The notes under the pieces: generated by a model | What the model was told of the DNA's origin: nothing | What the model saw: the letters and a program-made list of their open reading frames with translations, nothing else | The model's database searches: none | Made by a program: the position numbers and the translations under genes | Shown here: one piece after another, positions 1 through 64,000 of the stretch | Numbering within the stretch: the stretch's first letter is position 1 | Layout of the letters: each line of letters opens with the position of its first letter | Assembly (NCBI GenBank): GCA_014163555.1 | Contig: JACJGO010000002.1 | Coordinates: forward strand, 310,001-374,000 | Source: Flavisolibacter longurius | GTDB lineage: Bacteria > Bacteroidota > Bacteroidia > Chitinophagales > Chitinophagaceae | Reading direction: 5' to 3' | Length of the DNA stretch: 64,000 nucleotides

Positions 1-1442
1 CCATCGAACGCATTGAAGAAAAACACGCCTTTAATCATACCAAAACCCAGGCAACGGAAATTCTGCAGCGCTACCAGCGCATCAAGCAGATCATGCAGTC
101 GTCGGTAACTGAGCCCGATCCAAAGGAGCAAAAGCTGATGACTGACCGGCTGGACGCTGTCTTCCTTCACCGGGTGTGGGGCTACTTTGCCCTGCTGGGG
201 GTTTTGTTTCTCCTGTTCCAAAGTGTGTTTTACCTGGCGCAGTATCCCATGACCTGGATCGAAGAAGGCTTTTCTTATGCCAGTTCTTGGATGGCGCATG
301 TGCTGCCGGCTGGTTGGTTTTCGGACCTGATGGTAAACGGTATCCTGGCGGGTTTGAGCGGCATTATGATTTTTGTGCCGCAGATCATGATCCTCTTTGG
401 TTTGATCACCATCCTGGAAGACACCGGTTATATGGCCCGCATCTCCTTTCTCACGGACAGGCTTATGCGTAGTGTAGGACTGAACGGGAAAAGCGTGATG
501 CCGCTGATCAGCGGCTTTGCCTGTGCGGTGCCGGCCATCATGAGTGCCCGCAACATTGAAAACCGAAAGGAGCGTTTACTGACGATACTCATTACACCGC
601 TCATGAGCTGCTCGGCGCGGCTGCCGGTGTATACCATCCTCATTGCCCTGGTCATTCCCAATACCTATTACTGGGGCATCTTTAGTTTACAGGCCCTGGT
701 GATGATGGGGCTTTATGTGCTGGGTTTTGCCATGGCCATGTTGGTGTCGTACATCGCCAAATGGTTTATCAATATCAAAGAGCGCAGCTTTTTTATCCTG
801 GAACTGCCTACCTATCGTCCGCCACGGGCTAAGACCATTTTGCAAACCATGTGGACCAAGGCCCGCATTTTTGTAACCGATGCCGGTAAGATCATTATGG
901 TGATTTCGCTGGTGCTTTGGGCCTTAAGTTCGTTTGGTCCGCCGTCACGGATGGAAAAAGTGGAAGCCGCTTACCAGCAGCAACTGGCGCAAAACCCCGA
1001 TGGATCCGAAGAAATGGAGTCGGCGTACAACATGGCCAAACTCGAAAATTCCTATGCCGGCATTGTGGGCAAAAGCCTGGAGCCGGCCATTGAGCCGCTG
1101 GGTTACGACTGGCGTATTGGTATTGCCCTGGTGACCTCGTTCGCTGCAAGGGAAGTTTTTGTGGGCACCATGGCTACTTTGTTTAGTGTAGCGGAAGACG
1201 ACGAAGGCACCTTGCTTCGCGAAAAAATGTACGAAGCCAAAAAGCCCGATGGCCAGCCCTTGTTTACTGTAGCTACCGGCGTTTCGCTGATGATCTTCTA
1301 TCTTTTTGCCATGCAGTGCATGAGCACCCTGGCCATTGTAAAAAGGGAGACCCGCACCTGGAAATGGCCTGCGATCCAATTGGTTTACATGACCGCTATT
1401 GCGTATCTCATGAGCTTTATTGCTTATCAGTTGCTGGCGTAA
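1..1442 (+). CDS. feoB: Ferrous iron transporter FeoB, C-terminal part (5' end outside window)
   Basis: This is the membrane part of FeoB, the inner-membrane Fe(II) importer. The reading frame is open from base 3 with no stop, so the gene starts before the window and the N-terminal G domain is not visible. About 480 codons remain of a protein that is usually around 700 residues. Visible family marks are the Gate segment GFACAVPAIMSAR, the conserved CSARLPVY, and the second Gate-like segment around SFAAREVFVGTM. Multiple hydrophobic helices alternate with a charged loop near 950-1080. The stop is TAA at 1440-1442. The next gene converges 65 bp away. The family assignment is secure; the start cannot be judged. 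Confidence 0.95.
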   Translation, partial: IERIEEKHAFNHTKTQATEILQRYQRIKQIMQSSVTEPDPKEQKLMTDRLDAVFLHRVWGYFALLGVLFLLFQSVFYLAQYPMTWIEEGFSYASSWMAHVLPAGWFSDLMVNGILAGLSGIMIFVPQIMILFGLITILEDTGYMARISFLTDRLMRSVGLNGKSVMPLISGFACAVPAIMSARNIENRKERLLTILITPLMSCSARLPVYTILIALVIPNTYYWGIFSLQALVMMGLYVLGFAMAMLVSYIAKWFINIKERSFFILELPTYRPPRAKTILQTMWTKARIFVTDAGKIIMVISLVLWALSSFGPPSRMEKVEAAYQQQLAQNPDGSEEMESAYNMAKLENSYAGIVGKSLEPAIEPLGYDWRIGIALVTSFAAREVFVGTMATLFSVAEDDEGTLLREKMYEAKKPDGQPLFTVATGVSLMIFYLFAMQCMSTLAIVKRETRTWKWPAIQLVYMTAIAYLMSFIAYQLLA

Positions 1443-1507
1443 GAGTCTTTACATTATATGGAATAAGTAGTTTGTAGCGTAGAAATAAAATAACTTATTT
1501 GATTCCT

Positions 1508-2167
1508 TTACACTGTTATCAGCTCTTCTTTTAATGCATAGCGCATAAGTTGAAGCATATTCTTTACGCCTGTTTTTTCCATAATTTTTTCACGGAACCT
1601 ATCAATGGTTCGTTTGCTTAAAAACAATGCACTCGCAATTTCTTTGCTGCTTTTACCTTGGCAAACCAGTGTGAGAATCTCTGTTTCTCTTGGTGTAAAC
1701 GTTACCTTTTTAAAACTTTTTGTTTTCGTCTCGCGGATTTGTGAAGTAATAATATGGTTGACGGCAGGTGTATAATATAAATATCCTTTGTGCACAGTTT
1801 TAATGGCATGTTTTAACTCAGACACTTCTGTATCTTTTAAAAGATATCCTTCTGCCCCCGCTTCTAGCATCGCTAATACATAGTTTGTTTGTTCCGAATA
1901 GGATAATGCAATAATTCGTATGGTTGGATATTTCTGTTTTAGGAGGACCGTAGCTTCTATTCCATTCATCACAGGCATTTCTATATCCATCAATACAACA
2001 TGAGGTTGTTGAATGTCTACTGCATCGAGTAAGCTTAGTCCATTGGGCGCTTCACCGATGAATAAAATTCCCTCTTTTTTAAGGCTTTGTAATGCTGTAC
2101 GTACACCACACCGGAAGAAGGCATGGTCATCAGCCAGAAAGACGTGGATAAAAGTGTTTCCGGTCAT
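1508..2167 (-). CDS. NarL/FixJ-type response regulator, orphan
   Basis: This is a two-component response regulator of 219 residues. The N-terminal receiver has the acidic pair D13/D14, the phospho-acceptor D61 in LMDIEMP, the switch Ser89 and Lys111 in LLKD. The C-terminal LuxR-type helix-turn-helix is at about 155-215 (TPRETEIL, SSKEIASALFLSKRTID). No histidine kinase lies next to it, so its partner is elsewhere. It is transcribed divergently from the RHS cluster that starts at 2317, and a dyad lies in the 149-bp gap between them. Its DNA is visibly more A+T-rich than feoB on the left, which hints at a different origin. Whether it controls the RHS cluster is inference from position only. Confidence 0.9.
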   Translation of the reverse strand: MTGNTFIHVFLADDHAFFRCGVRTALQSLKKEGILFIGEAPNGLSLLDAVDIQQPHVVLMDIEMPVMNGIEATVLLKQKYPTIRIIALSYSEQTNYVLAMLEAGAEGYLLKDTEVSELKHAIKTVHKGYLYYTPAVNHIITSQIRETKTKSFKKVTFTPRETEILTLVCQGKSSKEIASALFLSKRTIDRFREKIMEKTGVKNMLQLMRYALKEELITV

Positions 2168-2224
2168 GTGCAGTGGTTTTGGCGGTTGATTACATATAAA
2201 TATAATAAATAATCAGAAGCCGGC

Positions 2225-2268
2225 AATCCGTATAAATACCCACATTTTTATGGGTCTTCATACGGATT
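2225..2268. promoter_or_regulatory. Dyad between divergent response regulator and RHS cluster
   Basis: A perfect 9-bp inverted repeat, AATCCGTAT at 2225-2233 and ATACGGATT at 2260-2268, encloses a second one, ACCCA at 2238-2242 and TGGGT at 2251-2255. It sits about 58 bp upstream of the regulator start and about 48 bp upstream of the ATG at 2317. It could be an operator for the regulator or a leader hairpin. No T-run follows, so it is not a typical terminator. Confidence 0.4.
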
Positions 2269-2316
2269 GACTAACGGTTAAGCAGCTGCTAATTTGCATC
2301 AGCTTATAAATCTGAA

Positions 2317-3744
2317 ATGCCGAAACTAACTGTTCTTCTGTTGATTGCTTTGTTCATTCACTTCATTGTAAATCAGGTGCAGGCACAAGACGGCAGTAGT
2401 TCAGCGCAGCATCATCAGGTAACTGTAAAAACAGTTACAGAAATCAGGAAAAAGGCTAGGAGCATAGAAGAAAAGCTGGAAGTAATGATGAAAAAATATC
2501 TCTCCAAACTCCAGCGGCAAGAACAAAAGATAAAAGCCAAAATCTTGGAAAAGGATTCAGCTTTGGCAAAACAATTATTTGAAGGAATAGAGCAGCAATA
2601 TGAAACCCTTAAACAAACACCGCGCAATCTTTCCAAGTACAACCAGGTTTATTCTCCCCATCTCGATAGTTTGACCACAGCCCTGAATTTTCTGAAAGGT
2701 GGCGGGCTTTCGTCTGCTGATCTCACCAAGTCGCTTTCGCAGTTCAGTGCCTTGCAGGAAAGGCTTGACCAATCAGAAAAGATCCGCGCCTTTCTTTCCG
2801 AGCGCAAGCGCCTGTTGCAGGAGGCCCTTGGCAGGTTGGGAATGATCAAAAACCTCAAAGGTCTTCAAAAACAGGCTTTCTATTATTCAGCACAGATAAG
2901 GGCTTACAGGGAACTATGGGAGGATCCCTCCAAGCTGGAGAAAAAGCTCTTGGAAGTATTATCCCAAACCGAAGCTTTCAAAGACTTTTTCCGCCACAAC
3001 TCCCAACTGGCTTCCCTGTTTGCCCTTCCTGGTGGTAACACCGCCGCGGCTTCACTGGCGGGGCTGCAAACCCGTGCTTCCGTGCAGCAGGCCCTCCAGG
3101 ACCGTTTTGGTTCCGGTCCTCAGGTGCAGCAGCTGGTACAAGAGAACCTGCAGGCAGCCCAAGGGCAACTATCCGAGTTAAAAAACAAGCTTTCGCAGTA
3201 CAGCAATAGCACTTATGGTAACACAGCAGGTGACATTGAAATGCCGGAAGGGTTTACTCCCAATAATCAAAAGGCCAAATCATTTCTGCAGCGCCTGGAG
3301 TATGGCGCCAACATCCAGAGTCAAAAAGCAAATAGCTATTTTCCAACTACTTCTGATCTGGGGATATCATTGGGTTATAAGCTAAACGACAGGAGCGCAA
3401 TTGGTATAGGCGCCTCCTACAAAATAGGTTGGGGCAGAGGGTGGGACCATATCCGCATCACACATGAAGGCGTGGGGCTCAGAAGCTACTTGGATGTAAA
3501 GCTCAAAGGAAGTATCTATCTCTCAGGCGGCTATGAGCAAAATTACCGAACGGCATTTCAAAATATACAACAACTGCGAGAACTGGGCGCCTGGCAGCGC
3601 AGTGGGCTTCTGGGCCTGAGCAAAAAATATCAGGTAAGCAAAAAGATTAAAGGTGATATGAAACTGCTCTGGGATGTCCTGAGCTACCAACAAATCCCTA
3701 AAACACAAGCGGTGCTGTTCCGCATCGGCTATAACCTCAACTAA
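2317..3744 (+). CDS. Exported coiled-coil protein with barrel-like C-terminal domain, first gene of RHS cluster
   Basis: A 475-residue protein of unassigned family. Residues 1-23 form a signal peptide ending in VQAQ. Residues of about 35-240 are charged, heptad-like and rich in K, E, Q and L, suggesting a long coiled coil. A linker rich in A, G and Q follows. Residues of about 340-475 show alternating polar/hydrophobic strands with glycines (IGIGASYKIGWG) and end in FRIGYNLN, the pattern of an outer-membrane beta-barrel C-terminus. It starts 25 bp before the RHS-like gene and leads a five-gene co-directional cluster. An outer-membrane anchor or export partner for the RHS proteins is a reasonable inference. 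The barrel call rests on pattern only. Confidence 0.75.
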   Translation: MPKLTVLLLIALFIHFIVNQVQAQDGSSSAQHHQVTVKTVTEIRKKARSIEEKLEVMMKKYLSKLQRQEQKIKAKILEKDSALAKQLFEGIEQQYETLKQTPRNLSKYNQVYSPHLDSLTTALNFLKGGGLSSADLTKSLSQFSALQERLDQSEKIRAFLSERKRLLQEALGRLGMIKNLKGLQKQAFYYSAQIRAYRELWEDPSKLEKKLLEVLSQTEAFKDFFRHNSQLASLFALPGGNTAAASLAGLQTRASVQQALQDRFGSGPQVQQLVQENLQAAQGQLSELKNKLSQYSNSTYGNTAGDIEMPEGFTPNNQKAKSFLQRLEYGANIQSQKANSYFPTTSDLGISLGYKLNDRSAIGIGASYKIGWGRGWDHIRITHEGVGLRSYLDVKLKGSIYLSGGYEQNYRTAFQNIQQLRELGAWQRSGLLGLSKKYQVSKKIKGDMKLLWDVLSYQQIPKTQAVLFRIGYNLN

Positions 3745-3769
3745 ACTTGATAAAACCACGAACTGTTTT

Positions 3770-6700
3770 ATGAGAACCCTGTTTTTATTGTTTCTTTTTC
3801 TGCTTACGCAACCCGGATGGTCACAGCAGGATGTCTTACAGAAAGCCGATGTACTTCCCCAGTCTCCGGAAGCAGCCGCCTTTGGTAAAAACATCAACAT
3901 ACCGGTCAATTATGTCTCCGGTACTCCTCAGATCGGAATCCCGTTCTGCACTGTAAAAAGTGGCAGTGTCGAAGCCCCTATAGCCATCAGCTACAATGCC
4001 AGCGGCATCCGGGTGGAAGAAACGCCAACTTGGGTAGGCTTGGGATGGAGCTTGAATGCGGGAGGACAAATTACCCGCACCGTCAGGGACAAGCCGGATG
4101 AAAAAGGCCTTTATGGTTACATGATTGCTCCCGCTAACCGGCGGGTGCGCTATGTCGATTCCGCCCATTGCCGTTGCATGTCAAATACTGGTGTAACAGG
4201 GGCCATTGATCAGGATATAGCGAATGGCTTATTAGACTTAGAGCCTGATGAATACAACTTTTCAGTAGCGGGGTACTCTGGAAAGTTTTTTTGGCACCAG
4301 GATTCTGCCAAATTCATCCTGGTGCCTTTTCAAAACATCTGGATCGGTGGTTCATTCGGGAATTTTATGTTGACCCTTCCCAACGGCGTCAAATGTTATT
4401 TTGGCGAAACCAATACAGCAAAAGAAAACCTTCTATCCGGCACCACAGCCAGCTATATTGATGGCGTTTCTTATGCACCAACGGCCATCGATGCCAATTA
4501 TGCCACTTCATGGATGCTGACCACCTTGCAGGACCCGGCCGGAAGGTCCGTTCGGTTCAATTACATTCATGAAGCCATCATTACGTTTGGCAGGGGAGGA
4601 GAAAGATATGGCCAAAGCCTCACAGAATCTTTAAGCTCCATGCGCCGGCAATCCTTTTATAAACAATATATCCAAAAACCGGTTCTTGAAAGCATCAAAG
4701 GTGATAACCTGCATGTTTATTTCAGGAGGTCTTCTCTGCGCCGCCAGGATATGGTTGATTATCAGGATGGCAGCCGCTCTCTCGATACGCTGATCGTTAA
4801 AACACCGGGCAACCAGGAGCTAAAAAGCTTTCTCTTTAAGTACGGCTATTTTATCAGCTCTTTGTATTCAGCAGCCAATATGCTCAACATCAGCATGCAC
4901 GGGGAGGAGGCACGGAAGCGGCTTTATCTTCAATCCATAACAGAAAAAACGAGTACGGACTCGCTTCCGGCCTATGAGTTTACCTATAACGGAACCGAAC
5001 TTCCAAGCCGACTTTCCTCCTCGCAGGATTATTGGGGTTATTACAATGGAAAGACCAATGGACCTTATATGATGCCCCGAAATCCTGGAGCTCCCTTCAA
5101 CATATTCGATCCAGGTGGATACGAGAGGAACAAAATCTTGCCAGGTTATGGATTTAATTTCTCACTGGGATCAGACAGGAGGGTTGATACAGTCTATAGC
5201 CAAGCCAGAATATTGACAAAAATAAAATATCCGACTGGGGGTACCATAGAGTATTCGTATGAGCAAAATAATGCTTCCACCACCTACCTTAATATTTATG
5301 GCGGTGTGGAGCCGCCGGATATGGTAGAGCGGTCTTACACACTTTCGTTGTTATCAAACCCCTTACCGGCACAGCCTCCTTATCCACTTAGTTTTACCGG
5401 CAGTTTTCATATAAACATTCCGGCAACAAAAGTCAGGATTGTGCCGACAATGCCATCTCCTTGTGGCGTGTACAATGACCCAGCCTGTAAGTTTACAATC
5501 AACCTCAGAAGCCTTCCTTCAAACACCCTTTTGCATACCATCACCACCACGCCGGCTGTATCCATGCAGCTTTCTTCTGGTGATTATTTGTTAGAAGTGC
5601 TGGTGAATGGATCTACCAATGATTATCCGCCGAGTTTTAATGTGCAGGTCCAGTGGGGGGAGCGGCTGGATTCATTAAGCTTCCTTGTCGGTGGTGTTCG
5701 CATAAAAAAAATTGTCAGTCGTGATGGGATTAGAGGAACGATTTCCAGGAGCTTTTCTTATAAAGATCCCACAGGTAGGAGCAGTGGTATTTTGGAAGGC
5801 ATTCCTACCTTCAAGGTCCATGAATTAAATAAGCAACTTCAGCCTATTCGTCAGTATTTCGTTTCCAACAGTGTATTGCCATTGTCAGAGGAGGGCAGGA
5901 CCGTCCGCTACGAAAATGTTTCCGAGTTTTTGGATTCGACTGCCTCTTCCCATAAAACCGAATACGCATTCACTTCTGGACTTTCTGAGCCACCAAAATT
6001 TGCAGGAACTTATACTGGTGCTCCTGTAATAAACTGGAATTGGCAACATGGGCTTTTGAAGCGAAAAAAGCAGTTCGAAAAGATAGCGGGGAGTGGATAT
6101 CGTCTACTCACAGATGAACAACATTTTTACCTAGCGTATAATCCATTAATACATCTGCAGGGATTATATGGTCCACAAATCATAAAGTACCAACTGGCCA
6201 ACGAATGGTATCTACCTGATTCCACGTCAACTACCACTTATGCCTACCCGGATGGACAAACGGTAGCGCTGCAGACAGGGGCAAAGACATTTTATAACAA
6301 TCATTTTCTTCCTTTCCTTACCCGCACAAACAACTCAAAAGGGCAGCGAGTTCACAGCAAAATCTGGTATCCCACAGATTTTAATGATGTGCCGGGCTTC
6401 AACGTTCAGGCACTCTACAGCAAGCACATCTGGCAATTGCCCATTAAGCAGGAAACCTCTGTTAACGGAAAGGTCACCGCTGCAAGTGTCACTAAGTATA
6501 GTCTAATGGGCATGCCAATAGAAAGTTATGCCTATGAGAATGCAGTACTGGCTGATACAGCGGTTCATAACAGGAGTACGGTTTTGACAAACGCTTTTAA
6601 ACTCCGCACTTCTCTCCATTATGATGCCTTGTCAAACCCCAAACAAGTCAATAATTACCGGAGCGGTCCGGTAACTTACATCTGGCATAATGAAGTAGAT

Positions 6701-7636
6701 GGCGCACAAACCCTAATTTATAGGCGACCAATAGCCAGTGTAATAAATGCGGATAGCATTTCGGTAGCTTATACTTCGTTTGAGAATGCAAAGGGTAACT
6801 GGGTTTATACAGGTTCTCCAACCACTAACAGCATAGCCATAATGGGTAGTAAAGTGTATTCTCTTAGTACTGGTACTATAGGCAAAGCAGGCCTGAGCAG
6901 CACGGCTACCTATGTTGTTTCCTATTGGAGTCCCTCCCAGCAATCCGTATCTAACACAGCTTCTGTTATTGTCGGTATGACCACTGCAAATGGCTGGACT
7001 TATTATGAACACAAAGTTGTCAATCCTGCCAGTGGCGCGGTAAACGTATCAGGGACTGGTTTGATTGATGAACTGCGGCTCTATCCGGAAAAAGCGCAAA
7101 TGACAACATATAGCTACACTGATCGCAATGAGATGAATGCCCAGTGTGATGCCAACAATAAAATCCTGTACTATGAGTATGATGGATTGAGCAGACTTTC
7201 CCTGGTGCGGGATCCAAACAAAAACATCCTGAAAAAATACTGTTACAACTACGTAGGGCAAGTGGAGAATTGCGGTGGTAGTGTCGCGCCGCAGTGGACT
7301 CTGGTCAACAGTTATTGTGAGCAGACCAGCGACCAAAATACGGGTAACATGGTAATGGTCTACAGCGACTCCAATCCCAATAGTGGATCGTACGGGCAAA
7401 CGCAAAATACAATTGTGCCCAATAGCAGTCAATGCCCCCTTCCTTCTGGATGTAACCTTGTCACCTGCAGCGGACCGGATAAAAAATGCATCAATGGCGT
7501 TTGCCAGACTGGCGTAAAAGTGTGTACAGCAACAACAGGTACGAAGGGAAATTATATTACGACCTACCATTATGAATGGAATGATGGAAGCAGGAGTCCT
7601 GACTATCAAGAAAGTGGACTTTGTTTAATAATGTAA
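3770..7636 (+). CDS. Large exported RHS/YD-repeat-like protein without RHS core
   Basis: A 1288-residue secreted protein with a signal peptide (residues 1-19, cut after GWSQ). The N-terminal part carries the Bacteroidota RHS-companion signature around residues 35-90 (IPVNYVSGTPQIGIP, ISYNASGIRVEE, VGLGWSLNAGG). This region is related to the start of SpvB/RHS shells. YD-type strands occur throughout, with a clear one near 1130-1155 (YYEYDGLSRLSLVRDPN). No RHS core signature is present. The last 80 residues are cysteine-rich, with a CxxxxC-x6-C-x4-C pattern starting at Cys1228, probably disulfide-bonded outside the cell. Spacing is 25 bp from the gene before and 29 bp to the gene after. Role in the cluster, perhaps as a second shell half, is inferred. 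Confidence 0.8.
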   Translation: MRTLFLLFLFLLTQPGWSQQDVLQKADVLPQSPEAAAFGKNINIPVNYVSGTPQIGIPFCTVKSGSVEAPIAISYNASGIRVEETPTWVGLGWSLNAGGQITRTVRDKPDEKGLYGYMIAPANRRVRYVDSAHCRCMSNTGVTGAIDQDIANGLLDLEPDEYNFSVAGYSGKFFWHQDSAKFILVPFQNIWIGGSFGNFMLTLPNGVKCYFGETNTAKENLLSGTTASYIDGVSYAPTAIDANYATSWMLTTLQDPAGRSVRFNYIHEAIITFGRGGERYGQSLTESLSSMRRQSFYKQYIQKPVLESIKGDNLHVYFRRSSLRRQDMVDYQDGSRSLDTLIVKTPGNQELKSFLFKYGYFISSLYSAANMLNISMHGEEARKRLYLQSITEKTSTDSLPAYEFTYNGTELPSRLSSSQDYWGYYNGKTNGPYMMPRNPGAPFNIFDPGGYERNKILPGYGFNFSLGSDRRVDTVYSQARILTKIKYPTGGTIEYSYEQNNASTTYLNIYGGVEPPDMVERSYTLSLLSNPLPAQPPYPLSFTGSFHINIPATKVRIVPTMPSPCGVYNDPACKFTINLRSLPSNTLLHTITTTPAVSMQLSSGDYLLEVLVNGSTNDYPPSFNVQVQWGERLDSLSFLVGGVRIKKIVSRDGIRGTISRSFSYKDPTGRSSGILEGIPTFKVHELNKQLQPIRQYFVSNSVLPLSEEGRTVRYENVSEFLDSTASSHKTEYAFTSGLSEPPKFAGTYTGAPVINWNWQHGLLKRKKQFEKIAGSGYRLLTDEQHFYLAYNPLIHLQGLYGPQIIKYQLANEWYLPDSTSTTTYAYPDGQTVALQTGAKTFYNNHFLPFLTRTNNSKGQRVHSKIWYPTDFNDVPGFNVQALYSKHIWQLPIKQETSVNGKVTAASVTKYSLMGMPIESYAYENAVLADTAVHNRSTVLTNAFKLRTSLHYDALSNPKQVNNYRSGPVTYIWHNEVDGAQTLIYRRPIASVINADSISVAYTSFENAKGNWVYTGSPTTNSIAIMGSKVYSLSTGTIGKAGLSSTATYVVSYWSPSQQSVSNTASVIVGMTTANGWTYYEHKVVNPASGAVNVSGTGLIDELRLYPEKAQMTTYSYTDRNEMNAQCDANNKILYYEYDGLSRLSLVRDPNKNILKKYCYNYVGQVENCGGSVAPQWTLVNSYCEQTSDQNTGNMVMVYSDSNPNSGSYGQTQNTIVPNSSQCPLPSGCNLVTCSGPDKKCINGVCQTGVKVCTATTGTKGNYITTYHYEWNDGSRSPDYQESGLCLIM

Positions 7637-7665
7637 TAGTCGAAACATAAATCACAATTTGGGTT

Positions 7666-8184
7666 ATGAAACTTCTCCTTTTTTCAGTACTCCTCTTTGG
7701 ATTACTTCCAAAAGATTTTTACGCTCTACAAATAAGTGATTTGGAAGGCAAAGCACAAAAATTTAAAGTATACAAAGGAAAAAAAGTGCTGTTGGTGAAC
7801 ATTGCCACCGGAAGTGATAAGGTGACGCAACTCATAGGCCTGAGCCAGTTACAGGACCAGTTCAAGGACAGTTTGGTCGTTATCGCTTTCCCCTCGAATT
7901 CTTTCGGGAATGAACCACGTACTAATACCCAGATAAAACAGTTTTGTGAAACGGTTTACCCGGTCAACTTTCTCCTTGCAGAAAAAGGGGCGGTATTAGG
8001 GAGCGACACACAACCTGTCTTTAACTGGCTTTCTAAAAAAAGCGAAAATAGTATCGGTAGTGCGCAAATAAGGGAAGACTTCCAGAAATTTTTAATTGAT
8101 GGGGAAGGAAACCTTATCGGTGTTTTTGCAGGGAGTGTAGCCCCGATGGACCAAAAAATTATTTCAGCAATTGTCAACTTCTAG
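7666..8184 (+). CDS. Glutathione-peroxidase-fold protein lacking all catalytic residues
   Basis: A 172-residue exported protein with a short hydrophobic N-terminus. It follows glutathione peroxidase along its length: the strand KKVLLVNIAT, the block VVIAFPSNSFGNEP (normally FPCNQFGxxEP), and DFQKFLIDGEGNL (normally WNFxKFLIDxxG). By alignment from memory, the peroxidatic Cys/Sec position is Ser50, the catalytic Gln is Ser79, and the Trp-Asn pair is Glu137-Asp138. Cys94 is the only cysteine left. It should therefore have no peroxidase activity and may act as a binding or structural module. It sits between two RHS genes, 29 and 35 bp away, so it is probably co-expressed. The fold call is firm; the role is unknown. 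Confidence 0.8.
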   Translation: MKLLLFSVLLFGLLPKDFYALQISDLEGKAQKFKVYKGKKVLLVNIATGSDKVTQLIGLSQLQDQFKDSLVVIAFPSNSFGNEPRTNTQIKQFCETVYPVNFLLAEKGAVLGSDTQPVFNWLSKKSENSIGSAQIREDFQKFLIDGEGNLIGVFAGSVAPMDQKIISAIVNF

Positions 8185-8219
8185 TTCAGCACGATTTTAA
8201 AAGCTAAAACTAATTTCTT

Positions 8220-11200
8220 ATGCACCCAAGGCTGTATGCAGGTATCCTGAGTCTTGTTATATGTTTTATTTGTTCATCTGCTTATGCCCAGCGCATTGCG
8301 CCGGCTGCCTATGGGATGGATGTGAAGGTAAATTATGTGCGCACCTGGGAGGTGAAGGTGCCGGAGAGTAATTCCAGCAACCTAACGGTTGCCTCCACGT
8401 TGGACAAGGCTGTAATGACTACCCAGTACCTGGATGGATTGGGTAGGCCTATCCAAACGGTGGTCAAAGGCATTACCCCTTCGGGCAAGGACCTAGTAAC
8501 GCCGGTGGTCTATGACGCCTTTGGGCAGGAAGAAGTCAAATACCTGCCTTTTGCCGCCAACGCTACTGGTGGCAACCTCTCTGTGAGTAATGGTGGATTC
8601 AAGCTCAATCCTTTTCAACAGGACAGTGCTTTTTCTAAAATGCAGTACTCAGGTGAAAGCCATTTTTATTCCCAGGTGTTTTTTGAAGCTTCGCCCTTGG
8701 GTCGTGTGCTTGAAAGTTTTGCCCCCGGTGATAACTGGGCAGGAACCGCCGGACAAACACAGGCAGCTGGTCGTCGTTCGGTCAAAACGTCTTACCTTAT
8801 CAACACGGTGAGTGATTCAGTGCGTATCTGGGTCGCTTCCGCCAACATTTCTACTGCTCCTACTACTTCGGCACGGTACGCAGCGGGTGAGTTGTATAAA
8901 ACCATTACAACCGATGAACACGGAAAGCAGGTTGTGGAATACAAAGACAAAGAAGAAAGAGTTGTTTTAAAAAAAGTGCAATTGGCCACTTCCCCTGGTT
9001 CAGCCCACATAGGCTGGCTCTGTACCTATTATGTTTATGATGATTTGGGGCAGGTTCGCTTTGTGATGCAACCCCAAGCCGTTGCGCTCATGCTTTCAGC
9101 GGGCAATTGGACGATTACCACCACCCAACGCGATGAGCTTTGTTTTTACTATGGCTATGACGGGCGTGGTCGGATGAACATTAAAAAAGTGCCGGGTGCT
9201 GGCGAGGTGCATCTGGTTTATGATGGGCGTGACCGGTTGGTCATGACTCAGGATGCCAATATGCGCAGTACGGGTAAATGGCTTGTCACTATTTATGATG
9301 AACTGAACCGGCCCATCAAAACCGGTCTTTACGCTAACACTTCCACCAGAACCATCCAACAGGCGGCGGCAGATAACTTACCGGCAGCTGCCTACCCTTT
9401 CACCAACAATACGCCGCCTTCCACGGGCTGGGACCTGCTCACCGAAACAGGGTATGACAACTACACAAATTTGCCAGGCGTGTTTAGTGCTAATGCCAGT
9501 ACGTCTAATATAGCATCCGCCTTTAATAACAATTATAATCAGGCACCTGACTATCCGCAACCTTTCAGTCAGTCTTTTCAAACGAAGGGTTTGGTAACCT
9601 GGACTCGGACACGCATTCTGGATAGTACTGGATTTTTGAGCGCGGTAAACTACTACGATGAGCAAGGACGGCTTATTCAGGTGAGAAATCAAAACATACT
9701 AGGCGGCATTGATGAAAAAACAGTGCAATACGGATTTTCCGGCCAAGTGCTGCGTACAATTGAAATAACGCGGACTGGACAAACGATGAGTGTATTTACC
9801 CGCAATAGTTATGATAAACAACTACGCCTAATTAACATCGAGAAAATCCACAGCAGCCCATTCGGAACTTATAAGCCCATTGCCAGGATGGAATACAATG
9901 AACTGGGCCAGTTAAAGAAAAAAGTGCTTGGCTCTAACCTGGATTCGCTGGAATATGAGTACAATATTCGTGGCTGGTTATTGGGAGCCAATCGAGATTA
10001 TGCCAAATCATTAACAAACAATACCCACTATTTCGGTTTTGACCTCGGGTATGATAAAACTTCACTGGCAGCCAATGGCGGCTCTGCTATTGGTTCCTAT
10101 GCAACGGCTAGCTATAATGGCAATATAGCTGGAACGGTATGGAAGTCGAAAGGAGATAATGAAATCCGTAAATATGATTTTGTCTACGATGCCGTCAACC
10201 GTCTTACAAAGGCTGATTTTACGCAATACACAGGTGGGTTTAACAAAACAGCAGGGCTTGATTTTAGTGTCAGGAACATCAGCTATGATGCCAACGGAAA
10301 CATTCTTTCGCAAATGCAAAGGGCATGGAAATTAGGAGGCAGCATTGATATGGACCGTCTACGTTACAATTATCAACCCCAAACTAATAAACTGGCTGCA
10401 GTTGTTGATACGGCCAACGATAACAGTAGTCGATTGGGTGATTTTAAATATGATCCTGTTAGTAAAACAACACAGGATTACGCATATGACGGCAATGGCA
10501 ATCTTACCAGTGATGCCAATAAGAAACTGTCCTCCATTCTGTATAATCATTTGAATCTCCCCAGCCGGGTTCGGGTGAATGGCAAGGGAGTTGTCCGTTA
10601 TATTTATGATGCTTCGGGGAATAAGCTGAAAAAGATCACAACTGACAGTACGGGTGCTTCTGTAGTGGTAAAGACTACCACTTATATTGGAGGTGGTGGT
10701 ACCGTTTATGAGAGTGTGGAGCATACGGCGCTAACCGTGGGTGATTATATCAATAAGTTTCTATTCACCAGTCACGAAGAAGGCCGTATCCGACTGGATT
10801 ATCAGAATTTTAGTTACCCATATGATTATTTTTTGAAGGACCACCTGGGCAATGTCCGTATGGTATTAACCAATGAAGCCAAAACCGATAGTTATCCGGC
10901 AGCAACAATGGAGACAGCTTCAATCAATACAGAAAGTACCTATTACGGAAATATTGCCAATACGCAGTATCCAAAGCCCTCTTGGTATAGTGATCCGCTT
11001 TATACAAGCAATGCGCAAGTGTCACGGCTGCGAAATGCCACCGGCAGTCACAAGGTTGGACAGAATATGCTTCTTAAAGTGATGGCCGGTGACCAGTATA
11101 ATATTAGAGCAACGAGTGGATGGAGCAGTGGCAGTACTGCCACCAATAGCTCCACCAGTGTGCTGAGTGATTTGCTTTCTCTTCTAAGCGGAAGTGCTGC

Positions 11201-12623
11201 AGGACTAAGTGGTGGTAAGGTCACGCAGGCAGAACTACAAAGTAGCAGCAGTGGACTGACCACGGGGCTTTCTTCTTTTCTGTCCTCCCAGACTATTAGT
11301 GGCACGAAGCCAAAAGCCTATATCAATTGGATCCTTTTGGATGAACAGTTTAAGGTGGTACCGGGCAGCAGTGGATTTGAACAGGTGGGAGCCAGCGGCA
11401 CAACCACCATCCACACAAAAGCCGGGCTCACGGTAGCCAAAAGCGGATATTTGTATATTTATACAAGTAACGAGGCCACCAATATTGATGTGTTCTTTGA
11501 CAATTTGCAGGTGACTCATATCCGAGGGCCAATTTTGCAGGAAACGCATTATTATCCGTTCGGGCTTCAAATGGCAGGGATTAGTAATAAAGCCGCTACA
11601 CCATTTGGCATACCCGAGAATAAATATAAATATAATGGTAAAGAAGAGCAGAAGCAGGAGTTTTCTGATGGTAGTGGCCTAGAGTGGCTGGATTATGGTG
11701 CTCGGATGTATGACAATCAGATTGGAAGATGGCTTGTGATTGATCCTTTATCTGATCAGATGAGGCGCCATTCAACATATTGTTATGCATTTAATAACCC
11801 AATCTCATTCACCGACCCCGATGGAATGAGCCCACTTAATGATGATCCCAAAAAACATAGACATTTACATATTGATCAAGTTGCACCAGGTACACAACAA
11901 AATCAAATGCTTCCTCGTCAAGGTGTAAACGGAGAAGCAATGCCAGACTTGGTAGTTTACTCAACTATTATTGGAGCTACAGAGAATAAAGGCGGTCCTA
12001 TAGATGGTTGGCTTACAGTTACCGAATACAATATTATTACTAGAGGGGTATATGGCAAAGATGAAAAAGGAAATACAGTTTGGACAGAGACAAGAACTGT
12101 TACTTCTACTGAAGTTGCCGTTAGTCCGACAGGGGATATTCAAGCACAACCTTCACAAATGGTTCAAGCAATAACTAATTCATTCAAAGTTGAATCAAAA
12201 GAGGGCCTCAACTATCGTGGCGAAGCACTTACGAGCAATTCTGTGAGTGCTACTTTTTTAGAAGGTAAACGCGGCACAGGTGTCGGTCAAATATCTATAT
12301 CTAACAAACATCAATGGCTAATAAATGATGCAGCAAATTACATGCGATCAAACAATAAACAATCTGTTTTAACCAAATTGAAAGATCAACATAAAGCTGC
12401 AGGAAAGATGTGGGTAGCAATTGCAGGTGCCCCACTAACATTAGTAAATCCGGCAACAACAACTTCAGCTATAGTAGCACTTAATAATTTATTGCCTAGT
12501 ATTTATAATCCTAATACTCTAGGAGTAACGGGGAGGTTCTATCAAGATGTAACAAGAATTAATAATGGTTTGACTATCTCACAAATGGACAGAGGTAATT
12601 ATATTCCGAAATCAGTTAAGTAA
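8220..12623 (+). CDS. RHS repeat core protein with variable C-terminal tip (candidate polymorphic toxin)
   Basis: A 1467-residue exported protein (signal peptide 1-24, cut after AYAQ). A DUF6443-type N-terminal domain is marked by [15 protein letters not shown] and KYLPFAA. Many YD repeats follow ([22 protein letters not shown]), then [15 protein letters not shown] and the RHS core [18 protein letters not shown] with [15 protein letters not shown] at about residues 1160-1203. The remaining 264 residues (about 11829-12623) form the tip, which I do not recognise. The tip DNA is visibly more A+T-rich than the core, as is usual for exchanged toxin tips. It contains a hydrophobic stretch near 1397-1425. 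A small lipoprotein gene begins 11 bp after the stop. In known systems the core is cleaved and the tip delivered to a target cell; that is inferred here. Confidence 0.9.
11829..12623 (+). other. Variable C-terminal tip domain of the RHS protein
   Basis: This is the coding segment after the core motif DPDGMSP. It encodes about 264 residues with no toxin signature that I know. It starts with a His-rich linker ([10 protein letters not shown]), then a Thr-rich beta-like part ([15 protein letters not shown]), a helical, lysine-containing part ([15 protein letters not shown]) and a hydrophobic Ala/Thr-rich stretch. Base composition and codon choice become A+T-rich from about 11,590 on, slightly before the domain border. 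Confidence 0.6.
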
Positions 12624-12634
12624 TTCCGGGGCTT

Positions 12635-13111
12635 ATGAAATCTTTTATATTTCTTTTATTTACTTGCCTGCCTATTGTTTTAGGTTGCAAATTTTCGAAA
12701 AATGACGCCATCGAAGATTTTGGTTTTAAAATGAATATAGTGAGATTACAAAAATGTCTACCTATTGTTGAAAGTAATATGAACGTTTCACTGCTTAACG
12801 ACAGTACTATTCTGTATTCATATGGAAGATTGGATACCGGCAGAAACGCCCATCACTTCAGCAAGAGGATTTTATACCGTGACAAGCAGGTGGTGCAAGA
12901 AGAGGATGAGTTTTTCCTACCCACAGCATCGAACAGAACTTCCTATTTTGTAACGGTTAAACATCATTTCGAAAAAGATAGTACATCTGCTACCCTCCAA
13001 CACTATTTTTGGAATGATGCTTTTCGAACGAAATCTTACCTTATTAACTACCCAGAGGCAAAACAATTCTTAGCTAAGAATGGCTTACGCATTTGTAGAG
13101 AAGCGAATTGA
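12635..13111 (+). CDS. Small lipoprotein, candidate immunity protein for the RHS tip
   Basis: A 158-residue protein of no family I recognise. It begins with a lipoprotein signal, a hydrophobic stretch ending in PIVLGC with Cys18 as the lipidation site. The mature part looks like a small mixed beta domain rich in aromatic and basic residues (LYSYGRLDTG, HHFSKRILYRD, LQHYFWNDAF). It lies 11 bp after the RHS gene on the same strand and shares its A+T-rich composition, the usual position of an immunity gene. Envelope location would suit a toxin acting in the periplasm or on the membrane. Immunity is inferred from position, size and lipidation, not from homology. Confidence 0.75.
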   Translation: MKSFIFLLFTCLPIVLGCKFSKNDAIEDFGFKMNIVRLQKCLPIVESNMNVSLLNDSTILYSYGRLDTGRNAHHFSKRILYRDKQVVQEEDEFFLPTASNRTSYFVTVKHHFEKDSTSATLQHYFWNDAFRTKSYLINYPEAKQFLAKNGLRICREAN

Positions 13112-13412
13112 AGTCTGCCTTATGTACTTAATATCAACCTCTAGTCACGCTGTTCGGAGTGTTAATTTCAGAAGATGGCCAATAACAGTCAAGGGCTGGC
13201 TATAGTTTGCAAATACATCCCGAAAAACCCGTCAACACGAGATCTTTATCGCCTTCTTTCCCCACCAAGTTTCAGAAGGATCTGGATGCTGCGGCGAAGG
13301 GTCTGGACTTGTTAGTTTCTAAAAGTGACCGGATTAAAAATAGCCATACGCTTTCAAGCGCAAGCGCTGCCAGCAGTTGACATCACCACCTGCACCCTCC
13401 TATCTTTGCCCC
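13112..13412. other. Gap after the RHS cluster with a possible gene remnant
   Basis: This 301-bp stretch has no convincing gene. An open frame of 64 codons without ATG runs from 13186 to the TGA at 13378-13380 on the plus strand and contains a protein-like segment, TKFQKDLDAAAKGLDLLVSK. It may be the 3' remnant of a displaced gene, such as an orphan tip or immunity gene, but the signal is weak. The last 40 bases hold the promoter of the next gene. Confidence 0.3.
13377..13408 (+). promoter_or_regulatory. Bacteroidota-type promoter of the GNAT gene
   Basis: A -7 element TATCTTTG at 13401-13408 matches TAnnTTTG exactly. A TTG at 13377-13379 lies 21 bp upstream and fits the -33 element. Only four bases separate the -7 element from the ATG at 13413, so the transcript would start at or next to the start codon, leaving almost no leader. 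Confidence 0.55.
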
Positions 13413-13940
13413 ATGAACCTCACCCTTCGTCCTGCCACCTGGGAAGACGCCACCCTTGTTGCCGACATCAGCCGGCAAACCTTTTACGACACTTTTGCAG
13501 CCGACAACACGCCGGAAAACATGGCGAAATTCCTGAACGAGCAATTCACCAGGGGAAAGCTGATGCTGGAAGTGGGGTCGCCGGAAAATACCTTTCTGCT
13601 GGCGTATGCGGATAGTGAAATTGCCGGCTACCTGAAGTTGCGTGAAGGCCGCAAGCTGCCTTGTTTGAAGAACACATCGTTCATTGAAATTGCCCGCCTT
13701 TATGTGCTGAAAGATTTCATTGGCAAAGGTGTTGGCAGGCGGCTTATGCAGGCTGCCATCGATATAGCGAAGGAAAAAGAAAAGGAGATTGTTTGGCTGG
13801 GTGTATGGGAACACAATCACCGCGCTATTACTTTTTACACGGCCTGGGGCTTTCAAAAATTTGACGAAGTAGATTTTCTATTGGGCGATGACATCCAACG
13901 CGACTGGCTGATGAAGAGAGACGTGAATCATCAATCGTGA
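13413..13940 (+). CDS. GNAT family N-acetyltransferase
   Basis: A 175-residue acetyltransferase that uses acetyl-CoA; the substrate is unknown. It opens with the family pattern MNLTLRPATWEDATLVADI. The acetyl-CoA-binding loop is IARLYVLKDFIGKGVGRRLM (V..Y...G.G.G/A type). The final motif is EHNHRAITFYTAWGFQKFDE, typical of GNAT motif B. I chose the ATG at 13413 because the homologous part begins there and the -7 element ends at 13408. An earlier in-frame ATG at 13377 would lie upstream of that promoter. It is convergent with the aldehyde dehydrogenase gene. Confidence 0.92.
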   Translation: MNLTLRPATWEDATLVADISRQTFYDTFAADNTPENMAKFLNEQFTRGKLMLEVGSPENTFLLAYADSEIAGYLKLREGRKLPCLKNTSFIEIARLYVLKDFIGKGVGRRLMQAAIDIAKEKEKEIVWLGVWEHNHRAITFYTAWGFQKFDEVDFLLGDDIQRDWLMKRDVNHQS

Positions 13941-14027
13941 AACGTGAATGGTTGAGGACAGAATTATTTCTGACAGGTATAAAAGATTCAGGCAGACAGG
14001 ATCGCTCACCACTCACCACTCACCCCC

Positions 14028-15404
14028 TCACCGAATCACCTTCTTGAACAATTTGAGCTTTCCACCAAAAGGCGGGTATTTGATCTTCGGGTCAAACCAG
14101 GTCGGCGTTTTCATCACCGCTTTCTGGTGACTAAAGACATCGAACGAATATTTGCCATGATAGGCGCCAATACCGCTGTTGCCCCTGCCACCAAAGGGCA
14201 GGTTGAAATTGGTGAGATGCCAGGAAGCATTGTTTACACAGCCACCGCCAAAGGCAATATCGCGGAGCCATCTTTCTTCTTTTTCTTTGCTTTCGGTAAA
14301 CACATAAAACGCCAGCGGGTTGGCATTGCGTTCAATCAGGCTTTTGGCTTCTTCAAACGTATCAAAAGGGAGGATGGGCAGCAGAGGGCCAAAGATCTCT
14401 TCTCCCATAATCGCCGCAGCCGTATCCTGCATTTCCAGTAGCGTCGGTTCGATATAGTGTGAGGCCGCATCCGTTCTTCCGCCGTGCAGGATAGTGCCTT
14501 TTTGCAGGTATGCTGTCAACCGTTGAAAGGATTTTTCGTTGATGATCTTTCCATAACTCTCGCTGGCCGATGGGTCTTCTGTAAAAAAAGTGGTGATGGT
14601 TTTTTTCAGTGCTTCTACAAATGGCGCTTTTTTACTGCGGTGTACGAGTACATAATCCGGCGCCACGCACATCTGCCCGGCGTTGGAAAATTTGGTCACG
14701 GCAATGCGTCGGGCAGCCACGTTAAGGTTGGCATCACTTTCCACCACGCAGGGACTCTTTCCACCCAACTCCAGAGTTACCGGTACCAGTTGCCTGGCAG
14801 CCATCTCGTACACGGCTTTGCCCACCGGGATGCTGCCCGTATAGAACACATGATCGAACCGGAAAGAATTCATCATCCCTGGTACCACCACGGCACCATC
14901 GCCTTCTGCATACAGGATAAAATCGGGAGGAAAAGTGGCAGCCAGTAATTTTTTCATCACAGCGGCTGTAGCGGGAGCGTATTCGCTGGGTTTTAAAACA
15001 ACACAATTACCAGCGGCAATGGCACCCACCAGCGGGGCAAACAGCAATTGAAACGGGTAGTTCCAAGGGCCGATGATGAGAACAACGCCTAACGGTTCTT
15101 TGTACACGTAACTTTTGCTGGGCAGGTTCAGCAGGTTGGTGCCCACTTTTTCGGGCTTCATCCAACCCTTCAGGTGCTTTAGCGTATGCCGGATCTCGGC
15201 GTGCAAAAAACCTATCTCCGTCACCCAGCTTTCTTCCCGGCTTTTTTTCAGATCATCATACAGGGCCTGCATCAGGTCTTCTTCAAATTGCAGGATGGCA
15301 TAGCGCAACTTTTCCAGGGCAGCCTTACGAAAGGCATACTCTTTCGTGGCGCCGGTGGCAAAAAAAGCCCGTAACTGTTGAAGATTTTGTTGCAGGTCTT
15401 GCAT
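14028..15404 (-). CDS. Aldehyde dehydrogenase, ALDH3-like
   Basis: A 458-residue NAD(P)-dependent aldehyde dehydrogenase that oxidises aldehydes to acids. Visible marks are GPWNYPFQLLFAPLVGAIAAGN (cofactor region, split by position), KPSEYAP, the general-base Glu212 in TLELGGKSP and the nucleophile Cys246 in NAGQMCVAPDY. The C-terminal INNASWHLTNFNLPFGGRGNSG pattern (GGCVNN to GNSGIG) is typical of the class 3 branch. The ATG at 15404 is preferred because homologous proteins start with a short helix such as this. A long inverted repeat lies just upstream. The true substrate is unknown; fatty or lipid-derived aldehydes are common in this branch. Confidence 0.92.
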   Translation of the reverse strand: MQDLQQNLQQLRAFFATGATKEYAFRKAALEKLRYAILQFEEDLMQALYDDLKKSREESWVTEIGFLHAEIRHTLKHLKGWMKPEKVGTNLLNLPSKSYVYKEPLGVVLIIGPWNYPFQLLFAPLVGAIAAGNCVVLKPSEYAPATAAVMKKLLAATFPPDFILYAEGDGAVVVPGMMNSFRFDHVFYTGSIPVGKAVYEMAARQLVPVTLELGGKSPCVVESDANLNVAARRIAVTKFSNAGQMCVAPDYVLVHRSKKAPFVEALKKTITTFFTEDPSASESYGKIINEKSFQRLTAYLQKGTILHGGRTDAASHYIEPTLLEMQDTAAAIMGEEIFGPLLPILPFDTFEEAKSLIERNANPLAFYVFTESKEKEERWLRDIAFGGGCVNNASWHLTNFNLPFGGRGNSGIGAYHGKYSFDVFSHQKAVMKTPTWFDPKIKYPPFGGKLKLFKKVIR

Positions 15405-15416
15405 AAAGGTTTTTTT

Positions 15417-15502
15417 ACCGCAGAGACGCAAAGAACGCAGAGGTTTTCGCAGAGATTATTATTGCCTCTGCGAAAACCTCTGCACCTCTTGTTCTCTGCG
15501 GT
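15417..15502. repeat. Imperfect palindrome of the CGCAGAG repeat family
   Basis: A 38-base left arm (15417-15454) and a 37-base right arm (15466-15502) are near-complementary. The inner 18 bp, 15437-15454 against 15466-15483, are perfect, with an 11-base loop. The arms consist of repeated CGCAGAG-like words. A related half-copy occurs at 17859-17894. It lies between two genes that are both on the minus strand and could act as a terminator or a mobile REP-like unit. Confidence 0.7.
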
Positions 15503-15507
15503 GAATG

Positions 15508-16371
15508 CTATTGAAAATGCTCCCACACCAGCTTCGAAAGCCTTCGGCTCAGCGTCCAGGCTTCGTTATCGCTCTTCCAGCTTTGGTCCTTGTTGTTCTT
15601 GGTGCAAACGCAAAACAGGTAACGGGCACCGCGACCGTTTACAAACAACACTTCGCTCCGGCTTTCATTCACAGCGCCGTTTTTGCTGGCGATAAACACA
15701 TCGGCAGGAATTTGTGAGATGGCATTGTCGTCCCAGAAATTGCGGCTCAGCATCCGCAGCATGGCATCACTCTTTTCTTTGCTGATAACTTCTCCCTTTA
15801 CGATGCGTTCAAACAGGGTAGCCATTTCGCGGGGTGAGGTTTGTCCCCAGCCATAGATGCTGCGAATGTGTTCGCGGCCCGGTGTTCGGGAGTTCACCCG
15901 GGTGGCCTTCAACCCAAGGCTGTCCATAAGCTCATTGATACGGGTGCCGGTGCCGGCCAGACTTTGCAGCCAAAGCGAAGCCGTGTTGTCGCTCATGGTC
16001 AGCATCAGCATGGCCACTTTGCCCAGTTCAATCTTTTCATCCTGTTTCAGTGAGCCCAGAATATCCATACCAGCGTACAGGAGTGAATCGCGGTAGGTAA
16101 GGTTTTGTTCCAGCGAAAGTTCCCCCTTTGCCACCTTGTCCATAACGCCAACGAGTATGGGAACTTTGACCATGCTGGCAGTTGGAAAAACTGTATCGGC
16201 ATTAATGGCGACGATTCGGCCATTCTCCAGGTTTTTAATATACACGCCAATGTCGCCATTGAAACCTCGGATCAATTCCGCAACCTGCCGCTGCAGTTTT
16301 TTGTCCACCTTTTGGGCAGAAAGCGTTTGCAGCAAGAAAACGGCAAAAACAAAAAGCAGGCATTTTCTCAT
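15508..16371 (-). CDS. Class A beta-lactamase-like serine hydrolase, exported
   Basis: A 287-residue protein with a signal peptide (1-19, cut after LSAQ), so it acts in the periplasm. It has the penicillin-recognising set: Ser66-x-x-Lys69 in TASMVKVP, SDN at 127-129 and KNG at 230-232 in place of KTG. The omega loop (TRVNSRTPGREHIRS) does not show the usual ExxLN, and the position of Glu166 appears to be Gly. It may therefore be a poor beta-lactamase or another serine acyl-hydrolase. Its ATG overlaps the stop of the upstream M20 gene in ATGA (16368-16371), so the two are translationally coupled. Fold assignment is firm; resistance function is doubtful. Confidence 0.85.
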   Translation of the reverse strand: MRKCLLFVFAVFLLQTLSAQKVDKKLQRQVAELIRGFNGDIGVYIKNLENGRIVAINADTVFPTASMVKVPILVGVMDKVAKGELSLEQNLTYRDSLLYAGMDILGSLKQDEKIELGKVAMLMLTMSDNTASLWLQSLAGTGTRINELMDSLGLKATRVNSRTPGREHIRSIYGWGQTSPREMATLFERIVKGEVISKEKSDAMLRMLSRNFWDDNAISQIPADVFIASKNGAVNESRSEVLFVNGRGARYLFCVCTKNNKDQSWKSDNEAWTLSRRLSKLVWEHFQ

Positions 16372-17714
16372 CGGGCGGAACTTTGTTTTTTAGCCCCGGC
16401 AGAACCTTTGCCGGCAGCACTGTTCATATAATCAGTGACGAGGTAAAGAAAGGCTTTGATGCCGGTTTGCATGGCACTTTCGTCAATATAAAAGTCCGGT
16501 GTGTGGTGCGAAGGTGTTTTATCCGGGTCCTGTCCTTTGGGCATGCCACCCAGGTTGAAGAAAAGGGCAGGCACTTTTTCACCAAAAAAAGAAAAATCCT
16601 CGGCACCCATCTTGGCCGCAATGGTAGAAACATTGCCGGTACCCGCTGCTTTTTGCAGCGACGGCAGCATCTGGGCGGTGAGGGCTTCGTGGTTAAATGT
16701 TACCGGGTAATGCGAGCTGTAAGGAGCTTCCACCGTAGCAGTAGCACCCATTGCTTCGGCGGTTTTGGTAACAATGGTTTTAATACGGTCGATCTGGAAT
16801 TTCTCCTGTTCTTTGGAAAGCGAACGGATAGTTCCCAGCATCTCTACCTGCTCGGGAATGATATTGCTGCGTACACCACCATTGATGGCGCCAATGGTTA
16901 CCACGCCGGCGTTTTCGGTAATATCCACATTGCGGCTGATAATGGTTTGCAGGGCCGAGATGATTTGTGCTGAGGCAACGATCGGGTCCACCGACGACCA
17001 GGGCGCAGCACCGTGTGCCTGCCGGCCTTTTACGGTAATCTTCATATCACTCACACCGGCATAAAAACCGCCGGGACGATAAGTAATCTTTCCCACCTCG
17101 GTTTGGGCATTGATGTGCAGGCCAAACATCACATCCACTTTCGGGGCATCCATCACACCTTCTTTGATCATCAGCTCCGCACCACCCTCTTCACCTTTGG
17201 GTGCCCCTTCTTCCGCCGGTTGAAAAACAAATTTGATGGTGCCGGCCAGGTCGGCTTTGTTAGCGACTAAAATTTCGGCTACACTCATCAACATGGCCAC
17301 ATGCGTATCGTGCCCGCAGGCATGCATCACACCTACTGTCTGCCCGTTGTATTCGCCTTTGGCTTTTGAAGCAAACGGAAGGTCTACTCTTTCGGTTACC
17401 GGCAGGGCATCCATGTCGGCACGAAGGCCGATCACCGGGCCGGGTTTGCCGCCCTTGAGCACCCCCACCACGCCGGTGTGGGCTACCTTTTCTTTTACCT
17501 CGATACCAAGCGAACGAAGATGATCGGCCACCAGCTTGGCGGTCTTGAATTCGCGGTTGCCGAGTTCGGGATTTTGGTGAAGCTGCCGCCGCCACTGAAT
17601 GCATTTGGATTCAATTTTGGCTGCGGCCGAATTGATGATGGCATCCCAGTTCTTTTGGGCAAACGAGGTCATGGCAAGAGCTGAAAACAAACCTGCAGCA
17701 ATTGTTTTCTTCAT
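16368..17714 (-). CDS. M20 family amidohydrolase (hippurate/IAA-amino-acid hydrolase type), exported
   Basis: A 448-residue zinc hydrolase that cleaves N-acyl or aminoacyl amide bonds. The signal peptide is residues 1-19 (SALAMTSFAQ). Metal-site motifs are GLRADMDALPV, MHACGHDTHVAML and FVFQPAEEG, followed by MFGLH and, near the C-terminus, MGAEDFSFF and HHTPDF. A lid/dimerisation domain lies between. The subfamily includes peptidoglycan, hippurate and indole-acetyl-amino-acid amidases. It overlaps the downstream serine-hydrolase gene by 4 bp, which suggests a joint periplasmic role, possibly on an acylated amino acid or peptide. The final stretch (SAAGKGSAGAKKQ) is a low-complexity tail. Confidence 0.92.
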   Translation of the reverse strand: MKKTIAAGLFSALAMTSFAQKNWDAIINSAAAKIESKCIQWRRQLHQNPELGNREFKTAKLVADHLRSLGIEVKEKVAHTGVVGVLKGGKPGPVIGLRADMDALPVTERVDLPFASKAKGEYNGQTVGVMHACGHDTHVAMLMSVAEILVANKADLAGTIKFVFQPAEEGAPKGEEGGAELMIKEGVMDAPKVDVMFGLHINAQTEVGKITYRPGGFYAGVSDMKITVKGRQAHGAAPWSSVDPIVASAQIISALQTIISRNVDITENAGVVTIGAINGGVRSNIIPEQVEMLGTIRSLSKEQEKFQIDRIKTIVTKTAEAMGATATVEAPYSSHYPVTFNHEALTAQMLPSLQKAAGTGNVSTIAAKMGAEDFSFFGEKVPALFFNLGGMPKGQDPDKTPSHHTPDFYIDESAMQTGIKAFLYLVTDYMNSAAGKGSAGAKKQSSAR

Positions 17715-17858
17715 GGAGATGTTCTTTTCGGGAAGATAATTGTTCTGGCTTATTTCGGTGGAAAATTGTTGGCATGTAGTGTATTCGGGAAGACGGAAGG
17801 TAGGAAGATATCATTTCCAAAACCAGTTCCTTCTTACCGCCTTGCCGGCTGATTTTCC

Positions 17859-17894
17859 GCTGCGAAACACTCTGCGTTCTCACTTCTCTGCGGT
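17859..17894. repeat. Half-copy of the CGCAGAG repeat
   Basis: Read on the minus strand, this 36-base stretch is ACCGCAGAGAAGTGAGAACGC followed by AGAGTGTTTCGCAGC, closely resembling one arm of the palindrome at 15417-15502. It lies in the 257-bp gap between the divergent M20 and deacetylase genes. Confidence 0.55.
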
Positions 17895-17914
17895 TTAATT
17901 TTTCTTTAACCAAA

Positions 17915-17922
17915 TAAATTTG
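17915..17922 (+). promoter_or_regulatory. Probable -7 element for the deacetylase gene
   Basis: TAAATTTG matches the Bacteroidota -7 consensus TAnnTTTG exactly and lies 49 bp before the ATG at 17972. No clear -33 TTG was found at the expected distance, so the call is moderate. Confidence 0.4.
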
Positions 17923-17971
17923 CAAACCCCTCCTCGCTTATTCTAAATTCAATACAAATTCTTCAACAAAC

Positions 17972-18883
17972 ATGGAAACGTCATCCGATGACGAGGGAGA
18001 CAGTGCTTCCCTCTTAACCAAATCCACACTGATCATTTTCGTTCTTCTTCCGTTAGTCCTTTACAAACCCCAAAAACAAAAGCCTAAAATTCTTTCTGTG
18101 GCAGCCGCACCGGCACCGGTTGTGCAAACAACAGTAATGCCCATGGAAAGCGGGACGCCGAAACCAAAAAAGAAAAAGAAAAAACTCTACATCACCTTTG
18201 ATGATGGTCCCAACAGGGGCACCAAAAATGTGCTGCACATTGTAAAAGACGAAGCCGTTCCGGTATCGTTCTTTGTGGTGGGCAGCCATGTATTTGCTTC
18301 ACCTACACAGGCCCGGATGTGGGACAGCCTGAAGATGATGCAGCAGATTGATATCTGCAACCACAGTTATTCGCATGCGCATAGCCGTTATGAACGGTTT
18401 TACCAGCAGCCCGATTCGGTGGTAATAGATTTTCAGCGCACCCACGACAGCCTGCAGCTTTCCAACACCATTGCCCGAACACCGGGCCGTAACATCTGGC
18501 GGATCGATACCCTGCGCTTTACCGATCTGAAAAAAAGCAGTGCGGCTGCCGACTCCCTGCAAAAAGCCGGCTTTGCGCTGATGGGCTGGGACCTGGAATG
18601 GCATTTCGATCACAAGAACATGAGCGTGGCCACTCCGGCTGAAAAAATGGTGGCGCAGATCGATTCGGTTTTCAAACACCGGCGCACCAAAAAAGAAGAT
18701 CACCTGGTGCTGCTGGCACACGACCAGGTGTACCAGAAAAGTGAAGATTCGTTTCAGTTGCGCCAGTTCCTTCAACTTCTAAAAAAGAATGAGGAGTACG
18801 AATTTTCACTGGTCACATCGTACCCCGGTGCAGTGAAACCAATCGATTCGCTGAAGACAAAGGCGGTGGCAGGCCTGCAATAA
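17972..18883 (+). CDS. Polysaccharide deacetylase family protein, membrane-anchored
   Basis: A 303-residue NodB-type carbohydrate esterase that removes acetyl groups from cell-wall or exopolysaccharide amino sugars. One hydrophobic segment at about 18-31 (STLIIFVLLPLVLY) anchors it, followed by a linker rich in A, P and K. The NodB domain begins at about residue 70 with LYITFDDGP, including the acidic pair. The metal motif is NHSYSHAH, the arginine motif is RTPGRN and the final motif is VLLAHDQ. All catalytic motifs appear intact. It is flanked by divergent and convergent neighbours and is probably monocistronic. A strong terminator follows the stop. Confidence 0.88.
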   Translation: METSSDDEGDSASLLTKSTLIIFVLLPLVLYKPQKQKPKILSVAAAPAPVVQTTVMPMESGTPKPKKKKKKLYITFDDGPNRGTKNVLHIVKDEAVPVSFFVVGSHVFASPTQARMWDSLKMMQQIDICNHSYSHAHSRYERFYQQPDSVVIDFQRTHDSLQLSNTIARTPGRNIWRIDTLRFTDLKKSSAAADSLQKAGFALMGWDLEWHFDHKNMSVATPAEKMVAQIDSVFKHRRTKKEDHLVLLAHDQVYQKSEDSFQLRQFLQLLKKNEEYEFSLVTSYPGAVKPIDSLKTKAVAGLQ

Positions 18884-18910
18884 ACCTGCAAGGCAAATGG
18901 ACAAACAGAA

Positions 18911-18940
18911 AAAAGCTGCTTCGACCGGAAGCAGCTTTTT
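18911..18940. terminator. Bidirectional rho-independent terminator
   Basis: GCTGCTTC (18915-18922) pairs with GAAGCAGC (18928-18935), with AAAA before and TTTTT after. It serves the convergent deacetylase and M48 genes. Confidence 0.85.
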
Positions 18941-18963
18941 CTTTTCTTCTTATTTCAGCTATA

Positions 18964-20427
18964 CTAATTGCTTGCTGTTGATGGACTAGGCACTTTAATC
19001 AGCGTACCCGCCGGCAGGGGATCGCTCAGGTTCATACCATTCAGGATAGCCAGCTCGTTCAGACGGGCTGCCTGTACGCCCCAGCCTCGCAAAGCCTGTT
19101 CCAGCGTTGTATTGCCGGTACTGCTCCGCAGCCGGATGCGTTCGGGTTGGCGGTTCAGTTTCGATGCATCCGTTAAAGGCTTATAGTTTTGCATGCTGTA
19201 CAAAAAATGCTGGCTGTAGGCATTGTAATCGGCCGCAGATGTCACACCCAGTATGTGGTAGATATTGTTGTTGTGTTGCAGAAAAGTCGACAGGGTGCGC
19301 AGCACGGCACCATTCTGCTGTTGCTGCTGCGCCTCTACCATTAGGGCCGAAAGGCCATTGATCGTGGTTTCGCGGGAGCCTACTACCTGTAGCTGGTATT
19401 GCTGCAGGGTGGTTTGCGCCGCCTGTTGCAGCGATGTGCCCTGCGCCAGGGTCAGCATCATCAGCGCCCGGCCATCCTGCGGTGCCCACTGCACCATTTG
19501 CGGCGTATTCTGGTATTGCCAACCCTGCGGGATGGGATATTGGAAGCGCAGTTCAGGATGATAAAAAACAGAGGCTTCTACAAAACCTTCCCGCGGATCT
19601 TCGCCATACACCATACCTTCAATTCTTCGGAGATAGGTTTCGCGGTTGATCTGCGGATTGGTCAGTCCTACCTGCTGCTTCCATTCGGTAGCCAGTTGGG
19701 CCACGGTTTGGTTGCGTTCTCCCGGATCGGGGTGTGTGGAAAGCAGGTTGGGAAGCGCCTGGCCACCGCTTTGCTCTCCCTGACGTTTTAAGGTGTTGAA
19801 AAATTCAGCCATCTCCCTGGCATCGAAGCCGGCCTTGGTGGAATATTCTACCCCCAGTTTATCCGCTTCCCGTTCATCGTCGCGGCTGTTCTTCAGCAAC
19901 AGGAGCTGCAGGCCCTGCATGGCGTTTTCGGCAAACTGGCCAAACTGCGGCGAAATGATAGCGCCGGCAATAATGCCCAATTGTCCCAGCATCTGGTTAC
20001 GTTGCTGAATAACCGTATGCCGGGCGGCAATATGTCCCAGTTCATGACCAAGCACACCCTGGAACTGGGCTTCGTTATTAAAATGTGCCATGATGCCGCG
20101 GGTGAAATACACATACCCCGGGATGGCAAAGGCGTTGATCACATTGGAATTGAGAACACGAAAGCCGTACTGAATATCGTTGCGATGCGAAAGGGCGGCC
20201 ATCTCCTGCCCTTCCTGGCGCATATAGCGCTGCAAAGCAGAATCGGGATAAAGCCCAAATTGGGCAATGATCTGGGGATCGGCTTCCTGTCCCAAGGCTA
20301 GTTCCTGTTCCGTGGACATGGTTACGATCTGGCGCTTGCCGGTGACAGGGTTACGGGAGCAGTTGCTGCCAACAGCCGTTACAAGAGCGGCCAGACAGAC
20401 TGCGAAAAATACATTTTTCATACGCAT
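18964..20427 (-). CDS. M48 family metalloprotease with C-terminal LysM-like domain, envelope-associated
   Basis: A 487-residue BepA/YcaL-like zinc protease. A hydrophobic N-terminus ends at GSNC; Cys23 is a possible lipidation site although the lipobox is not canonical. The zinc motif HELGH is at 128-132, and the downstream EREAD motif is at about 185-189. A long middle region contains Gln-rich segments and a beta-rich part (FVEASVFYHPELRFQYP). The C-terminal 45 residues (TLEQALRGWGVQAARL to PAGTLIKVP) resemble a LysM domain, which would bind peptidoglycan. A role in outer-membrane protein quality control is known for relatives. Two ATGs are possible (20427 and 20421). Confidence 0.92.
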   Translation of the reverse strand: MRMKNVFFAVCLAALVTAVGSNCSRNPVTGKRQIVTMSTEQELALGQEADPQIIAQFGLYPDSALQRYMRQEGQEMAALSHRNDIQYGFRVLNSNVINAFAIPGYVYFTRGIMAHFNNEAQFQGVLGHELGHIAARHTVIQQRNQMLGQLGIIAGAIISPQFGQFAENAMQGLQLLLLKNSRDDEREADKLGVEYSTKAGFDAREMAEFFNTLKRQGEQSGGQALPNLLSTHPDPGERNQTVAQLATEWKQQVGLTNPQINRETYLRRIEGMVYGEDPREGFVEASVFYHPELRFQYPIPQGWQYQNTPQMVQWAPQDGRALMMLTLAQGTSLQQAAQTTLQQYQLQVVGSRETTINGLSALMVEAQQQQQNGAVLRTLSTFLQHNNNIYHILGVTSAADYNAYSQHFLYSMQNYKPLTDASKLNRQPERIRLRSSTGNTTLEQALRGWGVQAARLNELAILNGMNLSDPLPAGTLIKVPSPSTASN

Positions 20428-20485
20428 TATTTATCGGGTGAGAGATTACACTTAGCAGTATGCAAGCCGGATGCCACCGGAAAAT

Positions 20486-20516
20486 AAAAAAGGTAGCCGG
20501 GGAGGCTACCTTTTTT
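20486..20516. terminator. Bidirectional rho-independent terminator
   Basis: GGTAGCC (20492-20498) and GGCTACC (20504-20510) form a hairpin with an A-run before and TTTTTT after. No confirmed gene ends into it from the right, which is one reason to consider a minus-strand gene at 20530-20835. Confidence 0.75.
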
Positions 20517-20529
20517 GCGATTATCCACC

Positions 20530-20835
20530 TTATCCAATACACACAAAAAACACAAACACGTCTTCTGTACCGGAACAGAAAATATCTTTTTCGCACCTGT
20601 CCTGTTCCACCCTTTCTGTCAATACATCCACTGCTATCTTTTCAAATGCAGTGCCAATCAGCATTTCAGGCTTTACAATCAACCTGTACCGGTGCTGTGC
20701 TGTAGAGAGCTGTAACCGTATTGTGTAATCCTTTGCACAAGCACAGATGCATAAAAAAATGGTCTTGTTTAAATGACCGGGTATTGCTTTTGCCGCTACA
20801 ACCGGATCAACCTTCCGGTTATGAACCTGCAACAA
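20530..20835 (-). CDS. Possible small hypothetical protein (uncertain)
   Basis: An open frame of 101 codons on the minus strand fills most of the 300-bp gap and ends 14 bp before a strong terminator. Codon choice looks protein-like in parts (the segment IGTAFEKIAVDVLTERVEQD). No family is recognised. Against it, its only ATG lies 15 bp inside the oppositely directed gene that starts at 20821, and no promoter element is visible. If it is not coding, the gap holds only the terminator. Confidence 0.25.
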   Translation of the reverse strand: MLQVHNRKVDPVVAAKAIPGHLNKTIFLCICACAKDYTIRLQLSTAQHRYRLIVKPEMLIGTAFEKIAVDVLTERVEQDRCEKDIFCSGTEDVFVFFVCIG

Positions 20836-21075
20836 TTCCGCTCGGCCTCCCGCGAGGTACAGGAAAAACTGGTGAAGTGCAAAGGGGTATTTTTGATGGA
20901 GAGAAAATCACTGGGTATTTCGGTTCTTCTCTACCAGATCGATGGATTTTATGTAGAAGTGTTCTACAACACGGCCACCGAGCTGGTAAGCTTTATTAAA
21001 AGCTTTGAGGACATGGATGGCATTGAGGCTTACCTCCACAACATCGACATTACAGAAGTCACTGCTATTTTATAA
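20821..21075 (+). CDS. Small hypothetical protein
   Basis: An 84-residue soluble protein of no family I can name. It begins MNLQQFRSASREVQEKLV and contains alternating strands (GISVLLYQIDGFYVEVFYN) followed by two helices (ELVSFIKSFEDMDGIEAYL). The pattern suggests a small alpha/beta domain. I chose the ATG at 20821 over an earlier one at 20773 because codon character changes there. It stands alone, with about 200 bp before the tonB-like gene. Its length and acidic helices suit a small cytoplasmic protein; function is unknown. Confidence 0.7.
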   Translation: MNLQQFRSASREVQEKLVKCKGVFLMERKSLGISVLLYQIDGFYVEVFYNTATELVSFIKSFEDMDGIEAYLHNIDITEVTAIL

Positions 21076-21264
21076 CCCCTCTGAAAGTTATCAAAAAGTT
21101 ATCTGCAGAGCGTTCTGTTCTGCTCCTGGTTAAAGAATTACTTCTACTACTACATAGGCTTTTTAGCCTCTTCTTAACACCCTCTAACCCCTTTTTAATC
21201 AACAGTTAATCGCCTCTTAAGAACAGCGTCATAGCTTTCATAGGAACGGAAATCAAGAATAAAA

Positions 21265-21269
21265 GGAGG
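21265..21269 (+). promoter_or_regulatory. Strong Shine-Dalgarno site of the TonB gene
   Basis: GGAGG within AAAGGAGGT precedes the double start ATGATG. Spacing is 3 bases to the first ATG (21273) and 6 to the second (21276), which favours the second. Such a full Shine-Dalgarno sequence is unusual beside the other genes of this window. Confidence 0.7.
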
Positions 21270-21275
21270 TAAATG

Positions 21276-22160
21276 ATGGTAGCAAAAGATATATTAACAG
21301 CGGATCTCCTGGACCTTTTGTTTGCAAACAGAAACAAACAATACGGTGCCTACATGTTGCGGAAAACCTATCCTAAACGACTCCTGACGGCTTTGGTAGT
21401 GACGGTAGTCGTTGGTTTTTTGGGCATGTGGCTGATACAACCGGCACACATGGATACCCAAACAGCGATGCTGAACGTACGAGAGGTCGTGCTGGAAAAC
21501 GTTGAAGCGGTAACCCCGCCACCACCACCACCGCCACCGCCAAAGCAGGAAACCCCGCCGCCACCTAAAAAGACAGCGGCTGTAGCAGCAAAGCCGAAGG
21601 TGGCAGCGCCTAAAGTGGAACGAACCAAGTTTACACCTCCTGTGGTGAAAAAAGATGAAGAAGTGAAAAAGAGTGAAATGCCTCCTGTGGATGAAATTGC
21701 CGTGGTAGATGTTGTTTCTACAGAAGGTATAAACAAGGAAATATTGGCAGCACCCCCGCCGGTACCAAAGGATGTGGTAACCGCTACGGATGGTGGTACG
21801 GGTATCATTGCCGTTAAGGAAGAAGACGAGAACAAGATTTTTGAAAAAGTGGAGATAGAGGCTAGTGTCAACACATCGCAGTGGCGCCGCCACCTGGAGC
21901 GCAACCTGATGCCGTATATTGAAGATGCTGCCGCCGGCGGCATGGCCCCCGGACAGTACACTGTAAATGTCCGTTTCCTGGTGGAAAGGGATGGCAGCAT
22001 TACAGAAGTAAACGCCTTGAACAATCCGGGTTATGGCCTTGGTAAAGGTGCCGAACAGGTGGTAAAGAATGGCCCGAAATGGAGTCCGGGTGAACAGAAC
22101 GGACGCAAAGTGCGATCGTACCATACCCAGCCCATTACGTTTGTAATTATGGGTGTATAG
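21276..22160 (+). CDS. TonB family energy-transducing protein
   Basis: A 294-residue TonB protein that carries proton-motive energy from ExbB/ExbD to outer-membrane receptors such as the SusC proteins of this window. Order of parts: a short cytoplasmic N-terminus with the Bacteroidota NKxYGAYxLR motif, one membrane helix at about 36-55, a Pro/Lys-rich periplasmic spacer starting with nine prolines, and a C-terminal TonB domain with YTVNVRFLVERDGSITEV and VVKNGPKWSPGEQNGR. No exbB or exbD lies beside it. A terminator follows the stop. Family assignment is firm; which receptors it serves is not shown. Confidence 0.93.
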   Translation: MVAKDILTADLLDLLFANRNKQYGAYMLRKTYPKRLLTALVVTVVVGFLGMWLIQPAHMDTQTAMLNVREVVLENVEAVTPPPPPPPPPKQETPPPPKKTAAVAAKPKVAAPKVERTKFTPPVVKKDEEVKKSEMPPVDEIAVVDVVSTEGINKEILAAPPPVPKDVVTATDGGTGIIAVKEEDENKIFEKVEIEASVNTSQWRRHLERNLMPYIEDAAAGGMAPGQYTVNVRFLVERDGSITEVNALNNPGYGLGKGAEQVVKNGPKWSPGEQNGRKVRSYHTQPITFVIMGV

Positions 22161-22200
22161 TGCCAGTTGAAAATCGCGTTGCGAAATGAGTTAAAGAAAA

Positions 22201-22229
22201 AGCCGGTGAAATAATTTCACCGGCTTTTT
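22201..22229. terminator. Rho-independent terminator after tonB
   Basis: GCCGGTGAAA (22202-22211) pairs with TTTCACCGGC (22215-22224), followed by TTTTT. The A-run before it makes it work for both strands. Confidence 0.88.
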
Positions 22230-22298
22230 GATGTGATAGCTGACGCCTCCCTGGTGTTTTTCATGCAAAAAAGCAATTAGTTCGTGGTGCGCAGGCAG

Positions 22299-22547
22299 TT
22301 AGTTTTGGTTGCGATAAAGAGAGGCAATCAGCCATTTGGTCTTGTTAAGAGCTTCGATTTTATTGTGTACGTCCAGTTTTCGATAAATATTCTTGGTATG
22401 CTTTTGCACCGTGTGTACACTGAGGTGCAGGCGGGCGGCAATTTCTTTGCTTCCCTTGCCTTCTGCCATCCAGTAAAGAATCTCCATTTCGCGTGGTGTG
22501 ACGGATGAAAGCCCCGTTTCGATCATGTTGGTTTCCGTTATATTCAT
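22299..22547 (-). CDS. LuxR-type HTH protein without receiver domain
   Basis: An 82-residue protein consisting almost only of a LuxR-type DNA-binding domain: TPREMEILYWMAEGKGSKE, then IAARLHLSVHTVQKHTKNIY and KLDVHNKIEALN. There is no receiver or ligand-binding part. The short N-terminus and intact helix-turn-helix suggest a natural single-domain regulator rather than a broken gene, since no upstream receiver sequence is seen. Its closest functional neighbours are the 7-TM/kinase/regulator genes 500 bp away, which run divergently. Targets are unknown. Confidence 0.85.
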   Translation of the reverse strand: MNITETNMIETGLSSVTPREMEILYWMAEGKGSKEIAARLHLSVHTVQKHTKNIYRKLDVHNKIEALNKTKWLIASLYRNQN

Positions 22548-22743
22548 CTATTGGTTTCAGTACCCCAAAATTGGTATATAGGTTGGCCGAAGTCAACCGG
22601 ATTTATACGGAAAAAATCCATTTTTTCTACGGGGCTGTCCCGGGAGTTTACGGCTAACTTTTTTGAAAAAGACCGGAAGTACCAACCAGACTATTGCAAC
22701 ACCTTTGAAATCCGCAATATTTTTACCACCTTAAAAAAAATAT

Positions 22744-23010
22744 ATGCCACACAATCTCGAATTTGTCTTTCGAACCGAAGACATGCGCAAGCTGCTGGAT
22801 AGCGGCCGCGAATTCATTGTAATCAAATCCCACCTCGAATCGGGTGTACTAAAAGACGGCCGCAAAGTCGGCGTACTGAAAGTAAAGGCCAAGGCCGTAA
22901 AAGGCCGCAAAGACCAGGAAAGAAGTATTGGCGACGAAACCTATGAAGTAGAAGGTTGTCCCAAACCTCCTTGCTCCACCGACGACGAGGGGGAAGGTGA
23001 CGCGATCTAA
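22744..23010 (+). CDS. Small hypothetical protein
   Basis: An 88-residue, highly charged protein. The first 60 residues look like a small beta-rich fold (EFIVIKSHLESGVLKDGRK, VGVLKVKAKAVKG). The C-terminus has two cysteines in EGCPKPPCSTDD and an acidic tail. I do not recognise the family. It starts 31 bp before the 7-TM gene on the same strand, so it may belong to the same transcript as the sensor module. No signal peptide is seen. Confidence 0.7.
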   Translation: MPHNLEFVFRTEDMRKLLDSGREFIVIKSHLESGVLKDGRKVGVLKVKAKAVKGRKDQERSIGDETYEVEGCPKPPCSTDDEGEGDAI

Positions 23011-23041
23011 TCTCCTCTGACCATCTTAACGCAAGAGTAAA

Positions 23042-23734
23042 GTGACCCTATACAGCTTCATCAATAACTATCTGGAACCAACCGGCTATTTTATTTATCT
23101 GGTAGCCCTTTGGCTATACGCAAGGCGGTATAAGGAAAAACTTATTACCGCCCTGCTGGCCTATTGTTTTCTCACCTTTGCTGTGATGCTGACCGCCAGC
23201 CTCATGGTAAAATACTCCAGCGCGGCCAACATCTGGTTGTACAATATTCATGCGTTTCTGACCATTGTTTTCCTGGGGTTTTATTTCCGGAAGCTTTTCC
23301 TCTCGCGGGCAAAAATGAGGGCTGTCACTTTGATCTCCAGTCTTATTGTTCTTTACCTGCTGGTAAAAAATATTGTGTTGCAGGACTTCCAGTTATTTGA
23401 TTCCATGGGATACAGCCTGGTGTCGGCAGCCGTTGTCTTTTTTGTATTGATGTATTTTCACCAACTCCTGAGCAACGTTACTGATCAGAACATCCTGCAG
23501 AATTTCAACTTTTGGCTGGCCTCCGGCTATTTGATTTATTTTGCGGGCAGTTTCATTATTTTTCTCAGCTATTATTATCTTACTACACAAATATTGGCAA
23601 CGTATACTGCGCAGGAAAGAGAGTTGCTCACCACGCTTTGGGGCGTTCATAACATGCTGCTTTTTGTGAGTGCTTTTTCACTGCTTATCGGAAGCTTATG
23701 GCTAACTTATCGGAAGAAGTCAGTATCATCGTAA
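23042..23734 (+). CDS. Seven-helix membrane protein next to a histidine kinase
   Basis: A 230-residue integral membrane protein with seven predicted helices, for example YFIYLVALWLYA, LLAYCFLTFAVMLTASLMV, IHAFLTIVFLGFYF, SLIVLYLLVKNIV, AAVVFFVLMYFHQLL, YLIYFAGSFIIFLSYYYL and LLFVSAFSLLIGSLWL. The start is GTG at 23042; an ATG start is not available nearby. Its 3' end overlaps the kinase gene by 37 bp, so translation is probably linked. The kinase has only one short N-terminal helix and no sensor domain, so this protein may supply the sensing part. That role is inferred from gene order. Confidence 0.75.
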   Translation: MTLYSFINNYLEPTGYFIYLVALWLYARRYKEKLITALLAYCFLTFAVMLTASLMVKYSSAANIWLYNIHAFLTIVFLGFYFRKLFLSRAKMRAVTLISSLIVLYLLVKNIVLQDFQLFDSMGYSLVSAAVVFFVLMYFHQLLSNVTDQNILQNFNFWLASGYLIYFAGSFIIFLSYYYLTTQILATYTAQERELLTTLWGVHNMLLFVSAFSLLIGSLWLTYRKKSVSS

Positions 23735-24480
23735 TCAGCTCCGCCTTTTTTCTACTGGTGGCAATCGGCATTATTGTACTGGTACTGGTTTATCAAAAAA
23801 AGCAAAGCCAATACCTGCAGGAAAAAGTAGCCCTGAAGGCTGCGTTTGAAAAAGAGATCCTGGAAGCGCAGCTTGACATGCAGGAGCAAACGCTGAAAAA
23901 CATTGCCCAGGAAATTCATGATAACATCGGGCAAACCCTGAGTCTTGCCAAACTGAACCTCAACACCATTCGTCCGGAAAAAGAAAATACGCCGGAAAAA
24001 ATTGCAAACACCAAGGAACTGGTGAGCAAAGCCATTGCCGACCTGCGCACCCTCTCCAAAACCCTGCATACCGAAGCCGTTCTATCAGTTGGCCTGGCCG
24101 AATCCATTGCCATGGAACTGCAGCTCATTGAAAAAGCCGGCGTGTTTGAAACCAACCTTCGGGTAATTGGCATACCCACACCCATTGATCCGCAAAAAGA
24201 ACTGATTCTTTTCCGCGCCGTACAGGAAGCATTGAATAACGCCATCAAACATTCCGAAGCCTCACAAATTGCCGTCAAGATCCGCTATGCGCCCCAGGAG
24301 CTGCAGGTGATGGTTACAGACAACGGGAAAGGATTTGTCGCCATCGGTGCGAATGGTGCCGAAGGGTCGGGCATGCGTAACATGCGCAACCGGGCTAAAC
24401 TTATCGGCGGCACCCTGCAGGTAAACGGAGAGCAGGGCGGTACGGAAATCCGGCTGACCCTTCCTATTATTGCAGCATGA
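23698..24480 (+). CDS. NarL-type (HisKA_3) sensor histidine kinase
   Basis: A 260-residue kinase. One N-terminal membrane helix lies at about 8-31, then a coiled linker, then the HisKA_3 box QEIHDNIGQTLSLAKL with phospho-accepting His74. The ATPase part shows the N box VQEALNNAIKHSEA, G1 DNGKGF and G2 GSGMRNMRNRAKLIGG. It lacks any visible sensor domain. The start overlaps the 7-TM gene by 37 bp, and the TGA overlaps the response-regulator ATG in ATGA at 24477-24480. This order indicates a three-gene signalling unit. Confidence 0.93.
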   Translation: MANLSEEVSIIVISSAFFLLVAIGIIVLVLVYQKKQSQYLQEKVALKAAFEKEILEAQLDMQEQTLKNIAQEIHDNIGQTLSLAKLNLNTIRPEKENTPEKIANTKELVSKAIADLRTLSKTLHTEAVLSVGLAESIAMELQLIEKAGVFETNLRVIGIPTPIDPQKELILFRAVQEALNNAIKHSEASQIAVKIRYAPQELQVMVTDNGKGFVAIGANGAEGSGMRNMRNRAKLIGGTLQVNGEQGGTEIRLTLPIIAA

Positions 24481-25130
24481 AAGCTGACATCGCCTTGGTG
24501 GATGACCATGCACTGTTACGCAGCGGGCTGGCCAGTCTTCTGAAGGATTTCGGTTATACGATACTGTTTGAAGCCGACAATGGTGCCCGGATGCAGGAGA
24601 AGCTGAAGACGCATCCCCTGCCACGGGTGATCCTGATGGATATCAATATGCCCGTGATGGATGGCATTGAAACCACGCTGTGGCTGAAGCAAAACTATCC
24701 GCAAATAAAAGTGCTGGCGCTTTCGATGCTGGATGAAGAAGGAACCATCATTGCCATGATCCGCAACGGGGCCAAAGGATATGTGCTGAAAGATTGTGAA
24801 CCCGATGAGCTGAACACTGCAATAACATCAGTGCTGGAAAAAGATTTTTATCACTCTGAGTTGATCAGTCGGAAGCTGATGCAGGGTCTTTCCAATGGCA
24901 TTGAGGACAAGCCGGCGCAAGGGGTGCAAAAATCGCCCTTCACAGAAAAAGAGCTGGAGTTTATCCAACATTTTTGCACCGAATTATCTTACAAGGAGAT
25001 TGCAGCCAAACTAAAGATTAGTCCGCGTACCGTAGAAGATTACAGTGCTTCCATCCAGGAAAAAATGGAGGTAAGAAGCCGCATCGGGCTGGTGCTGTTT
25101 GCCGTCAGGAACGGGATTGTGAAATTATAA
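24477..25130 (+). CDS. NarL/FixJ-type response regulator, cognate to the kinase
   Basis: A 217-residue response regulator. The receiver carries D9/D10, the phospho-acceptor D55 in LMDINMP, Ser83 and Lys105. The C-terminal LuxR-type helix-turn-helix has FTEKELEFIQHFCTELSYKE and IAAKLKISPRTVEDY. It overlaps the kinase by 4 bp and is almost surely its partner. The receiver resembles that of the orphan regulator at 1508-2167. Targets are unknown; autoregulation is possible. Confidence 0.93.
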   Translation: MKADIALVDDHALLRSGLASLLKDFGYTILFEADNGARMQEKLKTHPLPRVILMDINMPVMDGIETTLWLKQNYPQIKVLALSMLDEEGTIIAMIRNGAKGYVLKDCEPDELNTAITSVLEKDFYHSELISRKLMQGLSNGIEDKPAQGVQKSPFTEKELEFIQHFCTELSYKEIAAKLKISPRTVEDYSASIQEKMEVRSRIGLVLFAVRNGIVKL

Positions 25131-25170
25131 AAGATAGCTGTGAGCTATTGCCTCTACCCACCAGCAGCTC

Positions 25171-25207
25171 ATTATCACATTATCGAATTATCACATTGTC
25201 ACATTGC
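25171..25207. repeat. Short degenerate tandem TTATCACAT repeat
   Basis: Units of ATTATCACAT, ATTATCGA, ATTATCACAT and TGTCACAT follow each other just before tadA. It is one of several A+T-rich micro-repeats in the gaps of this window. Confidence 0.5.
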
Positions 25208-25221
25208 TTTACTTTGATGTC

Positions 25222-25659
25222 ATGAACGATGACTATTTCATGCAACAGGCCCTCCGCCAGGCGCAAACAGCGTTTGATGCCGACGAAGTGCCGGTTGGTG
25301 CCGTGGTGGTGGTGGATAAAAAAATCATCTCCCGTGGGTATAACCAGGTTGAAATGCTGGCCGATCCGACTGCCCATGCCGAGATGATTGCCCTTACTTC
25401 GGCCTTTAATTTTTTAGGCGCCAAATACCTGCCCGATGCTACCCTTTATGTAACGGTGGAGCCCTGCCTGATGTGTGCCGGCGCCTTGTACTGGAGTAAG
25501 ATCGGCCGCATTGTGTACGGCGCTTCCGACCCCAAGAACGGTTACCTGCATATTACCAAGGAGACCTGGCCTTTTCATCCCAAAACGGTATTGGCCCATG
25601 GCGTTCTGCACGAGGAGTGTGCCTCTTTGATGAAAACTTTCTTTCAGCAAAAACGCTAG
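25222..25659 (+). CDS. tadA: tRNA-specific adenosine deaminase / nucleoside deaminase
   Basis: A 145-residue zinc deaminase that converts adenosine 34 to inosine in tRNA-Arg. The zinc site is HAE with His52 and Glu54, plus PCLMC with Cys82 and Cys85. The family mark GYNQVE and the C-terminal helix EECASLMKTFFQ are present, and the length is typical of TadA. The ATG at 25222 is chosen because an earlier in-frame ATG at 25204 lies upstream of the near-consensus -7 element TTACTTTG (25209-25216). Nucleoside deaminases with other substrates look alike, so the tRNA role is likely rather than proven. Confidence 0.88.
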   Translation: MNDDYFMQQALRQAQTAFDADEVPVGAVVVVDKKIISRGYNQVEMLADPTAHAEMIALTSAFNFLGAKYLPDATLYVTVEPCLMCAGALYWSKIGRIVYGASDPKNGYLHITKETWPFHPKTVLAHGVLHEECASLMKTFFQQKR

Positions 25660-25732
25660 TACTGATGGAAAGAATTGGTATAAAAAATTTTACGAAAACA
25701 ATGAGCATCCGCTTGTAAACAAGACAATTTAT

Positions 25733-25761
25733 AAAAAAAGAGCCGCTTAAAAAAGCGGCTC
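25733..25761 (-). terminator. Rho-independent terminator of the first SusC/SusD unit
   Basis: GAGCCGCTT (25740-25748) and AAGCGGCTC (25753-25761) form the stem. On the minus strand the hairpin is followed by a run of seven T. It lies 28 bp after the SusD stop. Confidence 0.88.
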
Positions 25762-25788
25762 GGTTTACATGAGAAGAAAGGTGTCTGC

Positions 25789-27249
25789 CTATTTCAGCCA
25801 CCACATTTTTCCGTAGTTATCGTCTTTGCCGCCTAAGCGGGATACTGCTTCATTATAATTTGACCCGTTTAAGGTAGATTCATTGGCAGGATAACCCAGG
25901 CGCAGGGGAATGCCACGGGAGTCCACCGCATCTGTTGCAGGTGTAAGCACAGGGAAACCGGTTCGTCTCCAGTCATTCCAGGCTTCCCAACTGTGGTTGA
26001 GATAACCATGCACCCATTTTTCGGTCATGATCTTTCGGTAACCGGTGGCCGCATCATACGCCACATCGGGCAGGGCGATGTAGATATTGTAGGCTGTCTG
26101 GTTGAACACACCATACTGTTCCCAGGAAGCTTTAATAGCATTTTCGTAATGTGTTTTGGCTTCAGCATCGCCACCGGCGGTGTAGCCAATCTTGGCCGCT
26201 TCGGCCCGCATGAACAATACCTGGGCATACGATAAAAGCACCAAGGGGGCGCCTTTACCCGATCCGGCCTGGTCGGGGCCACCAAAATATTTCCCGATCC
26301 GGCTATAGGCGGCCGGGATGGGAACCGCCACATTTCGTCCGAAAGGCAAACCTTTTACTTCGTTGCCAGCCAGCACTTCTGCAAACACCATCGCACGGGG
26401 ATCATTTTTGGGAAGCATATAATCCGTCAGGGTTTTGCTGATCGCATAGTCATTCCGGTTGCTGATAAGGTAGTTGTTATACCAGGGGTTAAAGTTGTTG
26501 GGATCATCAGCCAGAAACTTATAGGAAATATTCTGCGCATTGCTGCTGATAACACCCGCAGCATCGGCAGCGGCATATTCAGTTTTTCCTTTTGCAGGAT
26601 CCACTTTTGACAGCCGCAGGGCCATGATCATGCGCAGGGTATTGGCAAACCGCTTCCAGCCCGCCATGTCGCCGTTCAGGATAACATCTCCCACTACTTT
26701 GTTTTCACTGGTATTAATCTGGGCTTGTGCCTCGGTGAGCTCTTTGAACAGGTCTGTATAAATATCCTGCTGCTTGTCGTACACCGGTGAAAAGGCTTCG
26801 TTTCCTTTTAGCGCCTGGGAATAAGGAATATCGCCATACCGGTCGGTGAGATTCAGAAAATAATAGGCTTTCATGATCCGGGCAACCGCAATCTGGTTGT
26901 CTTTTGAACCATTGCCAACCGCCGCCTTGTTGTCTTCCTGGTTGTACGTGATGATGGTTTGCAAATCATATAGCGGTCCGGTGTACCAGCCCGAAAATGA
27001 AAGGTTGCGGTCATTGTAAAGAGATGGACCCGGGTAGGGACCTTCTGACAGGTGTTGAATATACAAGGCCGGCAGGCGACTGGCGGCTGTATTACCCAGC
27101 ATCAGGTCGGAAAGGGCTTGTTGCGCATTGGTCAATAGACCCTTGGTTGAAGCGGATGTGAGCAGGGTAGGACTCACATTCATATCCTTAAACTTATTGC
27201 AGCCAGCCATCAGGATCCCGGCCACTGCTATGATGAAGATTTTTTTCAT
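25789..27249 (-). CDS. SusD/RagB-like outer-membrane lipoprotein (SusD-like_2 type)
   Basis: A 486-residue nutrient-binding lipoprotein that caps the SusC transporter. The lipoprotein signal is MKKIFIIAVAGILMAGC with Cys17 as lipid anchor. Typical parts follow: MNVSPTLLTSAS, the helical QAQINTSE region, KGNEAFSPVYDKQQDIY and the C-terminal WNDWRRTGFPVLTP. The ATG at 27249 is chosen because the signal peptide begins there. It follows its SusC gene by 82 bp on the same strand. The ligand is not evident; members of this subfamily often go with peptide or unknown substrates. Confidence 0.92.
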   Translation of the reverse strand: MKKIFIIAVAGILMAGCNKFKDMNVSPTLLTSASTKGLLTNAQQALSDLMLGNTAASRLPALYIQHLSEGPYPGPSLYNDRNLSFSGWYTGPLYDLQTIITYNQEDNKAAVGNGSKDNQIAVARIMKAYYFLNLTDRYGDIPYSQALKGNEAFSPVYDKQQDIYTDLFKELTEAQAQINTSENKVVGDVILNGDMAGWKRFANTLRMIMALRLSKVDPAKGKTEYAAADAAGVISSNAQNISYKFLADDPNNFNPWYNNYLISNRNDYAISKTLTDYMLPKNDPRAMVFAEVLAGNEVKGLPFGRNVAVPIPAAYSRIGKYFGGPDQAGSGKGAPLVLLSYAQVLFMRAEAAKIGYTAGGDAEAKTHYENAIKASWEQYGVFNQTAYNIYIALPDVAYDAATGYRKIMTEKWVHGYLNHSWEAWNDWRRTGFPVLTPATDAVDSRGIPLRLGYPANESTLNGSNYNEAVSRLGGKDDNYGKMWWLK

Positions 27250-27331
27250 ACGTCTGATAATTTTCGTGTTGGAAAGAATCACCGAACAAAGGATTGTTAC
27301 TGTATTTTCTGTTCCGGTTTTCAGTTTATAA

Positions 27332-30300
27332 TTAGAAGGTGACACGCAGGTTTATACCAATCTGCCGGGTTGATGACAACTGCCCGCCTTCACGGTAAAA
27401 CACTTCCAGCTCGGAGGGGTCCACACCGTATTTTTTGGTATTGGCCCAGATCAGCCAGGCATTGGATACAATAAAGCCCAGGTTGGCCGACTTGGCATAT
27501 TTTACTGCACGCAGCACACTTTGCGGGAAGCTATAACCTAGGCGCACTTCACGCAGTTTTACATACGAAGCATCGAGCAATACATTGCGGGCATCCCGCT
27601 GACGGGCGGTGTACCAGTAAGCTCTTGCCGGGATGTAACGGTTGTTTTCCTGCCCGTTGGCAAACACACCCGGAATGCGGATACCGCCGTTGCCGGTATT
27701 GCCGCCAGCCAGGGTATAGGTTCCTGGGTAGTCTCTCCAATCATGGCCTTTGTCGTTCACGCCAATCGTTTCTTCGGTCAGGCCCGAACCTGTGCTGAAG
27801 TTGCGGGTTTCGGAATAAAACAGGCCGCCGCTCTGGAAATCGAGGTTAAAGCTCAGGTCAATGCCTTTGTAGCGAATGGTTTGATAGGTACCACCTGTCC
27901 ATTTGGGCAGTACTTGTCCAATGGGTTGGTTGATGTCATATTCAGGCTGGCCCGATGCATTGATCACGGTTTTACCGGTTTTTTCATCCACCCGCCATTT
28001 GCGGCCGTAATACATGCCCCATTCGCCGCCCACACGGTGCTCCAGGCGGGTATCGAAACGGTTAGTGGCATACAGGTAGCTTTCCAGGCCGGGATAAAGC
28101 TCTTCTACTTTGTTCCTGTTTTTGGCCCAGTTGACCGTTACATCCCAGGAAAAATCGCGGCTTTGTACCGGTGTGCCGCTCAGAGAGATTTCCACCCCTT
28201 CATTTACAATGTTACCGGCATTGATCTGTGCTGTTGTAAAGCCGCTGGATGGCGATACATCCACCGCCAGGATCTGGTTGATGTTATTGTTTTTATAGAC
28301 AGATACATCGAGGCCGATGCGGTTCAGGAATTTCAGTTCCACACCAAATTCATAACCCCTTGTCAGGGCTGGCTCAATGGCACCACCACGGAATTGGTTA
28401 CCGATAGTGACTGAAGGGTTACTGCCATAAAAAGAGCCGTTGTTGATGGCCAGGTCAAGCGAGTGCGGGGCCAGGTCAGCGCCTACCTGGGCAAAGTTTC
28501 CGCGGATCTTACCATAGCTCAGCCAGGGAAGCGACATTTTGGTGAGCTCGGAAAAAATAAAGCTACCGCTGATGGAAGGATAGATGTAGGTGTTGTTATC
28601 CGCCGGCAGGGTAGAAGACGCATCGCGACGCACCGTGGCATCAATAAAGGCCATGTCTTTATAGCCAAAAGAGGCCCTTGCATACTGGCTGTTTACCTGG
28701 TATTTGTTGTATGTACGGGCAATATCCGGACGACCCACAGAAGCCCTGATGTCGAAGTAGTTTGGTGAGCTCAGACCACCGGTTGTAGCCTCAGACAACT
28801 GGCTGTAATAATTGGTGCGAACATTTACACCCAACATTCCATCCAGCGAGAAGTCGCCAAAGCGGTTGCGGTACATCAGGTTGCTTTCGTAGTTCATTTC
28901 ACGATAGGTGTTCTGAACAATGGAAAAGTTATCCTGGTTCAGACCACCGGAGGCCATCCGGAAGTCATTCTCATTGGAGTAAGTATTGGTCCGGACAAAC
29001 GACTGCAAGTTCAAATGGCTGTTGAACTTAATGTTCAGGCCTACGTTACCAACCAGGCGGTTATGCCGCTCCGTACCGAAGTTTTCGTTCAGAACGAAAT
29101 AAGGATTATCCCAGTAGGCCGGCTTTCCATACACGGAAAGATCACTGGTGCTGTTGGGGTCACCAATGTTCCAGGAATTCAGGCTTCCATCCGGTTCGCG
29201 GTAGCGCTTCATTCTTTCAATGTCCAACTGGCGCTGGAACCACTGGTTGAAGTTTTGCGTTACGTTCAGTCCATCCAGGCGGTACCCTTCCCGCGGCTGT
29301 CCTTTGGTGTAGGAATTTGTATACGTCAGATCGGTGGAAAGTACAATGGCCTTGCTCATGTCAAACGAACCGTTCAGGGCCAGTTGGTGCTGGTCCCGTT
29401 TGGCATTGGGAATCACGAGGGTCCGGTTCTGGTTACCATACGTGAACCGGAAGTTGTGGGTTTCGCTGCCACTGTTCAGGGAGATAGAGTTGTTCAGGTT
29501 GCGACCTGTCTGGAAAAAGTTTTTTACGTTATCAGGCTGGGGATTGAGTGGTGTTAACTGCCCGAATTCAGCGCCGGGATACCAGCTCCAGTAGGCACGG
29601 TATTGCTGGCCTTCCATTTTCGGACCCCAGCTTTCATCGGCACCGTATTCCAACATCCGCTGCCCGTTAAAAGCCGCCCAAGAAGCCGGGTGCCGGGCCG
29701 GGTTGTATTTGAAAATGTAAAAGCCTTCGTCATCGAAGGTTGTGCCTTTCGTGCTGGATGAAGAAGCGTATCCACCCGCATATTGATTCTGGTAAGGCGG
29801 TAGCAGGGCAAGATTTTCAAGGGTAGCACCCAGGTTTACTTCCACGCTGGTTGAGCGCCTGCGGGTGCCTTTTTTGGTGGTGATTACCACAACACCGTCC
29901 CGTGCACGCTGGCCGTAAAGAGCGGTAGCGGCCGCACCTTTCAGCACTGATACCGACTCTACGTTATCCATAATCACAGCTGATTGGTTGGTAGGCGTTC
30001 CGTCCACAATAAACAGGGGAGTGGAGACACCCAGGCCGGTCACACCACGAATAATAATGTCGGCATTATCGAACGTGGAACTGGGAGAGCCCACCAGCTG
30101 TACACCGGCTACTTTACCGGCCAGCGAAGAGCTGACATCCGTCGATTTGGCAATGGTCAGGTTTTCGCCTTTCACTTCCTGTACGGCAAAACCCAGGGCC
30201 TTTTTTTCGCGGCGTACGCCAAGGGCCGTTACCACCACTTCCGACATTTCCTGGTTCTGCCGGGCTAGTGATACATTGTACGTGGTGGTATTGGCGGTAA

Positions 30301-30544
30301 CCGGGACTTCCCTTGTAGCAATACCCACAGCAGAGATCACCAGGATGTCGCCGGGCTGTGCACTCAGACTAAAAGAACCATTGGCATCAGCCATGGCTCC
30401 CTTTTGTGTGCCTTTTACTTTAATGGAAGCGCCGGGAACCGGTTCGCCATTGGCATCGGTGATTTTGCCCGAAACCGTTCGCTGTTGCGCAAAAGAGAAG
30501 ACGGTACTTAGTGTAAAAAGTACCAGCAGTACAAATTGTCTCAT
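27332..30544 (-). CDS. SusC/RagA family TonB-linked outer-membrane transporter
   Basis: A 1070-residue TonB-dependent barrel. The signal peptide ends at FSFAQ, followed by a carboxypeptidase-like regulatory domain (VSGKITDANGEPVPGASIKV), the SusC mark SEVVVTALGVRREKKALG, the plug (FIVDGTPTNQS, YGQRARDGVVVITTKKG) and a 22-strand-type barrel that ends in INLRVTF. It forms a transport unit with the SusD gene behind it. Energy would come from a TonB such as the one at 21276. A+T-rich DNA upstream (30545-30700) probably holds the promoter. No glycoside hydrolase, peptidase or regulator is attached, so the substrate cannot be read from context. Confidence 0.95.
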   Translation of the reverse strand: MRQFVLLVLFTLSTVFSFAQQRTVSGKITDANGEPVPGASIKVKGTQKGAMADANGSFSLSAQPGDILVISAVGIATREVPVTANTTTYNVSLARQNQEMSEVVVTALGVRREKKALGFAVQEVKGENLTIAKSTDVSSSLAGKVAGVQLVGSPSSTFDNADIIIRGVTGLGVSTPLFIVDGTPTNQSAVIMDNVESVSVLKGAAATALYGQRARDGVVVITTKKGTRRRSTSVEVNLGATLENLALLPPYQNQYAGGYASSSSTKGTTFDDEGFYIFKYNPARHPASWAAFNGQRMLEYGADESWGPKMEGQQYRAYWSWYPGAEFGQLTPLNPQPDNVKNFFQTGRNLNNSISLNSGSETHNFRFTYGNQNRTLVIPNAKRDQHQLALNGSFDMSKAIVLSTDLTYTNSYTKGQPREGYRLDGLNVTQNFNQWFQRQLDIERMKRYREPDGSLNSWNIGDPNSTSDLSVYGKPAYWDNPYFVLNENFGTERHNRLVGNVGLNIKFNSHLNLQSFVRTNTYSNENDFRMASGGLNQDNFSIVQNTYREMNYESNLMYRNRFGDFSLDGMLGVNVRTNYYSQLSEATTGGLSSPNYFDIRASVGRPDIARTYNKYQVNSQYARASFGYKDMAFIDATVRRDASSTLPADNNTYIYPSISGSFIFSELTKMSLPWLSYGKIRGNFAQVGADLAPHSLDLAINNGSFYGSNPSVTIGNQFRGGAIEPALTRGYEFGVELKFLNRIGLDVSVYKNNNINQILAVDVSPSSGFTTAQINAGNIVNEGVEISLSGTPVQSRDFSWDVTVNWAKNRNKVEELYPGLESYLYATNRFDTRLEHRVGGEWGMYYGRKWRVDEKTGKTVINASGQPEYDINQPIGQVLPKWTGGTYQTIRYKGIDLSFNLDFQSGGLFYSETRNFSTGSGLTEETIGVNDKGHDWRDYPGTYTLAGGNTGNGGIRIPGVFANGQENNRYIPARAYWYTARQRDARNVLLDASYVKLREVRLGYSFPQSVLRAVKYAKSANLGFIVSNAWLIWANTKKYGVDPSELEVFYREGGQLSSTRQIGINLRVTF

Positions 30545-30697
30545 GTGGCGTAAGTTTTTGTTGAGTCCTTAAATATAGAGAATCAAGAATTAATTGTTAA
30601 AATATTTTAAAAAATTATTTATGGAGTTTAAACGAAAATGTTGGGTGAAGATTCAGGATAAGCGGTAAAAGGTAGTTTATTGCATTTTCCAAACAAA

Positions 30698-30733
30698 TAA
30701 AAATCCCATACAGAAGCTGTATGGGATTTTGTA
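30698..30733. terminator. Terminator between the two SusC/SusD units
   Basis: AAATCCCATACAG (30701-30713) pairs perfectly with CTGTATGGGATTT (30717-30729) around an AAG loop, with A-rich and T-rich flanks. It lies 24 bp after the SusD stop at 30754 and separates two transcription units. Confidence 0.88.
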
Positions 30734-30753
30734 TTATAACAAACTGTTGGTGT

Positions 30754-32172
30754 CTATTGGTCCCACCAAAGCCGTTGAATGACACTGCCTACGTCCGGCA
30801 CATTAGCGCCATTTCGGCTGAGTTCAACATTGGGGTACACCAGGCGCCGGATGGGTGTTGTTTGCACAGCATTCAGTGGCAACTGGAACCCATTATAGCC
30901 ATAGTTGAAGCGGCGGGCATCGTCCCAGGTCACCGGGCTCAGGAAAAGTGCCTTCCATTTTTCGCGGAAGATAATTTCCAGTGTCAGGTTATTGGCACCT
31001 ACAGAAACCGCAGGATCGTTTACATAGGCATCTCTTGCTCCGGCAGCCACGCCCATTTTATTCATATTGGCACGGATGCCGTCCAGGTAGGCGCTATATG
31101 CTCTGGGCTTATCGTTGGTGCGGAACGCCACTTCTGCTTCGATAAATTTCATTTCATCGTAGGAAATAATGTAGAGGGGTGACTTTGTGCTGGAGTAAAA
31201 GCCGTCAGTGCTTAGGTAAGACTCCTCATCATCAATACCAGTACCAATTCGGCCGGCGCCATTGCGGGTGCCGCGATAGTCGCCAAACTGCGTTAGCGTG
31301 GCTACAAGAGGAAGGCGCGGATCACTTACACCAAAGAGAGTACCGTCCATTGCCTCTACATAATACTCAGAAAGCCAACCCTGTAGGATCTGTCCGGCGT
31401 TTGCCACGGCTACGGCATTCCAGGGATTGCGTACGTCAAAGGTTGTAACAAAAGCATCATCGGCATTGGATGTATACGCTTTCGACAATGCATCGAAAAT
31501 AGCCGTAGGGTTATATTGTTGCGTTTTGCTCAATTGATTCAGCAACCGGGCTTTCAGGGCATAGGCCGTTTTTATCCAGTTGGCGGTTTTGCCCTGGTGA
31601 ATCAGGTCAGGACTGGTGGCGGCAGCTGTAGGAATGGTGATGGTACTGCCGCTTTGCCCCAGCAGGGATATCCCTTCGTCAAGCAGGGTAAGACTGCGTT
31701 GATAAAGCGAGTTGGCATCGTCAAAGCTGGGCGTGAGCACATCTCCGGAGAACGCCTCAGAAAACGGAGCTGCCCCCCATACATTGTGAATCAGGCTAAG
31801 ATTCATGGCCATCAGGATATTGGCCACGCCCTGGTATTGGGTGGCGCCGGCTGCCTGGGCCTGCTGCTGCATGTCGTAGATGTCGGTCATCGCATCATAC
31901 AGGGCTGTCCAGGTATCGCTGGCATCAATCTGGTCGTAGGTATCGCTGGGTGAGGCCGCGTTGGGCGAGGCCAGGTACTGCGTGTAATTGGACACGAGAT
32001 TGCCCACGTTGAACACATTGATAGCAGTTCGATTGGTGGCACGCAGCAACAAGCCGTTGATTGGCGCCGACGTAGGAGCGTTCGGGTTGGTGTTTACATC
32101 CAGAAACTTTTTACAGGATGTTGCCCCCCCGATCAGGACAAGTAAAAAAACAAAACGAAATATCTTTTGCAT
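30754..32172 (-). CDS. SusD/RagB-like outer-membrane lipoprotein, second copy
   Basis: A 472-residue SusD homologue. The lipoprotein signal is MQKIFRFVFLLVLIGGATSC with Cys20 as anchor. Family parts include LDVNTNPNAPTSAP, SLIHNVWGAAPFSEAFSG and the C-terminal REKWKALFLSPVTWDDARRF. It starts 10 bp after its SusC gene, so the two are one operon. It is of the same SusD-like_2 type as the copy at 25789 but clearly different in sequence, so the two units probably take up different ligands. Confidence 0.92.
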   Translation of the reverse strand: MQKIFRFVFLLVLIGGATSCKKFLDVNTNPNAPTSAPINGLLLRATNRTAINVFNVGNLVSNYTQYLASPNAASPSDTYDQIDASDTWTALYDAMTDIYDMQQQAQAAGATQYQGVANILMAMNLSLIHNVWGAAPFSEAFSGDVLTPSFDDANSLYQRSLTLLDEGISLLGQSGSTITIPTAAATSPDLIHQGKTANWIKTAYALKARLLNQLSKTQQYNPTAIFDALSKAYTSNADDAFVTTFDVRNPWNAVAVANAGQILQGWLSEYYVEAMDGTLFGVSDPRLPLVATLTQFGDYRGTRNGAGRIGTGIDDEESYLSTDGFYSSTKSPLYIISYDEMKFIEAEVAFRTNDKPRAYSAYLDGIRANMNKMGVAAGARDAYVNDPAVSVGANNLTLEIIFREKWKALFLSPVTWDDARRFNYGYNGFQLPLNAVQTTPIRRLVYPNVELSRNGANVPDVGSVIQRLWWDQ

Positions 32173-32182
32173 GGCAAATGGT

Positions 32183-35100
32183 TTAGAAGTTTAAGTTGAT
32201 GCTGAGCAGGTAGCTGCGAACGGCCGGGTAAGCAAAGCCTGTGAAGGCATCCACGTTGCTTCCGCTGTTAAAGCTGCTGGCATCGGGATCGAAGCCACTG
32301 AAATCGGTCCACAGGAAAAGGTTGTTACCGGTGAAGGTCACCGTAGCATCCTTCAGCACGTTGCCCCGGATAAAATTGGTGGGGATCTTGTAGCTCAGGC
32401 TCAGGTTGCGCAGGCGCACCCAGGAAGCATCTTCTACAAAGTTTTCGGTCACGCCGCGGTGAACGTTTCGGTAAAAACCATCGGTATAATCACGTCCGTC
32501 GGGGCCTACGCCTTGTCCCAAATAAACCAGTTGCGTGTTGGGAGTGCCATCGGGCAGCACGCCTTCAAACACTTTGGAGGTATTGCGGTCCAGCGTATAG
32601 GGGGCCGTACCAAAAGCCGACTGGTAGTTGCCTAACTGGTTGTAACGGTCCTGGCCCTGGTGAGTTTCAAACAGGAAGGATAGGCGCAGGTTTTTATACG
32701 TAAACGTGTTCATGAAACCACCGGTCCAGTCGGGCTGCGAGTTGCCCAGGATGCGTTGCGTAAGATCCCGAACCGGGAAGCCGCGGTTGGCACCGGTGCT
32801 GGCAATGACAATCGGCAGGCTTTCGTCCACTGTCAGTTTATCATCGGGCTTGTTGCCGTAATAACGTTGGTAGGAGGTTCCATAGATGCTTCCCACCGGC
32901 TGGCCGGGAATGTATTTCATGGTGGCAGTGGAGCCTACATACCCAAACCAGGAACCCACGGTGATTTCTGTAAGACCTTCGATAATACTCACCACTTTAT
33001 TGCGGTTGCGGGTAAAGTTGATGGTAGCATCCCAGCTAAAATCACGTCCTTTTATGGGTGAGCCGTTCAATACGATCTCGACGCCTTTGTTTTCCAGTTC
33101 ACCGGCATTGGTGATGACACTTGTGTAACCGGTAGTAGGAGAAATGAGTACAGGGATGATCTGGTCGCGGCTGTTCAGCTTGTACCAGGTAAAGTCAAGC
33201 CCAATGCGGTTGTTCAGGGCCCGCAATTCGGCACCCAACTCCAGCGTGGATGTCCGTTCCGGCTTAAGTGTTTGCTGGCCGCGGCTGTTGGCCCGGGTCC
33301 AGGTTACCTGTTGGCTGGAAGTCAGAACCACTGGAGTGAAATAGGCATTGGTTTGATAAGGATCGGTATCCTTGCCCACTTCAGCCAGGGAAGCCCGGAA
33401 TTTACCAAAGCTCAGCCAGGGAGCCTTAAGAAAATGATCAGTGAAGACATACGAAAGGCTTACTGAAGGATAAAAGAAAGAGTTGTTTCCTGTAGCCAGG
33501 GTTGAGGTCCAGTCGTTACGTCCGGTAACGTTCAAAAAGAGGAAATTGTCCCAGCTTAAAGACAGGTCTCCATACGCACTCACAATCCGGTAATCTTCTT
33601 CATACTGGTCGGTAGCACGGACCTTTGAGTTATTGATGGAAAGAAGCGTTGGAATATCCAGTTCCGAGCCGGTAGAGGTCAGGCGGCTAAAGCGCTGTGC
33701 CCTCACATCGTTCCCCACACGTAACACAGAGTTCAAGCGACTGCCCCAGTCTTTTTTGAATGTACCAAAAATATTGGAGGTGATCAGGCGGTTACTGATG
33801 CGGAACTCCCGGACAAATCCCAACCCGTTATCGCTAAAGTTCATCTCACCGGCAAGCCCCCTGGGCCCAGGTGCCGTGTGCCTTCTGAAGTCGGTGTAAA
33901 AGTCCATACCGCCACGGTAGTCAAGGTCAAACCATTTTACAGGCGATAACGTAGCGGAAACGTTGGCGATGATGCGGTTAACATTATCCTTAAAGCGGTT
34001 GGAGTAGGTTCCGTAGATCGGGTTGTCGCGGTAGCCTTTCATGGTGCCGTCTTCTTTGATATAGTCCTTTACATCATGCCGCGGCGACCAGTAGCTCAAC
34101 TGCTCATTATAGCGCTCCGAGTTCACCCGCAGGCCACCGGAGTTAATGTAGTTGAACGAAGGGGTGAAGCGGAAGATATTGCCGGCTTTGAATTGGCCGT
34201 TCAGGCGCACTGAAATGTTTTGGTAATCGGAATTGGGAATCACGCCGGTTTGCTTGAAGTGCGCAAACGAGGAGGTAAGCAGGGCATTCTCCGTTCCGCC
34301 CGAAAGAATCAGGGAGTTGCGCACCTGGCTGCCTTTCTGGTAAGCCCGGGCATAATTGTGAAACAACTCATCAGGGTGAGTGGGATCGATTGCTTTTGCT
34401 TCAGCTACGGTTGGTCCCCAGTTGGTAAAAATGGTGATGGGATCATAAACACCCCGGTAGCCCTGTGTATACACGTTTTGTACATCCGGAAACTTGTTCA
34501 CTTCATCAATGCCATAGGTGCTGGTGAAATTGATGCGCATTTTCCCGGCCCGGGCGGATTTGGTGGTGATGATAACTACGCCGTTGGAGCCGGCCTGCCC
34601 GTAAAGTGCTGTTGCCGCCCCGCCCCGCAGCACGGAGATGGATTCCACGTCGTCGGGGTTGATGTCTGCCGCCCGGTTCGACATTCCCCGAAGCTCAGTC
34701 TGTCCCGAAGCATCGCCGCCGGTTATGGTGCTGTTGTCCATTACAATGCCATCAATGACAAACAGGGGCTGGTTGTTTTTGCCGGCGCTCAGCGATTTTA
34801 TCCCGCGGATGATAATGCGGGAGCCCTGCCCCGGCGCTCCACCGCCGCTGTTGATCTGTACACCGGCTACCTGTCCGCGCAGTGCATTCACAACGTTGGT
34901 CTGTTTTGTTTGGGTGAGGGCTTCGCCGGAAACTTCCTGCGCCGTATAACCCAATGCCCGCTTTTCACGGCGGATGCCCAGGGCCGTAACGACCACTTCG
35001 GACATAGCACCTCCCGGCAGAAGCCTAACATCGTAAACCGATCCCATGCCTACCGGCAATTCCTGCGGCTGCATACCGGAGTAGGTAAAGACCAGGATAG

Positions 35101-35302
35101 GACTGGCGCCCGTCACAGCTAACGTGTAGGCACCGTTGTTATTGGTGACTGTACCCGTGGTTGTGCCTTTTTGTGAAACCGAAACGCCGGCTAAAGGAGC
35201 GCCTTTGTCGTCGGTAACCGTACCGGTCACCTGACGGGTCTGACTAAATACCAGGAGAGGAATGGAAAGAATGATCCATGCTAACAGCAGTGATTTCTTC
35301 AT
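32183..35302 (-). CDS. SusC/RagA family TonB-linked outer-membrane transporter, second copy
   Basis: A 1039-residue transporter. The signal peptide ends at LLVFSQ; the regulatory domain is VTGTVTDDKGAPLAGVSVSQ; the SusC mark is SEVVVTALGIRREKRALGYT; the plug includes SGGGAPGQGSRIIIRGI, FVIDGIVMDNS and YGQAGSNGVVIITTKSA. The barrel ends in YLLSINLNF. The ATG at 35302 is chosen as the start of the signal peptide; an earlier in-frame ATG at 35413 has no export signal. It pairs with the SusD gene 10 bp downstream. The substrate is unknown. Confidence 0.95.
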   Translation of the reverse strand: MKKSLLLAWIILSIPLLVFSQTRQVTGTVTDDKGAPLAGVSVSQKGTTTGTVTNNNGAYTLAVTGASPILVFTYSGMQPQELPVGMGSVYDVRLLPGGAMSEVVVTALGIRREKRALGYTAQEVSGEALTQTKQTNVVNALRGQVAGVQINSGGGAPGQGSRIIIRGIKSLSAGKNNQPLFVIDGIVMDNSTITGGDASGQTELRGMSNRAADINPDDVESISVLRGGAATALYGQAGSNGVVIITTKSARAGKMRINFTSTYGIDEVNKFPDVQNVYTQGYRGVYDPITIFTNWGPTVAEAKAIDPTHPDELFHNYARAYQKGSQVRNSLILSGGTENALLTSSFAHFKQTGVIPNSDYQNISVRLNGQFKAGNIFRFTPSFNYINSGGLRVNSERYNEQLSYWSPRHDVKDYIKEDGTMKGYRDNPIYGTYSNRFKDNVNRIIANVSATLSPVKWFDLDYRGGMDFYTDFRRHTAPGPRGLAGEMNFSDNGLGFVREFRISNRLITSNIFGTFKKDWGSRLNSVLRVGNDVRAQRFSRLTSTGSELDIPTLLSINNSKVRATDQYEEDYRIVSAYGDLSLSWDNFLFLNVTGRNDWTSTLATGNNSFFYPSVSLSYVFTDHFLKAPWLSFGKFRASLAEVGKDTDPYQTNAYFTPVVLTSSQQVTWTRANSRGQQTLKPERTSTLELGAELRALNNRIGLDFTWYKLNSRDQIIPVLISPTTGYTSVITNAGELENKGVEIVLNGSPIKGRDFSWDATINFTRNRNKVVSIIEGLTEITVGSWFGYVGSTATMKYIPGQPVGSIYGTSYQRYYGNKPDDKLTVDESLPIVIASTGANRGFPVRDLTQRILGNSQPDWTGGFMNTFTYKNLRLSFLFETHQGQDRYNQLGNYQSAFGTAPYTLDRNTSKVFEGVLPDGTPNTQLVYLGQGVGPDGRDYTDGFYRNVHRGVTENFVEDASWVRLRNLSLSYKIPTNFIRGNVLKDATVTFTGNNLFLWTDFSGFDPDASSFNSGSNVDAFTGFAYPAVRSYLLSINLNF

Positions 35303-35525
35303 AATGCTTGGTTTATTTGAGTGATTACGTGACAACTTGAAACCGGTTTTCGGAAATCCGGATTTGGCTAATGAAAATACCAATCCCGAAATAAATCCTG
35401 AAGACAAATACATGTATGGTTACTGTCAATCCTTTATAAAACACAAAAGACAACCAAAATGCTGCATCACACGGGAGAAATGCGAGGTTTTTAAGAGGTC
35501 CGGCCAAGTTTCCGTTACCGCCCTG

Positions 35526-35533
35526 TAACTTTG
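35526..35533 (+). promoter_or_regulatory. -7 element of the superoxide dismutase promoter
   Basis: TAACTTTG matches TAnnTTTG exactly and lies 48 bp before the sod ATG. A weak TTT-containing -33 region lies about 15-20 bp upstream. The rest of the 279-bp divergent gap shows no other clear feature. Confidence 0.5.
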
Positions 35534-35581
35534 TTTCTCCTTAGGACAAATCTTTAACCGTAAATCTTAAATCTGAACGTT

Positions 35582-36190
35582 ATGGCATTTACACTCCCCG
35601 CACTACCGTATGCACCTGAAGCCCTGGAACCACACATCGACGCACAGACCATGCAGATCCACCACGGCAAGCACCACCAGGCTTACGTGGACAACCTGAA
35701 TAAAGCCATTGCCGGCACCGAACACGAAGGCAAAAGCCTGGAAGAACTGGTGGCCAGCGCCGGGTCTATTTCTCCGGCTGTTCGTAACAACGGCGGTGGC
35801 CACTGGAACCACTCTTTTTTCTGGGAAATCCTGGGACCCAATGGCGGCGGGCAACCGACAGGCGCCCTGGCCGATGCCATCAACAGCACCTTTGGCTCTT
35901 TTGATGCCCTGAAAGAAAAAGTGAATGCGGCCGGTGCTACCCGCTTTGGAAGCGGCTGGGCATGGCTGATTGTAAAAGACGGCAAACTGGAAGTAACCTC
36001 CACCCCCAACCAGGACAACCCGCTGATGGATGTGGCCGAAGTTAAAGGCACACCGATCCTGGGCATTGACGTATGGGAACACGCCTACTACCTGAAATAC
36101 CAGAACAAGCGTCCGGATTACCTGGCGGCGATCTGGAATGTGATCAACTGGAGCAAGGTGAGTGAGCATTACGAAAAAGCGGCGAAGTAA
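35582..36190 (+). CDS. Superoxide dismutase, Mn/Fe type
   Basis: A 202-residue enzyme that turns superoxide into hydrogen peroxide and oxygen in the cytoplasm; there is no signal peptide. Metal ligands fit His27 (MQIHHGKHH), His77 ([11 protein letters not shown]), Asp163 and His167 (DVWEHAYYL). Gln144 in TPNQDNPL is the second-sphere glutamine typical of Mn or cambialistic enzymes, so Mn is more likely than strict Fe. Length is typical. It has its own promoter and a strong terminator, so it is monocistronic. Confidence 0.95.
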
Positions 36191-36257
36191 GGGCCTCCTC
36201 CATCCCCCAAGGGTAGGTGGCTGCGCACAGACCCTTGCTTTTGCACGATATAACTTT

Positions 36258-36292
36258 AGCCTCTGTCAGCATGCTGACAGAGGCTTTTTGTT
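36258..36292 (+). terminator. Rho-independent terminator after sod
   Basis: A perfect 28-base palindrome at 36258-36285 (AGCCTCTGTCAGCA with its complement) is followed by TTTTTG and a further T-run. Confidence 0.9.
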
Positions 36293-36408
36293 TTTTTATG
36301 GAAAATGTAGCAACCGGATTTTATATGCCGTTTGCGGTTGGACGTGTACACGATCATTTTTGGATGCGCGGTTGCAGGATCATTTGACAACCCTAGCTTT
36401 CTCTAATT

Positions 36409-36553
36409 GCCCCGCCACTTTAGCGCGGGGTTGAAATAATAGCAGCCCTCGTCCTTCACACAACGGCTTTAGCCGAAACAGACGGCATCATTGGACTAAA
36501 GTCCATAAGTAGAATAGCAGCCTTTCTTATCCCCGCCATAAATGGCGGGGCAA
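36409..36553. repeat. REP-like palindromic element, copy 1
   Basis: This roughly 145-bp element in the 570-bp gap after sod has a GCCCCGCC...GCGCGGGG stem at its left, the word ACAACGGCTTTAGCCG in the middle, GGACTAAAGTCC, and the palindrome CCCCGCCATAAATGGCGGGG at 36531-36550. The same order of parts recurs at 46504-46640. The remaining gap, 36554-36700, shows no further structure. Confidence 0.75.
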
Positions 36554-36702
36554 TTGACGAGCGGCAATCTGTGGCCATGGCACTGCGGGTAGTTGTCCAC
36601 TCATCCCGCGCAATGCAAGCATGTTGACAAAAAATGGGTGGAAGGAAAGTTTTCGGGTACAAAGGCTTTGACAAAAGTTTACTTTTTTGGTGATGCTGAA
36701 AA

Positions 36703-36734
36703 CAAAAAAGCCTCCTGCTGAAGCAGGAGGCTTT
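36703..36734 (-). terminator. Terminator of the GH10-like gene
   Basis: AAAGCCTCCTGCT (36707-36719) and AGCAGGAGGCTTT (36722-36734) form the stem; the minus strand continues in a T-run. It lies 29 bp beyond the stop of the gene. Confidence 0.88.
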
Positions 36735-36762
36735 CTCATCGTTATATTATTTTGCTACAAGC

Positions 36763-37992
36763 TTAATTGCCTGCGGAAGCTGAAACTGACGCTGGTCTTT
36801 TGGGCAGCCAGGGCATTTCCGGAATGGAAGCCTGCTCCCGGTAATATTTGTTGCGCAGTACTTCGTTCCAGCCATAGGGGTTTTTATCAAACGTCGTGCT
36901 GCTGAAATAGATCTGTCCCTGTACATTGGGCATGGCCCGGGTAGAGTCAATCTGCCGCGGCAACTCGTTCGGGTTTTTCCAGGCAGCGTTGCTGCCGGCC
37001 CGGTAAATGCCCATGCCGATATAACAATGACGGCCATAGCTGTTTTTGTTCCACCATTCCAAAATAGGCTGAAAGGGTGCCGCCTTGTGCGAGAACTCCC
37101 AATAAATCTGCGGCGATACATAATCGATCCAACCGTTGCGCAGCCATAGCAGCACATCGGCATAAAGGTCATCGTAATTGGTAACGCCGGCCCGGGTAGG
37201 ACTTCCCATCGGGTCTTTGTCCTGGTTACGCCAAACGCCAAAGGGTGAAATCCCAAACTTTACCCAGGGCTTCGTTTCCTTGATGGCCCTCGACAGCTTT
37301 GCCACAATCGAATCGGTGTTGCTGCGGCGCCATTCGTCCTTGCTCATGCCGGTACCGTGTTTCCGGTAAGAGGCCGTATCGGGAAATTCCTTTCCGGCAA
37401 TGCGGTAAGGATAAAAATAGTCATCCATGTGAATGGCGTCCACATCGTAGCGGCTTACCATGTCGGTGATCACATCCACCACCCAGTGCTGCGCATCCTT
37501 GTTGCCCGGGTCAAAATAAAGCGTATTGCCGTATTGAAGGAACCACTCAGGGTGCAGGCGGCTGATATGATTGGGCGCAACCGACGATTTGCCCACCGAC
37601 AATGTAGCCCGGTAGGGGTTCACCCAGGCATGGTACTCAAATCCCCGCTTGTGGGCTTCTTCAATGGTAAACTGCATCGGGTCGTAATACGGTGCCGGGG
37701 CCTTGCCCTGCACACCGGTCAGCCACTGGCTCCAGGGTTCGTAGGGCGAAGGGTAAAGCGCATCGGCGGCGGGCCGTACCTGTACAATGGCGGCATTCAT
37801 CCCGTTACGCTGGTGCATATCCATCTGCCGGATAAATTCGGCTTTTTGGGCTTCCACATCATACTGTCCGCGCCGTGGCCAGTCGATATTATCAACAGAA
37901 GCGATCCATACACCACGAAATTCTGCCTTGGGCTGGGCGGCAGACAAAAGAGAAAGGGACAAAAAGCAAAACAAAAAGGATAGATTCTTCAT
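36763..37992 (-). CDS. Family 10-like glycosyl hydrolase (GHL10/DUF187), exported
   Basis: A 409-residue secreted TIM-barrel hydrolase. The signal peptide ends at LLSAAQ. The domain starts with FRGVWIASVDNIDWP and shows MNAAIVQVRPAADALY, RGFEYHAWVNPYRAT, VDAIHMDDYFYPY and ISPFGVWRNQD, the usual marks of this family. An acidic pair in HMDDYF is a likely part of the active site. The related YngK proteins are thought to act on cell-wall or glycan material. ATG 37992 is preferred to the GTG at 37998. It is not linked to the SusC/SusD genes. Confidence 0.9.
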   Translation of the reverse strand: MKNLSFLFCFLSLSLLSAAQPKAEFRGVWIASVDNIDWPRRGQYDVEAQKAEFIRQMDMHQRNGMNAAIVQVRPAADALYPSPYEPWSQWLTGVQGKAPAPYYDPMQFTIEEAHKRGFEYHAWVNPYRATLSVGKSSVAPNHISRLHPEWFLQYGNTLYFDPGNKDAQHWVVDVITDMVSRYDVDAIHMDDYFYPYRIAGKEFPDTASYRKHGTGMSKDEWRRSNTDSIVAKLSRAIKETKPWVKFGISPFGVWRNQDKDPMGSPTRAGVTNYDDLYADVLLWLRNGWIDYVSPQIYWEFSHKAAPFQPILEWWNKNSYGRHCYIGMGIYRAGSNAAWKNPNELPRQIDSTRAMPNVQGQIYFSSTTFDKNPYGWNEVLRNKYYREQASIPEMPWLPKRPASVSASAGN

Positions 37993-38165
37993 AGTCACTG
38001 ATGAGAGGGTGAAGATAGGAAAACTGGGCAGGGCGGAAGAATCGGGCGAACTGTAAAAACGTTAATTCCTGATTTGGAGACAGAGAGGCAAGAAGGCAAC
38101 GGGGCAATGCGTTGCAGAATTTTTGGGGAAAGCTGTTTTCAATTTTCCGTCTTTCCGAAAATAGT

Positions 38166-38630
38166 TTACGCGGCACCGTTGCTGCGCAATTTATCGAGCA
38201 GCAGCGTCAGGTGTTCCGCTTCTTCTTCCGAAAGGCCGCCCATGAGACTGTGGTCCATGGCTTCGGCCTGTTCGTCCAGTTTTTTCAGGAGCTCCTGCCC
38301 TTTTTCGGAGATCACCACATCTACCAGGCGCTTGTCCTTGGAGCAGGGTGATTTTTGCACGAGGCCTTTCAGCACCAGGCGGTCCACAATGCGGCTGGTA
38401 TCGCTCATCTTATCCAGCATCCGTTCGCGGATCTGCAGGGTGGAAAGCGGCTGGGGATGCGCCCCGCGTAAAATGCGCAGGATGTTGTATTGCTGGTGGG
38501 TAATGTCATCCTTCGCCAAAAAGCCTTTGATCCTTTCAATGGCCCAGCCATAGGTGTAAAGAAGATTGATCAGGGCTTTCTGCCGGCCGTTGCGAAAGGT
38601 TTGCTGGTGAATTTCTTTTTCAATACCCAT
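38166..38630 (-). CDS. MarR family transcriptional regulator
   Basis: A 154-residue winged-helix repressor. The core is ITHQQYNILRILRGAHPQPL, STLQIRERMLDKMSDTSRIV and the wing DRLVLKGLVQKSPCSKDKR with VDVVISEKGQELL. The N- and C-terminal helices for dimerisation are present. Cys in the wing (SPCSKDKR) might sense oxidants, but this is only a guess. ATG 38630 is chosen because a perfect -7 element, TAATTTTG, ends five bases before it. It lies downstream of the radical SAM gene on the same strand but has its own promoter. Confidence 0.9.
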   Translation of the reverse strand: MGIEKEIHQQTFRNGRQKALINLLYTYGWAIERIKGFLAKDDITHQQYNILRILRGAHPQPLSTLQIRERMLDKMSDTSRIVDRLVLKGLVQKSPCSKDKRLVDVVISEKGQELLKKLDEQAEAMDHSLMGGLSEEEAEHLTLLLDKLRSNGAA

Positions 38631-38635
38631 CTTTT

Positions 38636-38669
38636 CAAAATTAGCAATATGCAATATGCAATTGGCAAA
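38636..38669 (-). promoter_or_regulatory. Promoter of the MarR gene
   Basis: On the minus strand, TAATTTTG (38643-38636) matches TAnnTTTG and TTTG (38669-38666) lies 22 bp upstream. Five bases separate the -7 element from the ATG. Confidence 0.5.
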
Positions 38670-38717
38670 GGGTTAGGAAAAATTTTAAAATGTCTTCCGA
38701 TTGCATATTGCATATTG
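38645..38717. repeat. Inverted repeat upstream of marR
   Basis: CAATATGCAATATGCAAT at 38645-38662 is the exact reverse complement of 38700-38717. Each arm is itself two tandem GCAATAT units. It overlaps the -33 region of the marR promoter, so it could be a MarR operator, although the plain tandem structure also fits a neutral intergenic repeat. Confidence 0.6.
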
Positions 38718-38733
38718 TCCATTGCCGATTGGT

Positions 38734-39759
38734 CTATCCCCAAACTTTCACACCTTCGGAGCAGTTGGCGCAGATATCGATGTTCTTTCGGCTTTGCAAA
38801 ACCTGGCTCCGAAAGTTTTTATAATCCCCGTTTTGCCAAAGCTCTTTGAACGGCTGCTGTCGCAGAGAGCCAAGCTTGTGCTGTGCATCCTTATCAAAAC
38901 AGCAGGGAACCACGGTGCCGTCCCAGGTAATCACGGGATCGTGCCAGAGGCGCCAGCAATGGTTGGCATTGTTTCCTTTGAAAGCGTATTTGCCTTCCTT
39001 GTCTTTTTTGTAACGGCTGTATTTATTATTGGCGGGAATCAATTGGTTGGGATCGTTTTCGTAGTCGTAGACTTGCGCGGTTTTCAGCCATACGTCGTCC
39101 ACACCAATTTCTTTCGCCAGCCGTTTTACATCTTCAATCTGGTGCTCGTTGTGGCGCACCACCAGGAACTGGAAAACCACGAAAGGCGTTTTACTCTTTA
39201 ATTCTTTTTTCCATTTGACAATATTGGCGGCGCCCTGCAGCACTTTCTCCAGGTTGCCGCCCACACGGTACTGCTTGTAGGTTTCCTGCGTGGTGCCGTC
39301 AATGGAAATGATCAGGCGATCAAGCCCGCTTTCCACCGTTTTTTTGGCGGCGGCATCGGTAAGATAATGGGCATTGGTGGAAGTGGCCGTGTAAATTTTT
39401 TTGGCCGAAGCGTATTGCACCATCTCCAGGAAAGCCGGGTTGAGATAAGGTTCCCCCTGGAAATAAAACACAAGGTAAAGCAGCTCTTTGTGCAACTGGT
39501 CGATGGTTTCGCGGAAAAAATCCTTTTGCAGCATGCCCGTGGGACGGGTAAAGGCCCGCAGCCCGCTTGGACATTCGGGGCAGCGCAGGTTGCAGGAAGT
39601 TGTCGGCTCAAAGGAAATGGAAACCGGGTAGCCCCACTGCACGGGTTTTTGGGTCCACTTGCTCACCTGGTAGGAAGCCAGCACCTTAGCGGCGTTCAGG
39701 GCCCGACGGGGGGTAAGTTTTCCAAAAAGATTCAGGCTGTCGCTCCAGTTCCATGGCAT
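38734..39759 (-). CDS. Radical SAM protein with SPASM domain
   Basis: A 341-residue iron-sulfur enzyme that uses S-adenosylmethionine radical chemistry. The radical SAM cluster motif is CNLRCPEC with Cys56, Cys60 and Cys63. SAM-binding strands follow (YTATSTNAHYL, RLIISIDGTTQETY). A C-terminal SPASM-like part has VVPCCFD and CANCSEG, which would bind extra iron-sulfur clusters. Such enzymes modify peptides or sugars. ATG 39759 is chosen because a consensus -7 element lies directly before it; an upstream extension to 39930 lacks family similarity. It is divergent from an ATP-grasp-like gene, which might work with it. Confidence 0.9.
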   Translation of the reverse strand: MPWNWSDSLNLFGKLTPRRALNAAKVLASYQVSKWTQKPVQWGYPVSISFEPTTSCNLRCPECPSGLRAFTRPTGMLQKDFFRETIDQLHKELLYLVFYFQGEPYLNPAFLEMVQYASAKKIYTATSTNAHYLTDAAAKKTVESGLDRLIISIDGTTQETYKQYRVGGNLEKVLQGAANIVKWKKELKSKTPFVVFQFLVVRHNEHQIEDVKRLAKEIGVDDVWLKTAQVYDYENDPNQLIPANNKYSRYKKDKEGKYAFKGNNANHCWRLWHDPVITWDGTVVPCCFDKDAQHKLGSLRQQPFKELWQNGDYKNFRSQVLQSRKNIDICANCSEGVKVWG

Positions 39760-39763
39760 GCGG

Positions 39764-39771
39764 CAAAGATA
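39764..39771 (-). promoter_or_regulatory. -7 element of the radical SAM gene
   Basis: On the minus strand TATCTTTG (39771-39764) precedes the ATG at 39759 by four bases, the same layout as the GNAT gene at 13401. Confidence 0.5.
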
Positions 39772-39891
39772 AGCAGCCGTCTTTACCGGTTGCCGATCCG
39801 TTTTCTTTCCGCCAAACTGTGATTGCGCACCAGCGATTTGCTCCTTTTTTCCTGGGCACACCCTTACCTTGCACCCTTTTAAGGCATAACT

Positions 39892-40704
39892 GTGGCAACC
39901 ATCCTTTATCTCACTGATCTTTATTACCAAGCGCAGGGCAGAAATTATTATGAAGAAGACCTTTTTTTAACCGGCAGGCTCAAGGATCATTTTGATCTCC
40001 TGCTGGCACATCCGCAACAGGCGCTTTCATTTTTACAGTATGCTGACCTCATTGTTTTTCGCAATACCGGCCCGGTGATGGGTTACAAAGCGTACTTTGC
40101 CCAATTTGTACAAGCCGTGCAGGAGCAAGGCATTCTTACCTTCAACTCATTTGACGGCAAAGCCGATATGAAGGGAAAAGACTACCTGCTGCAGTTGACC
40201 CGGGAAGGGTACCCGGTGATTCCTACTGTTGAAAGGTTGGATGAGCTGGCACAATTGGGTACTCCGGAGAAATATATTGTCAAACTAAAAGACGGCGCCG
40301 ACTCGATCGGCATGCAGGTGCTGGCAAAAGAAGAATTATTACAAATCACCTTGCAGGATCAGTTGATTCAGCCTTTTATTCCTTTTGTCTACGAGGTTTC
40401 CTTTTATTACCTGAACAACCGGTTTCAATATGCCCTGTATGCACCGGACAGGGAAAAACGCTGGGACCTGAAAGCATACGCACCAACGGAAGACGATCTG
40501 GCGTTTGCGCAACGCTTTATCCAGTGGAACAACATGGCCCGCGGCATTGTGCGGGTAGATGCCTGCCGCTTGCCGGATGGCCGGCTTTTGCTGGTGGAAC
40601 TGGAGGACCTGAACCCGTTTTTATCGCTTGATGCCTTGAACTTGGAGGCCAGGGAAGGATTCGTTTCTAATTTTATTAATGTTTTAAAAAGTGCACTGGC
40701 TTAA
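39892..40704 (+). CDS. ATP-grasp superfamily-like protein
   Basis: A 270-residue protein with an ATP-grasp pattern, starting at GTG. The N-terminal part resembles a pre-ATP-grasp fold (ILYLTDLYYQ, ADLIVFRNTGPVMGY). The ATP site is suggested by EKYIVKLKDGADSIGMQVL, and the metal-binding end by GIVRVDACRLPDGRLLLVEL followed by EDLNPFLSLDAL. ATP-grasp enzymes form amide bonds between a carboxylate and an amine. It is divergent from the radical SAM gene across 132 bp. Pairing of ATP-grasp and radical SAM enzymes is known in peptide-modifying pathways, but no precursor peptide is seen here. Confidence 0.7.
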   Translation: MATILYLTDLYYQAQGRNYYEEDLFLTGRLKDHFDLLLAHPQQALSFLQYADLIVFRNTGPVMGYKAYFAQFVQAVQEQGILTFNSFDGKADMKGKDYLLQLTREGYPVIPTVERLDELAQLGTPEKYIVKLKDGADSIGMQVLAKEELLQITLQDQLIQPFIPFVYEVSFYYLNNRFQYALYAPDREKRWDLKAYAPTEDDLAFAQRFIQWNNMARGIVRVDACRLPDGRLLLVELEDLNPFLSLDALNLEAREGFVSNFINVLKSALA

Positions 40705-40818
40705 TGTTTTAATAACCTGCGGAAGGATTTATTTGCTTCGGAAACCTTGTTTTTTCATGCACAGCCAGTTATAACAATTCATCAACAGGATTGACCGTTA
40801 TTTGCAGGCGAATTTCCC

Positions 40819-41589
40819 GTGGCAAAACGAAAATCAAATAGTTCCCTGCGTCCTTTTCTGTGGCTGACCCTTCTATCGGCCGGCTGTTTTTTTGCCTACC
40901 TGTTTTACCTCTGGGCCGTTACACCCGGACCCAGTTCGGTGCGGTACGAAGAATTTGGCATTTCCATTCCATCCCGGTACGAGATCCACGGCATTGACGT
41001 AAGCCGCTACCAGCAAACCGTCTCGTGGGGCCTGGTAAAGCAAATGAAAGTGAAGAACGTGCAGATTGGCTTTGCCTTTATCAAAGCAACCGAGGGCACC
41101 AACCTGGTGGACCCGCTTTTTAAACGCAACTGGAAAAAGGCCAAAGAAGCCGGGGTTACCCGCGGCGCCTACCATTTTTTCAACCCGAAAAAGGATGGAA
41201 AAAGCCAGGCCAAACGTTTTCTCAGCACGGTAAAGCTGGAAAGCGGCGACCTGCCACCCGTGCTGGATATTGAAAAAGGCTGGAACCTTCCCAAAGCAAA
41301 AATTCAGCAGGAGGTAAAGGTTTGGCTGGATGCCGTGGAAGCCGCAACCGGCGTGAAACCGATCATTTATACCTATGTGACCTTTTACGAAAAATATCTC
41401 AAGGGTAGCTTTGACGATTACCCGCTGTGGATCGCCCATTATTACCAGCCCAACAGTCCGCGGATTAAACGTTCCTGGCAGTTTTGGCAGCACAGCGAAG
41501 AAGGCCGTGTGAACGGCATTCGCTCCAAGGTGGACTTTAATGTTTTTAACGGCGACTCAGCGGACTTCCGCGCCTTGCTGGTGCCGTGA
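40819..41589 (+). CDS. GH25 family lysozyme, membrane-anchored
   Basis: A 256-residue muramidase that cuts the MurNAc-GlcNAc bond of peptidoglycan. It starts at GTG with an N-terminal membrane helix at about 12-33. The catalytic domain begins at residue 57 with HGIDVSRYQ (Asp60), followed by FAFIKATEGTNLVDP, RGAYHFFNP and PPVLDIEKGW (Asp150, Glu152, the catalytic acid). The end is WQFWQHSEEG and VDFNVFNG, typical of the family. It stands alone between unrelated genes. A role in cell-wall remodelling is more likely than in defence. Confidence 0.92.
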   Translation: MAKRKSNSSLRPFLWLTLLSAGCFFAYLFYLWAVTPGPSSVRYEEFGISIPSRYEIHGIDVSRYQQTVSWGLVKQMKVKNVQIGFAFIKATEGTNLVDPLFKRNWKKAKEAGVTRGAYHFFNPKKDGKSQAKRFLSTVKLESGDLPPVLDIEKGWNLPKAKIQQEVKVWLDAVEAATGVKPIIYTYVTFYEKYLKGSFDDYPLWIAHYYQPNSPRIKRSWQFWQHSEEGRVNGIRSKVDFNVFNGDSADFRALLVP

Positions 41590-41592
41590 CCC

Positions 41593-41679
41593 GTTCACAA
41601 GTTCACTCGTTCACGAGTTTACGCGTTGCTATTCACAAGTTGAGAGGTTTTCAACTTGCGAACGAGTGAACCTGTGAAC
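41593..41679. repeat. Long imperfect inverted repeat of GTTCAC words
   Basis: The 27-base left arm at 41593-41619 and the right arm at 41653-41679 are complementary at 24 of 27 positions. An inner hairpin, CAAGTTGA (41636-41643) with TCAACTTG (41651-41658), overlaps the loop. The arms are built of repeated GTTCAC words. It fills almost all of the 109-bp gap. Confidence 0.7.
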
Positions 41680-41698
41680 TCGCGAACTTTGCTGCATC

Positions 41699-41938
41699 AT
41701 GGATGAATACAACCAGGGCTGGGACCCTGAGGTCAAACGTTATTTCCGCAAGATCATGAACTCTTTTGGGGTAGGTGCCATCTGGCTCCTGTTTATGTCT
41801 ACCCTGGGATTGTTCCTGCGCATGGGTTATGTGCGCAATGGTTTGGATGCTTACAATATTGTGTTCTACCTGCTACTGCTTGTCAGCCTTCCACTGCTGC
41901 TCTTTTATTTTTACCGGGTATGGCGCAGGAGGGAGTGA
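41699..41938 (+). CDS. Small two-helix membrane protein
   Basis: A 79-residue protein with two membrane helices, about 22-40 (GVGAIWLLFMSTLGLFLRM) and 50-70 (NIVFYLLLLVSLPLLLFYFY), and a basic C-terminus (RVWRRRE). No family function is known to me. It starts shortly after a near-consensus -7 element, AACTTTG, seven bases before the ATG. Similar small membrane proteins are common in this group of bacteria. Confidence 0.75.
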   Translation: MDEYNQGWDPEVKRYFRKIMNSFGVGAIWLLFMSTLGLFLRMGYVRNGLDAYNIVFYLLLLVSLPLLLFYFYRVWRRRE

Positions 41939-41947
41939 GGGAGTTGG

Positions 41948-41984
41948 GATATTGCGATATTGCGATATTGGGATATCAGGATAT
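41948..41984. repeat. Tandem GATATTGCG repeat
   Basis: Three to four units of the 9-mer GATATTGCG, progressively degenerating to GGATATCAGGATATT, follow the stop of the small membrane protein gene. Confidence 0.6.
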
Positions 41985-42058
41985 TTTAATTTCCTTGGTT
42001 GTTCGTAGTTTCTGATAAACTGCTCGAAGCTCACAGCGCAATGTTCGCAGCTTTTCTC

Positions 42059-42481
42059 TCAGGAAGAATGATCGGCCACGATCACCCACTGTCCTTTTAT
42101 TTTACGCAGCAATAAATTGTAATGGCCGCTAAGGTCACCGATGGTGCGTTTCAGCATCCATTTTCCTACTACATAATAATAGTCCGGAGAAAGTTTTTTT
42201 ACCACGAGAATATCGAACGAAAGTTTGCCCATGGCGGTAGTGTCAGGATAACCGCGTTTGTAATTGTCCAGCGTTTCCTGCCAGCCCCATTTCACACCAT
42301 TTTTCCCGATAAACATCAGCGAATCACTCTTCCAATACGTTTGCATAAAGCCTTCCAAATCGCCGCGGTTCCAGGATTCTGTTTGTACAAGAAGAAGTTT
42401 TTTGATCTCGCTTTCCTCCACGGTTTGTGCAGCCGTAGCAAACGATGTAAAAAGAAAAAGGGCCAGCCAAAGGTTCTTCAT
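42059..42481 (-). CDS. DUF4440/SnoaL-like exported protein
   Basis: A 140-residue protein with a signal peptide (cut after FATAAQ). The mature part fits the NTF2-like DUF4440 fold: an N-terminal helix EIKKLLLVQTESWNRGDLEG, FMQTYWKSDSLMFIG, and the strands YYYVVGKWMLKRT and HYNLLLRKIKGQWVIVADHSS. These small cone-shaped proteins bind ligands or act as simple enzymes; here the ligand is unknown. A near-consensus -7 element, TATCTTTC, lies upstream on the minus strand. It stands alone. Confidence 0.85.
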   Translation of the reverse strand: MKNLWLALFLFTSFATAAQTVEESEIKKLLLVQTESWNRGDLEGFMQTYWKSDSLMFIGKNGVKWGWQETLDNYKRGYPDTTAMGKLSFDILVVKKLSPDYYYVVGKWMLKRTIGDLSGHYNLLLRKIKGQWVIVADHSS

Positions 42482-42681
42482 GTTTTCTTTTTGGAAAGAT
42501 AGTCAATGTCAACAGTCAATCGACAAGAAGCAACCGGCAAATCCCAAAGAACAAAAAGCTGTTTACTTGAAGATGCGAAACCGAAGACGTAAGAGTAGTG
42601 AAACAACAAACGACACAATTCGTGCAAAAATCTGTGTTTAAACCCTCTGTTAATCCTTCGCCAATGCTGGCAATCTGCGGT

Positions 42682-42689
42682 TACCTTTG
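42682..42689 (+). promoter_or_regulatory. -7 element of the SCO-fur operon
   Basis: TACCTTTG matches TAnnTTTG exactly and lies 20 bp before the ATG at 42710. Confidence 0.45.
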
Positions 42690-42709
42690 CGGGTGCAAAA
42701 TGCTGCGTC

Positions 42710-43318
42710 ATGTCGAAAAAAACCATCTTTTACGTTGCGTTCTTCACAGTGCTGGTGCTGGGTTTTTATTATGCGCTTTCTTCCACCATTCCCGGTTTCG
42801 GTAAGAAACGTTTCCCGCCGATTGCCAAAGTTGAGCCCTTTGCCTTCACCAACCAGGATGGAAAGACCGTTACCCACGAAGCCCTGAAAGGTAAAGTAGC
42901 CGTAGTGAATTTCTTTTTTACAACCTGCACCTCGGTTTGTCCGCGTATGAATAACAACATCAAGTCGCAGTACCTGGACCTGCAGGATAACCCGGATGTG
43001 ATCTTTCTTTCCCTTACTTCCGACCCGCAGCGGGATTCGGTGCCCGTATTAAAACGCTATGCGGATTCGATGCAGGTAAACACGGCCAAATGGCAATTCC
43101 TTACTGGCCGGAAAGACAGCCTCTATAAAACCGCCCGTTACAGCTTCCGCATCGACGACCCCAATAATTTTGTGAGCAACGAAAGCGTGGACTTTTTACA
43201 CACGCAGTTTATTGCCCTGGTGAATAAGAAAAGTGAAGTGGTAAAAATTTATGACGGACTGAAACCATCGGAATTGAGCTCCCTGGACGAAGACATCAAA
43301 AACCTCCTAAACGACTGA
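42710..43318 (+). CDS. SCO1/SenC family protein, copper chaperone
   Basis: A 202-residue thioredoxin-fold protein anchored by an N-terminal helix (about 6-23). It helps build the copper site of cytochrome oxidase. The copper motif is CTSVC (Cys73 and Cys77), and the distant ligand is His164 in DFLHTQF. FLSLTSDPQRDSVPVL is the typical SCO middle part. Its stop overlaps the fur-type ATG by one base (TGATG), so both are co-translated. No cytochrome oxidase genes are nearby. Confidence 0.93.
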   Translation: MSKKTIFYVAFFTVLVLGFYYALSSTIPGFGKKRFPPIAKVEPFAFTNQDGKTVTHEALKGKVAVVNFFFTTCTSVCPRMNNNIKSQYLDLQDNPDVIFLSLTSDPQRDSVPVLKRYADSMQVNTAKWQFLTGRKDSLYKTARYSFRIDDPNNFVSNESVDFLHTQFIALVNKKSEVVKIYDGLKPSELSSLDEDIKNLLND

Positions 43319-43758
43319 TGGAACCGAAAAGCGTGACCACCCGACTGAATGATATTCTGCACCGCCGGCAACTCAGTTCCACCGAAAGCCGGCGCAAGAT
43401 TCTTTCGCTGTTTTTAAGCAGCAACGATGCACTGACGCACGGCGCCATTGAAAAAGAAGTGGGCGATAAATACGACCGGGTGACCATCTATCGTACGCTG
43501 CAAACTTTTGAAGAGAAAGGCATCATTCATACCATTCCTACCGCCGATAACTCCGTGCATTATGCGCTGTGCAAAGAATGTGAAGAAGGCCATCACCACG
43601 ATGATCACGTGCATTTCATTTGCTCGAATTGCGAAAAAACCATTTGCCTGGATGATGTGGTGTCACCGAAGATGGACCTGCCGGCAGGCTATGTTGCCGA
43701 TAATGTGCAGGTGGTGATTCATGGCGTGTGCAAAGACTGTCAGAACCATGATTCGTAG
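43318..43758 (+). CDS. Fur family transcriptional regulator
   Basis: A 146-residue metal-responsive repressor. The winged helix is LSSTESRRKILSLFLSSN with DRVTIYRTLQTFEEKGIIH. The metal part has HYALCKECEEGHHHDDHVHF, a dense His cluster, and two CxxC pairs (CSNC and CKDC) that would hold the structural zinc. The His-rich loop fits a zinc (Zur) or peroxide (PerR) sensor as well as iron; I cannot choose. It overlaps the SCO gene by one base, so it might control it in response to metal. Confidence 0.9.
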   Translation: MEPKSVTTRLNDILHRRQLSSTESRRKILSLFLSSNDALTHGAIEKEVGDKYDRVTIYRTLQTFEEKGIIHTIPTADNSVHYALCKECEEGHHHDDHVHFICSNCEKTICLDDVVSPKMDLPAGYVADNVQVVIHGVCKDCQNHDS

Positions 43759-43785
43759 GATGTGTAAGATTGAAATGATAATAAT

Positions 43786-43816
43786 ACAAAAGCCGTTCAC
43801 ATGAACGGCTTTTGTA
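43786..43816. terminator. Bidirectional terminator between fur and S9 peptidase genes
   Basis: ACAAAAGCCGTTCA (43786-43799) pairs with TGAACGGCTTTTGT (43802-43815), with A and T runs inside the stem. Confidence 0.85.
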
Positions 43817-43894
43817 TTTATAACAGGTAGAATGATAGTTATTCTAAAATAATCCCAAACATCCCATCTATCCTATCCATCCCAGTTCAGATAG

Positions 43895-46312
43895 TTAAAA
43901 AGCTTGCTTGGTTTGCTTAACAAACTTCTCCAGCCATTGACCCTGTTCGTACAGCATGTGCAGCAGGTTTTCCTTGCCGCTGTAGCTGTGCGATTCGTAC
44001 GGCAGCATCACCAGCTTCACCGTACCGCCATGGCCTTTTACGGCATTGAACAGGCGTTCGCTGTTGATGGGAAAAGTACCCGGGTTGTTATCCGCTTCGC
44101 CGTGGATCAGCAGCAGCGGTGTTTTGATTTTATCGGCATAGCTGAACGGGCTCATTTCGAAATAAAGCTGCGGTGCCTGCCAGTAGGTCCGCTCTTCGTT
44201 CTGGAATCCAAATGGCGTCAGCGTACGGTTGTAGGCGCCGCTGCGGGCAATACCGGCTTTGAACAAATTCGTGTGTGCAAGCAGGTTAGCCGTCATAAAA
44301 GCACCATAACTGTGACCGCCAACAGCTACACGGTTGCGATCGCCAACGCCCATTTCCGACAGCTTGTTAATGGCCGCTTCGGCGTTCAGTTTTAACTGCT
44401 CTACAAAATTGTCGTTGGGTTTTCCATCGCCTTTGGCAACAATCGGGAATTCGGCGTTATTCAACACGGCAAAGCCCTGCGTTACATAAAAAATTGGCGA
44501 ACCCCAGCTGATGGTGGTAAAACGATGCTCCGAGCCACGAACCTGCGCGGCATCATTGGCCGAGTTGAATTCGCGGGGATAGGCCCACATGAACACGGGC
44601 AGCGGTCCGTCTTTTTCCTTGTTATAGCCTTTGGGCAGGTAAAGATCCCCGGTCAGGTTCACGCCATCGGCCCGTTTGTAAAACACTTTTTCCTTTGTTA
44701 CACCGGCCAGTTGCGGGTAAGGATTTTCAAACTTCGTCAGCGGACGGTCAGCAATCCGGCGTACCAGGTCCTTCAGGAAATAGTTGGGCACATCGGTCTG
44801 TGTTTCGCGGCGGGTAACTAGCGTAAGGGCCTGCGGGTCCAGCACATCGGCCACGTATTCGTACGTGCCTTCGGCACTGCGCCAGATGATTTCGTTCTTT
44901 TTTGTGGCCAAATCAAACTTCGCCAGGAAGGGCAGGTCGCCCTTGGCCGATGATCCTTGGATATTGTTCATCAGCAGCTTGGTGCCGTTATCCACCGTAA
45001 CGATCACATTGCGGCCCCATTTGTTTTTCGCTCTTACCGGGTCGCCGGGATCGTTGTATGCATCGGTTTGCGCCAGGTCGTACAATTTCTCCAGCTTTCC
45101 GGTAGTGGAATTATAGCGGCTCACACGGCTGGTTTGTTTGGAGCGAAGGCCTTCGCTCACCAGTGCCAGCGAGGCATCGCCCCATGACGTGCCACGGTAA
45201 CGCATCGTGGTCTTAAACAGTTCTTTCGGCTGACCGGTGAACGGTGCAGAAAGCGCATAGACGGCATCGTGATACTCAACTTTTGTTTTGATCAGGCCAC
45301 TGTCCAGTGGTTGTGCCCATACCACGGTAGCCGCTTCGTCATCCCGCCAGTCAAAACCGCGGGGAACGTTCTGCACATTATCATAACCACTGGGAGTACC
45401 TTCGGCAGATGGCAGTTGCGCCAGTTGCTTCACTACTTTCCCGCTGCGGTCAATAATGTTGATAGTGGTAGGAAAGCCATAAGCACCTACGAGGTAAGAA
45501 AACGGCTTGCGGATAGTCCGGGTCATCATATAACCCTTATCCGGAGAAAGGCTGGCTGTAAGGTAGATAGCCGGCGCACCAATTTTTGTTTCCACGCCAG
45601 CCCGGTTTTGCACCAGTTGCGCCGTTCCATAAAACTGGAACAGGTCTTCATCGTAAGGTGATTTGATCAGATCCTGGTAGGTGCGATCCGGTGCAGCCTT
45701 GCCCATATTTTCCTGAATGGCAGGACCTTTGGGTGTAATGCTTTTTTTCGGAGCCGCCGTAGCCGGTGCGGTGGTGGCTTTGTAAAGGATGGTGTTGTCA
45801 TCCACCCAGGTGTAGGCAGCACCCAAAGTGTTGTTCACTGCCTGCTTGTTGATCTTTGTTGCTTTTTGCGTAGCCACATCCACCACAAATAAATCAACGC
45901 GGTTGTTGGTGGTGTTCAGAAACGCAATCTTGCTTTCTGACGGGCTCCAGCTAATGTTGGAAGCCAGCAGGTCTTGCGGCAGGCCGATTACTGTTACTTC
46001 TTTACCGGTTTTAATGTTCTTCAACTTAAAGTTGTTGATAAACACCTGGCGGCTGGGTGAAAAATTAGCCGGGTTGATGCGCAGGCCGGCAATGCGCAGT
46101 TCGGGCTGGCCCAGTTCCTCCACGGTAGGATAGGGGTTGCGTTCGCTCAGCAGCATCCAGTCGCCTTTGCTGTTGATGCTAACGGATGGTGTCGGTTTGG
46201 CCAGCAGCAGATCGGCCACTTCTTTGGCGGGCATCTGGTACCCTTTGTCGGTTTGGGCCATGGCCGTCCCCAAAAAGAATAGCAAAAGAAAGAACAAGCT
46301 CAGTCTTCTCAT
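43895..46312 (-). CDS. S9 family peptidase (glutamyl endopeptidase-like prolyl oligopeptidase), exported
   Basis: An 805-residue serine peptidase with a signal peptide (cut after GTAMAQ). A beta-propeller occupies about residues 50-540 and controls access to the active site. The alpha/beta-hydrolase domain has the nucleophile Ser668 in GGHSYGAFM, an acid near Asp741 in HGEADN and His775 in YESHSY. This active-site pattern is that of the glutamyl endopeptidase-like branch of S9. It would degrade peptides in the periplasm. The gene is monocistronic by its surroundings. Confidence 0.93.
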   Translation of the reverse strand: MRRLSLFFLLLFFLGTAMAQTDKGYQMPAKEVADLLLAKPTPSVSINSKGDWMLLSERNPYPTVEELGQPELRIAGLRINPANFSPSRQVFINNFKLKNIKTGKEVTVIGLPQDLLASNISWSPSESKIAFLNTTNNRVDLFVVDVATQKATKINKQAVNNTLGAAYTWVDDNTILYKATTAPATAAPKKSITPKGPAIQENMGKAAPDRTYQDLIKSPYDEDLFQFYGTAQLVQNRAGVETKIGAPAIYLTASLSPDKGYMMTRTIRKPFSYLVGAYGFPTTINIIDRSGKVVKQLAQLPSAEGTPSGYDNVQNVPRGFDWRDDEAATVVWAQPLDSGLIKTKVEYHDAVYALSAPFTGQPKELFKTTMRYRGTSWGDASLALVSEGLRSKQTSRVSRYNSTTGKLEKLYDLAQTDAYNDPGDPVRAKNKWGRNVIVTVDNGTKLLMNNIQGSSAKGDLPFLAKFDLATKKNEIIWRSAEGTYEYVADVLDPQALTLVTRRETQTDVPNYFLKDLVRRIADRPLTKFENPYPQLAGVTKEKVFYKRADGVNLTGDLYLPKGYNKEKDGPLPVFMWAYPREFNSANDAAQVRGSEHRFTTISWGSPIFYVTQGFAVLNNAEFPIVAKGDGKPNDNFVEQLKLNAEAAINKLSEMGVGDRNRVAVGGHSYGAFMTANLLAHTNLFKAGIARSGAYNRTLTPFGFQNEERTYWQAPQLYFEMSPFSYADKIKTPLLLIHGEADNNPGTFPINSERLFNAVKGHGGTVKLVMLPYESHSYSGKENLLHMLYEQGQWLEKFVKQTKQAF

Positions 46313-46503
46313 GATTGAATGTTTGTTTTAAAACAGTTTGGAAAGAATGCTAAAATAAAACGCCCCGGTCCATTCCAGGGCGTTTAAAGATAAGTTGTAA
46401 CGTCTTTTAACCTGCAAAGGCTTTTGGCGAAAGGTGAATAGCGAAAACACTTTTTGTTTACAATGAAGCAGTATTTCACGGTTCAGTTACCCCAACCCAT
46501 TCC

Positions 46504-46640
46504 GTTGCCCCACTGCTTCAGCGCGGGGGTATTAGGTCTGAACAGCTATCTAAACAACGGCTTTAGCCGAACGGTTTCGGCTAAAGCTCCTATAATACTT
46601 TTATGTGTTACTACAAACCCCGCCATATATGGCGGGGCAA
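46504..46640. repeat. REP-like palindromic element, copy 2
   Basis: This element matches the order of parts at 36409-36553: TTGCCCCAC...GCGCGGGG, ACAACGGCTTTAGCCG, a hairpin with TTTCGGCTAAAGC, and the perfect 20-bp palindrome CCCCGCCATATATGGCGGGG at 46618-46637. It fills much of the 390-bp gap between the S9 and DUF3127 genes. The rest of that gap (46313-46503) holds only a weak GCCCCGG hairpin near 46360. Confidence 0.75.
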
Positions 46641-46647
46641 TACTGTG

Positions 46648-46680
46648 AACAAGAAATGGCTTCAACATCCATTTCTTGTT
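46648..46680 (-). terminator. Probable terminator of the DUF3127 gene
   Basis: AACAAGAAATGG (46648-46659) pairs with CCATTTCTTGTT (46669-46680). It lies 23 bp after the stop but lacks a long T-run on the minus strand. Confidence 0.55.
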
Positions 46681-46702
46681 GTTATCAAAAAGTCGGGATA
46701 GT

Positions 46703-47047
46703 TTAGAACGGCAGGCTTTCTTCGTCATCGCTGGTGAAACTCTGTCCGAAAGGATCATCATCAGCTGCCGCTACGGGGGCGGAACCTTCCACGTCAATCT
46801 TCCAGGCCTTTACATCGGTGTACCAACGACCGTTGAACTCACGGCTTTCCACATCAAAATCAATTTTCAGGCGGTTGCCCGGTTTTAACTGGGTTTCATT
46901 GATCTTATCGCCCCATACGGAGATGCAGATCTTTTTGGGGTACTGGCCATCGGTTTCCACGATGATGTCCTGCTTTTTCCACTGGCCATTCTTCCCGGTA
47001 CCGGTTTGCAGGGGAAGCAATTGAACAAGTTTGGCGGTAATTTGCAT
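46703..47047 (-). CDS. DUF3127 protein, OB-fold-like, with SSB-type acidic tip
   Basis: A 114-residue Bacteroidota protein. Residues 1-86 have the strand pattern of an OB fold (MQITAKLVQLLPLQTG, WKKQDIIVETDG, RLKIDFDVESREFNGRWYTD). The tail is acidic (DDDPFGQSFTSDDEES) and ends in LPF. That is very close to the C-terminal tip of single-stranded DNA-binding protein, which recruits repair and replication partners. A nucleic-acid role is a fair inference. The gene is between terminators, so it is probably monocistronic. Confidence 0.87.
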   Translation of the reverse strand: MQITAKLVQLLPLQTGTGKNGQWKKQDIIVETDGQYPKKICISVWGDKINETQLKPGNRLKIDFDVESREFNGRWYTDVKAWKIDVEGSAPVAAADDDPFGQSFTSDDEESLPF

Positions 47048-47105
47048 ATAACGATTGTGTTAGGTAATGATACTATTTTATAAAATTGAAACGAAGCCTT
47101 TGCAT

Positions 47106-47138
47106 AAAAAAGCCCCTGGCAAAAGCAGAGGCTTTTCT
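47106..47138 (-). terminator. Probable terminator of the M3 peptidase gene
   Basis: AAAAAAGCCCCTG and CAGAGGCTTTTCT form a slightly imperfect stem; on the minus strand a T-run follows. It lies 20 bp after the stop. Confidence 0.65.
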
Positions 47139-47157
47139 CTGAACTTTTTCGGCGCTT

Positions 47158-48894
47158 CTATTTTACATCCGGGTGGGTGATCTTTTCCATTTCAGCCTGC
47201 ACAAACAACATCAGCTCACTGATATAGTCTGGTGCAAAGCTGAATTTCAACCCGGCTGCTTCGTACAACTGGGGCAGCGTTTTGGTGCCACCCAATTGCA
47301 GGGCATTAATATAATTCTGAATAGCGGTCTCTTTGTTCTCTTTAAACTGTTTCCACAAGCCGATGGCACCCAGTTGTGCAATGCCGTATTCAATGTAATA
47401 GAATGGCACCTCGTACAGGTGCAACTGGCGCTGCCAACTGTAGCGACGATAATCTTCCAGCCCGGAAACATCCAGCGCAATGGATGTGTAATCATTCAAA
47501 ATGCTGCGCCAGTTTTCTTCTCTTTCTACCAAGGTATGATTTGGATTTTCATACAGCCAGTGCTGGAACTTGTCGATGGTGGCAATCCATGGGAAGATGG
47601 TGATTACCCTTTCCAACTGGTGTTGCTTGGCTCTCTTTAAATCTTCTTCATTATCAAAGAACACATCCCAATTATCCATGCTGAACAATTCCATGGTCAT
47701 GGAAGCCACTTCGGCAATCTCCATAGGGTATTCTTTGAATGCCGTTAGCGGGAGATCATGCGCCAGGAAGGAATGAACAGCGTGACCGCCTTCGTGCACC
47801 ATCGTGGTGACGTCGCTCATCTGGCCGGCGGCATTCATAAAAATGAACGGAGCACCGGTTTCGGGCAACGGGCAGTTATAGCCACCCGGCGCCTTGCCTT
47901 TGCGGCTATCCAGGTCCAGTCGTCCCATCTCTTTCATCCGCGTCAGGCACTCGGCAAAAAACGGATGAATGCGATGAAAACATTCGATGGTTTTGTTTAC
48001 CAGTTCTTCGCCGGTAGCAAATGGCGTCAGGGGTTTTACGCCATCCGGCTCCGCCTCGGTATCCCAGGGACGAAGCGTGGGAAGACCCAGCTTTTGCCGC
48101 TTGCGGTCGTAAATAAAATCAACCAGCGGACGAACCTGTGTCTTCACAGCTTCATGAAACTGGAAGCAGTCTTCTTTTTTATAATCAAAGCGTCCGAGGT
48201 CAGCAAACTTGTAATCACGGTAGTTTTCGAAACCGGCATTTTTTGCCACCTGGTTGCGCAGGTCAAGCAGTTTAGAAAAAAGATCGTTCAACTGCTCTTT
48301 GTCCTGCAGGCGGCGCTCCTGGATTTTGCGATACACCCGTTCCCGCAGTTCGCGGTTGGGATTCTCTAAAAACTTGGAGGCCTGTTGCAGGGTATATTCC
48401 TGTCCGTCCACTTCCACGCTCATCTTGCCGTTGATCACACCGTATTGTTGTGCCAATACGGCAATCTGCGATTGCAAGGGGATGTTTTCTTCGCGGAACA
48501 GCTCAATGCTTTTTTTCACATTGCGGAGGTACACCTTGTAAGCATCGCCTTCTAACGTTTTTGTGTATTCGTTTTCTACCAGCTTTCGATTGAGCTTATC
48601 GGCGTAAGGCTGCATTTTCGGCTGGATCTCGGTTACAAAGAAGGTGAATGCGTTCTCCAATTCTTTGTTTTCCGTATCGCAGGTCATGCGAATCTGCCGC
48701 CAGGCGGCGTCCTCGCCAATCACGGCTTCCAGTTCGCTCACGTCTTTCAGCCAGCCTTCCAAATCTTCTTTGGTGGCCAGCGGCCGATCCAGCAATTCTT
48801 TAAAATAAGGCTCCAGCCCTTGCCAGTCCGCTACCTTAAAATCCTTCGGCAGGTACGAACGGGGTATGCTGGTGATATTGGCTGTGTACTCCAT
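47158..48894 (-). CDS. M3 family oligoendopeptidase
   Basis: A 578-residue zinc peptidase of the PepF type that cleaves short peptides in the cytoplasm; no signal peptide is seen from the chosen start. The zinc motif HEGGH is at 367-371 (TTMVHEGGHAVHSFL), and the third ligand Glu lies in EIAEVASMTMELF. The helical N-terminal lid (EDLEGWLKDVSELEAVIGED) is typical. ATG 48894 is chosen because the upstream extension to 48978 does not resemble the family. A terminator follows. It is probably used in peptide turnover. Confidence 0.92.
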   Translation of the reverse strand: MEYTANITSIPRSYLPKDFKVADWQGLEPYFKELLDRPLATKEDLEGWLKDVSELEAVIGEDAAWRQIRMTCDTENKELENAFTFFVTEIQPKMQPYADKLNRKLVENEYTKTLEGDAYKVYLRNVKKSIELFREENIPLQSQIAVLAQQYGVINGKMSVEVDGQEYTLQQASKFLENPNRELRERVYRKIQERRLQDKEQLNDLFSKLLDLRNQVAKNAGFENYRDYKFADLGRFDYKKEDCFQFHEAVKTQVRPLVDFIYDRKRQKLGLPTLRPWDTEAEPDGVKPLTPFATGEELVNKTIECFHRIHPFFAECLTRMKEMGRLDLDSRKGKAPGGYNCPLPETGAPFIFMNAAGQMSDVTTMVHEGGHAVHSFLAHDLPLTAFKEYPMEIAEVASMTMELFSMDNWDVFFDNEEDLKRAKQHQLERVITIFPWIATIDKFQHWLYENPNHTLVEREENWRSILNDYTSIALDVSGLEDYRRYSWQRQLHLYEVPFYYIEYGIAQLGAIGLWKQFKENKETAIQNYINALQLGGTKTLPQLYEAAGLKFSFAPDYISELMLFVQAEMEKITHPDVK

Positions 48895-48993
48895 GGTTGT
48901 AGATTGTTTAAAGGGTGAAAAAGATGACGGATGAGGGATGACAAATGACAGTAAAAATCCATTGCTGTCATCGGTCATCTGTCAACTATCCTC

Positions 48994-49599
48994 TTATTCT
49001 TCGTCGGTCTTCTTCTTCCGGCTGCGGGTTGTTTTGGTTTTGGCTACTTCCGGCACTTCATCCGGCTGTACGTCCAGCACCACTTTTTCGCCGGCAGCGT
49101 CAAGCGTTTCCGCTACATTCTTTTTGCTGCTTTTCTTTGGCTTGGCTTCCGTTTGTTCCGCCTTATTCTCAGCCTCAGCTTTTACCTCCGTCCCGGCCTC
49201 GTCTTCCTGCGGCTCATCCTGTACGGTAAAGTCAATATTGTGTTTTTCCAGAGCACTGAACCAGTTCACCATTTTCTTCATGTCGCTGGTGTACACTCTG
49301 TCAAAATCCATTTCGGGATATGTTTTTTCAAAATAGCCTTTCAAGGCTTTGTTGTCTTTAACATTGGGCAGGGCTTCGCTGCTGCTCTTCATGGAAGAGA
49401 AGATGTCGGACAGCGAAACATTGTCGCCGGTGGTATAAATCTCGATGCTTTCCAGATGCGAGAGGTTATGCACACGGCTTGAAATAAACTTGGTGCTGCC
49501 GTCTTCGAGGGAGCGGACAATAGCACCATCACTTTTACTGCTTAAAATCTCATATAAACCCGGTAAACCGGTTACGGCAACAATTCTGCTATACTCCAT
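48994..49599 (-). CDS. DUF5606 domain protein with charged tail
   Basis: A 201-residue Bacteroidota protein. The DUF5606 domain covers about 1-135 with SRIVAVTGLPGLYEILSSK, IVRSLEDGSTKFIS and ESIEIYTTGDNVSLSDIF. The remaining part is highly charged, rich in E, A and K, and ends in a basic RSRKKK motif followed by an acidic end. Such tails may bind nucleic acid. Function of the family is unknown. ATG 49599 is chosen because the conserved domain starts there; longer starts run through the region upstream of the next gene. It begins 99 bp before the M3 gene on the same strand and may share its transcript. Confidence 0.9.
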   Translation of the reverse strand: MEYSRIVAVTGLPGLYEILSSKSDGAIVRSLEDGSTKFISSRVHNLSHLESIEIYTTGDNVSLSDIFSSMKSSSEALPNVKDNKALKGYFEKTYPEMDFDRVYTSDMKKMVNWFSALEKHNIDFTVQDEPQEDEAGTEVKAEAENKAEQTEAKPKKSSKKNVAETLDAAGEKVVLDVQPDEVPEVAKTKTTRSRKKKTDEE

Positions 49600-49643
49600 A
49601 ATCAACAAATTTGGGGCTGCAAGATAAGAAAGAGTAGGCATTG

Positions 49644-49735
49644 CCAATCGGCAATCGCAACGGGCAACCGGCAAGGGAACGCATCCGTATAAAACCATTT
49701 GATTATTGATTATTGCTTGTTGCCCATTGATTTTA
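49644..49735. repeat. Degenerate GGCAAT/TTGATTATTG intergenic repeats
   Basis: The 211-bp gap before 49811 contains repeated GGCAA words (CCAATCGGCAATCGC, GGGCAACCGGCAAG), then TTGATTATTGATTATTGC. The 12-mer CCAATCGGCAAT at 49644-49655 recurs as its reverse complement at 38721-38732 next to the marR inverted repeat. The rest of the gap shows no clear feature. Confidence 0.45.
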
Positions 49736-49810
49736 TTAGCCTTAATTAACCTGAACAGGGTCAGGTGCGGCACTATTTTTAGGACTTTTGCATGTTGAAG
49801 AACCCATTTT

Positions 49811-52723
49811 ATGTACAGACGAGTTTTACCCTTGCTCCTGGCTTTGCTTTTGGCACAGGTCATTCATGCGCAGTTTAGTCTTAGTGGAAGCATTCGCGAT
49901 CAGCAGGCGGGCGGTCCGCTCAGTGGCGCCAGTGTCCGGTTAAGCAGTACGTCCAATGCCGGCTTTGCCCGCAATGTGCTCAGCGATTCGCTTGGCCGCT
50001 TTACGTTTCAAAGTCTTCCGGCCGACAGTTTCCAGGTCGTTATCTCCTTTGTTGGCTTTAAAGATGTCACCCGGGGTGTTCGGGTGGACTCCACCACAGC
50101 CAATTTCGATACCGCGACTGCAGGTGGCAATGTAACTTTTGATGTGGCCATGGTACCCAGTGCGTCCAACGACCTGGCAACGGTGGTGGTAAGCACCCGC
50201 ATTGCACCGGCAACACAAAAAGGCGATACCCTGCAGATCAATGCCAGCCAGTTTAAAGTAAACCCTGACGCTACTGCAGAAGACCTGGCTCGTAAAGTGC
50301 CGGGCATTACCATTGAGAACGGACAGGTAAAAGCGCAGGGGGAGAACGTTCAAAAAGTGACCATCGACGGCCGGGAGTTGTTTGGCGATGATGCCACGGC
50401 GGCCCTGCGTAACCTGCCGGCCGAGGTAATTGACAAGATTCAAATCTTCGACCGGATGAGCGACCAGGCCCAGTTGAGCGGCGTGGATGATGGCAACACA
50501 CAAAAAGGCATCAACATCGTCACCAAGGCCAATATGCGTAACGGGCAGTTTGGCCGTATTACCGCGGGTTACGGAACCGACGAGCGGTACCTGGCGGGTG
50601 GCAATACAACCATTTTGAAAGACAATCGCCGCATTTCGATCGTGGGCAATTTCAATAACGTGAACCAGCAGAATTTCTCGCAGCAAGACCTTTTGGGTGT
50701 GACCAGCAGCGGCGGACGTGGAGGCGGTGGTGGCTTTCGTGGCGGGGGTGGCGGCGGTGGTCCCCGCGGCGGTGGAGGCGGTAATTGGGGCGGTGGTGGC
50801 GCCGGCAATTTTATGGTGGGTACGCAAAACGGTATCAACCGCACCAACGCGCTGGGTATTAACTTCTCTGATATCTGGGGGAAAAAACTGACGGTGACGG
50901 GTAGCTACTTGTTTAACGACAGTAAGAACAACACCCGGCAATTGGCCAGCACGCAATATTTTACCAACTCCATTACTAACATTGTGGATACCACCACTTC
51001 GGTTAGCAATAACCAGAATCACCGGGTGAACCTTCGACTGGAGTACAGGATTGACTCCATGAACACACTGATCATTACCCCAAGTGCCAACATTCAGAAC
51101 AACACATCGAACCGGAGTGTGGGTACGGCAACGTTCTTTTCACCCAACAACCCATTTGTACAAACGCTCAACACCAATATCAACGATGACAAACGCAGCG
51201 CCGCAAATTTGAACAACTCCATTTTGTACCGCCGTTCGTTTGCAAAGCGTGGCCGTTCGTTTACCATCAACCTGAACACATCATACAATGACAGAACCGG
51301 GGAGGCTTACGTGAATACCTTCCAGCGTTCGTTTGCAACGGGAGGTTTTGACGATACCCTTTCGAACCGCTTTACCGATCAGGCAAACAATACCTTCCAG
51401 GTATCAAGCAATATCACCTATTCAGAACCGCTGGGTCAAAATTCGCAACTGCAGTTTTCATACAACCCACGGATTTCAAAAAGCAAATCGGACCAGCAAA
51501 CCTTTGAGCTGGACTCGATAAACAATAAATATTCCCTGTTCAGGCCCAATCTGTCAAATGTATTAGAGAATACCACCACAGCGCAAAACGGGGGGCTTTC
51601 CTATCGCTGGGGTGACCGCGACCGTATGATTTCGTTTGGTGTGAACTACCAGAACACCAACCTGAAAAGCAATCAAACTTTTCCGCAGGCTGTTACAGTT
51701 AATAAGTCGTTCAGCAATGTGTTGCCCAACGCTATGGTCCGTTACAAGATCTCAACCCGCAGCAACCTGCGCCTGTTTTACCGCACCAGTGTGAACGAGC
51801 CTTCGGTAACGCAACTGCAAAGTGTGATCGACATCTCCAATGCACCGGTGTACCGCATTGGTAACGTGAACCTGAATACACAATACACGCAGTTTGGTAG
51901 CTTCCAGTATACGTATACCAATCCTACCAAAGGACTCCTGCTGGTGGGTAACCTGTTTTACCAAACCGCCAACGACTATATTTCCAATGCCACGTACACG
52001 TTGGTAAAAGATACGGTTGTGGGTGGGGTTTTGCTGTCGCCCGGCTCCCGTTTAACCTCTCCGGTGAACCTGGATGGTTATCGCAACATGCGTTCGTCCA
52101 TCACGTTTGCCGTGCCCATTGGTTTTATTAAATCCAACCTCAACCTCGATGGTGGTCTTTCGTATTCAAAAATTCCTGGGATTACCAACAGCCGGTTGAA
52201 CGAAACCAAGTCCACGGTGTACACGGTGCGTACCGGTATTGCCAGCAACGTAAGCCAGTATGTTGATTTCAACGTATCGTATTCTGCCAATTTCAATAAG
52301 GTGAGAAACGAAGTACTGCCAACGGCAAACAACGACTTTTTCCAGCATGTGGCCAGTTTGCAATTTAACCTCCTGTCAAAAAATGGTTGGTTTTTTCAGA
52401 ACGATTTGAACAACCAGTTTTATAACGGTTTATCGGAAGGCTTTAACCAGAACTATGTTCTCTGGAACATGAGTGCCGGTAAAAAAATCCTGAAAGACCG
52501 CAAAGGAGAGATCAAGGTCAGCGTATTTGACCTGTTGAAACAAAACCGAAGCATTATCCGGAACATTACCGGTGAGTATATTGAAGACGTGCAAAACCAG
52601 GTGCTGCAGCAGTACTTCATGCTGCATTTTACCTACAACCTGCGCAATTTTGGTACGGCTGCTTCGCGGCAGCAGGCAAGAGAAGAAAGAGAAGGCCGCA
52701 ATTTTGGGCCGCCACGTTTTTAA
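49811..52723 (+). CDS. Outer-membrane beta-barrel protein, TonB-dependent receptor-like, with Gly-rich insert
   Basis: A 970-residue outer-membrane protein of the OMP_b-brl type. A signal peptide (cut after VIHAQ) is followed by a carboxypeptidase-like domain (SLSGSIRDQQAGGPLSGASV), a plug-like part (ARKVPGITIENGQVKAQGE, VTIDGRELFGDDATAALRNL) and a long barrel. An unusual Gly-rich insert at about 300-333 interrupts the region just after the plug. The barrel ends in YNLRNFG followed by a charged tail. It is not paired with a SusD, so its substrate may be a small ligand or metal complex. A terminator follows 20 bp downstream. Confidence 0.9.
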   Translation: MYRRVLPLLLALLLAQVIHAQFSLSGSIRDQQAGGPLSGASVRLSSTSNAGFARNVLSDSLGRFTFQSLPADSFQVVISFVGFKDVTRGVRVDSTTANFDTATAGGNVTFDVAMVPSASNDLATVVVSTRIAPATQKGDTLQINASQFKVNPDATAEDLARKVPGITIENGQVKAQGENVQKVTIDGRELFGDDATAALRNLPAEVIDKIQIFDRMSDQAQLSGVDDGNTQKGINIVTKANMRNGQFGRITAGYGTDERYLAGGNTTILKDNRRISIVGNFNNVNQQNFSQQDLLGVTSSGGRGGGGGFRGGGGGGGPRGGGGGNWGGGGAGNFMVGTQNGINRTNALGINFSDIWGKKLTVTGSYLFNDSKNNTRQLASTQYFTNSITNIVDTTTSVSNNQNHRVNLRLEYRIDSMNTLIITPSANIQNNTSNRSVGTATFFSPNNPFVQTLNTNINDDKRSAANLNNSILYRRSFAKRGRSFTINLNTSYNDRTGEAYVNTFQRSFATGGFDDTLSNRFTDQANNTFQVSSNITYSEPLGQNSQLQFSYNPRISKSKSDQQTFELDSINNKYSLFRPNLSNVLENTTTAQNGGLSYRWGDRDRMISFGVNYQNTNLKSNQTFPQAVTVNKSFSNVLPNAMVRYKISTRSNLRLFYRTSVNEPSVTQLQSVIDISNAPVYRIGNVNLNTQYTQFGSFQYTYTNPTKGLLLVGNLFYQTANDYISNATYTLVKDTVVGGVLLSPGSRLTSPVNLDGYRNMRSSITFAVPIGFIKSNLNLDGGLSYSKIPGITNSRLNETKSTVYTVRTGIASNVSQYVDFNVSYSANFNKVRNEVLPTANNDFFQHVASLQFNLLSKNGWFFQNDLNNQFYNGLSEGFNQNYVLWNMSAGKKILKDRKGEIKVSVFDLLKQNRSIIRNITGEYIEDVQNQVLQQYFMLHFTYNLRNFGTAASRQQAREEREGRNFGPPRF

Positions 52724-52743
52724 CCATTCGGGTCTTTCATTTG

Positions 52744-52772
52744 AACAGCTCCTTACCGGGGCTGTTTTTTTA
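52744..52772 (+). terminator. Terminator after the outer-membrane protein gene
   Basis: AACAGCTCC and GGGGCTGTT form a stem followed by TTTTTTT. It lies 21 bp after the stop codon. Confidence 0.82.
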
Positions 52773-52868
52773 TCAGGGTAGTTGCAATTGCGCCCGGAAG
52801 ACTTTACATTCAGGAAGGTATTTCAAACCACCTGACCATTTCTTATTTCACCTGCTTAAAAAAATTTT

Positions 52869-53435
52869 ATGGCCACCGATGCAATTAAAAATGCGATGGA
52901 TTCGCAAATCAAAAACCTGGAAGAAAAAACCGGTAAAAAGATTGATGAATGGATAGGGATTGTGAACAGCAGCGGCCTGCAAAAACACGGCGAAATGGTA
53001 ACCATGTTGAAAGAACAATATGGAATGGGCCATGGTTATGCCAACATGGTGGTACACAAGGCCAAACAAAGTGACGCCGGTTTTTCGGAAGAAGAAACAC
53101 TGATTACGGAACAGTACAAAGGCAAGGAGGAAATGAAAAAATGGTATGATACCATCATGCAGCAAGTAAAAACATTTGGTGAGGATGTGGAGGCATCACC
53201 GAAAAAAGCCTATGTCAGCCTACGGCGGAAAAAGCAGTTTGCCATTTTGCAGCCTTCCACCAAAACAAGGTTTGATATTGGCCTCAACCTCAAAGATGCA
53301 ACGGTGGGTGGTCAATTGGAAGATGCCGGAAGCTGGAACAGCATGTGCAAGTACCGTGTTAAACTGGAAAGCGAAAAAGACCTTACGCCTGATGTAATTA
53401 CCTACCTGCGCAGGGCATACGAACAGGCGGGGTGA
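52869..53435 (+). CDS. DUF4287 and DUF5655 domain protein
   Basis: A 188-residue soluble protein with two known domains of unknown function. DUF4287 covers about 5-65 (KTGKKIDEWIGIVNSSGLQK, LKEQYGMGHGYANMVV). DUF5655 covers about 85-185 (VSLRRKKQFAILQPSTKTRF, DIGLNLKD). Both occur together in many bacteria; the second resembles a small DNA- or RNA-related fold but no activity is known. It stands alone. A dyad (GTGCAGAGAATT and its complement, 53460-53490) follows the stop. Confidence 0.88.
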   Translation: MATDAIKNAMDSQIKNLEEKTGKKIDEWIGIVNSSGLQKHGEMVTMLKEQYGMGHGYANMVVHKAKQSDAGFSEEETLITEQYKGKEEMKKWYDTIMQQVKTFGEDVEASPKKAYVSLRRKKQFAILQPSTKTRFDIGLNLKDATVGGQLEDAGSWNSMCKYRVKLESEKDLTPDVITYLRRAYEQAG

Positions 53436-53459
53436 TAAGGTTTGCACTGTATTGAAAGC

Positions 53460-53490
53460 GTGCAGAGAATTGCGTTAGAATTCTCTGCAC
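53460..53490. terminator. Hairpin after the DUF4287 gene
   Basis: GTGCAGAGAATT (53460-53471) and AATTCTCTGCAC (53479-53490) form a perfect 12-bp stem. No T-run follows directly, so termination is only possible. Confidence 0.5.
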
Positions 53491-53527
53491 ATTCTACAAG
53501 CGAAATTTTCTCTTTTTAAATTAATAA

Positions 53528-53558
53528 AGAAGCGCCGTTTATGTTGAACGGCGCTTCT
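53528..53558 (-). terminator. Terminator of the DsbA-like gene
   Basis: AGAAGCGCCGTT (53528-53539) pairs with AACGGCGCTTCT (53547-53558), with A+T-rich flanks on both sides. It immediately follows the stop of the gene. Confidence 0.8.
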
Positions 53559-53559
53559 G

Positions 53560-54207
53560 TTATTTTATTTCTGCCAGTACGTTTTCAAGTCGTTGCTTCA
53601 GTGTATCGTAGTCGGTGTAGCCTTGCACCAGCAGGTAAAACTTACTATCCGAAACCTGAACTAACACACATGGATAACCGCTTACCTGCAATTGTTTTAC
53701 CAATGCAAATTCGTAGTAGGTTTTTTCTTTGTATTCCTCGCTTTTGAGCCTGGTGTAAAAATCATCCTCGGGAATTTTATACTTGGGCAACAGGTGGCGA
53801 TACGCTTCTTTATCCGTAAGATCTCTTCCTTCATAGTTCAGTGCATATTGCAGGTCGGAAGCAATTTCTACAGCCCTGTCGGGATGATATTCTTTGAAAA
53901 TACAAAGTGCTATGGCCGGCATTTCCGAAGACGGATACCAGTCCGTTTTGTCAGGGTTGAACACATGCCACAAAAAATCTTCGCCGAATTGGATGCCAGT
54001 CAGCTCTTCTACCCGCTTGTACGCACCCTGGATATATTTTGCCATAGCGCCAAAATGCTGTGGTGTTTGAGGCAGGATCATTCCGCCCGACAACACATCA
54101 AACGTTAGTTTCTCCTTGTATTCTTCTGCAATGCGGCCCATCACCGGGCTAAAACCATAACACCATCCACAATACGCGTCGTAGCAATAATAAACTGTCA
54201 GTTGCAT
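53560..54207 (-). CDS. DsbA family protein (FrnE-like)
   Basis: A 215-residue thioredoxin-fold protein. The redox motif is CGWC (Cys13 and Cys16) in YDAYCGWCYGFSP, and a helical insert follows. A cis-proline region (VSGYPCVLVQV) is present near 175. There is no signal peptide from the chosen start, so it is likely cytoplasmic, like FrnE and related oxidoreductases. ATG 54207 is chosen because the thioredoxin fold begins there; a longer frame to 54363 is not conserved in type. It is convergent with the DUF4287 gene. Confidence 0.87.
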   Translation of the reverse strand: MQLTVYYCYDAYCGWCYGFSPVMGRIAEEYKEKLTFDVLSGGMILPQTPQHFGAMAKYIQGAYKRVEELTGIQFGEDFLWHVFNPDKTDWYPSSEMPAIALCIFKEYHPDRAVEIASDLQYALNYEGRDLTDKEAYRHLLPKYKIPEDDFYTRLKSEEYKEKTYYEFALVKQLQVSGYPCVLVQVSDSKFYLLVQGYTDYDTLKQRLENVLAEIK

Positions 54208-54383
54208 TATATTCAATCTTGTTATTTTAAAAACCAAACGCCATCTACATGGATGGCGCAGCTTGTTTTCCGGCAGCAAAAGTAGGAAAGGATAAGCCGG
54301 AAATCTACTGGCCGGTACGGTAGTACGACAGCGGTGCCATTCTCTCTGGCAGGCCTTTTGCAAATACTGAGTAAAGACCTTCT

Positions 54384-54593
54384 ATGAATACGAAACGTGT
54401 ATTTGGAATTATATTAACCGTACTGGGCATAGCCGGGCTGATCTATTTTGCCGTGATTTTTATGGAGGCCAGCGGTACGGAGCAACAGGTTAAAAGCCTG
54501 ATTGTTTACGGTTTGCTGGGAGCCATTTTCTTTTTTACCGGCATCAGTCTTATTCGCACCACGCACGACGACAGCCGGCCTCCCATCCGGTAA
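54384..54593 (+). CDS. Small two-helix membrane protein
   Basis: A 69-residue protein with two membrane helices, FGIILTVLGIAGLIYFAVIFM at about 7-27 (split: seen as one hydrophobic stretch) and LIVYGLLGAIFFFTGISLI at about 39-57, followed by a short polar tail. The spacing and the Gly residues resemble a common family of short hypothetical membrane proteins in Bacteroidota. Function is unknown. It stands alone with a terminator behind it. Confidence 0.8.
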   Translation: MNTKRVFGIILTVLGIAGLIYFAVIFMEASGTEQQVKSLIVYGLLGAIFFFTGISLIRTTHDDSRPPIR

Positions 54594-54611
54594 ATGTTAT
54601 TGGTACTGAAA

Positions 54612-54645
54612 CAAAAAAGCAACCACATGGTAGTTGCTTTTTTTA
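54612..54645. terminator. Bidirectional terminator
   Basis: GCAACCA and TGGT-A-GTTGC form a stem with one bulge, flanked by AAAAAA and TTTTTTT. It serves the small membrane protein gene and the convergent amidohydrolase gene. Confidence 0.8.
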
Positions 54646-54666
54646 ATGGAAAGATGTGCTCAACCA

Positions 54667-55794
54667 TTAATCGGGGAACTGTGATTTGTCGATGCCCGGA
54701 ATAACCTTCAGGGCATTTTTGTAATAGATCTTTTTCAGAACCTTGTCACTTAATCCCATGCCGTACATTGGCCAGAAGGCGTGGTATTTTTTATGGTAAG
54801 GAAAATATTCATCCTCCGTTTCCAACACCCGGAAATAGGTGCTGTATTCGGAAGGCACCCAACTGTCTTTTCCGAATAAAATACGGTCCTGGTATTTTTC
54901 AAAAAATGCTTTCGCAGCTCTTGGTTGCCGTCCCAGTTCGGCAATGATGGCACCAAACTCCACGTACATGTTCGGGAACGAATCCATTAACGTACCCAAA
55001 TGCGATAGGTTGCTGGCAAACCAGCCGAAATGCGCATTGATAAAGGTGGTTTTGGGATGCTTGCGGAAAATATTGTGTTGTTGCTGAATCATGTCTTCCC
55101 AGGGAGCCGGATCGGTAGCGCTGCGTTTGCGGCCGGGATAGGTGAGCAGCTCCAGCCAGCGTTCATTGTTCTCGTTGGGCTCTTCCCAAAACTGTTTGGG
55201 ATCGGCCGTGTGAATCAGCACCGGAATCCCGAGCTCACCGCACTTAGCCCATACCGGGTCCAGCCGCGGATCATCTACCCGTAATACATTTCCTTTGTTA
55301 TCCTTTGCCGAAAAGCCCAGGCTTTTATAAATCTTCAATCCCTGTGCACCGGCTTTTACATCGGCTTCCAGTGCCTTGAGGGTTTTGCCTTCCCAATCTG
55401 GTTCACCCACGCCGTTAAAAGAGATATTGGTGAACACAACAATGCGGTTAGGCGTTGACTTTTTTGCATTTTGAATAGCATTCACCAGGTGCGAATTATC
55501 GCTGACATCAAACACGCCGTTGTTGTTGCGAAAGCCGCGGCCACTCAGGTTTACCATCACCCGCATGTTCAGGCTGTCCATTTGTTTCAGCAGGGCCGGA
55601 ATGTCCTGTGTGGGCATACTGCCCTGGTGATTGTGCACATCAATAAACGGAAACTTTGCTTTTTTCAGCGGATGTTCGGGCACCACTAACGACGAAGGCG
55701 GGTTGTAGGTTTCAAAATCAATGCGGGCGGCTTTTTGCGCCGATGCCGTGGCACCAAAACACAAAAGGGCCAGTCCGAGGGTCACTTGTTTCAT
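54667..55794 (-). CDS. Exported amidohydrolase family protein
   Basis: A 375-residue metal-dependent hydrolase of the amidohydrolase-2 type. The signal peptide is at 1-20 (LLCFGATASAQ). The metal motif is FIDVHNHQGSM, further metal-binding candidates are HTADPKQFW and INAHFGWFAS, and the final acid is in LFGKDSWVP. This TIM-barrel family includes decarboxylases and lactonases. The substrate is unknown. ATG 55794 is chosen as the start of the signal peptide. A further hydrolase gene, the acylase, lies upstream with 96 bp between. Confidence 0.9.
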   Translation of the reverse strand: MKQVTLGLALLCFGATASAQKAARIDFETYNPPSSLVVPEHPLKKAKFPFIDVHNHQGSMPTQDIPALLKQMDSLNMRVMVNLSGRGFRNNNGVFDVSDNSHLVNAIQNAKKSTPNRIVVFTNISFNGVGEPDWEGKTLKALEADVKAGAQGLKIYKSLGFSAKDNKGNVLRVDDPRLDPVWAKCGELGIPVLIHTADPKQFWEEPNENNERWLELLTYPGRKRSATDPAPWEDMIQQQHNIFRKHPKTTFINAHFGWFASNLSHLGTLMDSFPNMYVEFGAIIAELGRQPRAAKAFFEKYQDRILFGKDSWVPSEYSTYFRVLETEDEYFPYHKKYHAFWPMYGMGLSDKVLKKIYYKNALKVIPGIDKSQFPD

Positions 55795-55890
55795 GGCAGA
55801 AAAATAGATTTGGCGAAAGATAGTTTGGGCGGATAAGATACAACATCCACCGGTCAAGGTTAACAGGTTTTTAGGGAAAGAAGAAATCGA

Positions 55891-58083
55891 TTATTCTTCT
55901 CCGGGGTGATAGGTTTTGGCTGCATGGCGCAATACATCTTCTTTGTAGAAATACACATCTTTTAATTCGCCCCGGCAAAACAATTCTGCCTGGTCGGTGA
56001 AATGCTTGCTCCTAACATCAAAGGACTGCCCGCCGGTAGATATGGATTTTGCTTTCAGCTTTGGTCCAAACGAAATCGCGGCCACAAAACTATTGCCCGC
56101 CACGCCGTATTGTTGGTTGCCCTGCCAAACCGTTTCGTATGAAGGCAAAGAACCAAGGTAGGAAGGTCCGAAACCTACCGGCAAAGAAGGCTTGTTGTTA
56201 TCAAAGGTTTCATCCCCGTCACCGCCGAGGCGTTGGAACCGGTTGATCTGTCCCCAGGGCAATTTCCAGGTACCAAATGCTTTTTGCAGACTTTCCAGAA
56301 TGCGGTTTAGCGCACCCAATCGTTCGGCGGGTGTGGCCGCACGAATCAATCTTCCGACCTGTTTCACCTGGTCGGCTTCATTTTCTACAGACGCTTTTTC
56401 CTGTTGTTCCAACAGAATAGTCCATCCCCAGTAAATAGCAATGGTCGTAGCAACTGATGATGTAGCTGCGGCTTTATTCCATTGTTGTAAACTATCAATG
56501 GCTTCTTTTAGCGCAGGGTGTTGATCTGAGTTGCGTGCCGATTTGTAATCAACAAAAAGCGGTGGCAGCAACGTATCAAAGGCAGACAGGTAGGTATTGT
56601 GACCAATTTGAATGAGTGCATCCAGTGTTAGCTTTTTTGGCTGCGACAACAATTTCAGGGCATGCAGCGATCGGAAATTCTCGCCTTCGGGTGCCATATA
56701 AAGCGGAAACTTTTCTTTGGGAATGGAGTTTAATCCGGAAACACTAAATGGCGACGAATTGCAGTTCTGCAAAAAACCTTCTTTGGGATTGATGCGGTGC
56801 ACCAGGCTATCCGGTTGGTAAAAGCCCTGCCATTCGGTTCGAGACGTAGTGCCGTCCAGTGGTTCAAAGGGATCAAGGTTGACAGCCCGCCGGGGAATAT
56901 AGTTGCCATGCCAGTAGGCAATGTTTCCTTTGCTGTCGGCATACATGGTGTTGGTGGATGGATTGCCCTGTAGTTGCAATGTTTTTACAAATGAAGGCAA
57001 ACCCGTTGCTTTCATCCGTTGCCAGGATTGGATCAACCCATTAAGCGACCGGTTGTTTGCTTTCAGCGAAAGCCATTTGTTGTTTCGTTTGCCTACAACG
57101 GGTCCGTGATGCGTTGCGTAAGTGGTCAGTGTTCGTTCTTTTCTGCTTTCACCATGTTTAAAAAATAATTGCAACTGTTTTTGCTGTAGGGGCCTCACGC
57201 TGCCATCGTATGCATAAAACAAGCTGTCTCCTTTTTTCACAATCGTTTCTTCGTACAAATCAGAAGCATCTACTGCCGTAGATGTATGCATCCAGCCGCA
57301 ATGCTCATTGAAGCCCTGGAAGACAAAAAGCTGTCCCCAGGTAACGGCTCCGTAGGCGTTCAATCCTTCTTCGCTAATGATATGCATTTCCGTTCGGAAA
57401 TAAAACGTGACATGCGGGTTAATATAAAGCATCGCTGACCCGTCAGCCGTTCGGGAAGGCGCTAGGGCAAAGGCATTGGAACCGGTAGGTGTGATCAAGC
57501 TGTCTGTAACAAAGTTGTTTGCTTTTACCATTAACTCCTTTTCAAACAGCGCTTTCAAATCACCCGTTTGCAAGCCGCCGGTTTGCGAAGCAATGTAAGC
57601 ACCATCAGTAAAAAGCAGGGGATACCAGGGTTCAAAGCGGTTGAGCAGCATTGGTTTTGTTTCGGGGTGCTTGTAGAGGTAATAATGAATGCCATCCGAA
57701 AATGCCTGCAGGAGCTCTTTGAGCCAGGGTGGACTTTGGTGGTAATCTGCAATGGCTGCCGGGGTATCGTATAGCAGCCGCATTTTTATATCCTGCAGCA
57801 GGTAGTCTTTTCCTTCCAGTTCCGAAAGGCGTCCCAGCTTTTCAATATAAGCCCGTTCTACTTTCTGAAAATTTTCTTCGCACTGTGCGTACATCATTCC
57901 AAACACAGCATCGGCATCTGTTTTCCCATAAATGTGTGGGATGCCCCAATCGTCGCGGATGATGGTAACCCGTCGGGCTCTTTCCTCCAGGTCGGTCCTG
58001 CTTTGATCGGAGGCAGAAAAGGAACAGCCCAGCGAAAAAATAGCCAGCAGGCAAAGCAGTGGTTTTGTAAGGAATGGCGGCAT
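55891..58083 (-). CDS. Penicillin acylase family lipoprotein
   Basis: A 730-residue N-terminal-nucleophile hydrolase. A lipobox (AIFSLGC, Cys20) suggests anchoring in the envelope. The alpha-chain part starts at VTIIRDDWGIPHIYG. The Ser nucleophile is at Ser202 in PTGSNAFAL, where self-cleavage would create the beta chain. Typical beta-chain parts are MLYINPHVTFYF, FNEHCGWMHTSTAVDASD and NPSTNTMYADSKGNIAYWHG. Such enzymes cleave acyl groups from N-acyl homoserine lactones, beta-lactams or lipopeptides; which one applies is not shown. It may work with the neighbouring amidohydrolase. Confidence 0.93.
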   Translation of the reverse strand: MPPFLTKPLLCLLAIFSLGCSFSASDQSRTDLEERARRVTIIRDDWGIPHIYGKTDADAVFGMMYAQCEENFQKVERAYIEKLGRLSELEGKDYLLQDIKMRLLYDTPAAIADYHQSPPWLKELLQAFSDGIHYYLYKHPETKPMLLNRFEPWYPLLFTDGAYIASQTGGLQTGDLKALFEKELMVKANNFVTDSLITPTGSNAFALAPSRTADGSAMLYINPHVTFYFRTEMHIISEEGLNAYGAVTWGQLFVFQGFNEHCGWMHTSTAVDASDLYEETIVKKGDSLFYAYDGSVRPLQQKQLQLFFKHGESRKERTLTTYATHHGPVVGKRNNKWLSLKANNRSLNGLIQSWQRMKATGLPSFVKTLQLQGNPSTNTMYADSKGNIAYWHGNYIPRRAVNLDPFEPLDGTTSRTEWQGFYQPDSLVHRINPKEGFLQNCNSSPFSVSGLNSIPKEKFPLYMAPEGENFRSLHALKLLSQPKKLTLDALIQIGHNTYLSAFDTLLPPLFVDYKSARNSDQHPALKEAIDSLQQWNKAAATSSVATTIAIYWGWTILLEQQEKASVENEADQVKQVGRLIRAATPAERLGALNRILESLQKAFGTWKLPWGQINRFQRLGGDGDETFDNNKPSLPVGFGPSYLGSLPSYETVWQGNQQYGVAGNSFVAAISFGPKLKAKSISTGGQSFDVRSKHFTDQAELFCRGELKDVYFYKEDVLRHAAKTYHPGEE

Positions 58084-58175
58084 CTTTTACAATTTACTGA
58101 AAATCTATATCCTATAAATAAAATTTCATATATTAACTGTGTGGTTCTCCTCTTCTTCATCAAATACCAAAACCA

Positions 58176-59588
58176 ATGAACGAAAATTCTCCTGCCACAC
58201 CGTCACCTCCGCCACCGGCTCTTCATTCCCGTATTTCATCGCTGGACGTTTTGCGAGGCCTTGCCATATTGGGTGCTATACTGGTTACTATATGGACCTT
58301 TGGGGGTTTTTCTGAGCAACAACAGAACGCTGCCCTGTTGCAAAAGAAGGGTAGCCAGCATACGGTTTACACCCTCATGCAATTTTTGTTCGATGGAAAA
58401 ATGCTGGCGCTCATCTCGCTGGTGTTTGGAGCATCGATGGTTATTTTTTTGTCGAAAGAACCTGAATTGGGAAGGCAACCGGCGGGTGATATTTTTATCA
58501 AGCGGCAATTATGGCTGATTCTTTTCGGTATTGTCAATGCCGTGTTGTTTTTGTACCCGATGGATTTTCTTTTTCACCTGGGGATTGTAGGATTGCTTCT
58601 TTTTCCACTGGTGCGCATCTCGCAGAAGGCCCTCCTGATTGTGGCACTGGCAACCACCTTTATTTACTGCGGAAAATTTTATTGGGATTATTCGGATGAT
58701 AAAAAAGCGTATCGCAAATATGTAGCCGTCACCACGCTTGAAAAAAAGTATGAAAAGGATTCCATCGCCAAAGCAAAAGGGGGCATTGTGGCAAAACGGG
58801 ACACCCTGACCAAACAGCAAAAAGGGGAAAAAGAAGCCTGGACCGGTTTACTGGCAAGTAAAAAAGTGGACATCAAAAAAGACGAAGGCGCTATCAAAGC
58901 TATGCGCAATACCAGCTATGGGAAGGTATGGAATCACCTGCTGCCACAGACCCAGGGGCGTGAAGCAGCATGGACTTACCAGAAGGGAATTTGGGATGTC
59001 AGTGCCATGATGTTACTGGGAATGCTGTTGTACAAGATTGGTTTTTTTAATCAGCGTTTCCGTACCAGGCGGTATGCACTTGTAGCCTTGATTGCTATTG
59101 TCGGAGCGGCATTGCTCGGCTGGTTCCGGTTGCATTTTCAGGTACAGTCGTTAACAGATTATGAAAAATATGTGAGCCGCCAGTTGCTCCCGCCTACCTT
59201 TTTTTACCCGATAGAAAGAGCCGCTATGGCCCTGGGTTATGCCAGCCTGGTGATGGTGCTACTGTCGGTTCGGGTTGTTTCCAAAGTATTGTATGCTGCA
59301 GAAGCAGTTGGAAAGATGGCGTTGACGAACTACCTGGCACAAACGCTTTTTTGCACCTGGCTGTTTTACGGTTACGGCCTTGGCCACTACGGACGGTTCG
59401 GCCAGTACAACCTTTATTTTATTGCGGCCGAAATCATATTGGTGCAATGCGTGTTCAGCGTGATCTGGCTGCGCTATTACAATTACGGCCCGGCCGAATG
59501 GTTGTTGCGCCGGCTGAGCGCCGGCAAATGGTTGCCGGCAAGCCTGCGCAAGCCTCAAACTGAACCCATTATTCCTGCATTGCCCTAA
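58176..59588 (+). CDS. DUF418 family membrane protein, copy 1
   Basis: A 470-residue integral membrane protein. The family mark SSLDVLRGLAILGAILV opens it, followed by helices (LALISLVFGASMVIFL, LWLILFGIVNAVLFL). A charged insert at about 190-265 separates the two membrane halves. The C-terminal part has VGKMALTNYLAQTLFCTWLF and ends with RYYNYGPAEWLLRRL, typical of DUF418. These proteins are suspected to be transporters or acyltransferase-like. It lies 18 bp before a paralogue, so both are one operon. Confidence 0.9.
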   Translation: MNENSPATPSPPPPALHSRISSLDVLRGLAILGAILVTIWTFGGFSEQQQNAALLQKKGSQHTVYTLMQFLFDGKMLALISLVFGASMVIFLSKEPELGRQPAGDIFIKRQLWLILFGIVNAVLFLYPMDFLFHLGIVGLLLFPLVRISQKALLIVALATTFIYCGKFYWDYSDDKKAYRKYVAVTTLEKKYEKDSIAKAKGGIVAKRDTLTKQQKGEKEAWTGLLASKKVDIKKDEGAIKAMRNTSYGKVWNHLLPQTQGREAAWTYQKGIWDVSAMMLLGMLLYKIGFFNQRFRTRRYALVALIAIVGAALLGWFRLHFQVQSLTDYEKYVSRQLLPPTFFYPIERAAMALGYASLVMVLLSVRVVSKVLYAAEAVGKMALTNYLAQTLFCTWLFYGYGLGHYGRFGQYNLYFIAAEIILVQCVFSVIWLRYYNYGPAEWLLRRLSAGKWLPASLRKPQTEPIIPALP

Positions 59589-59606
59589 TCAATAAAAACA
59601 AAAAGC

Positions 59607-60980
59607 ATGGAAACAAACATAACAGCAACGCCGGTTGTGATAGCAGCAGAAAACGTTGTTGCCGAGCCACCAATGCAAAAAGAAGCCGCGAAGCCTGTTT
59701 CGGCCAAGGACCGCATTCAAACGATTGACATGATCAGAGGTATAGCGCTTTGCGGCATCCTGCTGATGAACATACCCGGATTTGGCCTGCACTGGAGCCA
59801 GTTTTTTGCTATCCTCCAGGGACCGCACAACGTAGACTACCATACGTTCACCACCATCGAGATCTTTTTTTCGGGAACGATGCGGGGTCTTTTCTCTATG
59901 TTGTTTGGCGCCGGCATGGTGTTGTTCACACAAAACAAAACTGACGTCATTGGCGGGCCTACGGTTGCCGAACTGTATTACCGGCGCCTGCTTTTGCTGG
60001 TAGGTTTCGGGCTGTTTAACGCTTACATTTTGTTGTGGCCCGGCGATATTCTTTTCTTTTACGGCTTGGGTGGAATGATCCTTTACCCGTTTCGCAAAAT
60101 GGCGGCCAAATGGCTGTTGGTGCTGGGCCTTGTTTGCATTGGCATTGGTGTACTCAAATACCAGTTGCGATTTAACGAAATGAAAGGAAATCGAACCACG
60201 TACCTGGAAGCGGTGAAGGCAGAAAAAGAAGGTAAAAAGCTGACGCCGGAACAGGAAAGCGGTAAAGCGGCCTGGCTGGAACGACAGAACTGGAAACCGG
60301 ATGCCGACAGGGCAAAGGAAGAAGTGGAAAAACGCCAGGGTAGTTACGGCACGGTATGGACGCTTTTGCTGGGCGACAATGCTGGCAGTGAAACCTGGGG
60401 CACCTATCACGGCATATGGGACATCCTTTGCATGATGTTCTTTGGCATGGGTCTTTTTGCGCTAGGGTTTTTTACCAATAAGTGGACAACGTCCTCCTAT
60501 GTGATGGGCCTGCTGGTCGGTTATGGCGTGGGCATTCCTGTGGGTTGGCTGCTGGTGAACAAAGGAATCATTGCCTCGCTGGATATTTCCACCTATGTGG
60601 ACAGCTACCGCATGACACCGGAAGTCTTGTACGATGTAAAGCGGGTATCCCTTTCCGTTGGGCATGCCTGCCTGGCGATGCTTGTGTTTCGCAGCCAGCT
60701 TTTTTCCTGGCTGATGAAAGGACTGGCCAACATCGGTCAAATGGCGTTTACAAACTACCTGGTGCAAAGCATTATCTGCACACTTATTTTTCATGGCTAT
60801 GGGCTGGGTTATTACAACCAGCTCCGGTTTCACCAACTGTATTATATCGTGGCCGGCGTGTGGGTGTTCCAGATCATCTTTTCTGCCATCTGGCTGCGCT
60901 ACTTCCGCTTTGGTCCGTTTGAGTGGGCCTGGCGTTCGCTTACCTATGGCAAAAGCCAACCCATGCGGTTGGTGAATTGA
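59607..60980 (+). CDS. DUF418 family membrane protein, copy 2
   Basis: A 457-residue paralogue of the preceding gene. The same parts are seen: IQTIDMIRGIALCGILLM, LFSMLFGAGMVLF, a charged insert at about 195-260 ending in SYGTVWTLLLG, IGQMAFTNYLVQSIICTLIF and RYFRFGPFEWAWRSL. Both copies share the block SYGxVW before the second membrane half. Sequence divergence is large, so the duplication is old or the two genes have different roles. A terminator follows. Confidence 0.9.
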   Translation: METNITATPVVIAAENVVAEPPMQKEAAKPVSAKDRIQTIDMIRGIALCGILLMNIPGFGLHWSQFFAILQGPHNVDYHTFTTIEIFFSGTMRGLFSMLFGAGMVLFTQNKTDVIGGPTVAELYYRRLLLLVGFGLFNAYILLWPGDILFFYGLGGMILYPFRKMAAKWLLVLGLVCIGIGVLKYQLRFNEMKGNRTTYLEAVKAEKEGKKLTPEQESGKAAWLERQNWKPDADRAKEEVEKRQGSYGTVWTLLLGDNAGSETWGTYHGIWDILCMMFFGMGLFALGFFTNKWTTSSYVMGLLVGYGVGIPVGWLLVNKGIIASLDISTYVDSYRMTPEVLYDVKRVSLSVGHACLAMLVFRSQLFSWLMKGLANIGQMAFTNYLVQSIICTLIFHGYGLGYYNQLRFHQLYYIVAGVWVFQIIFSAIWLRYFRFGPFEWAWRSLTYGKSQPMRLVN

Positions 60981-61009
60981 TAGTGGGATAATGGGATAGT
61001 AGGATATTG
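60981..61009. repeat. Short GGGATA tandem repeat
   Basis: TAGTGGGATAATGGGATAGTAGGATATTG follows the stop directly and is made of three to four GGGATAnT units, like the one at 41948-41984. It is another example of the intergenic micro-repeats of this window. Confidence 0.45.
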
Positions 61010-61060
61010 TTTGTCTTAGGAATACTTCTAAAACAATATTTGTTTCATCTTCTTCCAAAC

Positions 61061-61091
61061 AAAAAAGCTGTCGATGCCGACAGCTTTTTTG
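61061..61091. terminator. Bidirectional terminator between DUF418 and polA
   Basis: AAAAAAGCTGTCG (61061-61073) pairs with CGACAGCTTTTTT (61078-61090) around a short loop. It ends the DUF418 operon and could also end polA, whose stop lies about 110 bp away. Confidence 0.85.
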
Positions 61092-61197
61092 TTATTCGCA
61101 TACGTGAAAAATCATTTTATCAACGAGTGTTGTCATCAGTAATGAACGGTGAATAGAAAGAACCCCAACTCACCACTGATCATTCACCACTCACACG

Positions 61198-64000
61198 CTA
61201 GTGGGCCTCGAGCCAGTTATCACCCGTGCCTACTTCGGCCAGAATGGGAATGCCGTTTGGCAGCGTCATGGCGCTTTGCATGCAATCAAGAATCACCGGC
61301 TTCACCGCTTCCACTTCATCCCTTGTTACATCAAACACCAGTTCATCGTGCACCTGCAAAATCATTTTTGATTTGAAACCGTGTTCCTTAAATGTCTTGT
61401 GAATTTTCACCATTGCCAGCTTGATCATATCGGCAGCCGTTCCCTGGATGGGTGAGTTAATAGCGTTGCGTTCGGCATAACCTCTTACGGTAAAGTTGGA
61501 GGAGTTGATATCACGCAGCCAGCGCTTGCGGCCCAAAACCGTTTGTACATAACCGTGTTCGCGGGCATAGTTGATCATTTCATCCATGTACCGGGTAATG
61601 CCCGCAAACTGGATCTTGTAGTTGTCAATGATCTCTTTGGCTTCGCTACGGCTGATGTCGAGGTTTTCTGCCAGACCGAAGGAACTTTGTCCGTAAATGA
61701 TTCCGAAATTGACGCTCTTAGCTTTGCGGCGCATGTCTTTGGTCACGGCTTCTTCGGCCACGTTATACACTTTTGCTGCTGTAGCCGTGTGAATGTCTTT
61801 GTTCTGAATAAAAGCTTCGCACATCGCAGGATCACTGCTCAGTGCCGCTACAATACGCAATTCAATTTGCGAATAATCGGCGCTGAGTAAAACATGTTCT
61901 TTGTCTCTTGGAATAAATGCCTTTCGGATTTCCCGGCCTCTTTCCGTGCGAATAGGAATGTTCTGCAGGTTGGGATTGTTGCTCGAAAGCCGGCCTGTTA
62001 CCGCAATGGCCTGCGCATAGTTGGTATGCACCCTTCCAGTTTTGGGATTGATCAGTTGCGGAAGCGAATCGACATAAGTGGACTTCAGCTTGGTGTATTC
62101 GCGGTAAGCAAGAATATCATCCACGATCTTGTGCTCGGAAGCCAGTTTGCGCAGCACATCTTCACCGGTAGCATACTGTCCCGTTTTTGTTTTTTTGGCC
62201 TTCGGATCGAGCTTTAATTTTTCAAACAACACTTCACCCAATTGCTTTGGCGAACCGAGGTTGAAACGAACACCGGCCGCTTCGTACACTTTCTCTTCGT
62301 GCACACGGGCTTCGGTTTCCAGCACGGTGGAATATTCATTCAGAAAGTTCGTGTCGATGAGCACCCCTTCAAACTCCATGTCAGTGAGCACAGGTACCAG
62401 CGGATTCTCCACATCACAAAAAACGTTTTCGACTGCATGTTTTTTCAGTTGTGGCTCAAATACGGCTTTAAACTGCAGTGTGATGTCGGCGTCTTCCACT
62501 GCATACTCTTTGATCTTCTCCAACTCTACGTCCCGCATGTTTCCCTGACCTTTTCCTTTTTTGCCGATGAGATCTTCAATATGAACAGGCTCGTAACCGA
62601 GGTATTTGGCGCTCAGCCAGTCCATGTTGCTTTTGCCATCGGGCTCAATGAGGTAGTGGGCCAGCATGGTGTCAAACAGCTTTCCTTTGATCTCTACCCC
62701 ATACCATTTCAGCATCAGCAGGTCGTACTTGATGTTATGACCAATCCACATCTTTTTTTCATCGCTGAACAGGTGGCTAAAGCGGCTCAGCACTTCTTTT
62801 GCTTCTGCCATGTTATCCGGCGATAGCGGAACATACCAGCCATGGTGCGGCCGCACGGCGAAGCTCATTCCCACCAGGCTTGCATTGTTAGCATCAAGAC
62901 CCGTAGTTTCGGTATCAAAAGAAATCTCTGTGGTTTTTTCCAGCGCCTCCAGCAAGCTGGCAAACTCGCCTTCGCTTTCCACCAGCTCGTACTCGTGTTC
63001 AACATTACTGATGTTCTTGCCGGATTCAATTACGGTTTCTTCTTTTTCTGCTTCATCAGTGGTGGAAGAAGCACTGCCGAACAGGTCTGCCTGCACACCT
63101 ACAGACGATTTGCGTTGCGAAACAATATCGCCGCCAAAGTCCTCACCCAATAAGCGTTTGCCAAGTGTTTTAAATTCCAGCTCAGTGAAGATGTCGCGGA
63201 GGCCGTCTTTGTTCCATTCCTTCAGCCGAAAATCTTCTTCGTGAAATTCTACCGGCACATCGGTGATGATGGTGGCCAGTTTTTTACTCATGATCGCATC
63301 TTCGCGTCCTGCACGGATTTTTTCGCCCAAGGCGCCTTTGATGGTATCGGCCGCCGCCAGGATGGCTTCTACTGATCCGTACTCGGTGATAAGTTTGCAG
63401 GCCGTTTTTTGTCCTACACCGGCAATGCCCGGGATGTTGTCCACCGCATCGCCCATCAGTCCCAGAATATCCTTTACCTGGTCAACATTCTGGATACACC
63501 ATTTCTCACACACTTCTTTCGGCCCCATGATCTCCACATCGCCACCCTGGTATCCGGGTTTGTAAATTTTTACCTTGTCGCTCACCAGTTGGCCATAATC
63601 TTTATCCGGTGTCACCATGTACACTTCATAACCCAGCTTTTCGGCCTGTTTGCTCAGCGTGCCGATGACGTCATCGGCTTCAAAGCCATCGTACTCCATC
63701 ATCGGGATGTTAAAGCCGGCAATAATGCGTTTGATATCCGGCATGGCGGCCATCAGGTCTTCGGGGGCTTCCTGCCGGTTGGCCTTGTAGTCGGCAAAAT
63801 CATTCACCCGGTCCGACGGACGTCCGCCTTCAAAGCAAACGGCCATGTGCGTGGGCTTTTGATTGTTGATCAGTTCCAGAAGCGTATTGGTAAAGCCAAA
63901 TTGGGCGTTGGTGTTTTTTCCTTTTGACGTGATGCGGGGATTGCGGATCAGCGCATAATAAGCCCGGAAAATAAGGGCCATGGCATCGAGTAAAAAAAGG
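61198..64000 (-). CDS. polA: DNA polymerase I (5' end outside window)
   Basis: At least 933 codons of polA. The frame stays open to the window edge and reads LFLLDAMALIFRAYY, so the true start is a few codons outside. The three parts are all present. The 5'-3' exonuclease has PDKDYGQL and DAVDNIPG. The 3'-5' exonuclease has the residues FDTETTGLD, IGHNIKYDLLML and YAVEDAD, so proofreading appears intact. The polymerase has DYSQIELRIVA (motif A), RRKAKSVNFGIIYG (motif B) and LQVHDELVFDV (motif C). It fills Okazaki-fragment gaps and repairs DNA. The stop is TAG at 61198-61200. Confidence 0.97.
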   Translation of the reverse strand, partial: LFLLDAMALIFRAYYALIRNPRITSKGKNTNAQFGFTNTLLELINNQKPTHMAVCFEGGRPSDRVNDFADYKANRQEAPEDLMAAMPDIKRIIAGFNIPMMEYDGFEADDVIGTLSKQAEKLGYEVYMVTPDKDYGQLVSDKVKIYKPGYQGGDVEIMGPKEVCEKWCIQNVDQVKDILGLMGDAVDNIPGIAGVGQKTACKLITEYGSVEAILAAADTIKGALGEKIRAGREDAIMSKKLATIITDVPVEFHEEDFRLKEWNKDGLRDIFTELEFKTLGKRLLGEDFGGDIVSQRKSSVGVQADLFGSASSTTDEAEKEETVIESGKNISNVEHEYELVESEGEFASLLEALEKTTEISFDTETTGLDANNASLVGMSFAVRPHHGWYVPLSPDNMAEAKEVLSRFSHLFSDEKKMWIGHNIKYDLLMLKWYGVEIKGKLFDTMLAHYLIEPDGKSNMDWLSAKYLGYEPVHIEDLIGKKGKGQGNMRDVELEKIKEYAVEDADITLQFKAVFEPQLKKHAVENVFCDVENPLVPVLTDMEFEGVLIDTNFLNEYSTVLETEARVHEEKVYEAAGVRFNLGSPKQLGEVLFEKLKLDPKAKKTKTGQYATGEDVLRKLASEHKIVDDILAYREYTKLKSTYVDSLPQLINPKTGRVHTNYAQAIAVTGRLSSNNPNLQNIPIRTERGREIRKAFIPRDKEHVLLSADYSQIELRIVAALSSDPAMCEAFIQNKDIHTATAAKVYNVAEEAVTKDMRRKAKSVNFGIIYGQSSFGLAENLDISRSEAKEIIDNYKIQFAGITRYMDEMINYAREHGYVQTVLGRKRWLRDINSSNFTVRGYAERNAINSPIQGTAADMIKLAMVKIHKTFKEHGFKSKMILQVHDELVFDVTRDEVEAVKPVILDCMQSAMTLPNGIPILAEVGTGDNWLEAH

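Follow-up and report, generated by a model that had tools for sequence, protein, structure and literature searches.

A recurrent RHS gene cluster of Chitinophagaceae that probably presents an exchangeable toxin, aided by a barrel-like membrane protein

Five co-directional genes lie near the start of a 64,000-nucleotide stretch of the Flavisolibacter longurius genome (GCA_014163555.1, contig JACJGO010000002.1, positions 310,001 to 374,000), referred to below as the window. An ORF check placed all five on the forward strand at the positions that a first-pass annotation had assigned to them, with the same intergenic gaps of 25, 29, 35 and 11 bp. The cluster and its upstream region contain the following features.

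1508..2167, reverse strand: response regulator with receiver and LuxR-type HTH domains, divergent from gene 1 (Pfam Response_reg 7.5e-24, GerE 3.8e-16)
2224..2269, no strand: inverted repeat between the regulator and gene 1, 19-nt arms, 89%, spacer 8 nt
2317-3744, forward strand: gene 1, 475 aa, ORF confirmed
2386-3228, forward strand: coiled-coil half of gene 1, aa ~24-304, after the signal peptide
3229-3744, forward strand: predicted beta-barrel-like half of gene 1, aa ~305-475, beta-rich
3770-7636, forward strand: gene 2, 1288 aa, exported shell protein of RHS/YD-like type that lacks an RHS core
7256..7636, forward strand: C-terminal extension of gene 2, class 1, Cys-rich, ending YHYEWNDGS..., start placed by eye behind the final YD motif
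7666-8184, forward strand: gene 3, 172 aa, exported glutathione-peroxidase-fold pseudo-enzyme
8220-12623, forward strand: gene 4, 1467 aa, exported RHS shell protein of the DUF6443 type, with a core and a presumed toxin tip
11550..11828, forward strand: RHS-associated core of gene 4, aa 1111-1203, ending ...FTDPDGM (TIGR03696, 3.5e-15)
11829..12623, forward strand: variable presumed toxin tip of gene 4, 264 aa, GC 0.374, without family
12635-13111, forward strand: gene 5, 158 aa, lipoprotein and presumed immunity protein, without family

By sequence, genes 1-4 have signal-peptide-like N-termini and gene 5 carries the lipobox VLGC, in agreement with the earlier description, and in the compared loci a crude motif script found signal-peptide-like starts on 76/81 gene 1, 65/71 gene 2, 14/16 gene 3 and 63/69 gene 4 proteins. 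The divergent response regulator is a possible regulator of the module, and the inverted repeat upstream of gene 1 a possible candidate operator. The first locus set has relatives of the regulator in five further loci, directly divergent from gene 1 in L007, L060, L061 and L062 and non-adjacent in L064. Promoter and terminator scans gave counts close to the shuffled expectation.

Gene 4 begins, after its signal peptide, with a DUF6443 domain (aa 42-180) and also matches RHS_repeat in Pfam, and the RHS core that the first-pass annotation had recognized is borne out by the TIGR03696 match. The core profile of the gene-4 family aligns with the Tc toxin protein YenC2 (4igl_B) to the last residue of that chain, DPDGM, the motif in which the core of the window protein also ends. 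Beyond this point the protein appears to be exchangeable. The tip was described as A+T-rich, which its GC content confirms (0.374, against 0.46 in the shell of gene 4; gene 5 has 0.358), and no relative of it was found in the 293 other genomes (present in 1/294, its own). Among 70 tips (2415 pairs) only 21 pairs are similar, as expected for a hypervariable tip after a conserved shell; 69 of the 70 entered the alignment, a 45-aa tip having been dropped. Twelve of the 70 belong to short ORFs, made up of core and tip, that follow a full-length gene 4. Some tips of relatives match NucA/B, Ntox10, Ntox44, Tox-JAB1, Tlde1 and several metallopeptidases, and some of the genes that follow them match the immunity families SUKH, Imm27 and Imm33; other next genes match enzyme families (Peptidase_M23 twice, an esterase), and most tips and next genes have no family match, some of the matches being weak or chance-like.

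The check proposed for co-variation of tip and next gene came out in its favour. Among 64 tip/next-gene pairs (2016 comparisons, 63 of the 64 next genes aligned), all five similar next-gene pairs also have similar tips; these five pairs form three groups from seven loci in six genomes, and the window pair has no relatives to compare, gene 5 being without a relative in any other genome searched. In the opposite direction, a next gene is present for both tips in 19 of the 21 similar tip pairs, and the two next genes are similar in 5/19; some of the remaining tip similarities are short linkers. Gene 5 is presumed to be the immunity protein for the gene 4 tip.

The same proteins could be read in another way, with genes 1-4 forming a surface adhesin or a teneurin-like filament for cell-cell recognition and the tips serving as recognition domains. 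The core of gene 4 does match teneurin-like proteins too, the window tip and gene 5 belong to no known family, and Pfam finds DUF5977 in 9/27 members of the gene-2 family, which PMC8286594 lists among the stalk domains of fibrillar adhesin-like proteins. We nevertheless consider this reading quite improbable, given the nuclease, peptidase and other toxin families among the tips of several relatives, the immunity families behind some of them, and the short core-plus-tip ORFs behind full-length genes.

Gene 2 had been described as RHS-like and core-less, which fits what was found: the RHS core is absent, the YD match (15.5 bits) falls barely below its 15.8-bit cut-off, and 15/27 family members match RHS_repeat (Pfam, E 0.01). 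The combination of two YD-type proteins in fixed order with a YenC2-like core end resembles the TcB-TcC pair of Tc toxins, in which case genes 2 and 4 would build one cocoon and dock on a separate translocator. The start of gene 2 looks SpvB-like by eye, but its candidacy as SpvB/TcB was rejected, as Pfam detected SpvB in 0/27 members at E 0.01 and the gene-2 profile retrieved nothing from the PDB at E 0.1. The translocator component TcA (PF18276) is likewise absent from the F. longurius genome; it is present in 3/58 genomes, and in two (G019, G022) of the 12 gene-1 genomes from the first search. What accompanies the two proteins here is instead an exported, barrel-like one, and a Tc-like arrangement seems to us the least probable of the readings weighed.

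Gene 3 matches GSHPx in Pfam (E 4.6e-23), and its family profile matches the solved glutathione peroxidase 6vpd at 4e-28. The catalytic tetrad of glutathione peroxidases consists of Cys/Sec, Gln, Trp and Asn; with columns set from the 6vpd alignment, all four active-site residues are absent in 16/16 gene-3 members. As the first-pass annotation had judged, the predicted product is a pseudo-enzyme and not an active glutathione peroxidase, from which it differs further in being exported and in its pairing with gene 2. Gene 3 is confined to loci with an extended gene 2 (17/38, against 0/24 without extension, p 6e-5; the 17 include L067, where gene 3 is cut at the contig end, and L157, where it precedes gene 2), and its two subfamilies, with nine and seven members, match two classes of extension without exception. 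Similarity in gene 3 follows similarity in the extension (Mantel r 0.70; 0.68 holding gene 1 constant), and for the gene-2 body and gene 3 the Mantel r is 0.11 (p 0.12). Because gene 3 tracks both the presence and the class of the extension, genes 2 and 3 look like another exchangeable end and the partner that belongs to it. The number of cysteines in the extension was tried as an explanation for gene 3 and showed no difference between loci with and without it (Mann-Whitney p 0.89, under an earlier classification with gene 3 in 10/21 extended and 0/16 blunt loci and 25 loci unclassified). The pairing of a dead GPx-fold protein with the gene-2 extension looks to be new here.

Gene 1 has no match above the curated cut-offs of Pfam and NCBIfam; its nine Pfam matches up to E 1 are all below cut-off and do not include FhaC/TpsB or POTRA, PHROGs gave no match up to E 0.1, and neither gene 1 nor the window tip was matched on plasmids. 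Its profile retrieved five weak matches from the PDB, mostly coiled coils (best E 0.065). Residue patterns nevertheless suggest that the second half is barrel-like, with about eight strands counted by eye. Gene-1 copies that share a genome and are 91-92% identical are accompanied by gene-2 proteins with an identity of just 29-31%, which points to a constant platform with exchanged cargo.

The recurrence of the cluster was followed in 80 gene-1 loci from 63 genomes, consisting of the window, all other gene-1 matches of the first search, L078, and 60 loci hand-picked down the ranked list, with high gene-1 scores favoured; L077 (same contig as L060, with equal ORFs) was left out of the counts, and loci were counted raw, common descent being ignored. 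Three of the 80 are truncated. In 65 of the 77 assessable loci co-directional RHS genes lie downstream of gene 1, and gene 2 stands ahead of gene 4 in 59 of the 60 loci that carry both, so that the expected recurrence was found for genes 1, 2 and 4 in that order. In 9/77 loci gene 1 has neither RHS nor tail-fibre-like neighbours, and in 3/77 its only such neighbours are tail-fibre-like; it is therefore not dedicated to RHS toxins. Among the genomes of the family Chitinophagaceae, 115/294 contain gene 1; with strong DUF6443 matches (best E < 1e-15, a cut of our own, in tables compiled by hand from match lists), 95 genomes have both, 20 gene 1 only, 8 DUF6443 only and 171 neither, and with all 138 DUF6443-matching genomes the corresponding numbers are 107, 8, 31 and 148. 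Two genomes, G290 and G022, each encode at least 13 DUF6443 proteins, against two gene 1 copies. Distant gene-1 homologues in another family have RHS genes nearby in three of five loci (three genomes): L193 keeps the full gene order and also has a response-regulator-like gene by eye, in L192 an RHS core gene with a clear score (142 bits) lies immediately before the homologue, and L191 has a weakly scored core end upstream (10 bits).

On this sequence comparison, the window holds one instance of a module that recurs in Chitinophagaceae and is best described as a three-gene frame (genes 1, 2 and 4) with exchangeable slots instead of a fixed five-gene system. The idea of a self-contained five-gene system thus survives in part: the five genes are real as one cluster and the frame recurs, but the set is not fixed, as gene 5 is unique among the genomes searched and the slot between genes 2 and 4 varies, holding gene 3 in just 17/62 gene-2 loci and elsewhere other small exported proteins or none. 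Six of these other slot proteins (111-160 aa) were tried as Spy/CpxP-like chaperones, which neither Pfam nor NCBIfam supported.

How such proteins might leave the cell bears directly on the role of gene 1. No type VI or type IX secretion gene had been seen in the window, which is accurate for the two markers searched: VipB is absent genome-wide, and 0/68 sorting-domain matches fall inside. VipB (PF05943) was found in 0/294 family genomes with an E. coli control that matched, by a model that may not detect the Bacteroidetes type iii sheath. The genome has 68 TIGR04183 sorting-domain matches, 67 of them over cut-off, so a type IX secretion system (T9SS) is probably encoded there and could carry out the export. 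Gene 1 would then be only a structural or outer-membrane assembly factor, in a role like that of PorP/SprF, which are partners of gliding adhesins, and its occurrence beside tail-fibre-like proteins, one of which matches phage tail families, would suit such a part. T9SS export has also been proposed for the TANFOR toxins of Bacteroidetes, near whose genes SprB or sorting-domain genes are enriched (PMC7073777). No TIGR04183 match, however, lies on a gene of either module in the F. longurius genome (contig 7; contig 21, 310001-374000), a T9SS tail is absent from the Pfam matches of 27 gene-2 members and 69 tips, and since gene 4 ends in its exchangeable tip, there is no room at its C-terminus for a fixed sorting domain. 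We regard T9SS export of the RHS proteins as unlikely, though the least so of the alternatives.

The reading that we prefer, at a probability of about 0.58, is that of an RHS polymorphic toxin module that is exported by Sec and brings its own partner in the outer membrane. Its parts can be read from the compared sequences: gene 4 has the RHS shell, the core and an exchangeable tip, with a matching partner gene behind it; gene 1 is an exported protein, part coiled coil and part beta-rich, that is linked to gene 4; and gene 2 is a second exported YD-type protein whose extension co-varies with gene 3. An anchoring or exporting role of gene 1 towards the shell, as suggested earlier, would fit its residue patterns and linkage. 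Against the preferred reading stand the want of library relatives for gene 1, a barrel drawn from residue patterns alone with few strands for a protein pore, the loci where gene 1 occurs alone or only with tail-fibre-like genes, the excess of DUF6443 proteins over gene 1 in some genomes and the strong-DUF6443 genomes that lack it, the export capacity of a likely T9SS, and the small share of similar tip pairs whose next genes are similar. Under the preferred reading, gene 1 would sit in the outer membrane, reach into the periplasm with its coiled coil, and hold the RHS shell or aid its surface exposure; gene 4 would enclose and cleave off its own tip, like YenC2-type cores, and gene 5 would shield the producer cell. 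Gene 2 may be a second shell or an adhesin part, with gene 3 binding, and thereby folding or shielding, its extension, and the module would likely be used against neighbouring bacteria of related strains.

Compared with known systems, the module shares with RHS polymorphic toxins (Rhs/WapA/Tc-C) the YD repeats, the RHS core, the exchangeable tip, the co-varying next gene and the short core-plus-tip ORFs, but differs in its Sec signal peptides, its DUF6443 start, its fixed neighbours (genes 1 and 2) and a family in which the VipB sheath gene was not found. In contact-dependent inhibition (CdiB-CdiA), the gene of an outer-membrane partner comes first, then that of a toxin whose tip varies, then an immunity gene, an order that the module would repeat; gene 1, however, has no POTRA or FhaC match and is linked to RHS proteins, not to filamentous haemagglutinin repeats. 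With TANFOR toxins, as PMC7073777 describes them, it has in common Sec export, a variable C-terminal toxin, downstream immunity and occurrence in Bacteroidetes, but it is built on an RHS shell, and the five proteins gave no TANFOR match in NCBIfam, a library from which the model may be missing. In a literature search with most subscription papers and preprints outside its scope, no paper was found that contains DUF6443 or that joins Chitinophagaceae, Rhs and contact-dependent, and no title or abstract among the matches listed describes the module; RHS repeat, Chitinophaga and toxin meet in one listed paper, PMC11854122. This suggests that the module belongs to the RHS polymorphic toxins as a variant previously undescribed, as far as the search reached.

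We tentatively suggest, at less than even odds, a form of RHS delivery without T6SS or TcA, in which an outer-membrane coiled-coil barrel of Chitinophagaceae would be the platform shared by both YD-shell proteins. Either protein would bring a swappable C-terminal end and a partner for it: the tip would have its immunity protein, and the extension a dead peroxidase in the part of a fold-specific chaperone or plug. Gene 1 would offer a specific candidate partner for the passage of signal-peptide-bearing RHS toxins of Bacteroidota through the outer membrane. Should the gene-2 extension and gene 3 physically interact, the RHS operon would hold a further pair resembling toxin and immunity protein, or cargo and chaperone, with an inactive peroxidase as its basis.

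The five co-directional genes of the window probably form an RHS polymorphic toxin module, judging from their sequences.

Features of the cluster and its upstream flank (genes 1-5 from the ORF list)
1508-2167, - strand: LuxR-type response regulator gene, divergent from gene 1
2224-2269: inverted repeat between the response regulator and gene 1
2317-3744, + strand: gene 1, coiled-coil/barrel-like protein
3770-7636, + strand: gene 2, YD/RHS-like protein lacking the core
7666-8184, + strand: gene 3, glutathione peroxidase fold (GSHPx, 4.6e-23)
8220-12623, + strand: gene 4, RHS protein with variable tip (DUF6443, 3.2e-36; RHS_repeat)
12635-13111, + strand: gene 5, lipoprotein

The first-pass annotation had described a closely spaced run with an RHS core and an A+T-rich tip, and the ORF list, Pfam, NCBIfam and GC content bear this out: the gaps are 25, 29, 35 and 11 bp, the RHS core lies at aa 1111-1203 of gene 4 (3.5e-15, Pfam/NCBIfam), and the tip (GC 0.374) and gene 5 (0.358) are A+T-rich relative to the gene 4 shell (0.46). 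Genes 1, 2 and 5 matched no Pfam or NCBIfam family above the cut-off. Regulators related to that of the window were seen at five further loci of the first set, four of which have the regulator divergent from gene 1.

Counting the window's genome each time, gene 1 has matches in 12/58 genomes of the relatives search, 115/294 Chitinophagaceae and 9/296 genomes phylum-wide, the last comprising six Chitinophagaceae and three members of one other family, in which the alignment covers the barrel half only. For comparison, 80 gene-1 loci from 63 genomes were assembled, three of them too short to assess. Among the remaining 77, co-directional RHS genes follow gene 1 in 65, tail-fibre-like genes only in three, and neither in nine; gene 2 precedes gene 4 in 59 of the 60 loci having both. 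The proposed conservation of the cluster elsewhere thus holds for genes 1, 2 and 4. Three genomes of one genus share a neighbourhood (L065, L127, L128) with a solitary gene 1 near 2124-2435, in which no RHS genes were found near it. The other family is sampled by five gene-1 loci from three genomes: L193 holds, besides gene 1 and a response regulator, a gene 2 and a gene 4 with a slot gene between them, then a small gene and a short ORF made of core and tip; directly upstream of gene 1 lie an RHS core gene in L192 and a weakly scored RHS core end in L191; near gene 1 in L194 and L195 no RHS genes were found.

In the window's own genome a second gene 1, on contig 7, is accompanied by a tail-fibre-like gene and its own genes 2, 3 and 4, in a module running up to the contig end, and the genome's only two DUF6443 matches fall within these two modules. 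Two more RHS-core fragments lie on contig 27 of this genome (G000; 2125-4142, L008), not near gene 1. Over the 294 genomes, gene 1 and strong DUF6443 matches occur together in 95, gene 1 only in 20, DUF6443 only in 8 and neither in 171. The converse association is weaker, DUF6443 matches far outnumbering gene 1 in some genomes (at least 13 versus 2 in each of G290 and G022), so that either some RHS proteins have no gene 1 beside them or a single gene 1 serves more than one.

Across the 80 aligned members, the first half of gene 1 is amphipathic and helical and the second alternating and beta-prone; the final residue is Phe in 43, and an aromatic stands among the last four in 76. Profile searches gave weak matches only, mostly to coiled coils. 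Gene-1 copies within one genome reach 91-92% identity while their gene-2 proteins share 29-31% (L129/L133, L073/L074). Across 43 loci, one per genome, gene-1 identity correlates with that of gene 4 (r 0.54) and not with that of gene 2 (r 0.05), gene 2 versus gene 4 giving r 0.27, with gene-2 identities near saturation (median 27%). Gene 1 therefore looks like a constant platform on which the cargo is exchanged; it would sit in the membrane, and a role as anchor or exporter is plausible. Exported tail-fibre-like proteins encoded directly after gene 1 share the C-terminal motif HLP...IEELTLY and occur without RHS genes in three loci and with them in 10/80 (among others L071, 4129-5061; L007, 3353-4504; L158; L167); that of L007 matches phage tail-spike and virion PHROGs.

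Gene 2 is long and exported, with RHS_repeat in 15/27 members and DUF5977, which PMC8286594 counts among the stalk domains of fibrillar adhesin-like proteins, in 9/27. Its C-terminus takes two forms: in 24 loci it stops at the YD motif (blunt), and in 38 it is extended. Gene 3 accompanies the extended form in 17/38 loci and the blunt form in 0/24 (Fisher p 6e-5), and a gene 4 longer than 1700 aa goes with blunt gene 2 (9/21 versus 2/30). For the 16 complete gene-3 proteins, dividing gene 3 into two clusters yields the identical split, 9 and 7, as dividing the extension. With the extension delimited by motif or taken to be the final 130 aa, the 16 pairs, from 13 genomes of shared descent, give a Mantel r of 0.70 (p 2e-4), or 0.68 once gene-1 identity is removed, against 0.11 (p 0.12) for the gene-2 body and gene 3; gene 1 shows weak correlations too, with r 0.22 for gene 3 and r 0.38 for the extension. 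G000 and a second genome, G025, hold both classes, and every gene 3 there adjoins an extension of its own class. In columns placed by alignment to 6vpd, none of the four residues that we take to be the glutathione peroxidase catalytic tetrad is kept in any gene-3 protein (0/16). The partnership of genes 2 and 3 is well supported by this co-variation, most simply explained by binding of gene 3 to the extension.

The slot holds an exported protein of about 215 aa, Ig-like by eye, beside a blunt gene 2 in L063, L064 (7905-8549), L138 and L182; gene 4 there is 2268-2971 aa long, except in L138, where it stops at the contig end. In L060 (11400-11732), L129, L155 and L168 the slot protein is exported, of 111-115 aa and helical by eye, and gene 2 is extended (YHYEW-type); two of these proteins, when tried, matched no Pfam or NCBIfam family.

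From the core end, 70 tips were taken, 64 of them with a close downstream gene. Similar next genes occur in five of the 2016 pairs, forming three groups (L068/L172/L181, from three genomes; L072/L186; L137/L152), and all five pairs also share similar tips, in agreement with the expected co-variation of tip and downstream gene. Similar tips make up 21 pairs, 19 with next genes on both sides, of which 14 lack a similar next gene, several being similar over the linker only. A minority of 69 tips matched Pfam at E 0.01, to toxin or peptidase families, some likely by chance; a few of 63 next genes matched immunity-type families, and some matched enzyme families. By a motif heuristic, the 64 next-gene N-termini carry a lipobox in 11, another hydrophobic stretch in 32 and neither in 21, so the lipoprotein is the case of the window locus and not the rule. 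The window's tip and gene 5 have no match among 293 other Chitinophagaceae genomes. Tips on ORFs shorter than 800 aa number 14/70; 12 of these, an RHS core end with a different tip, stand behind a full-length gene 4 (including L139, L157, L173, L175, L181, L185, L146, L135, L069 and L184), 11 of them, all except L146_08, with a close next gene, and those of L143 and L179, with no full-length gene 4 upstream, resemble pieces of broken genes. Gene 4 is likely a toxin. Its family profile aligns with another Rhs protein, with teneurin-like cores and with YenC2 (4igl_B), through that chain's last residue at DPDGM, the same ending as the core of the window's gene 4. We take the YenC2 chain end to be the cleavage point; the homology suggests that gene 4 may likewise release its tip within the shell.

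As to delivery, VipB was found in 0/294 Chitinophagaceae genomes, in a search with a positive control in E. coli that may miss the Bacteroidetes type iii sheath, and TcA was not found in the window's genome. The view that the window lacks type IX genes stands as far as sorting domains go: none of the genome's 68 matches lies inside the window or on contig 7, and the Pfam matches of the tips and of gene 2 include none. Among published Bacteroidetes classes, the nearest that we found is the TANFOR toxins (PMC7073777); for Bacteroidetes, a polymorphic toxin review lists TcdB/TcaC plus other routes (PMC3482391). New in the module are gene 1 as a recurrent partner, a second YD protein whose end is swappable, and a dead peroxidase matched to that end.
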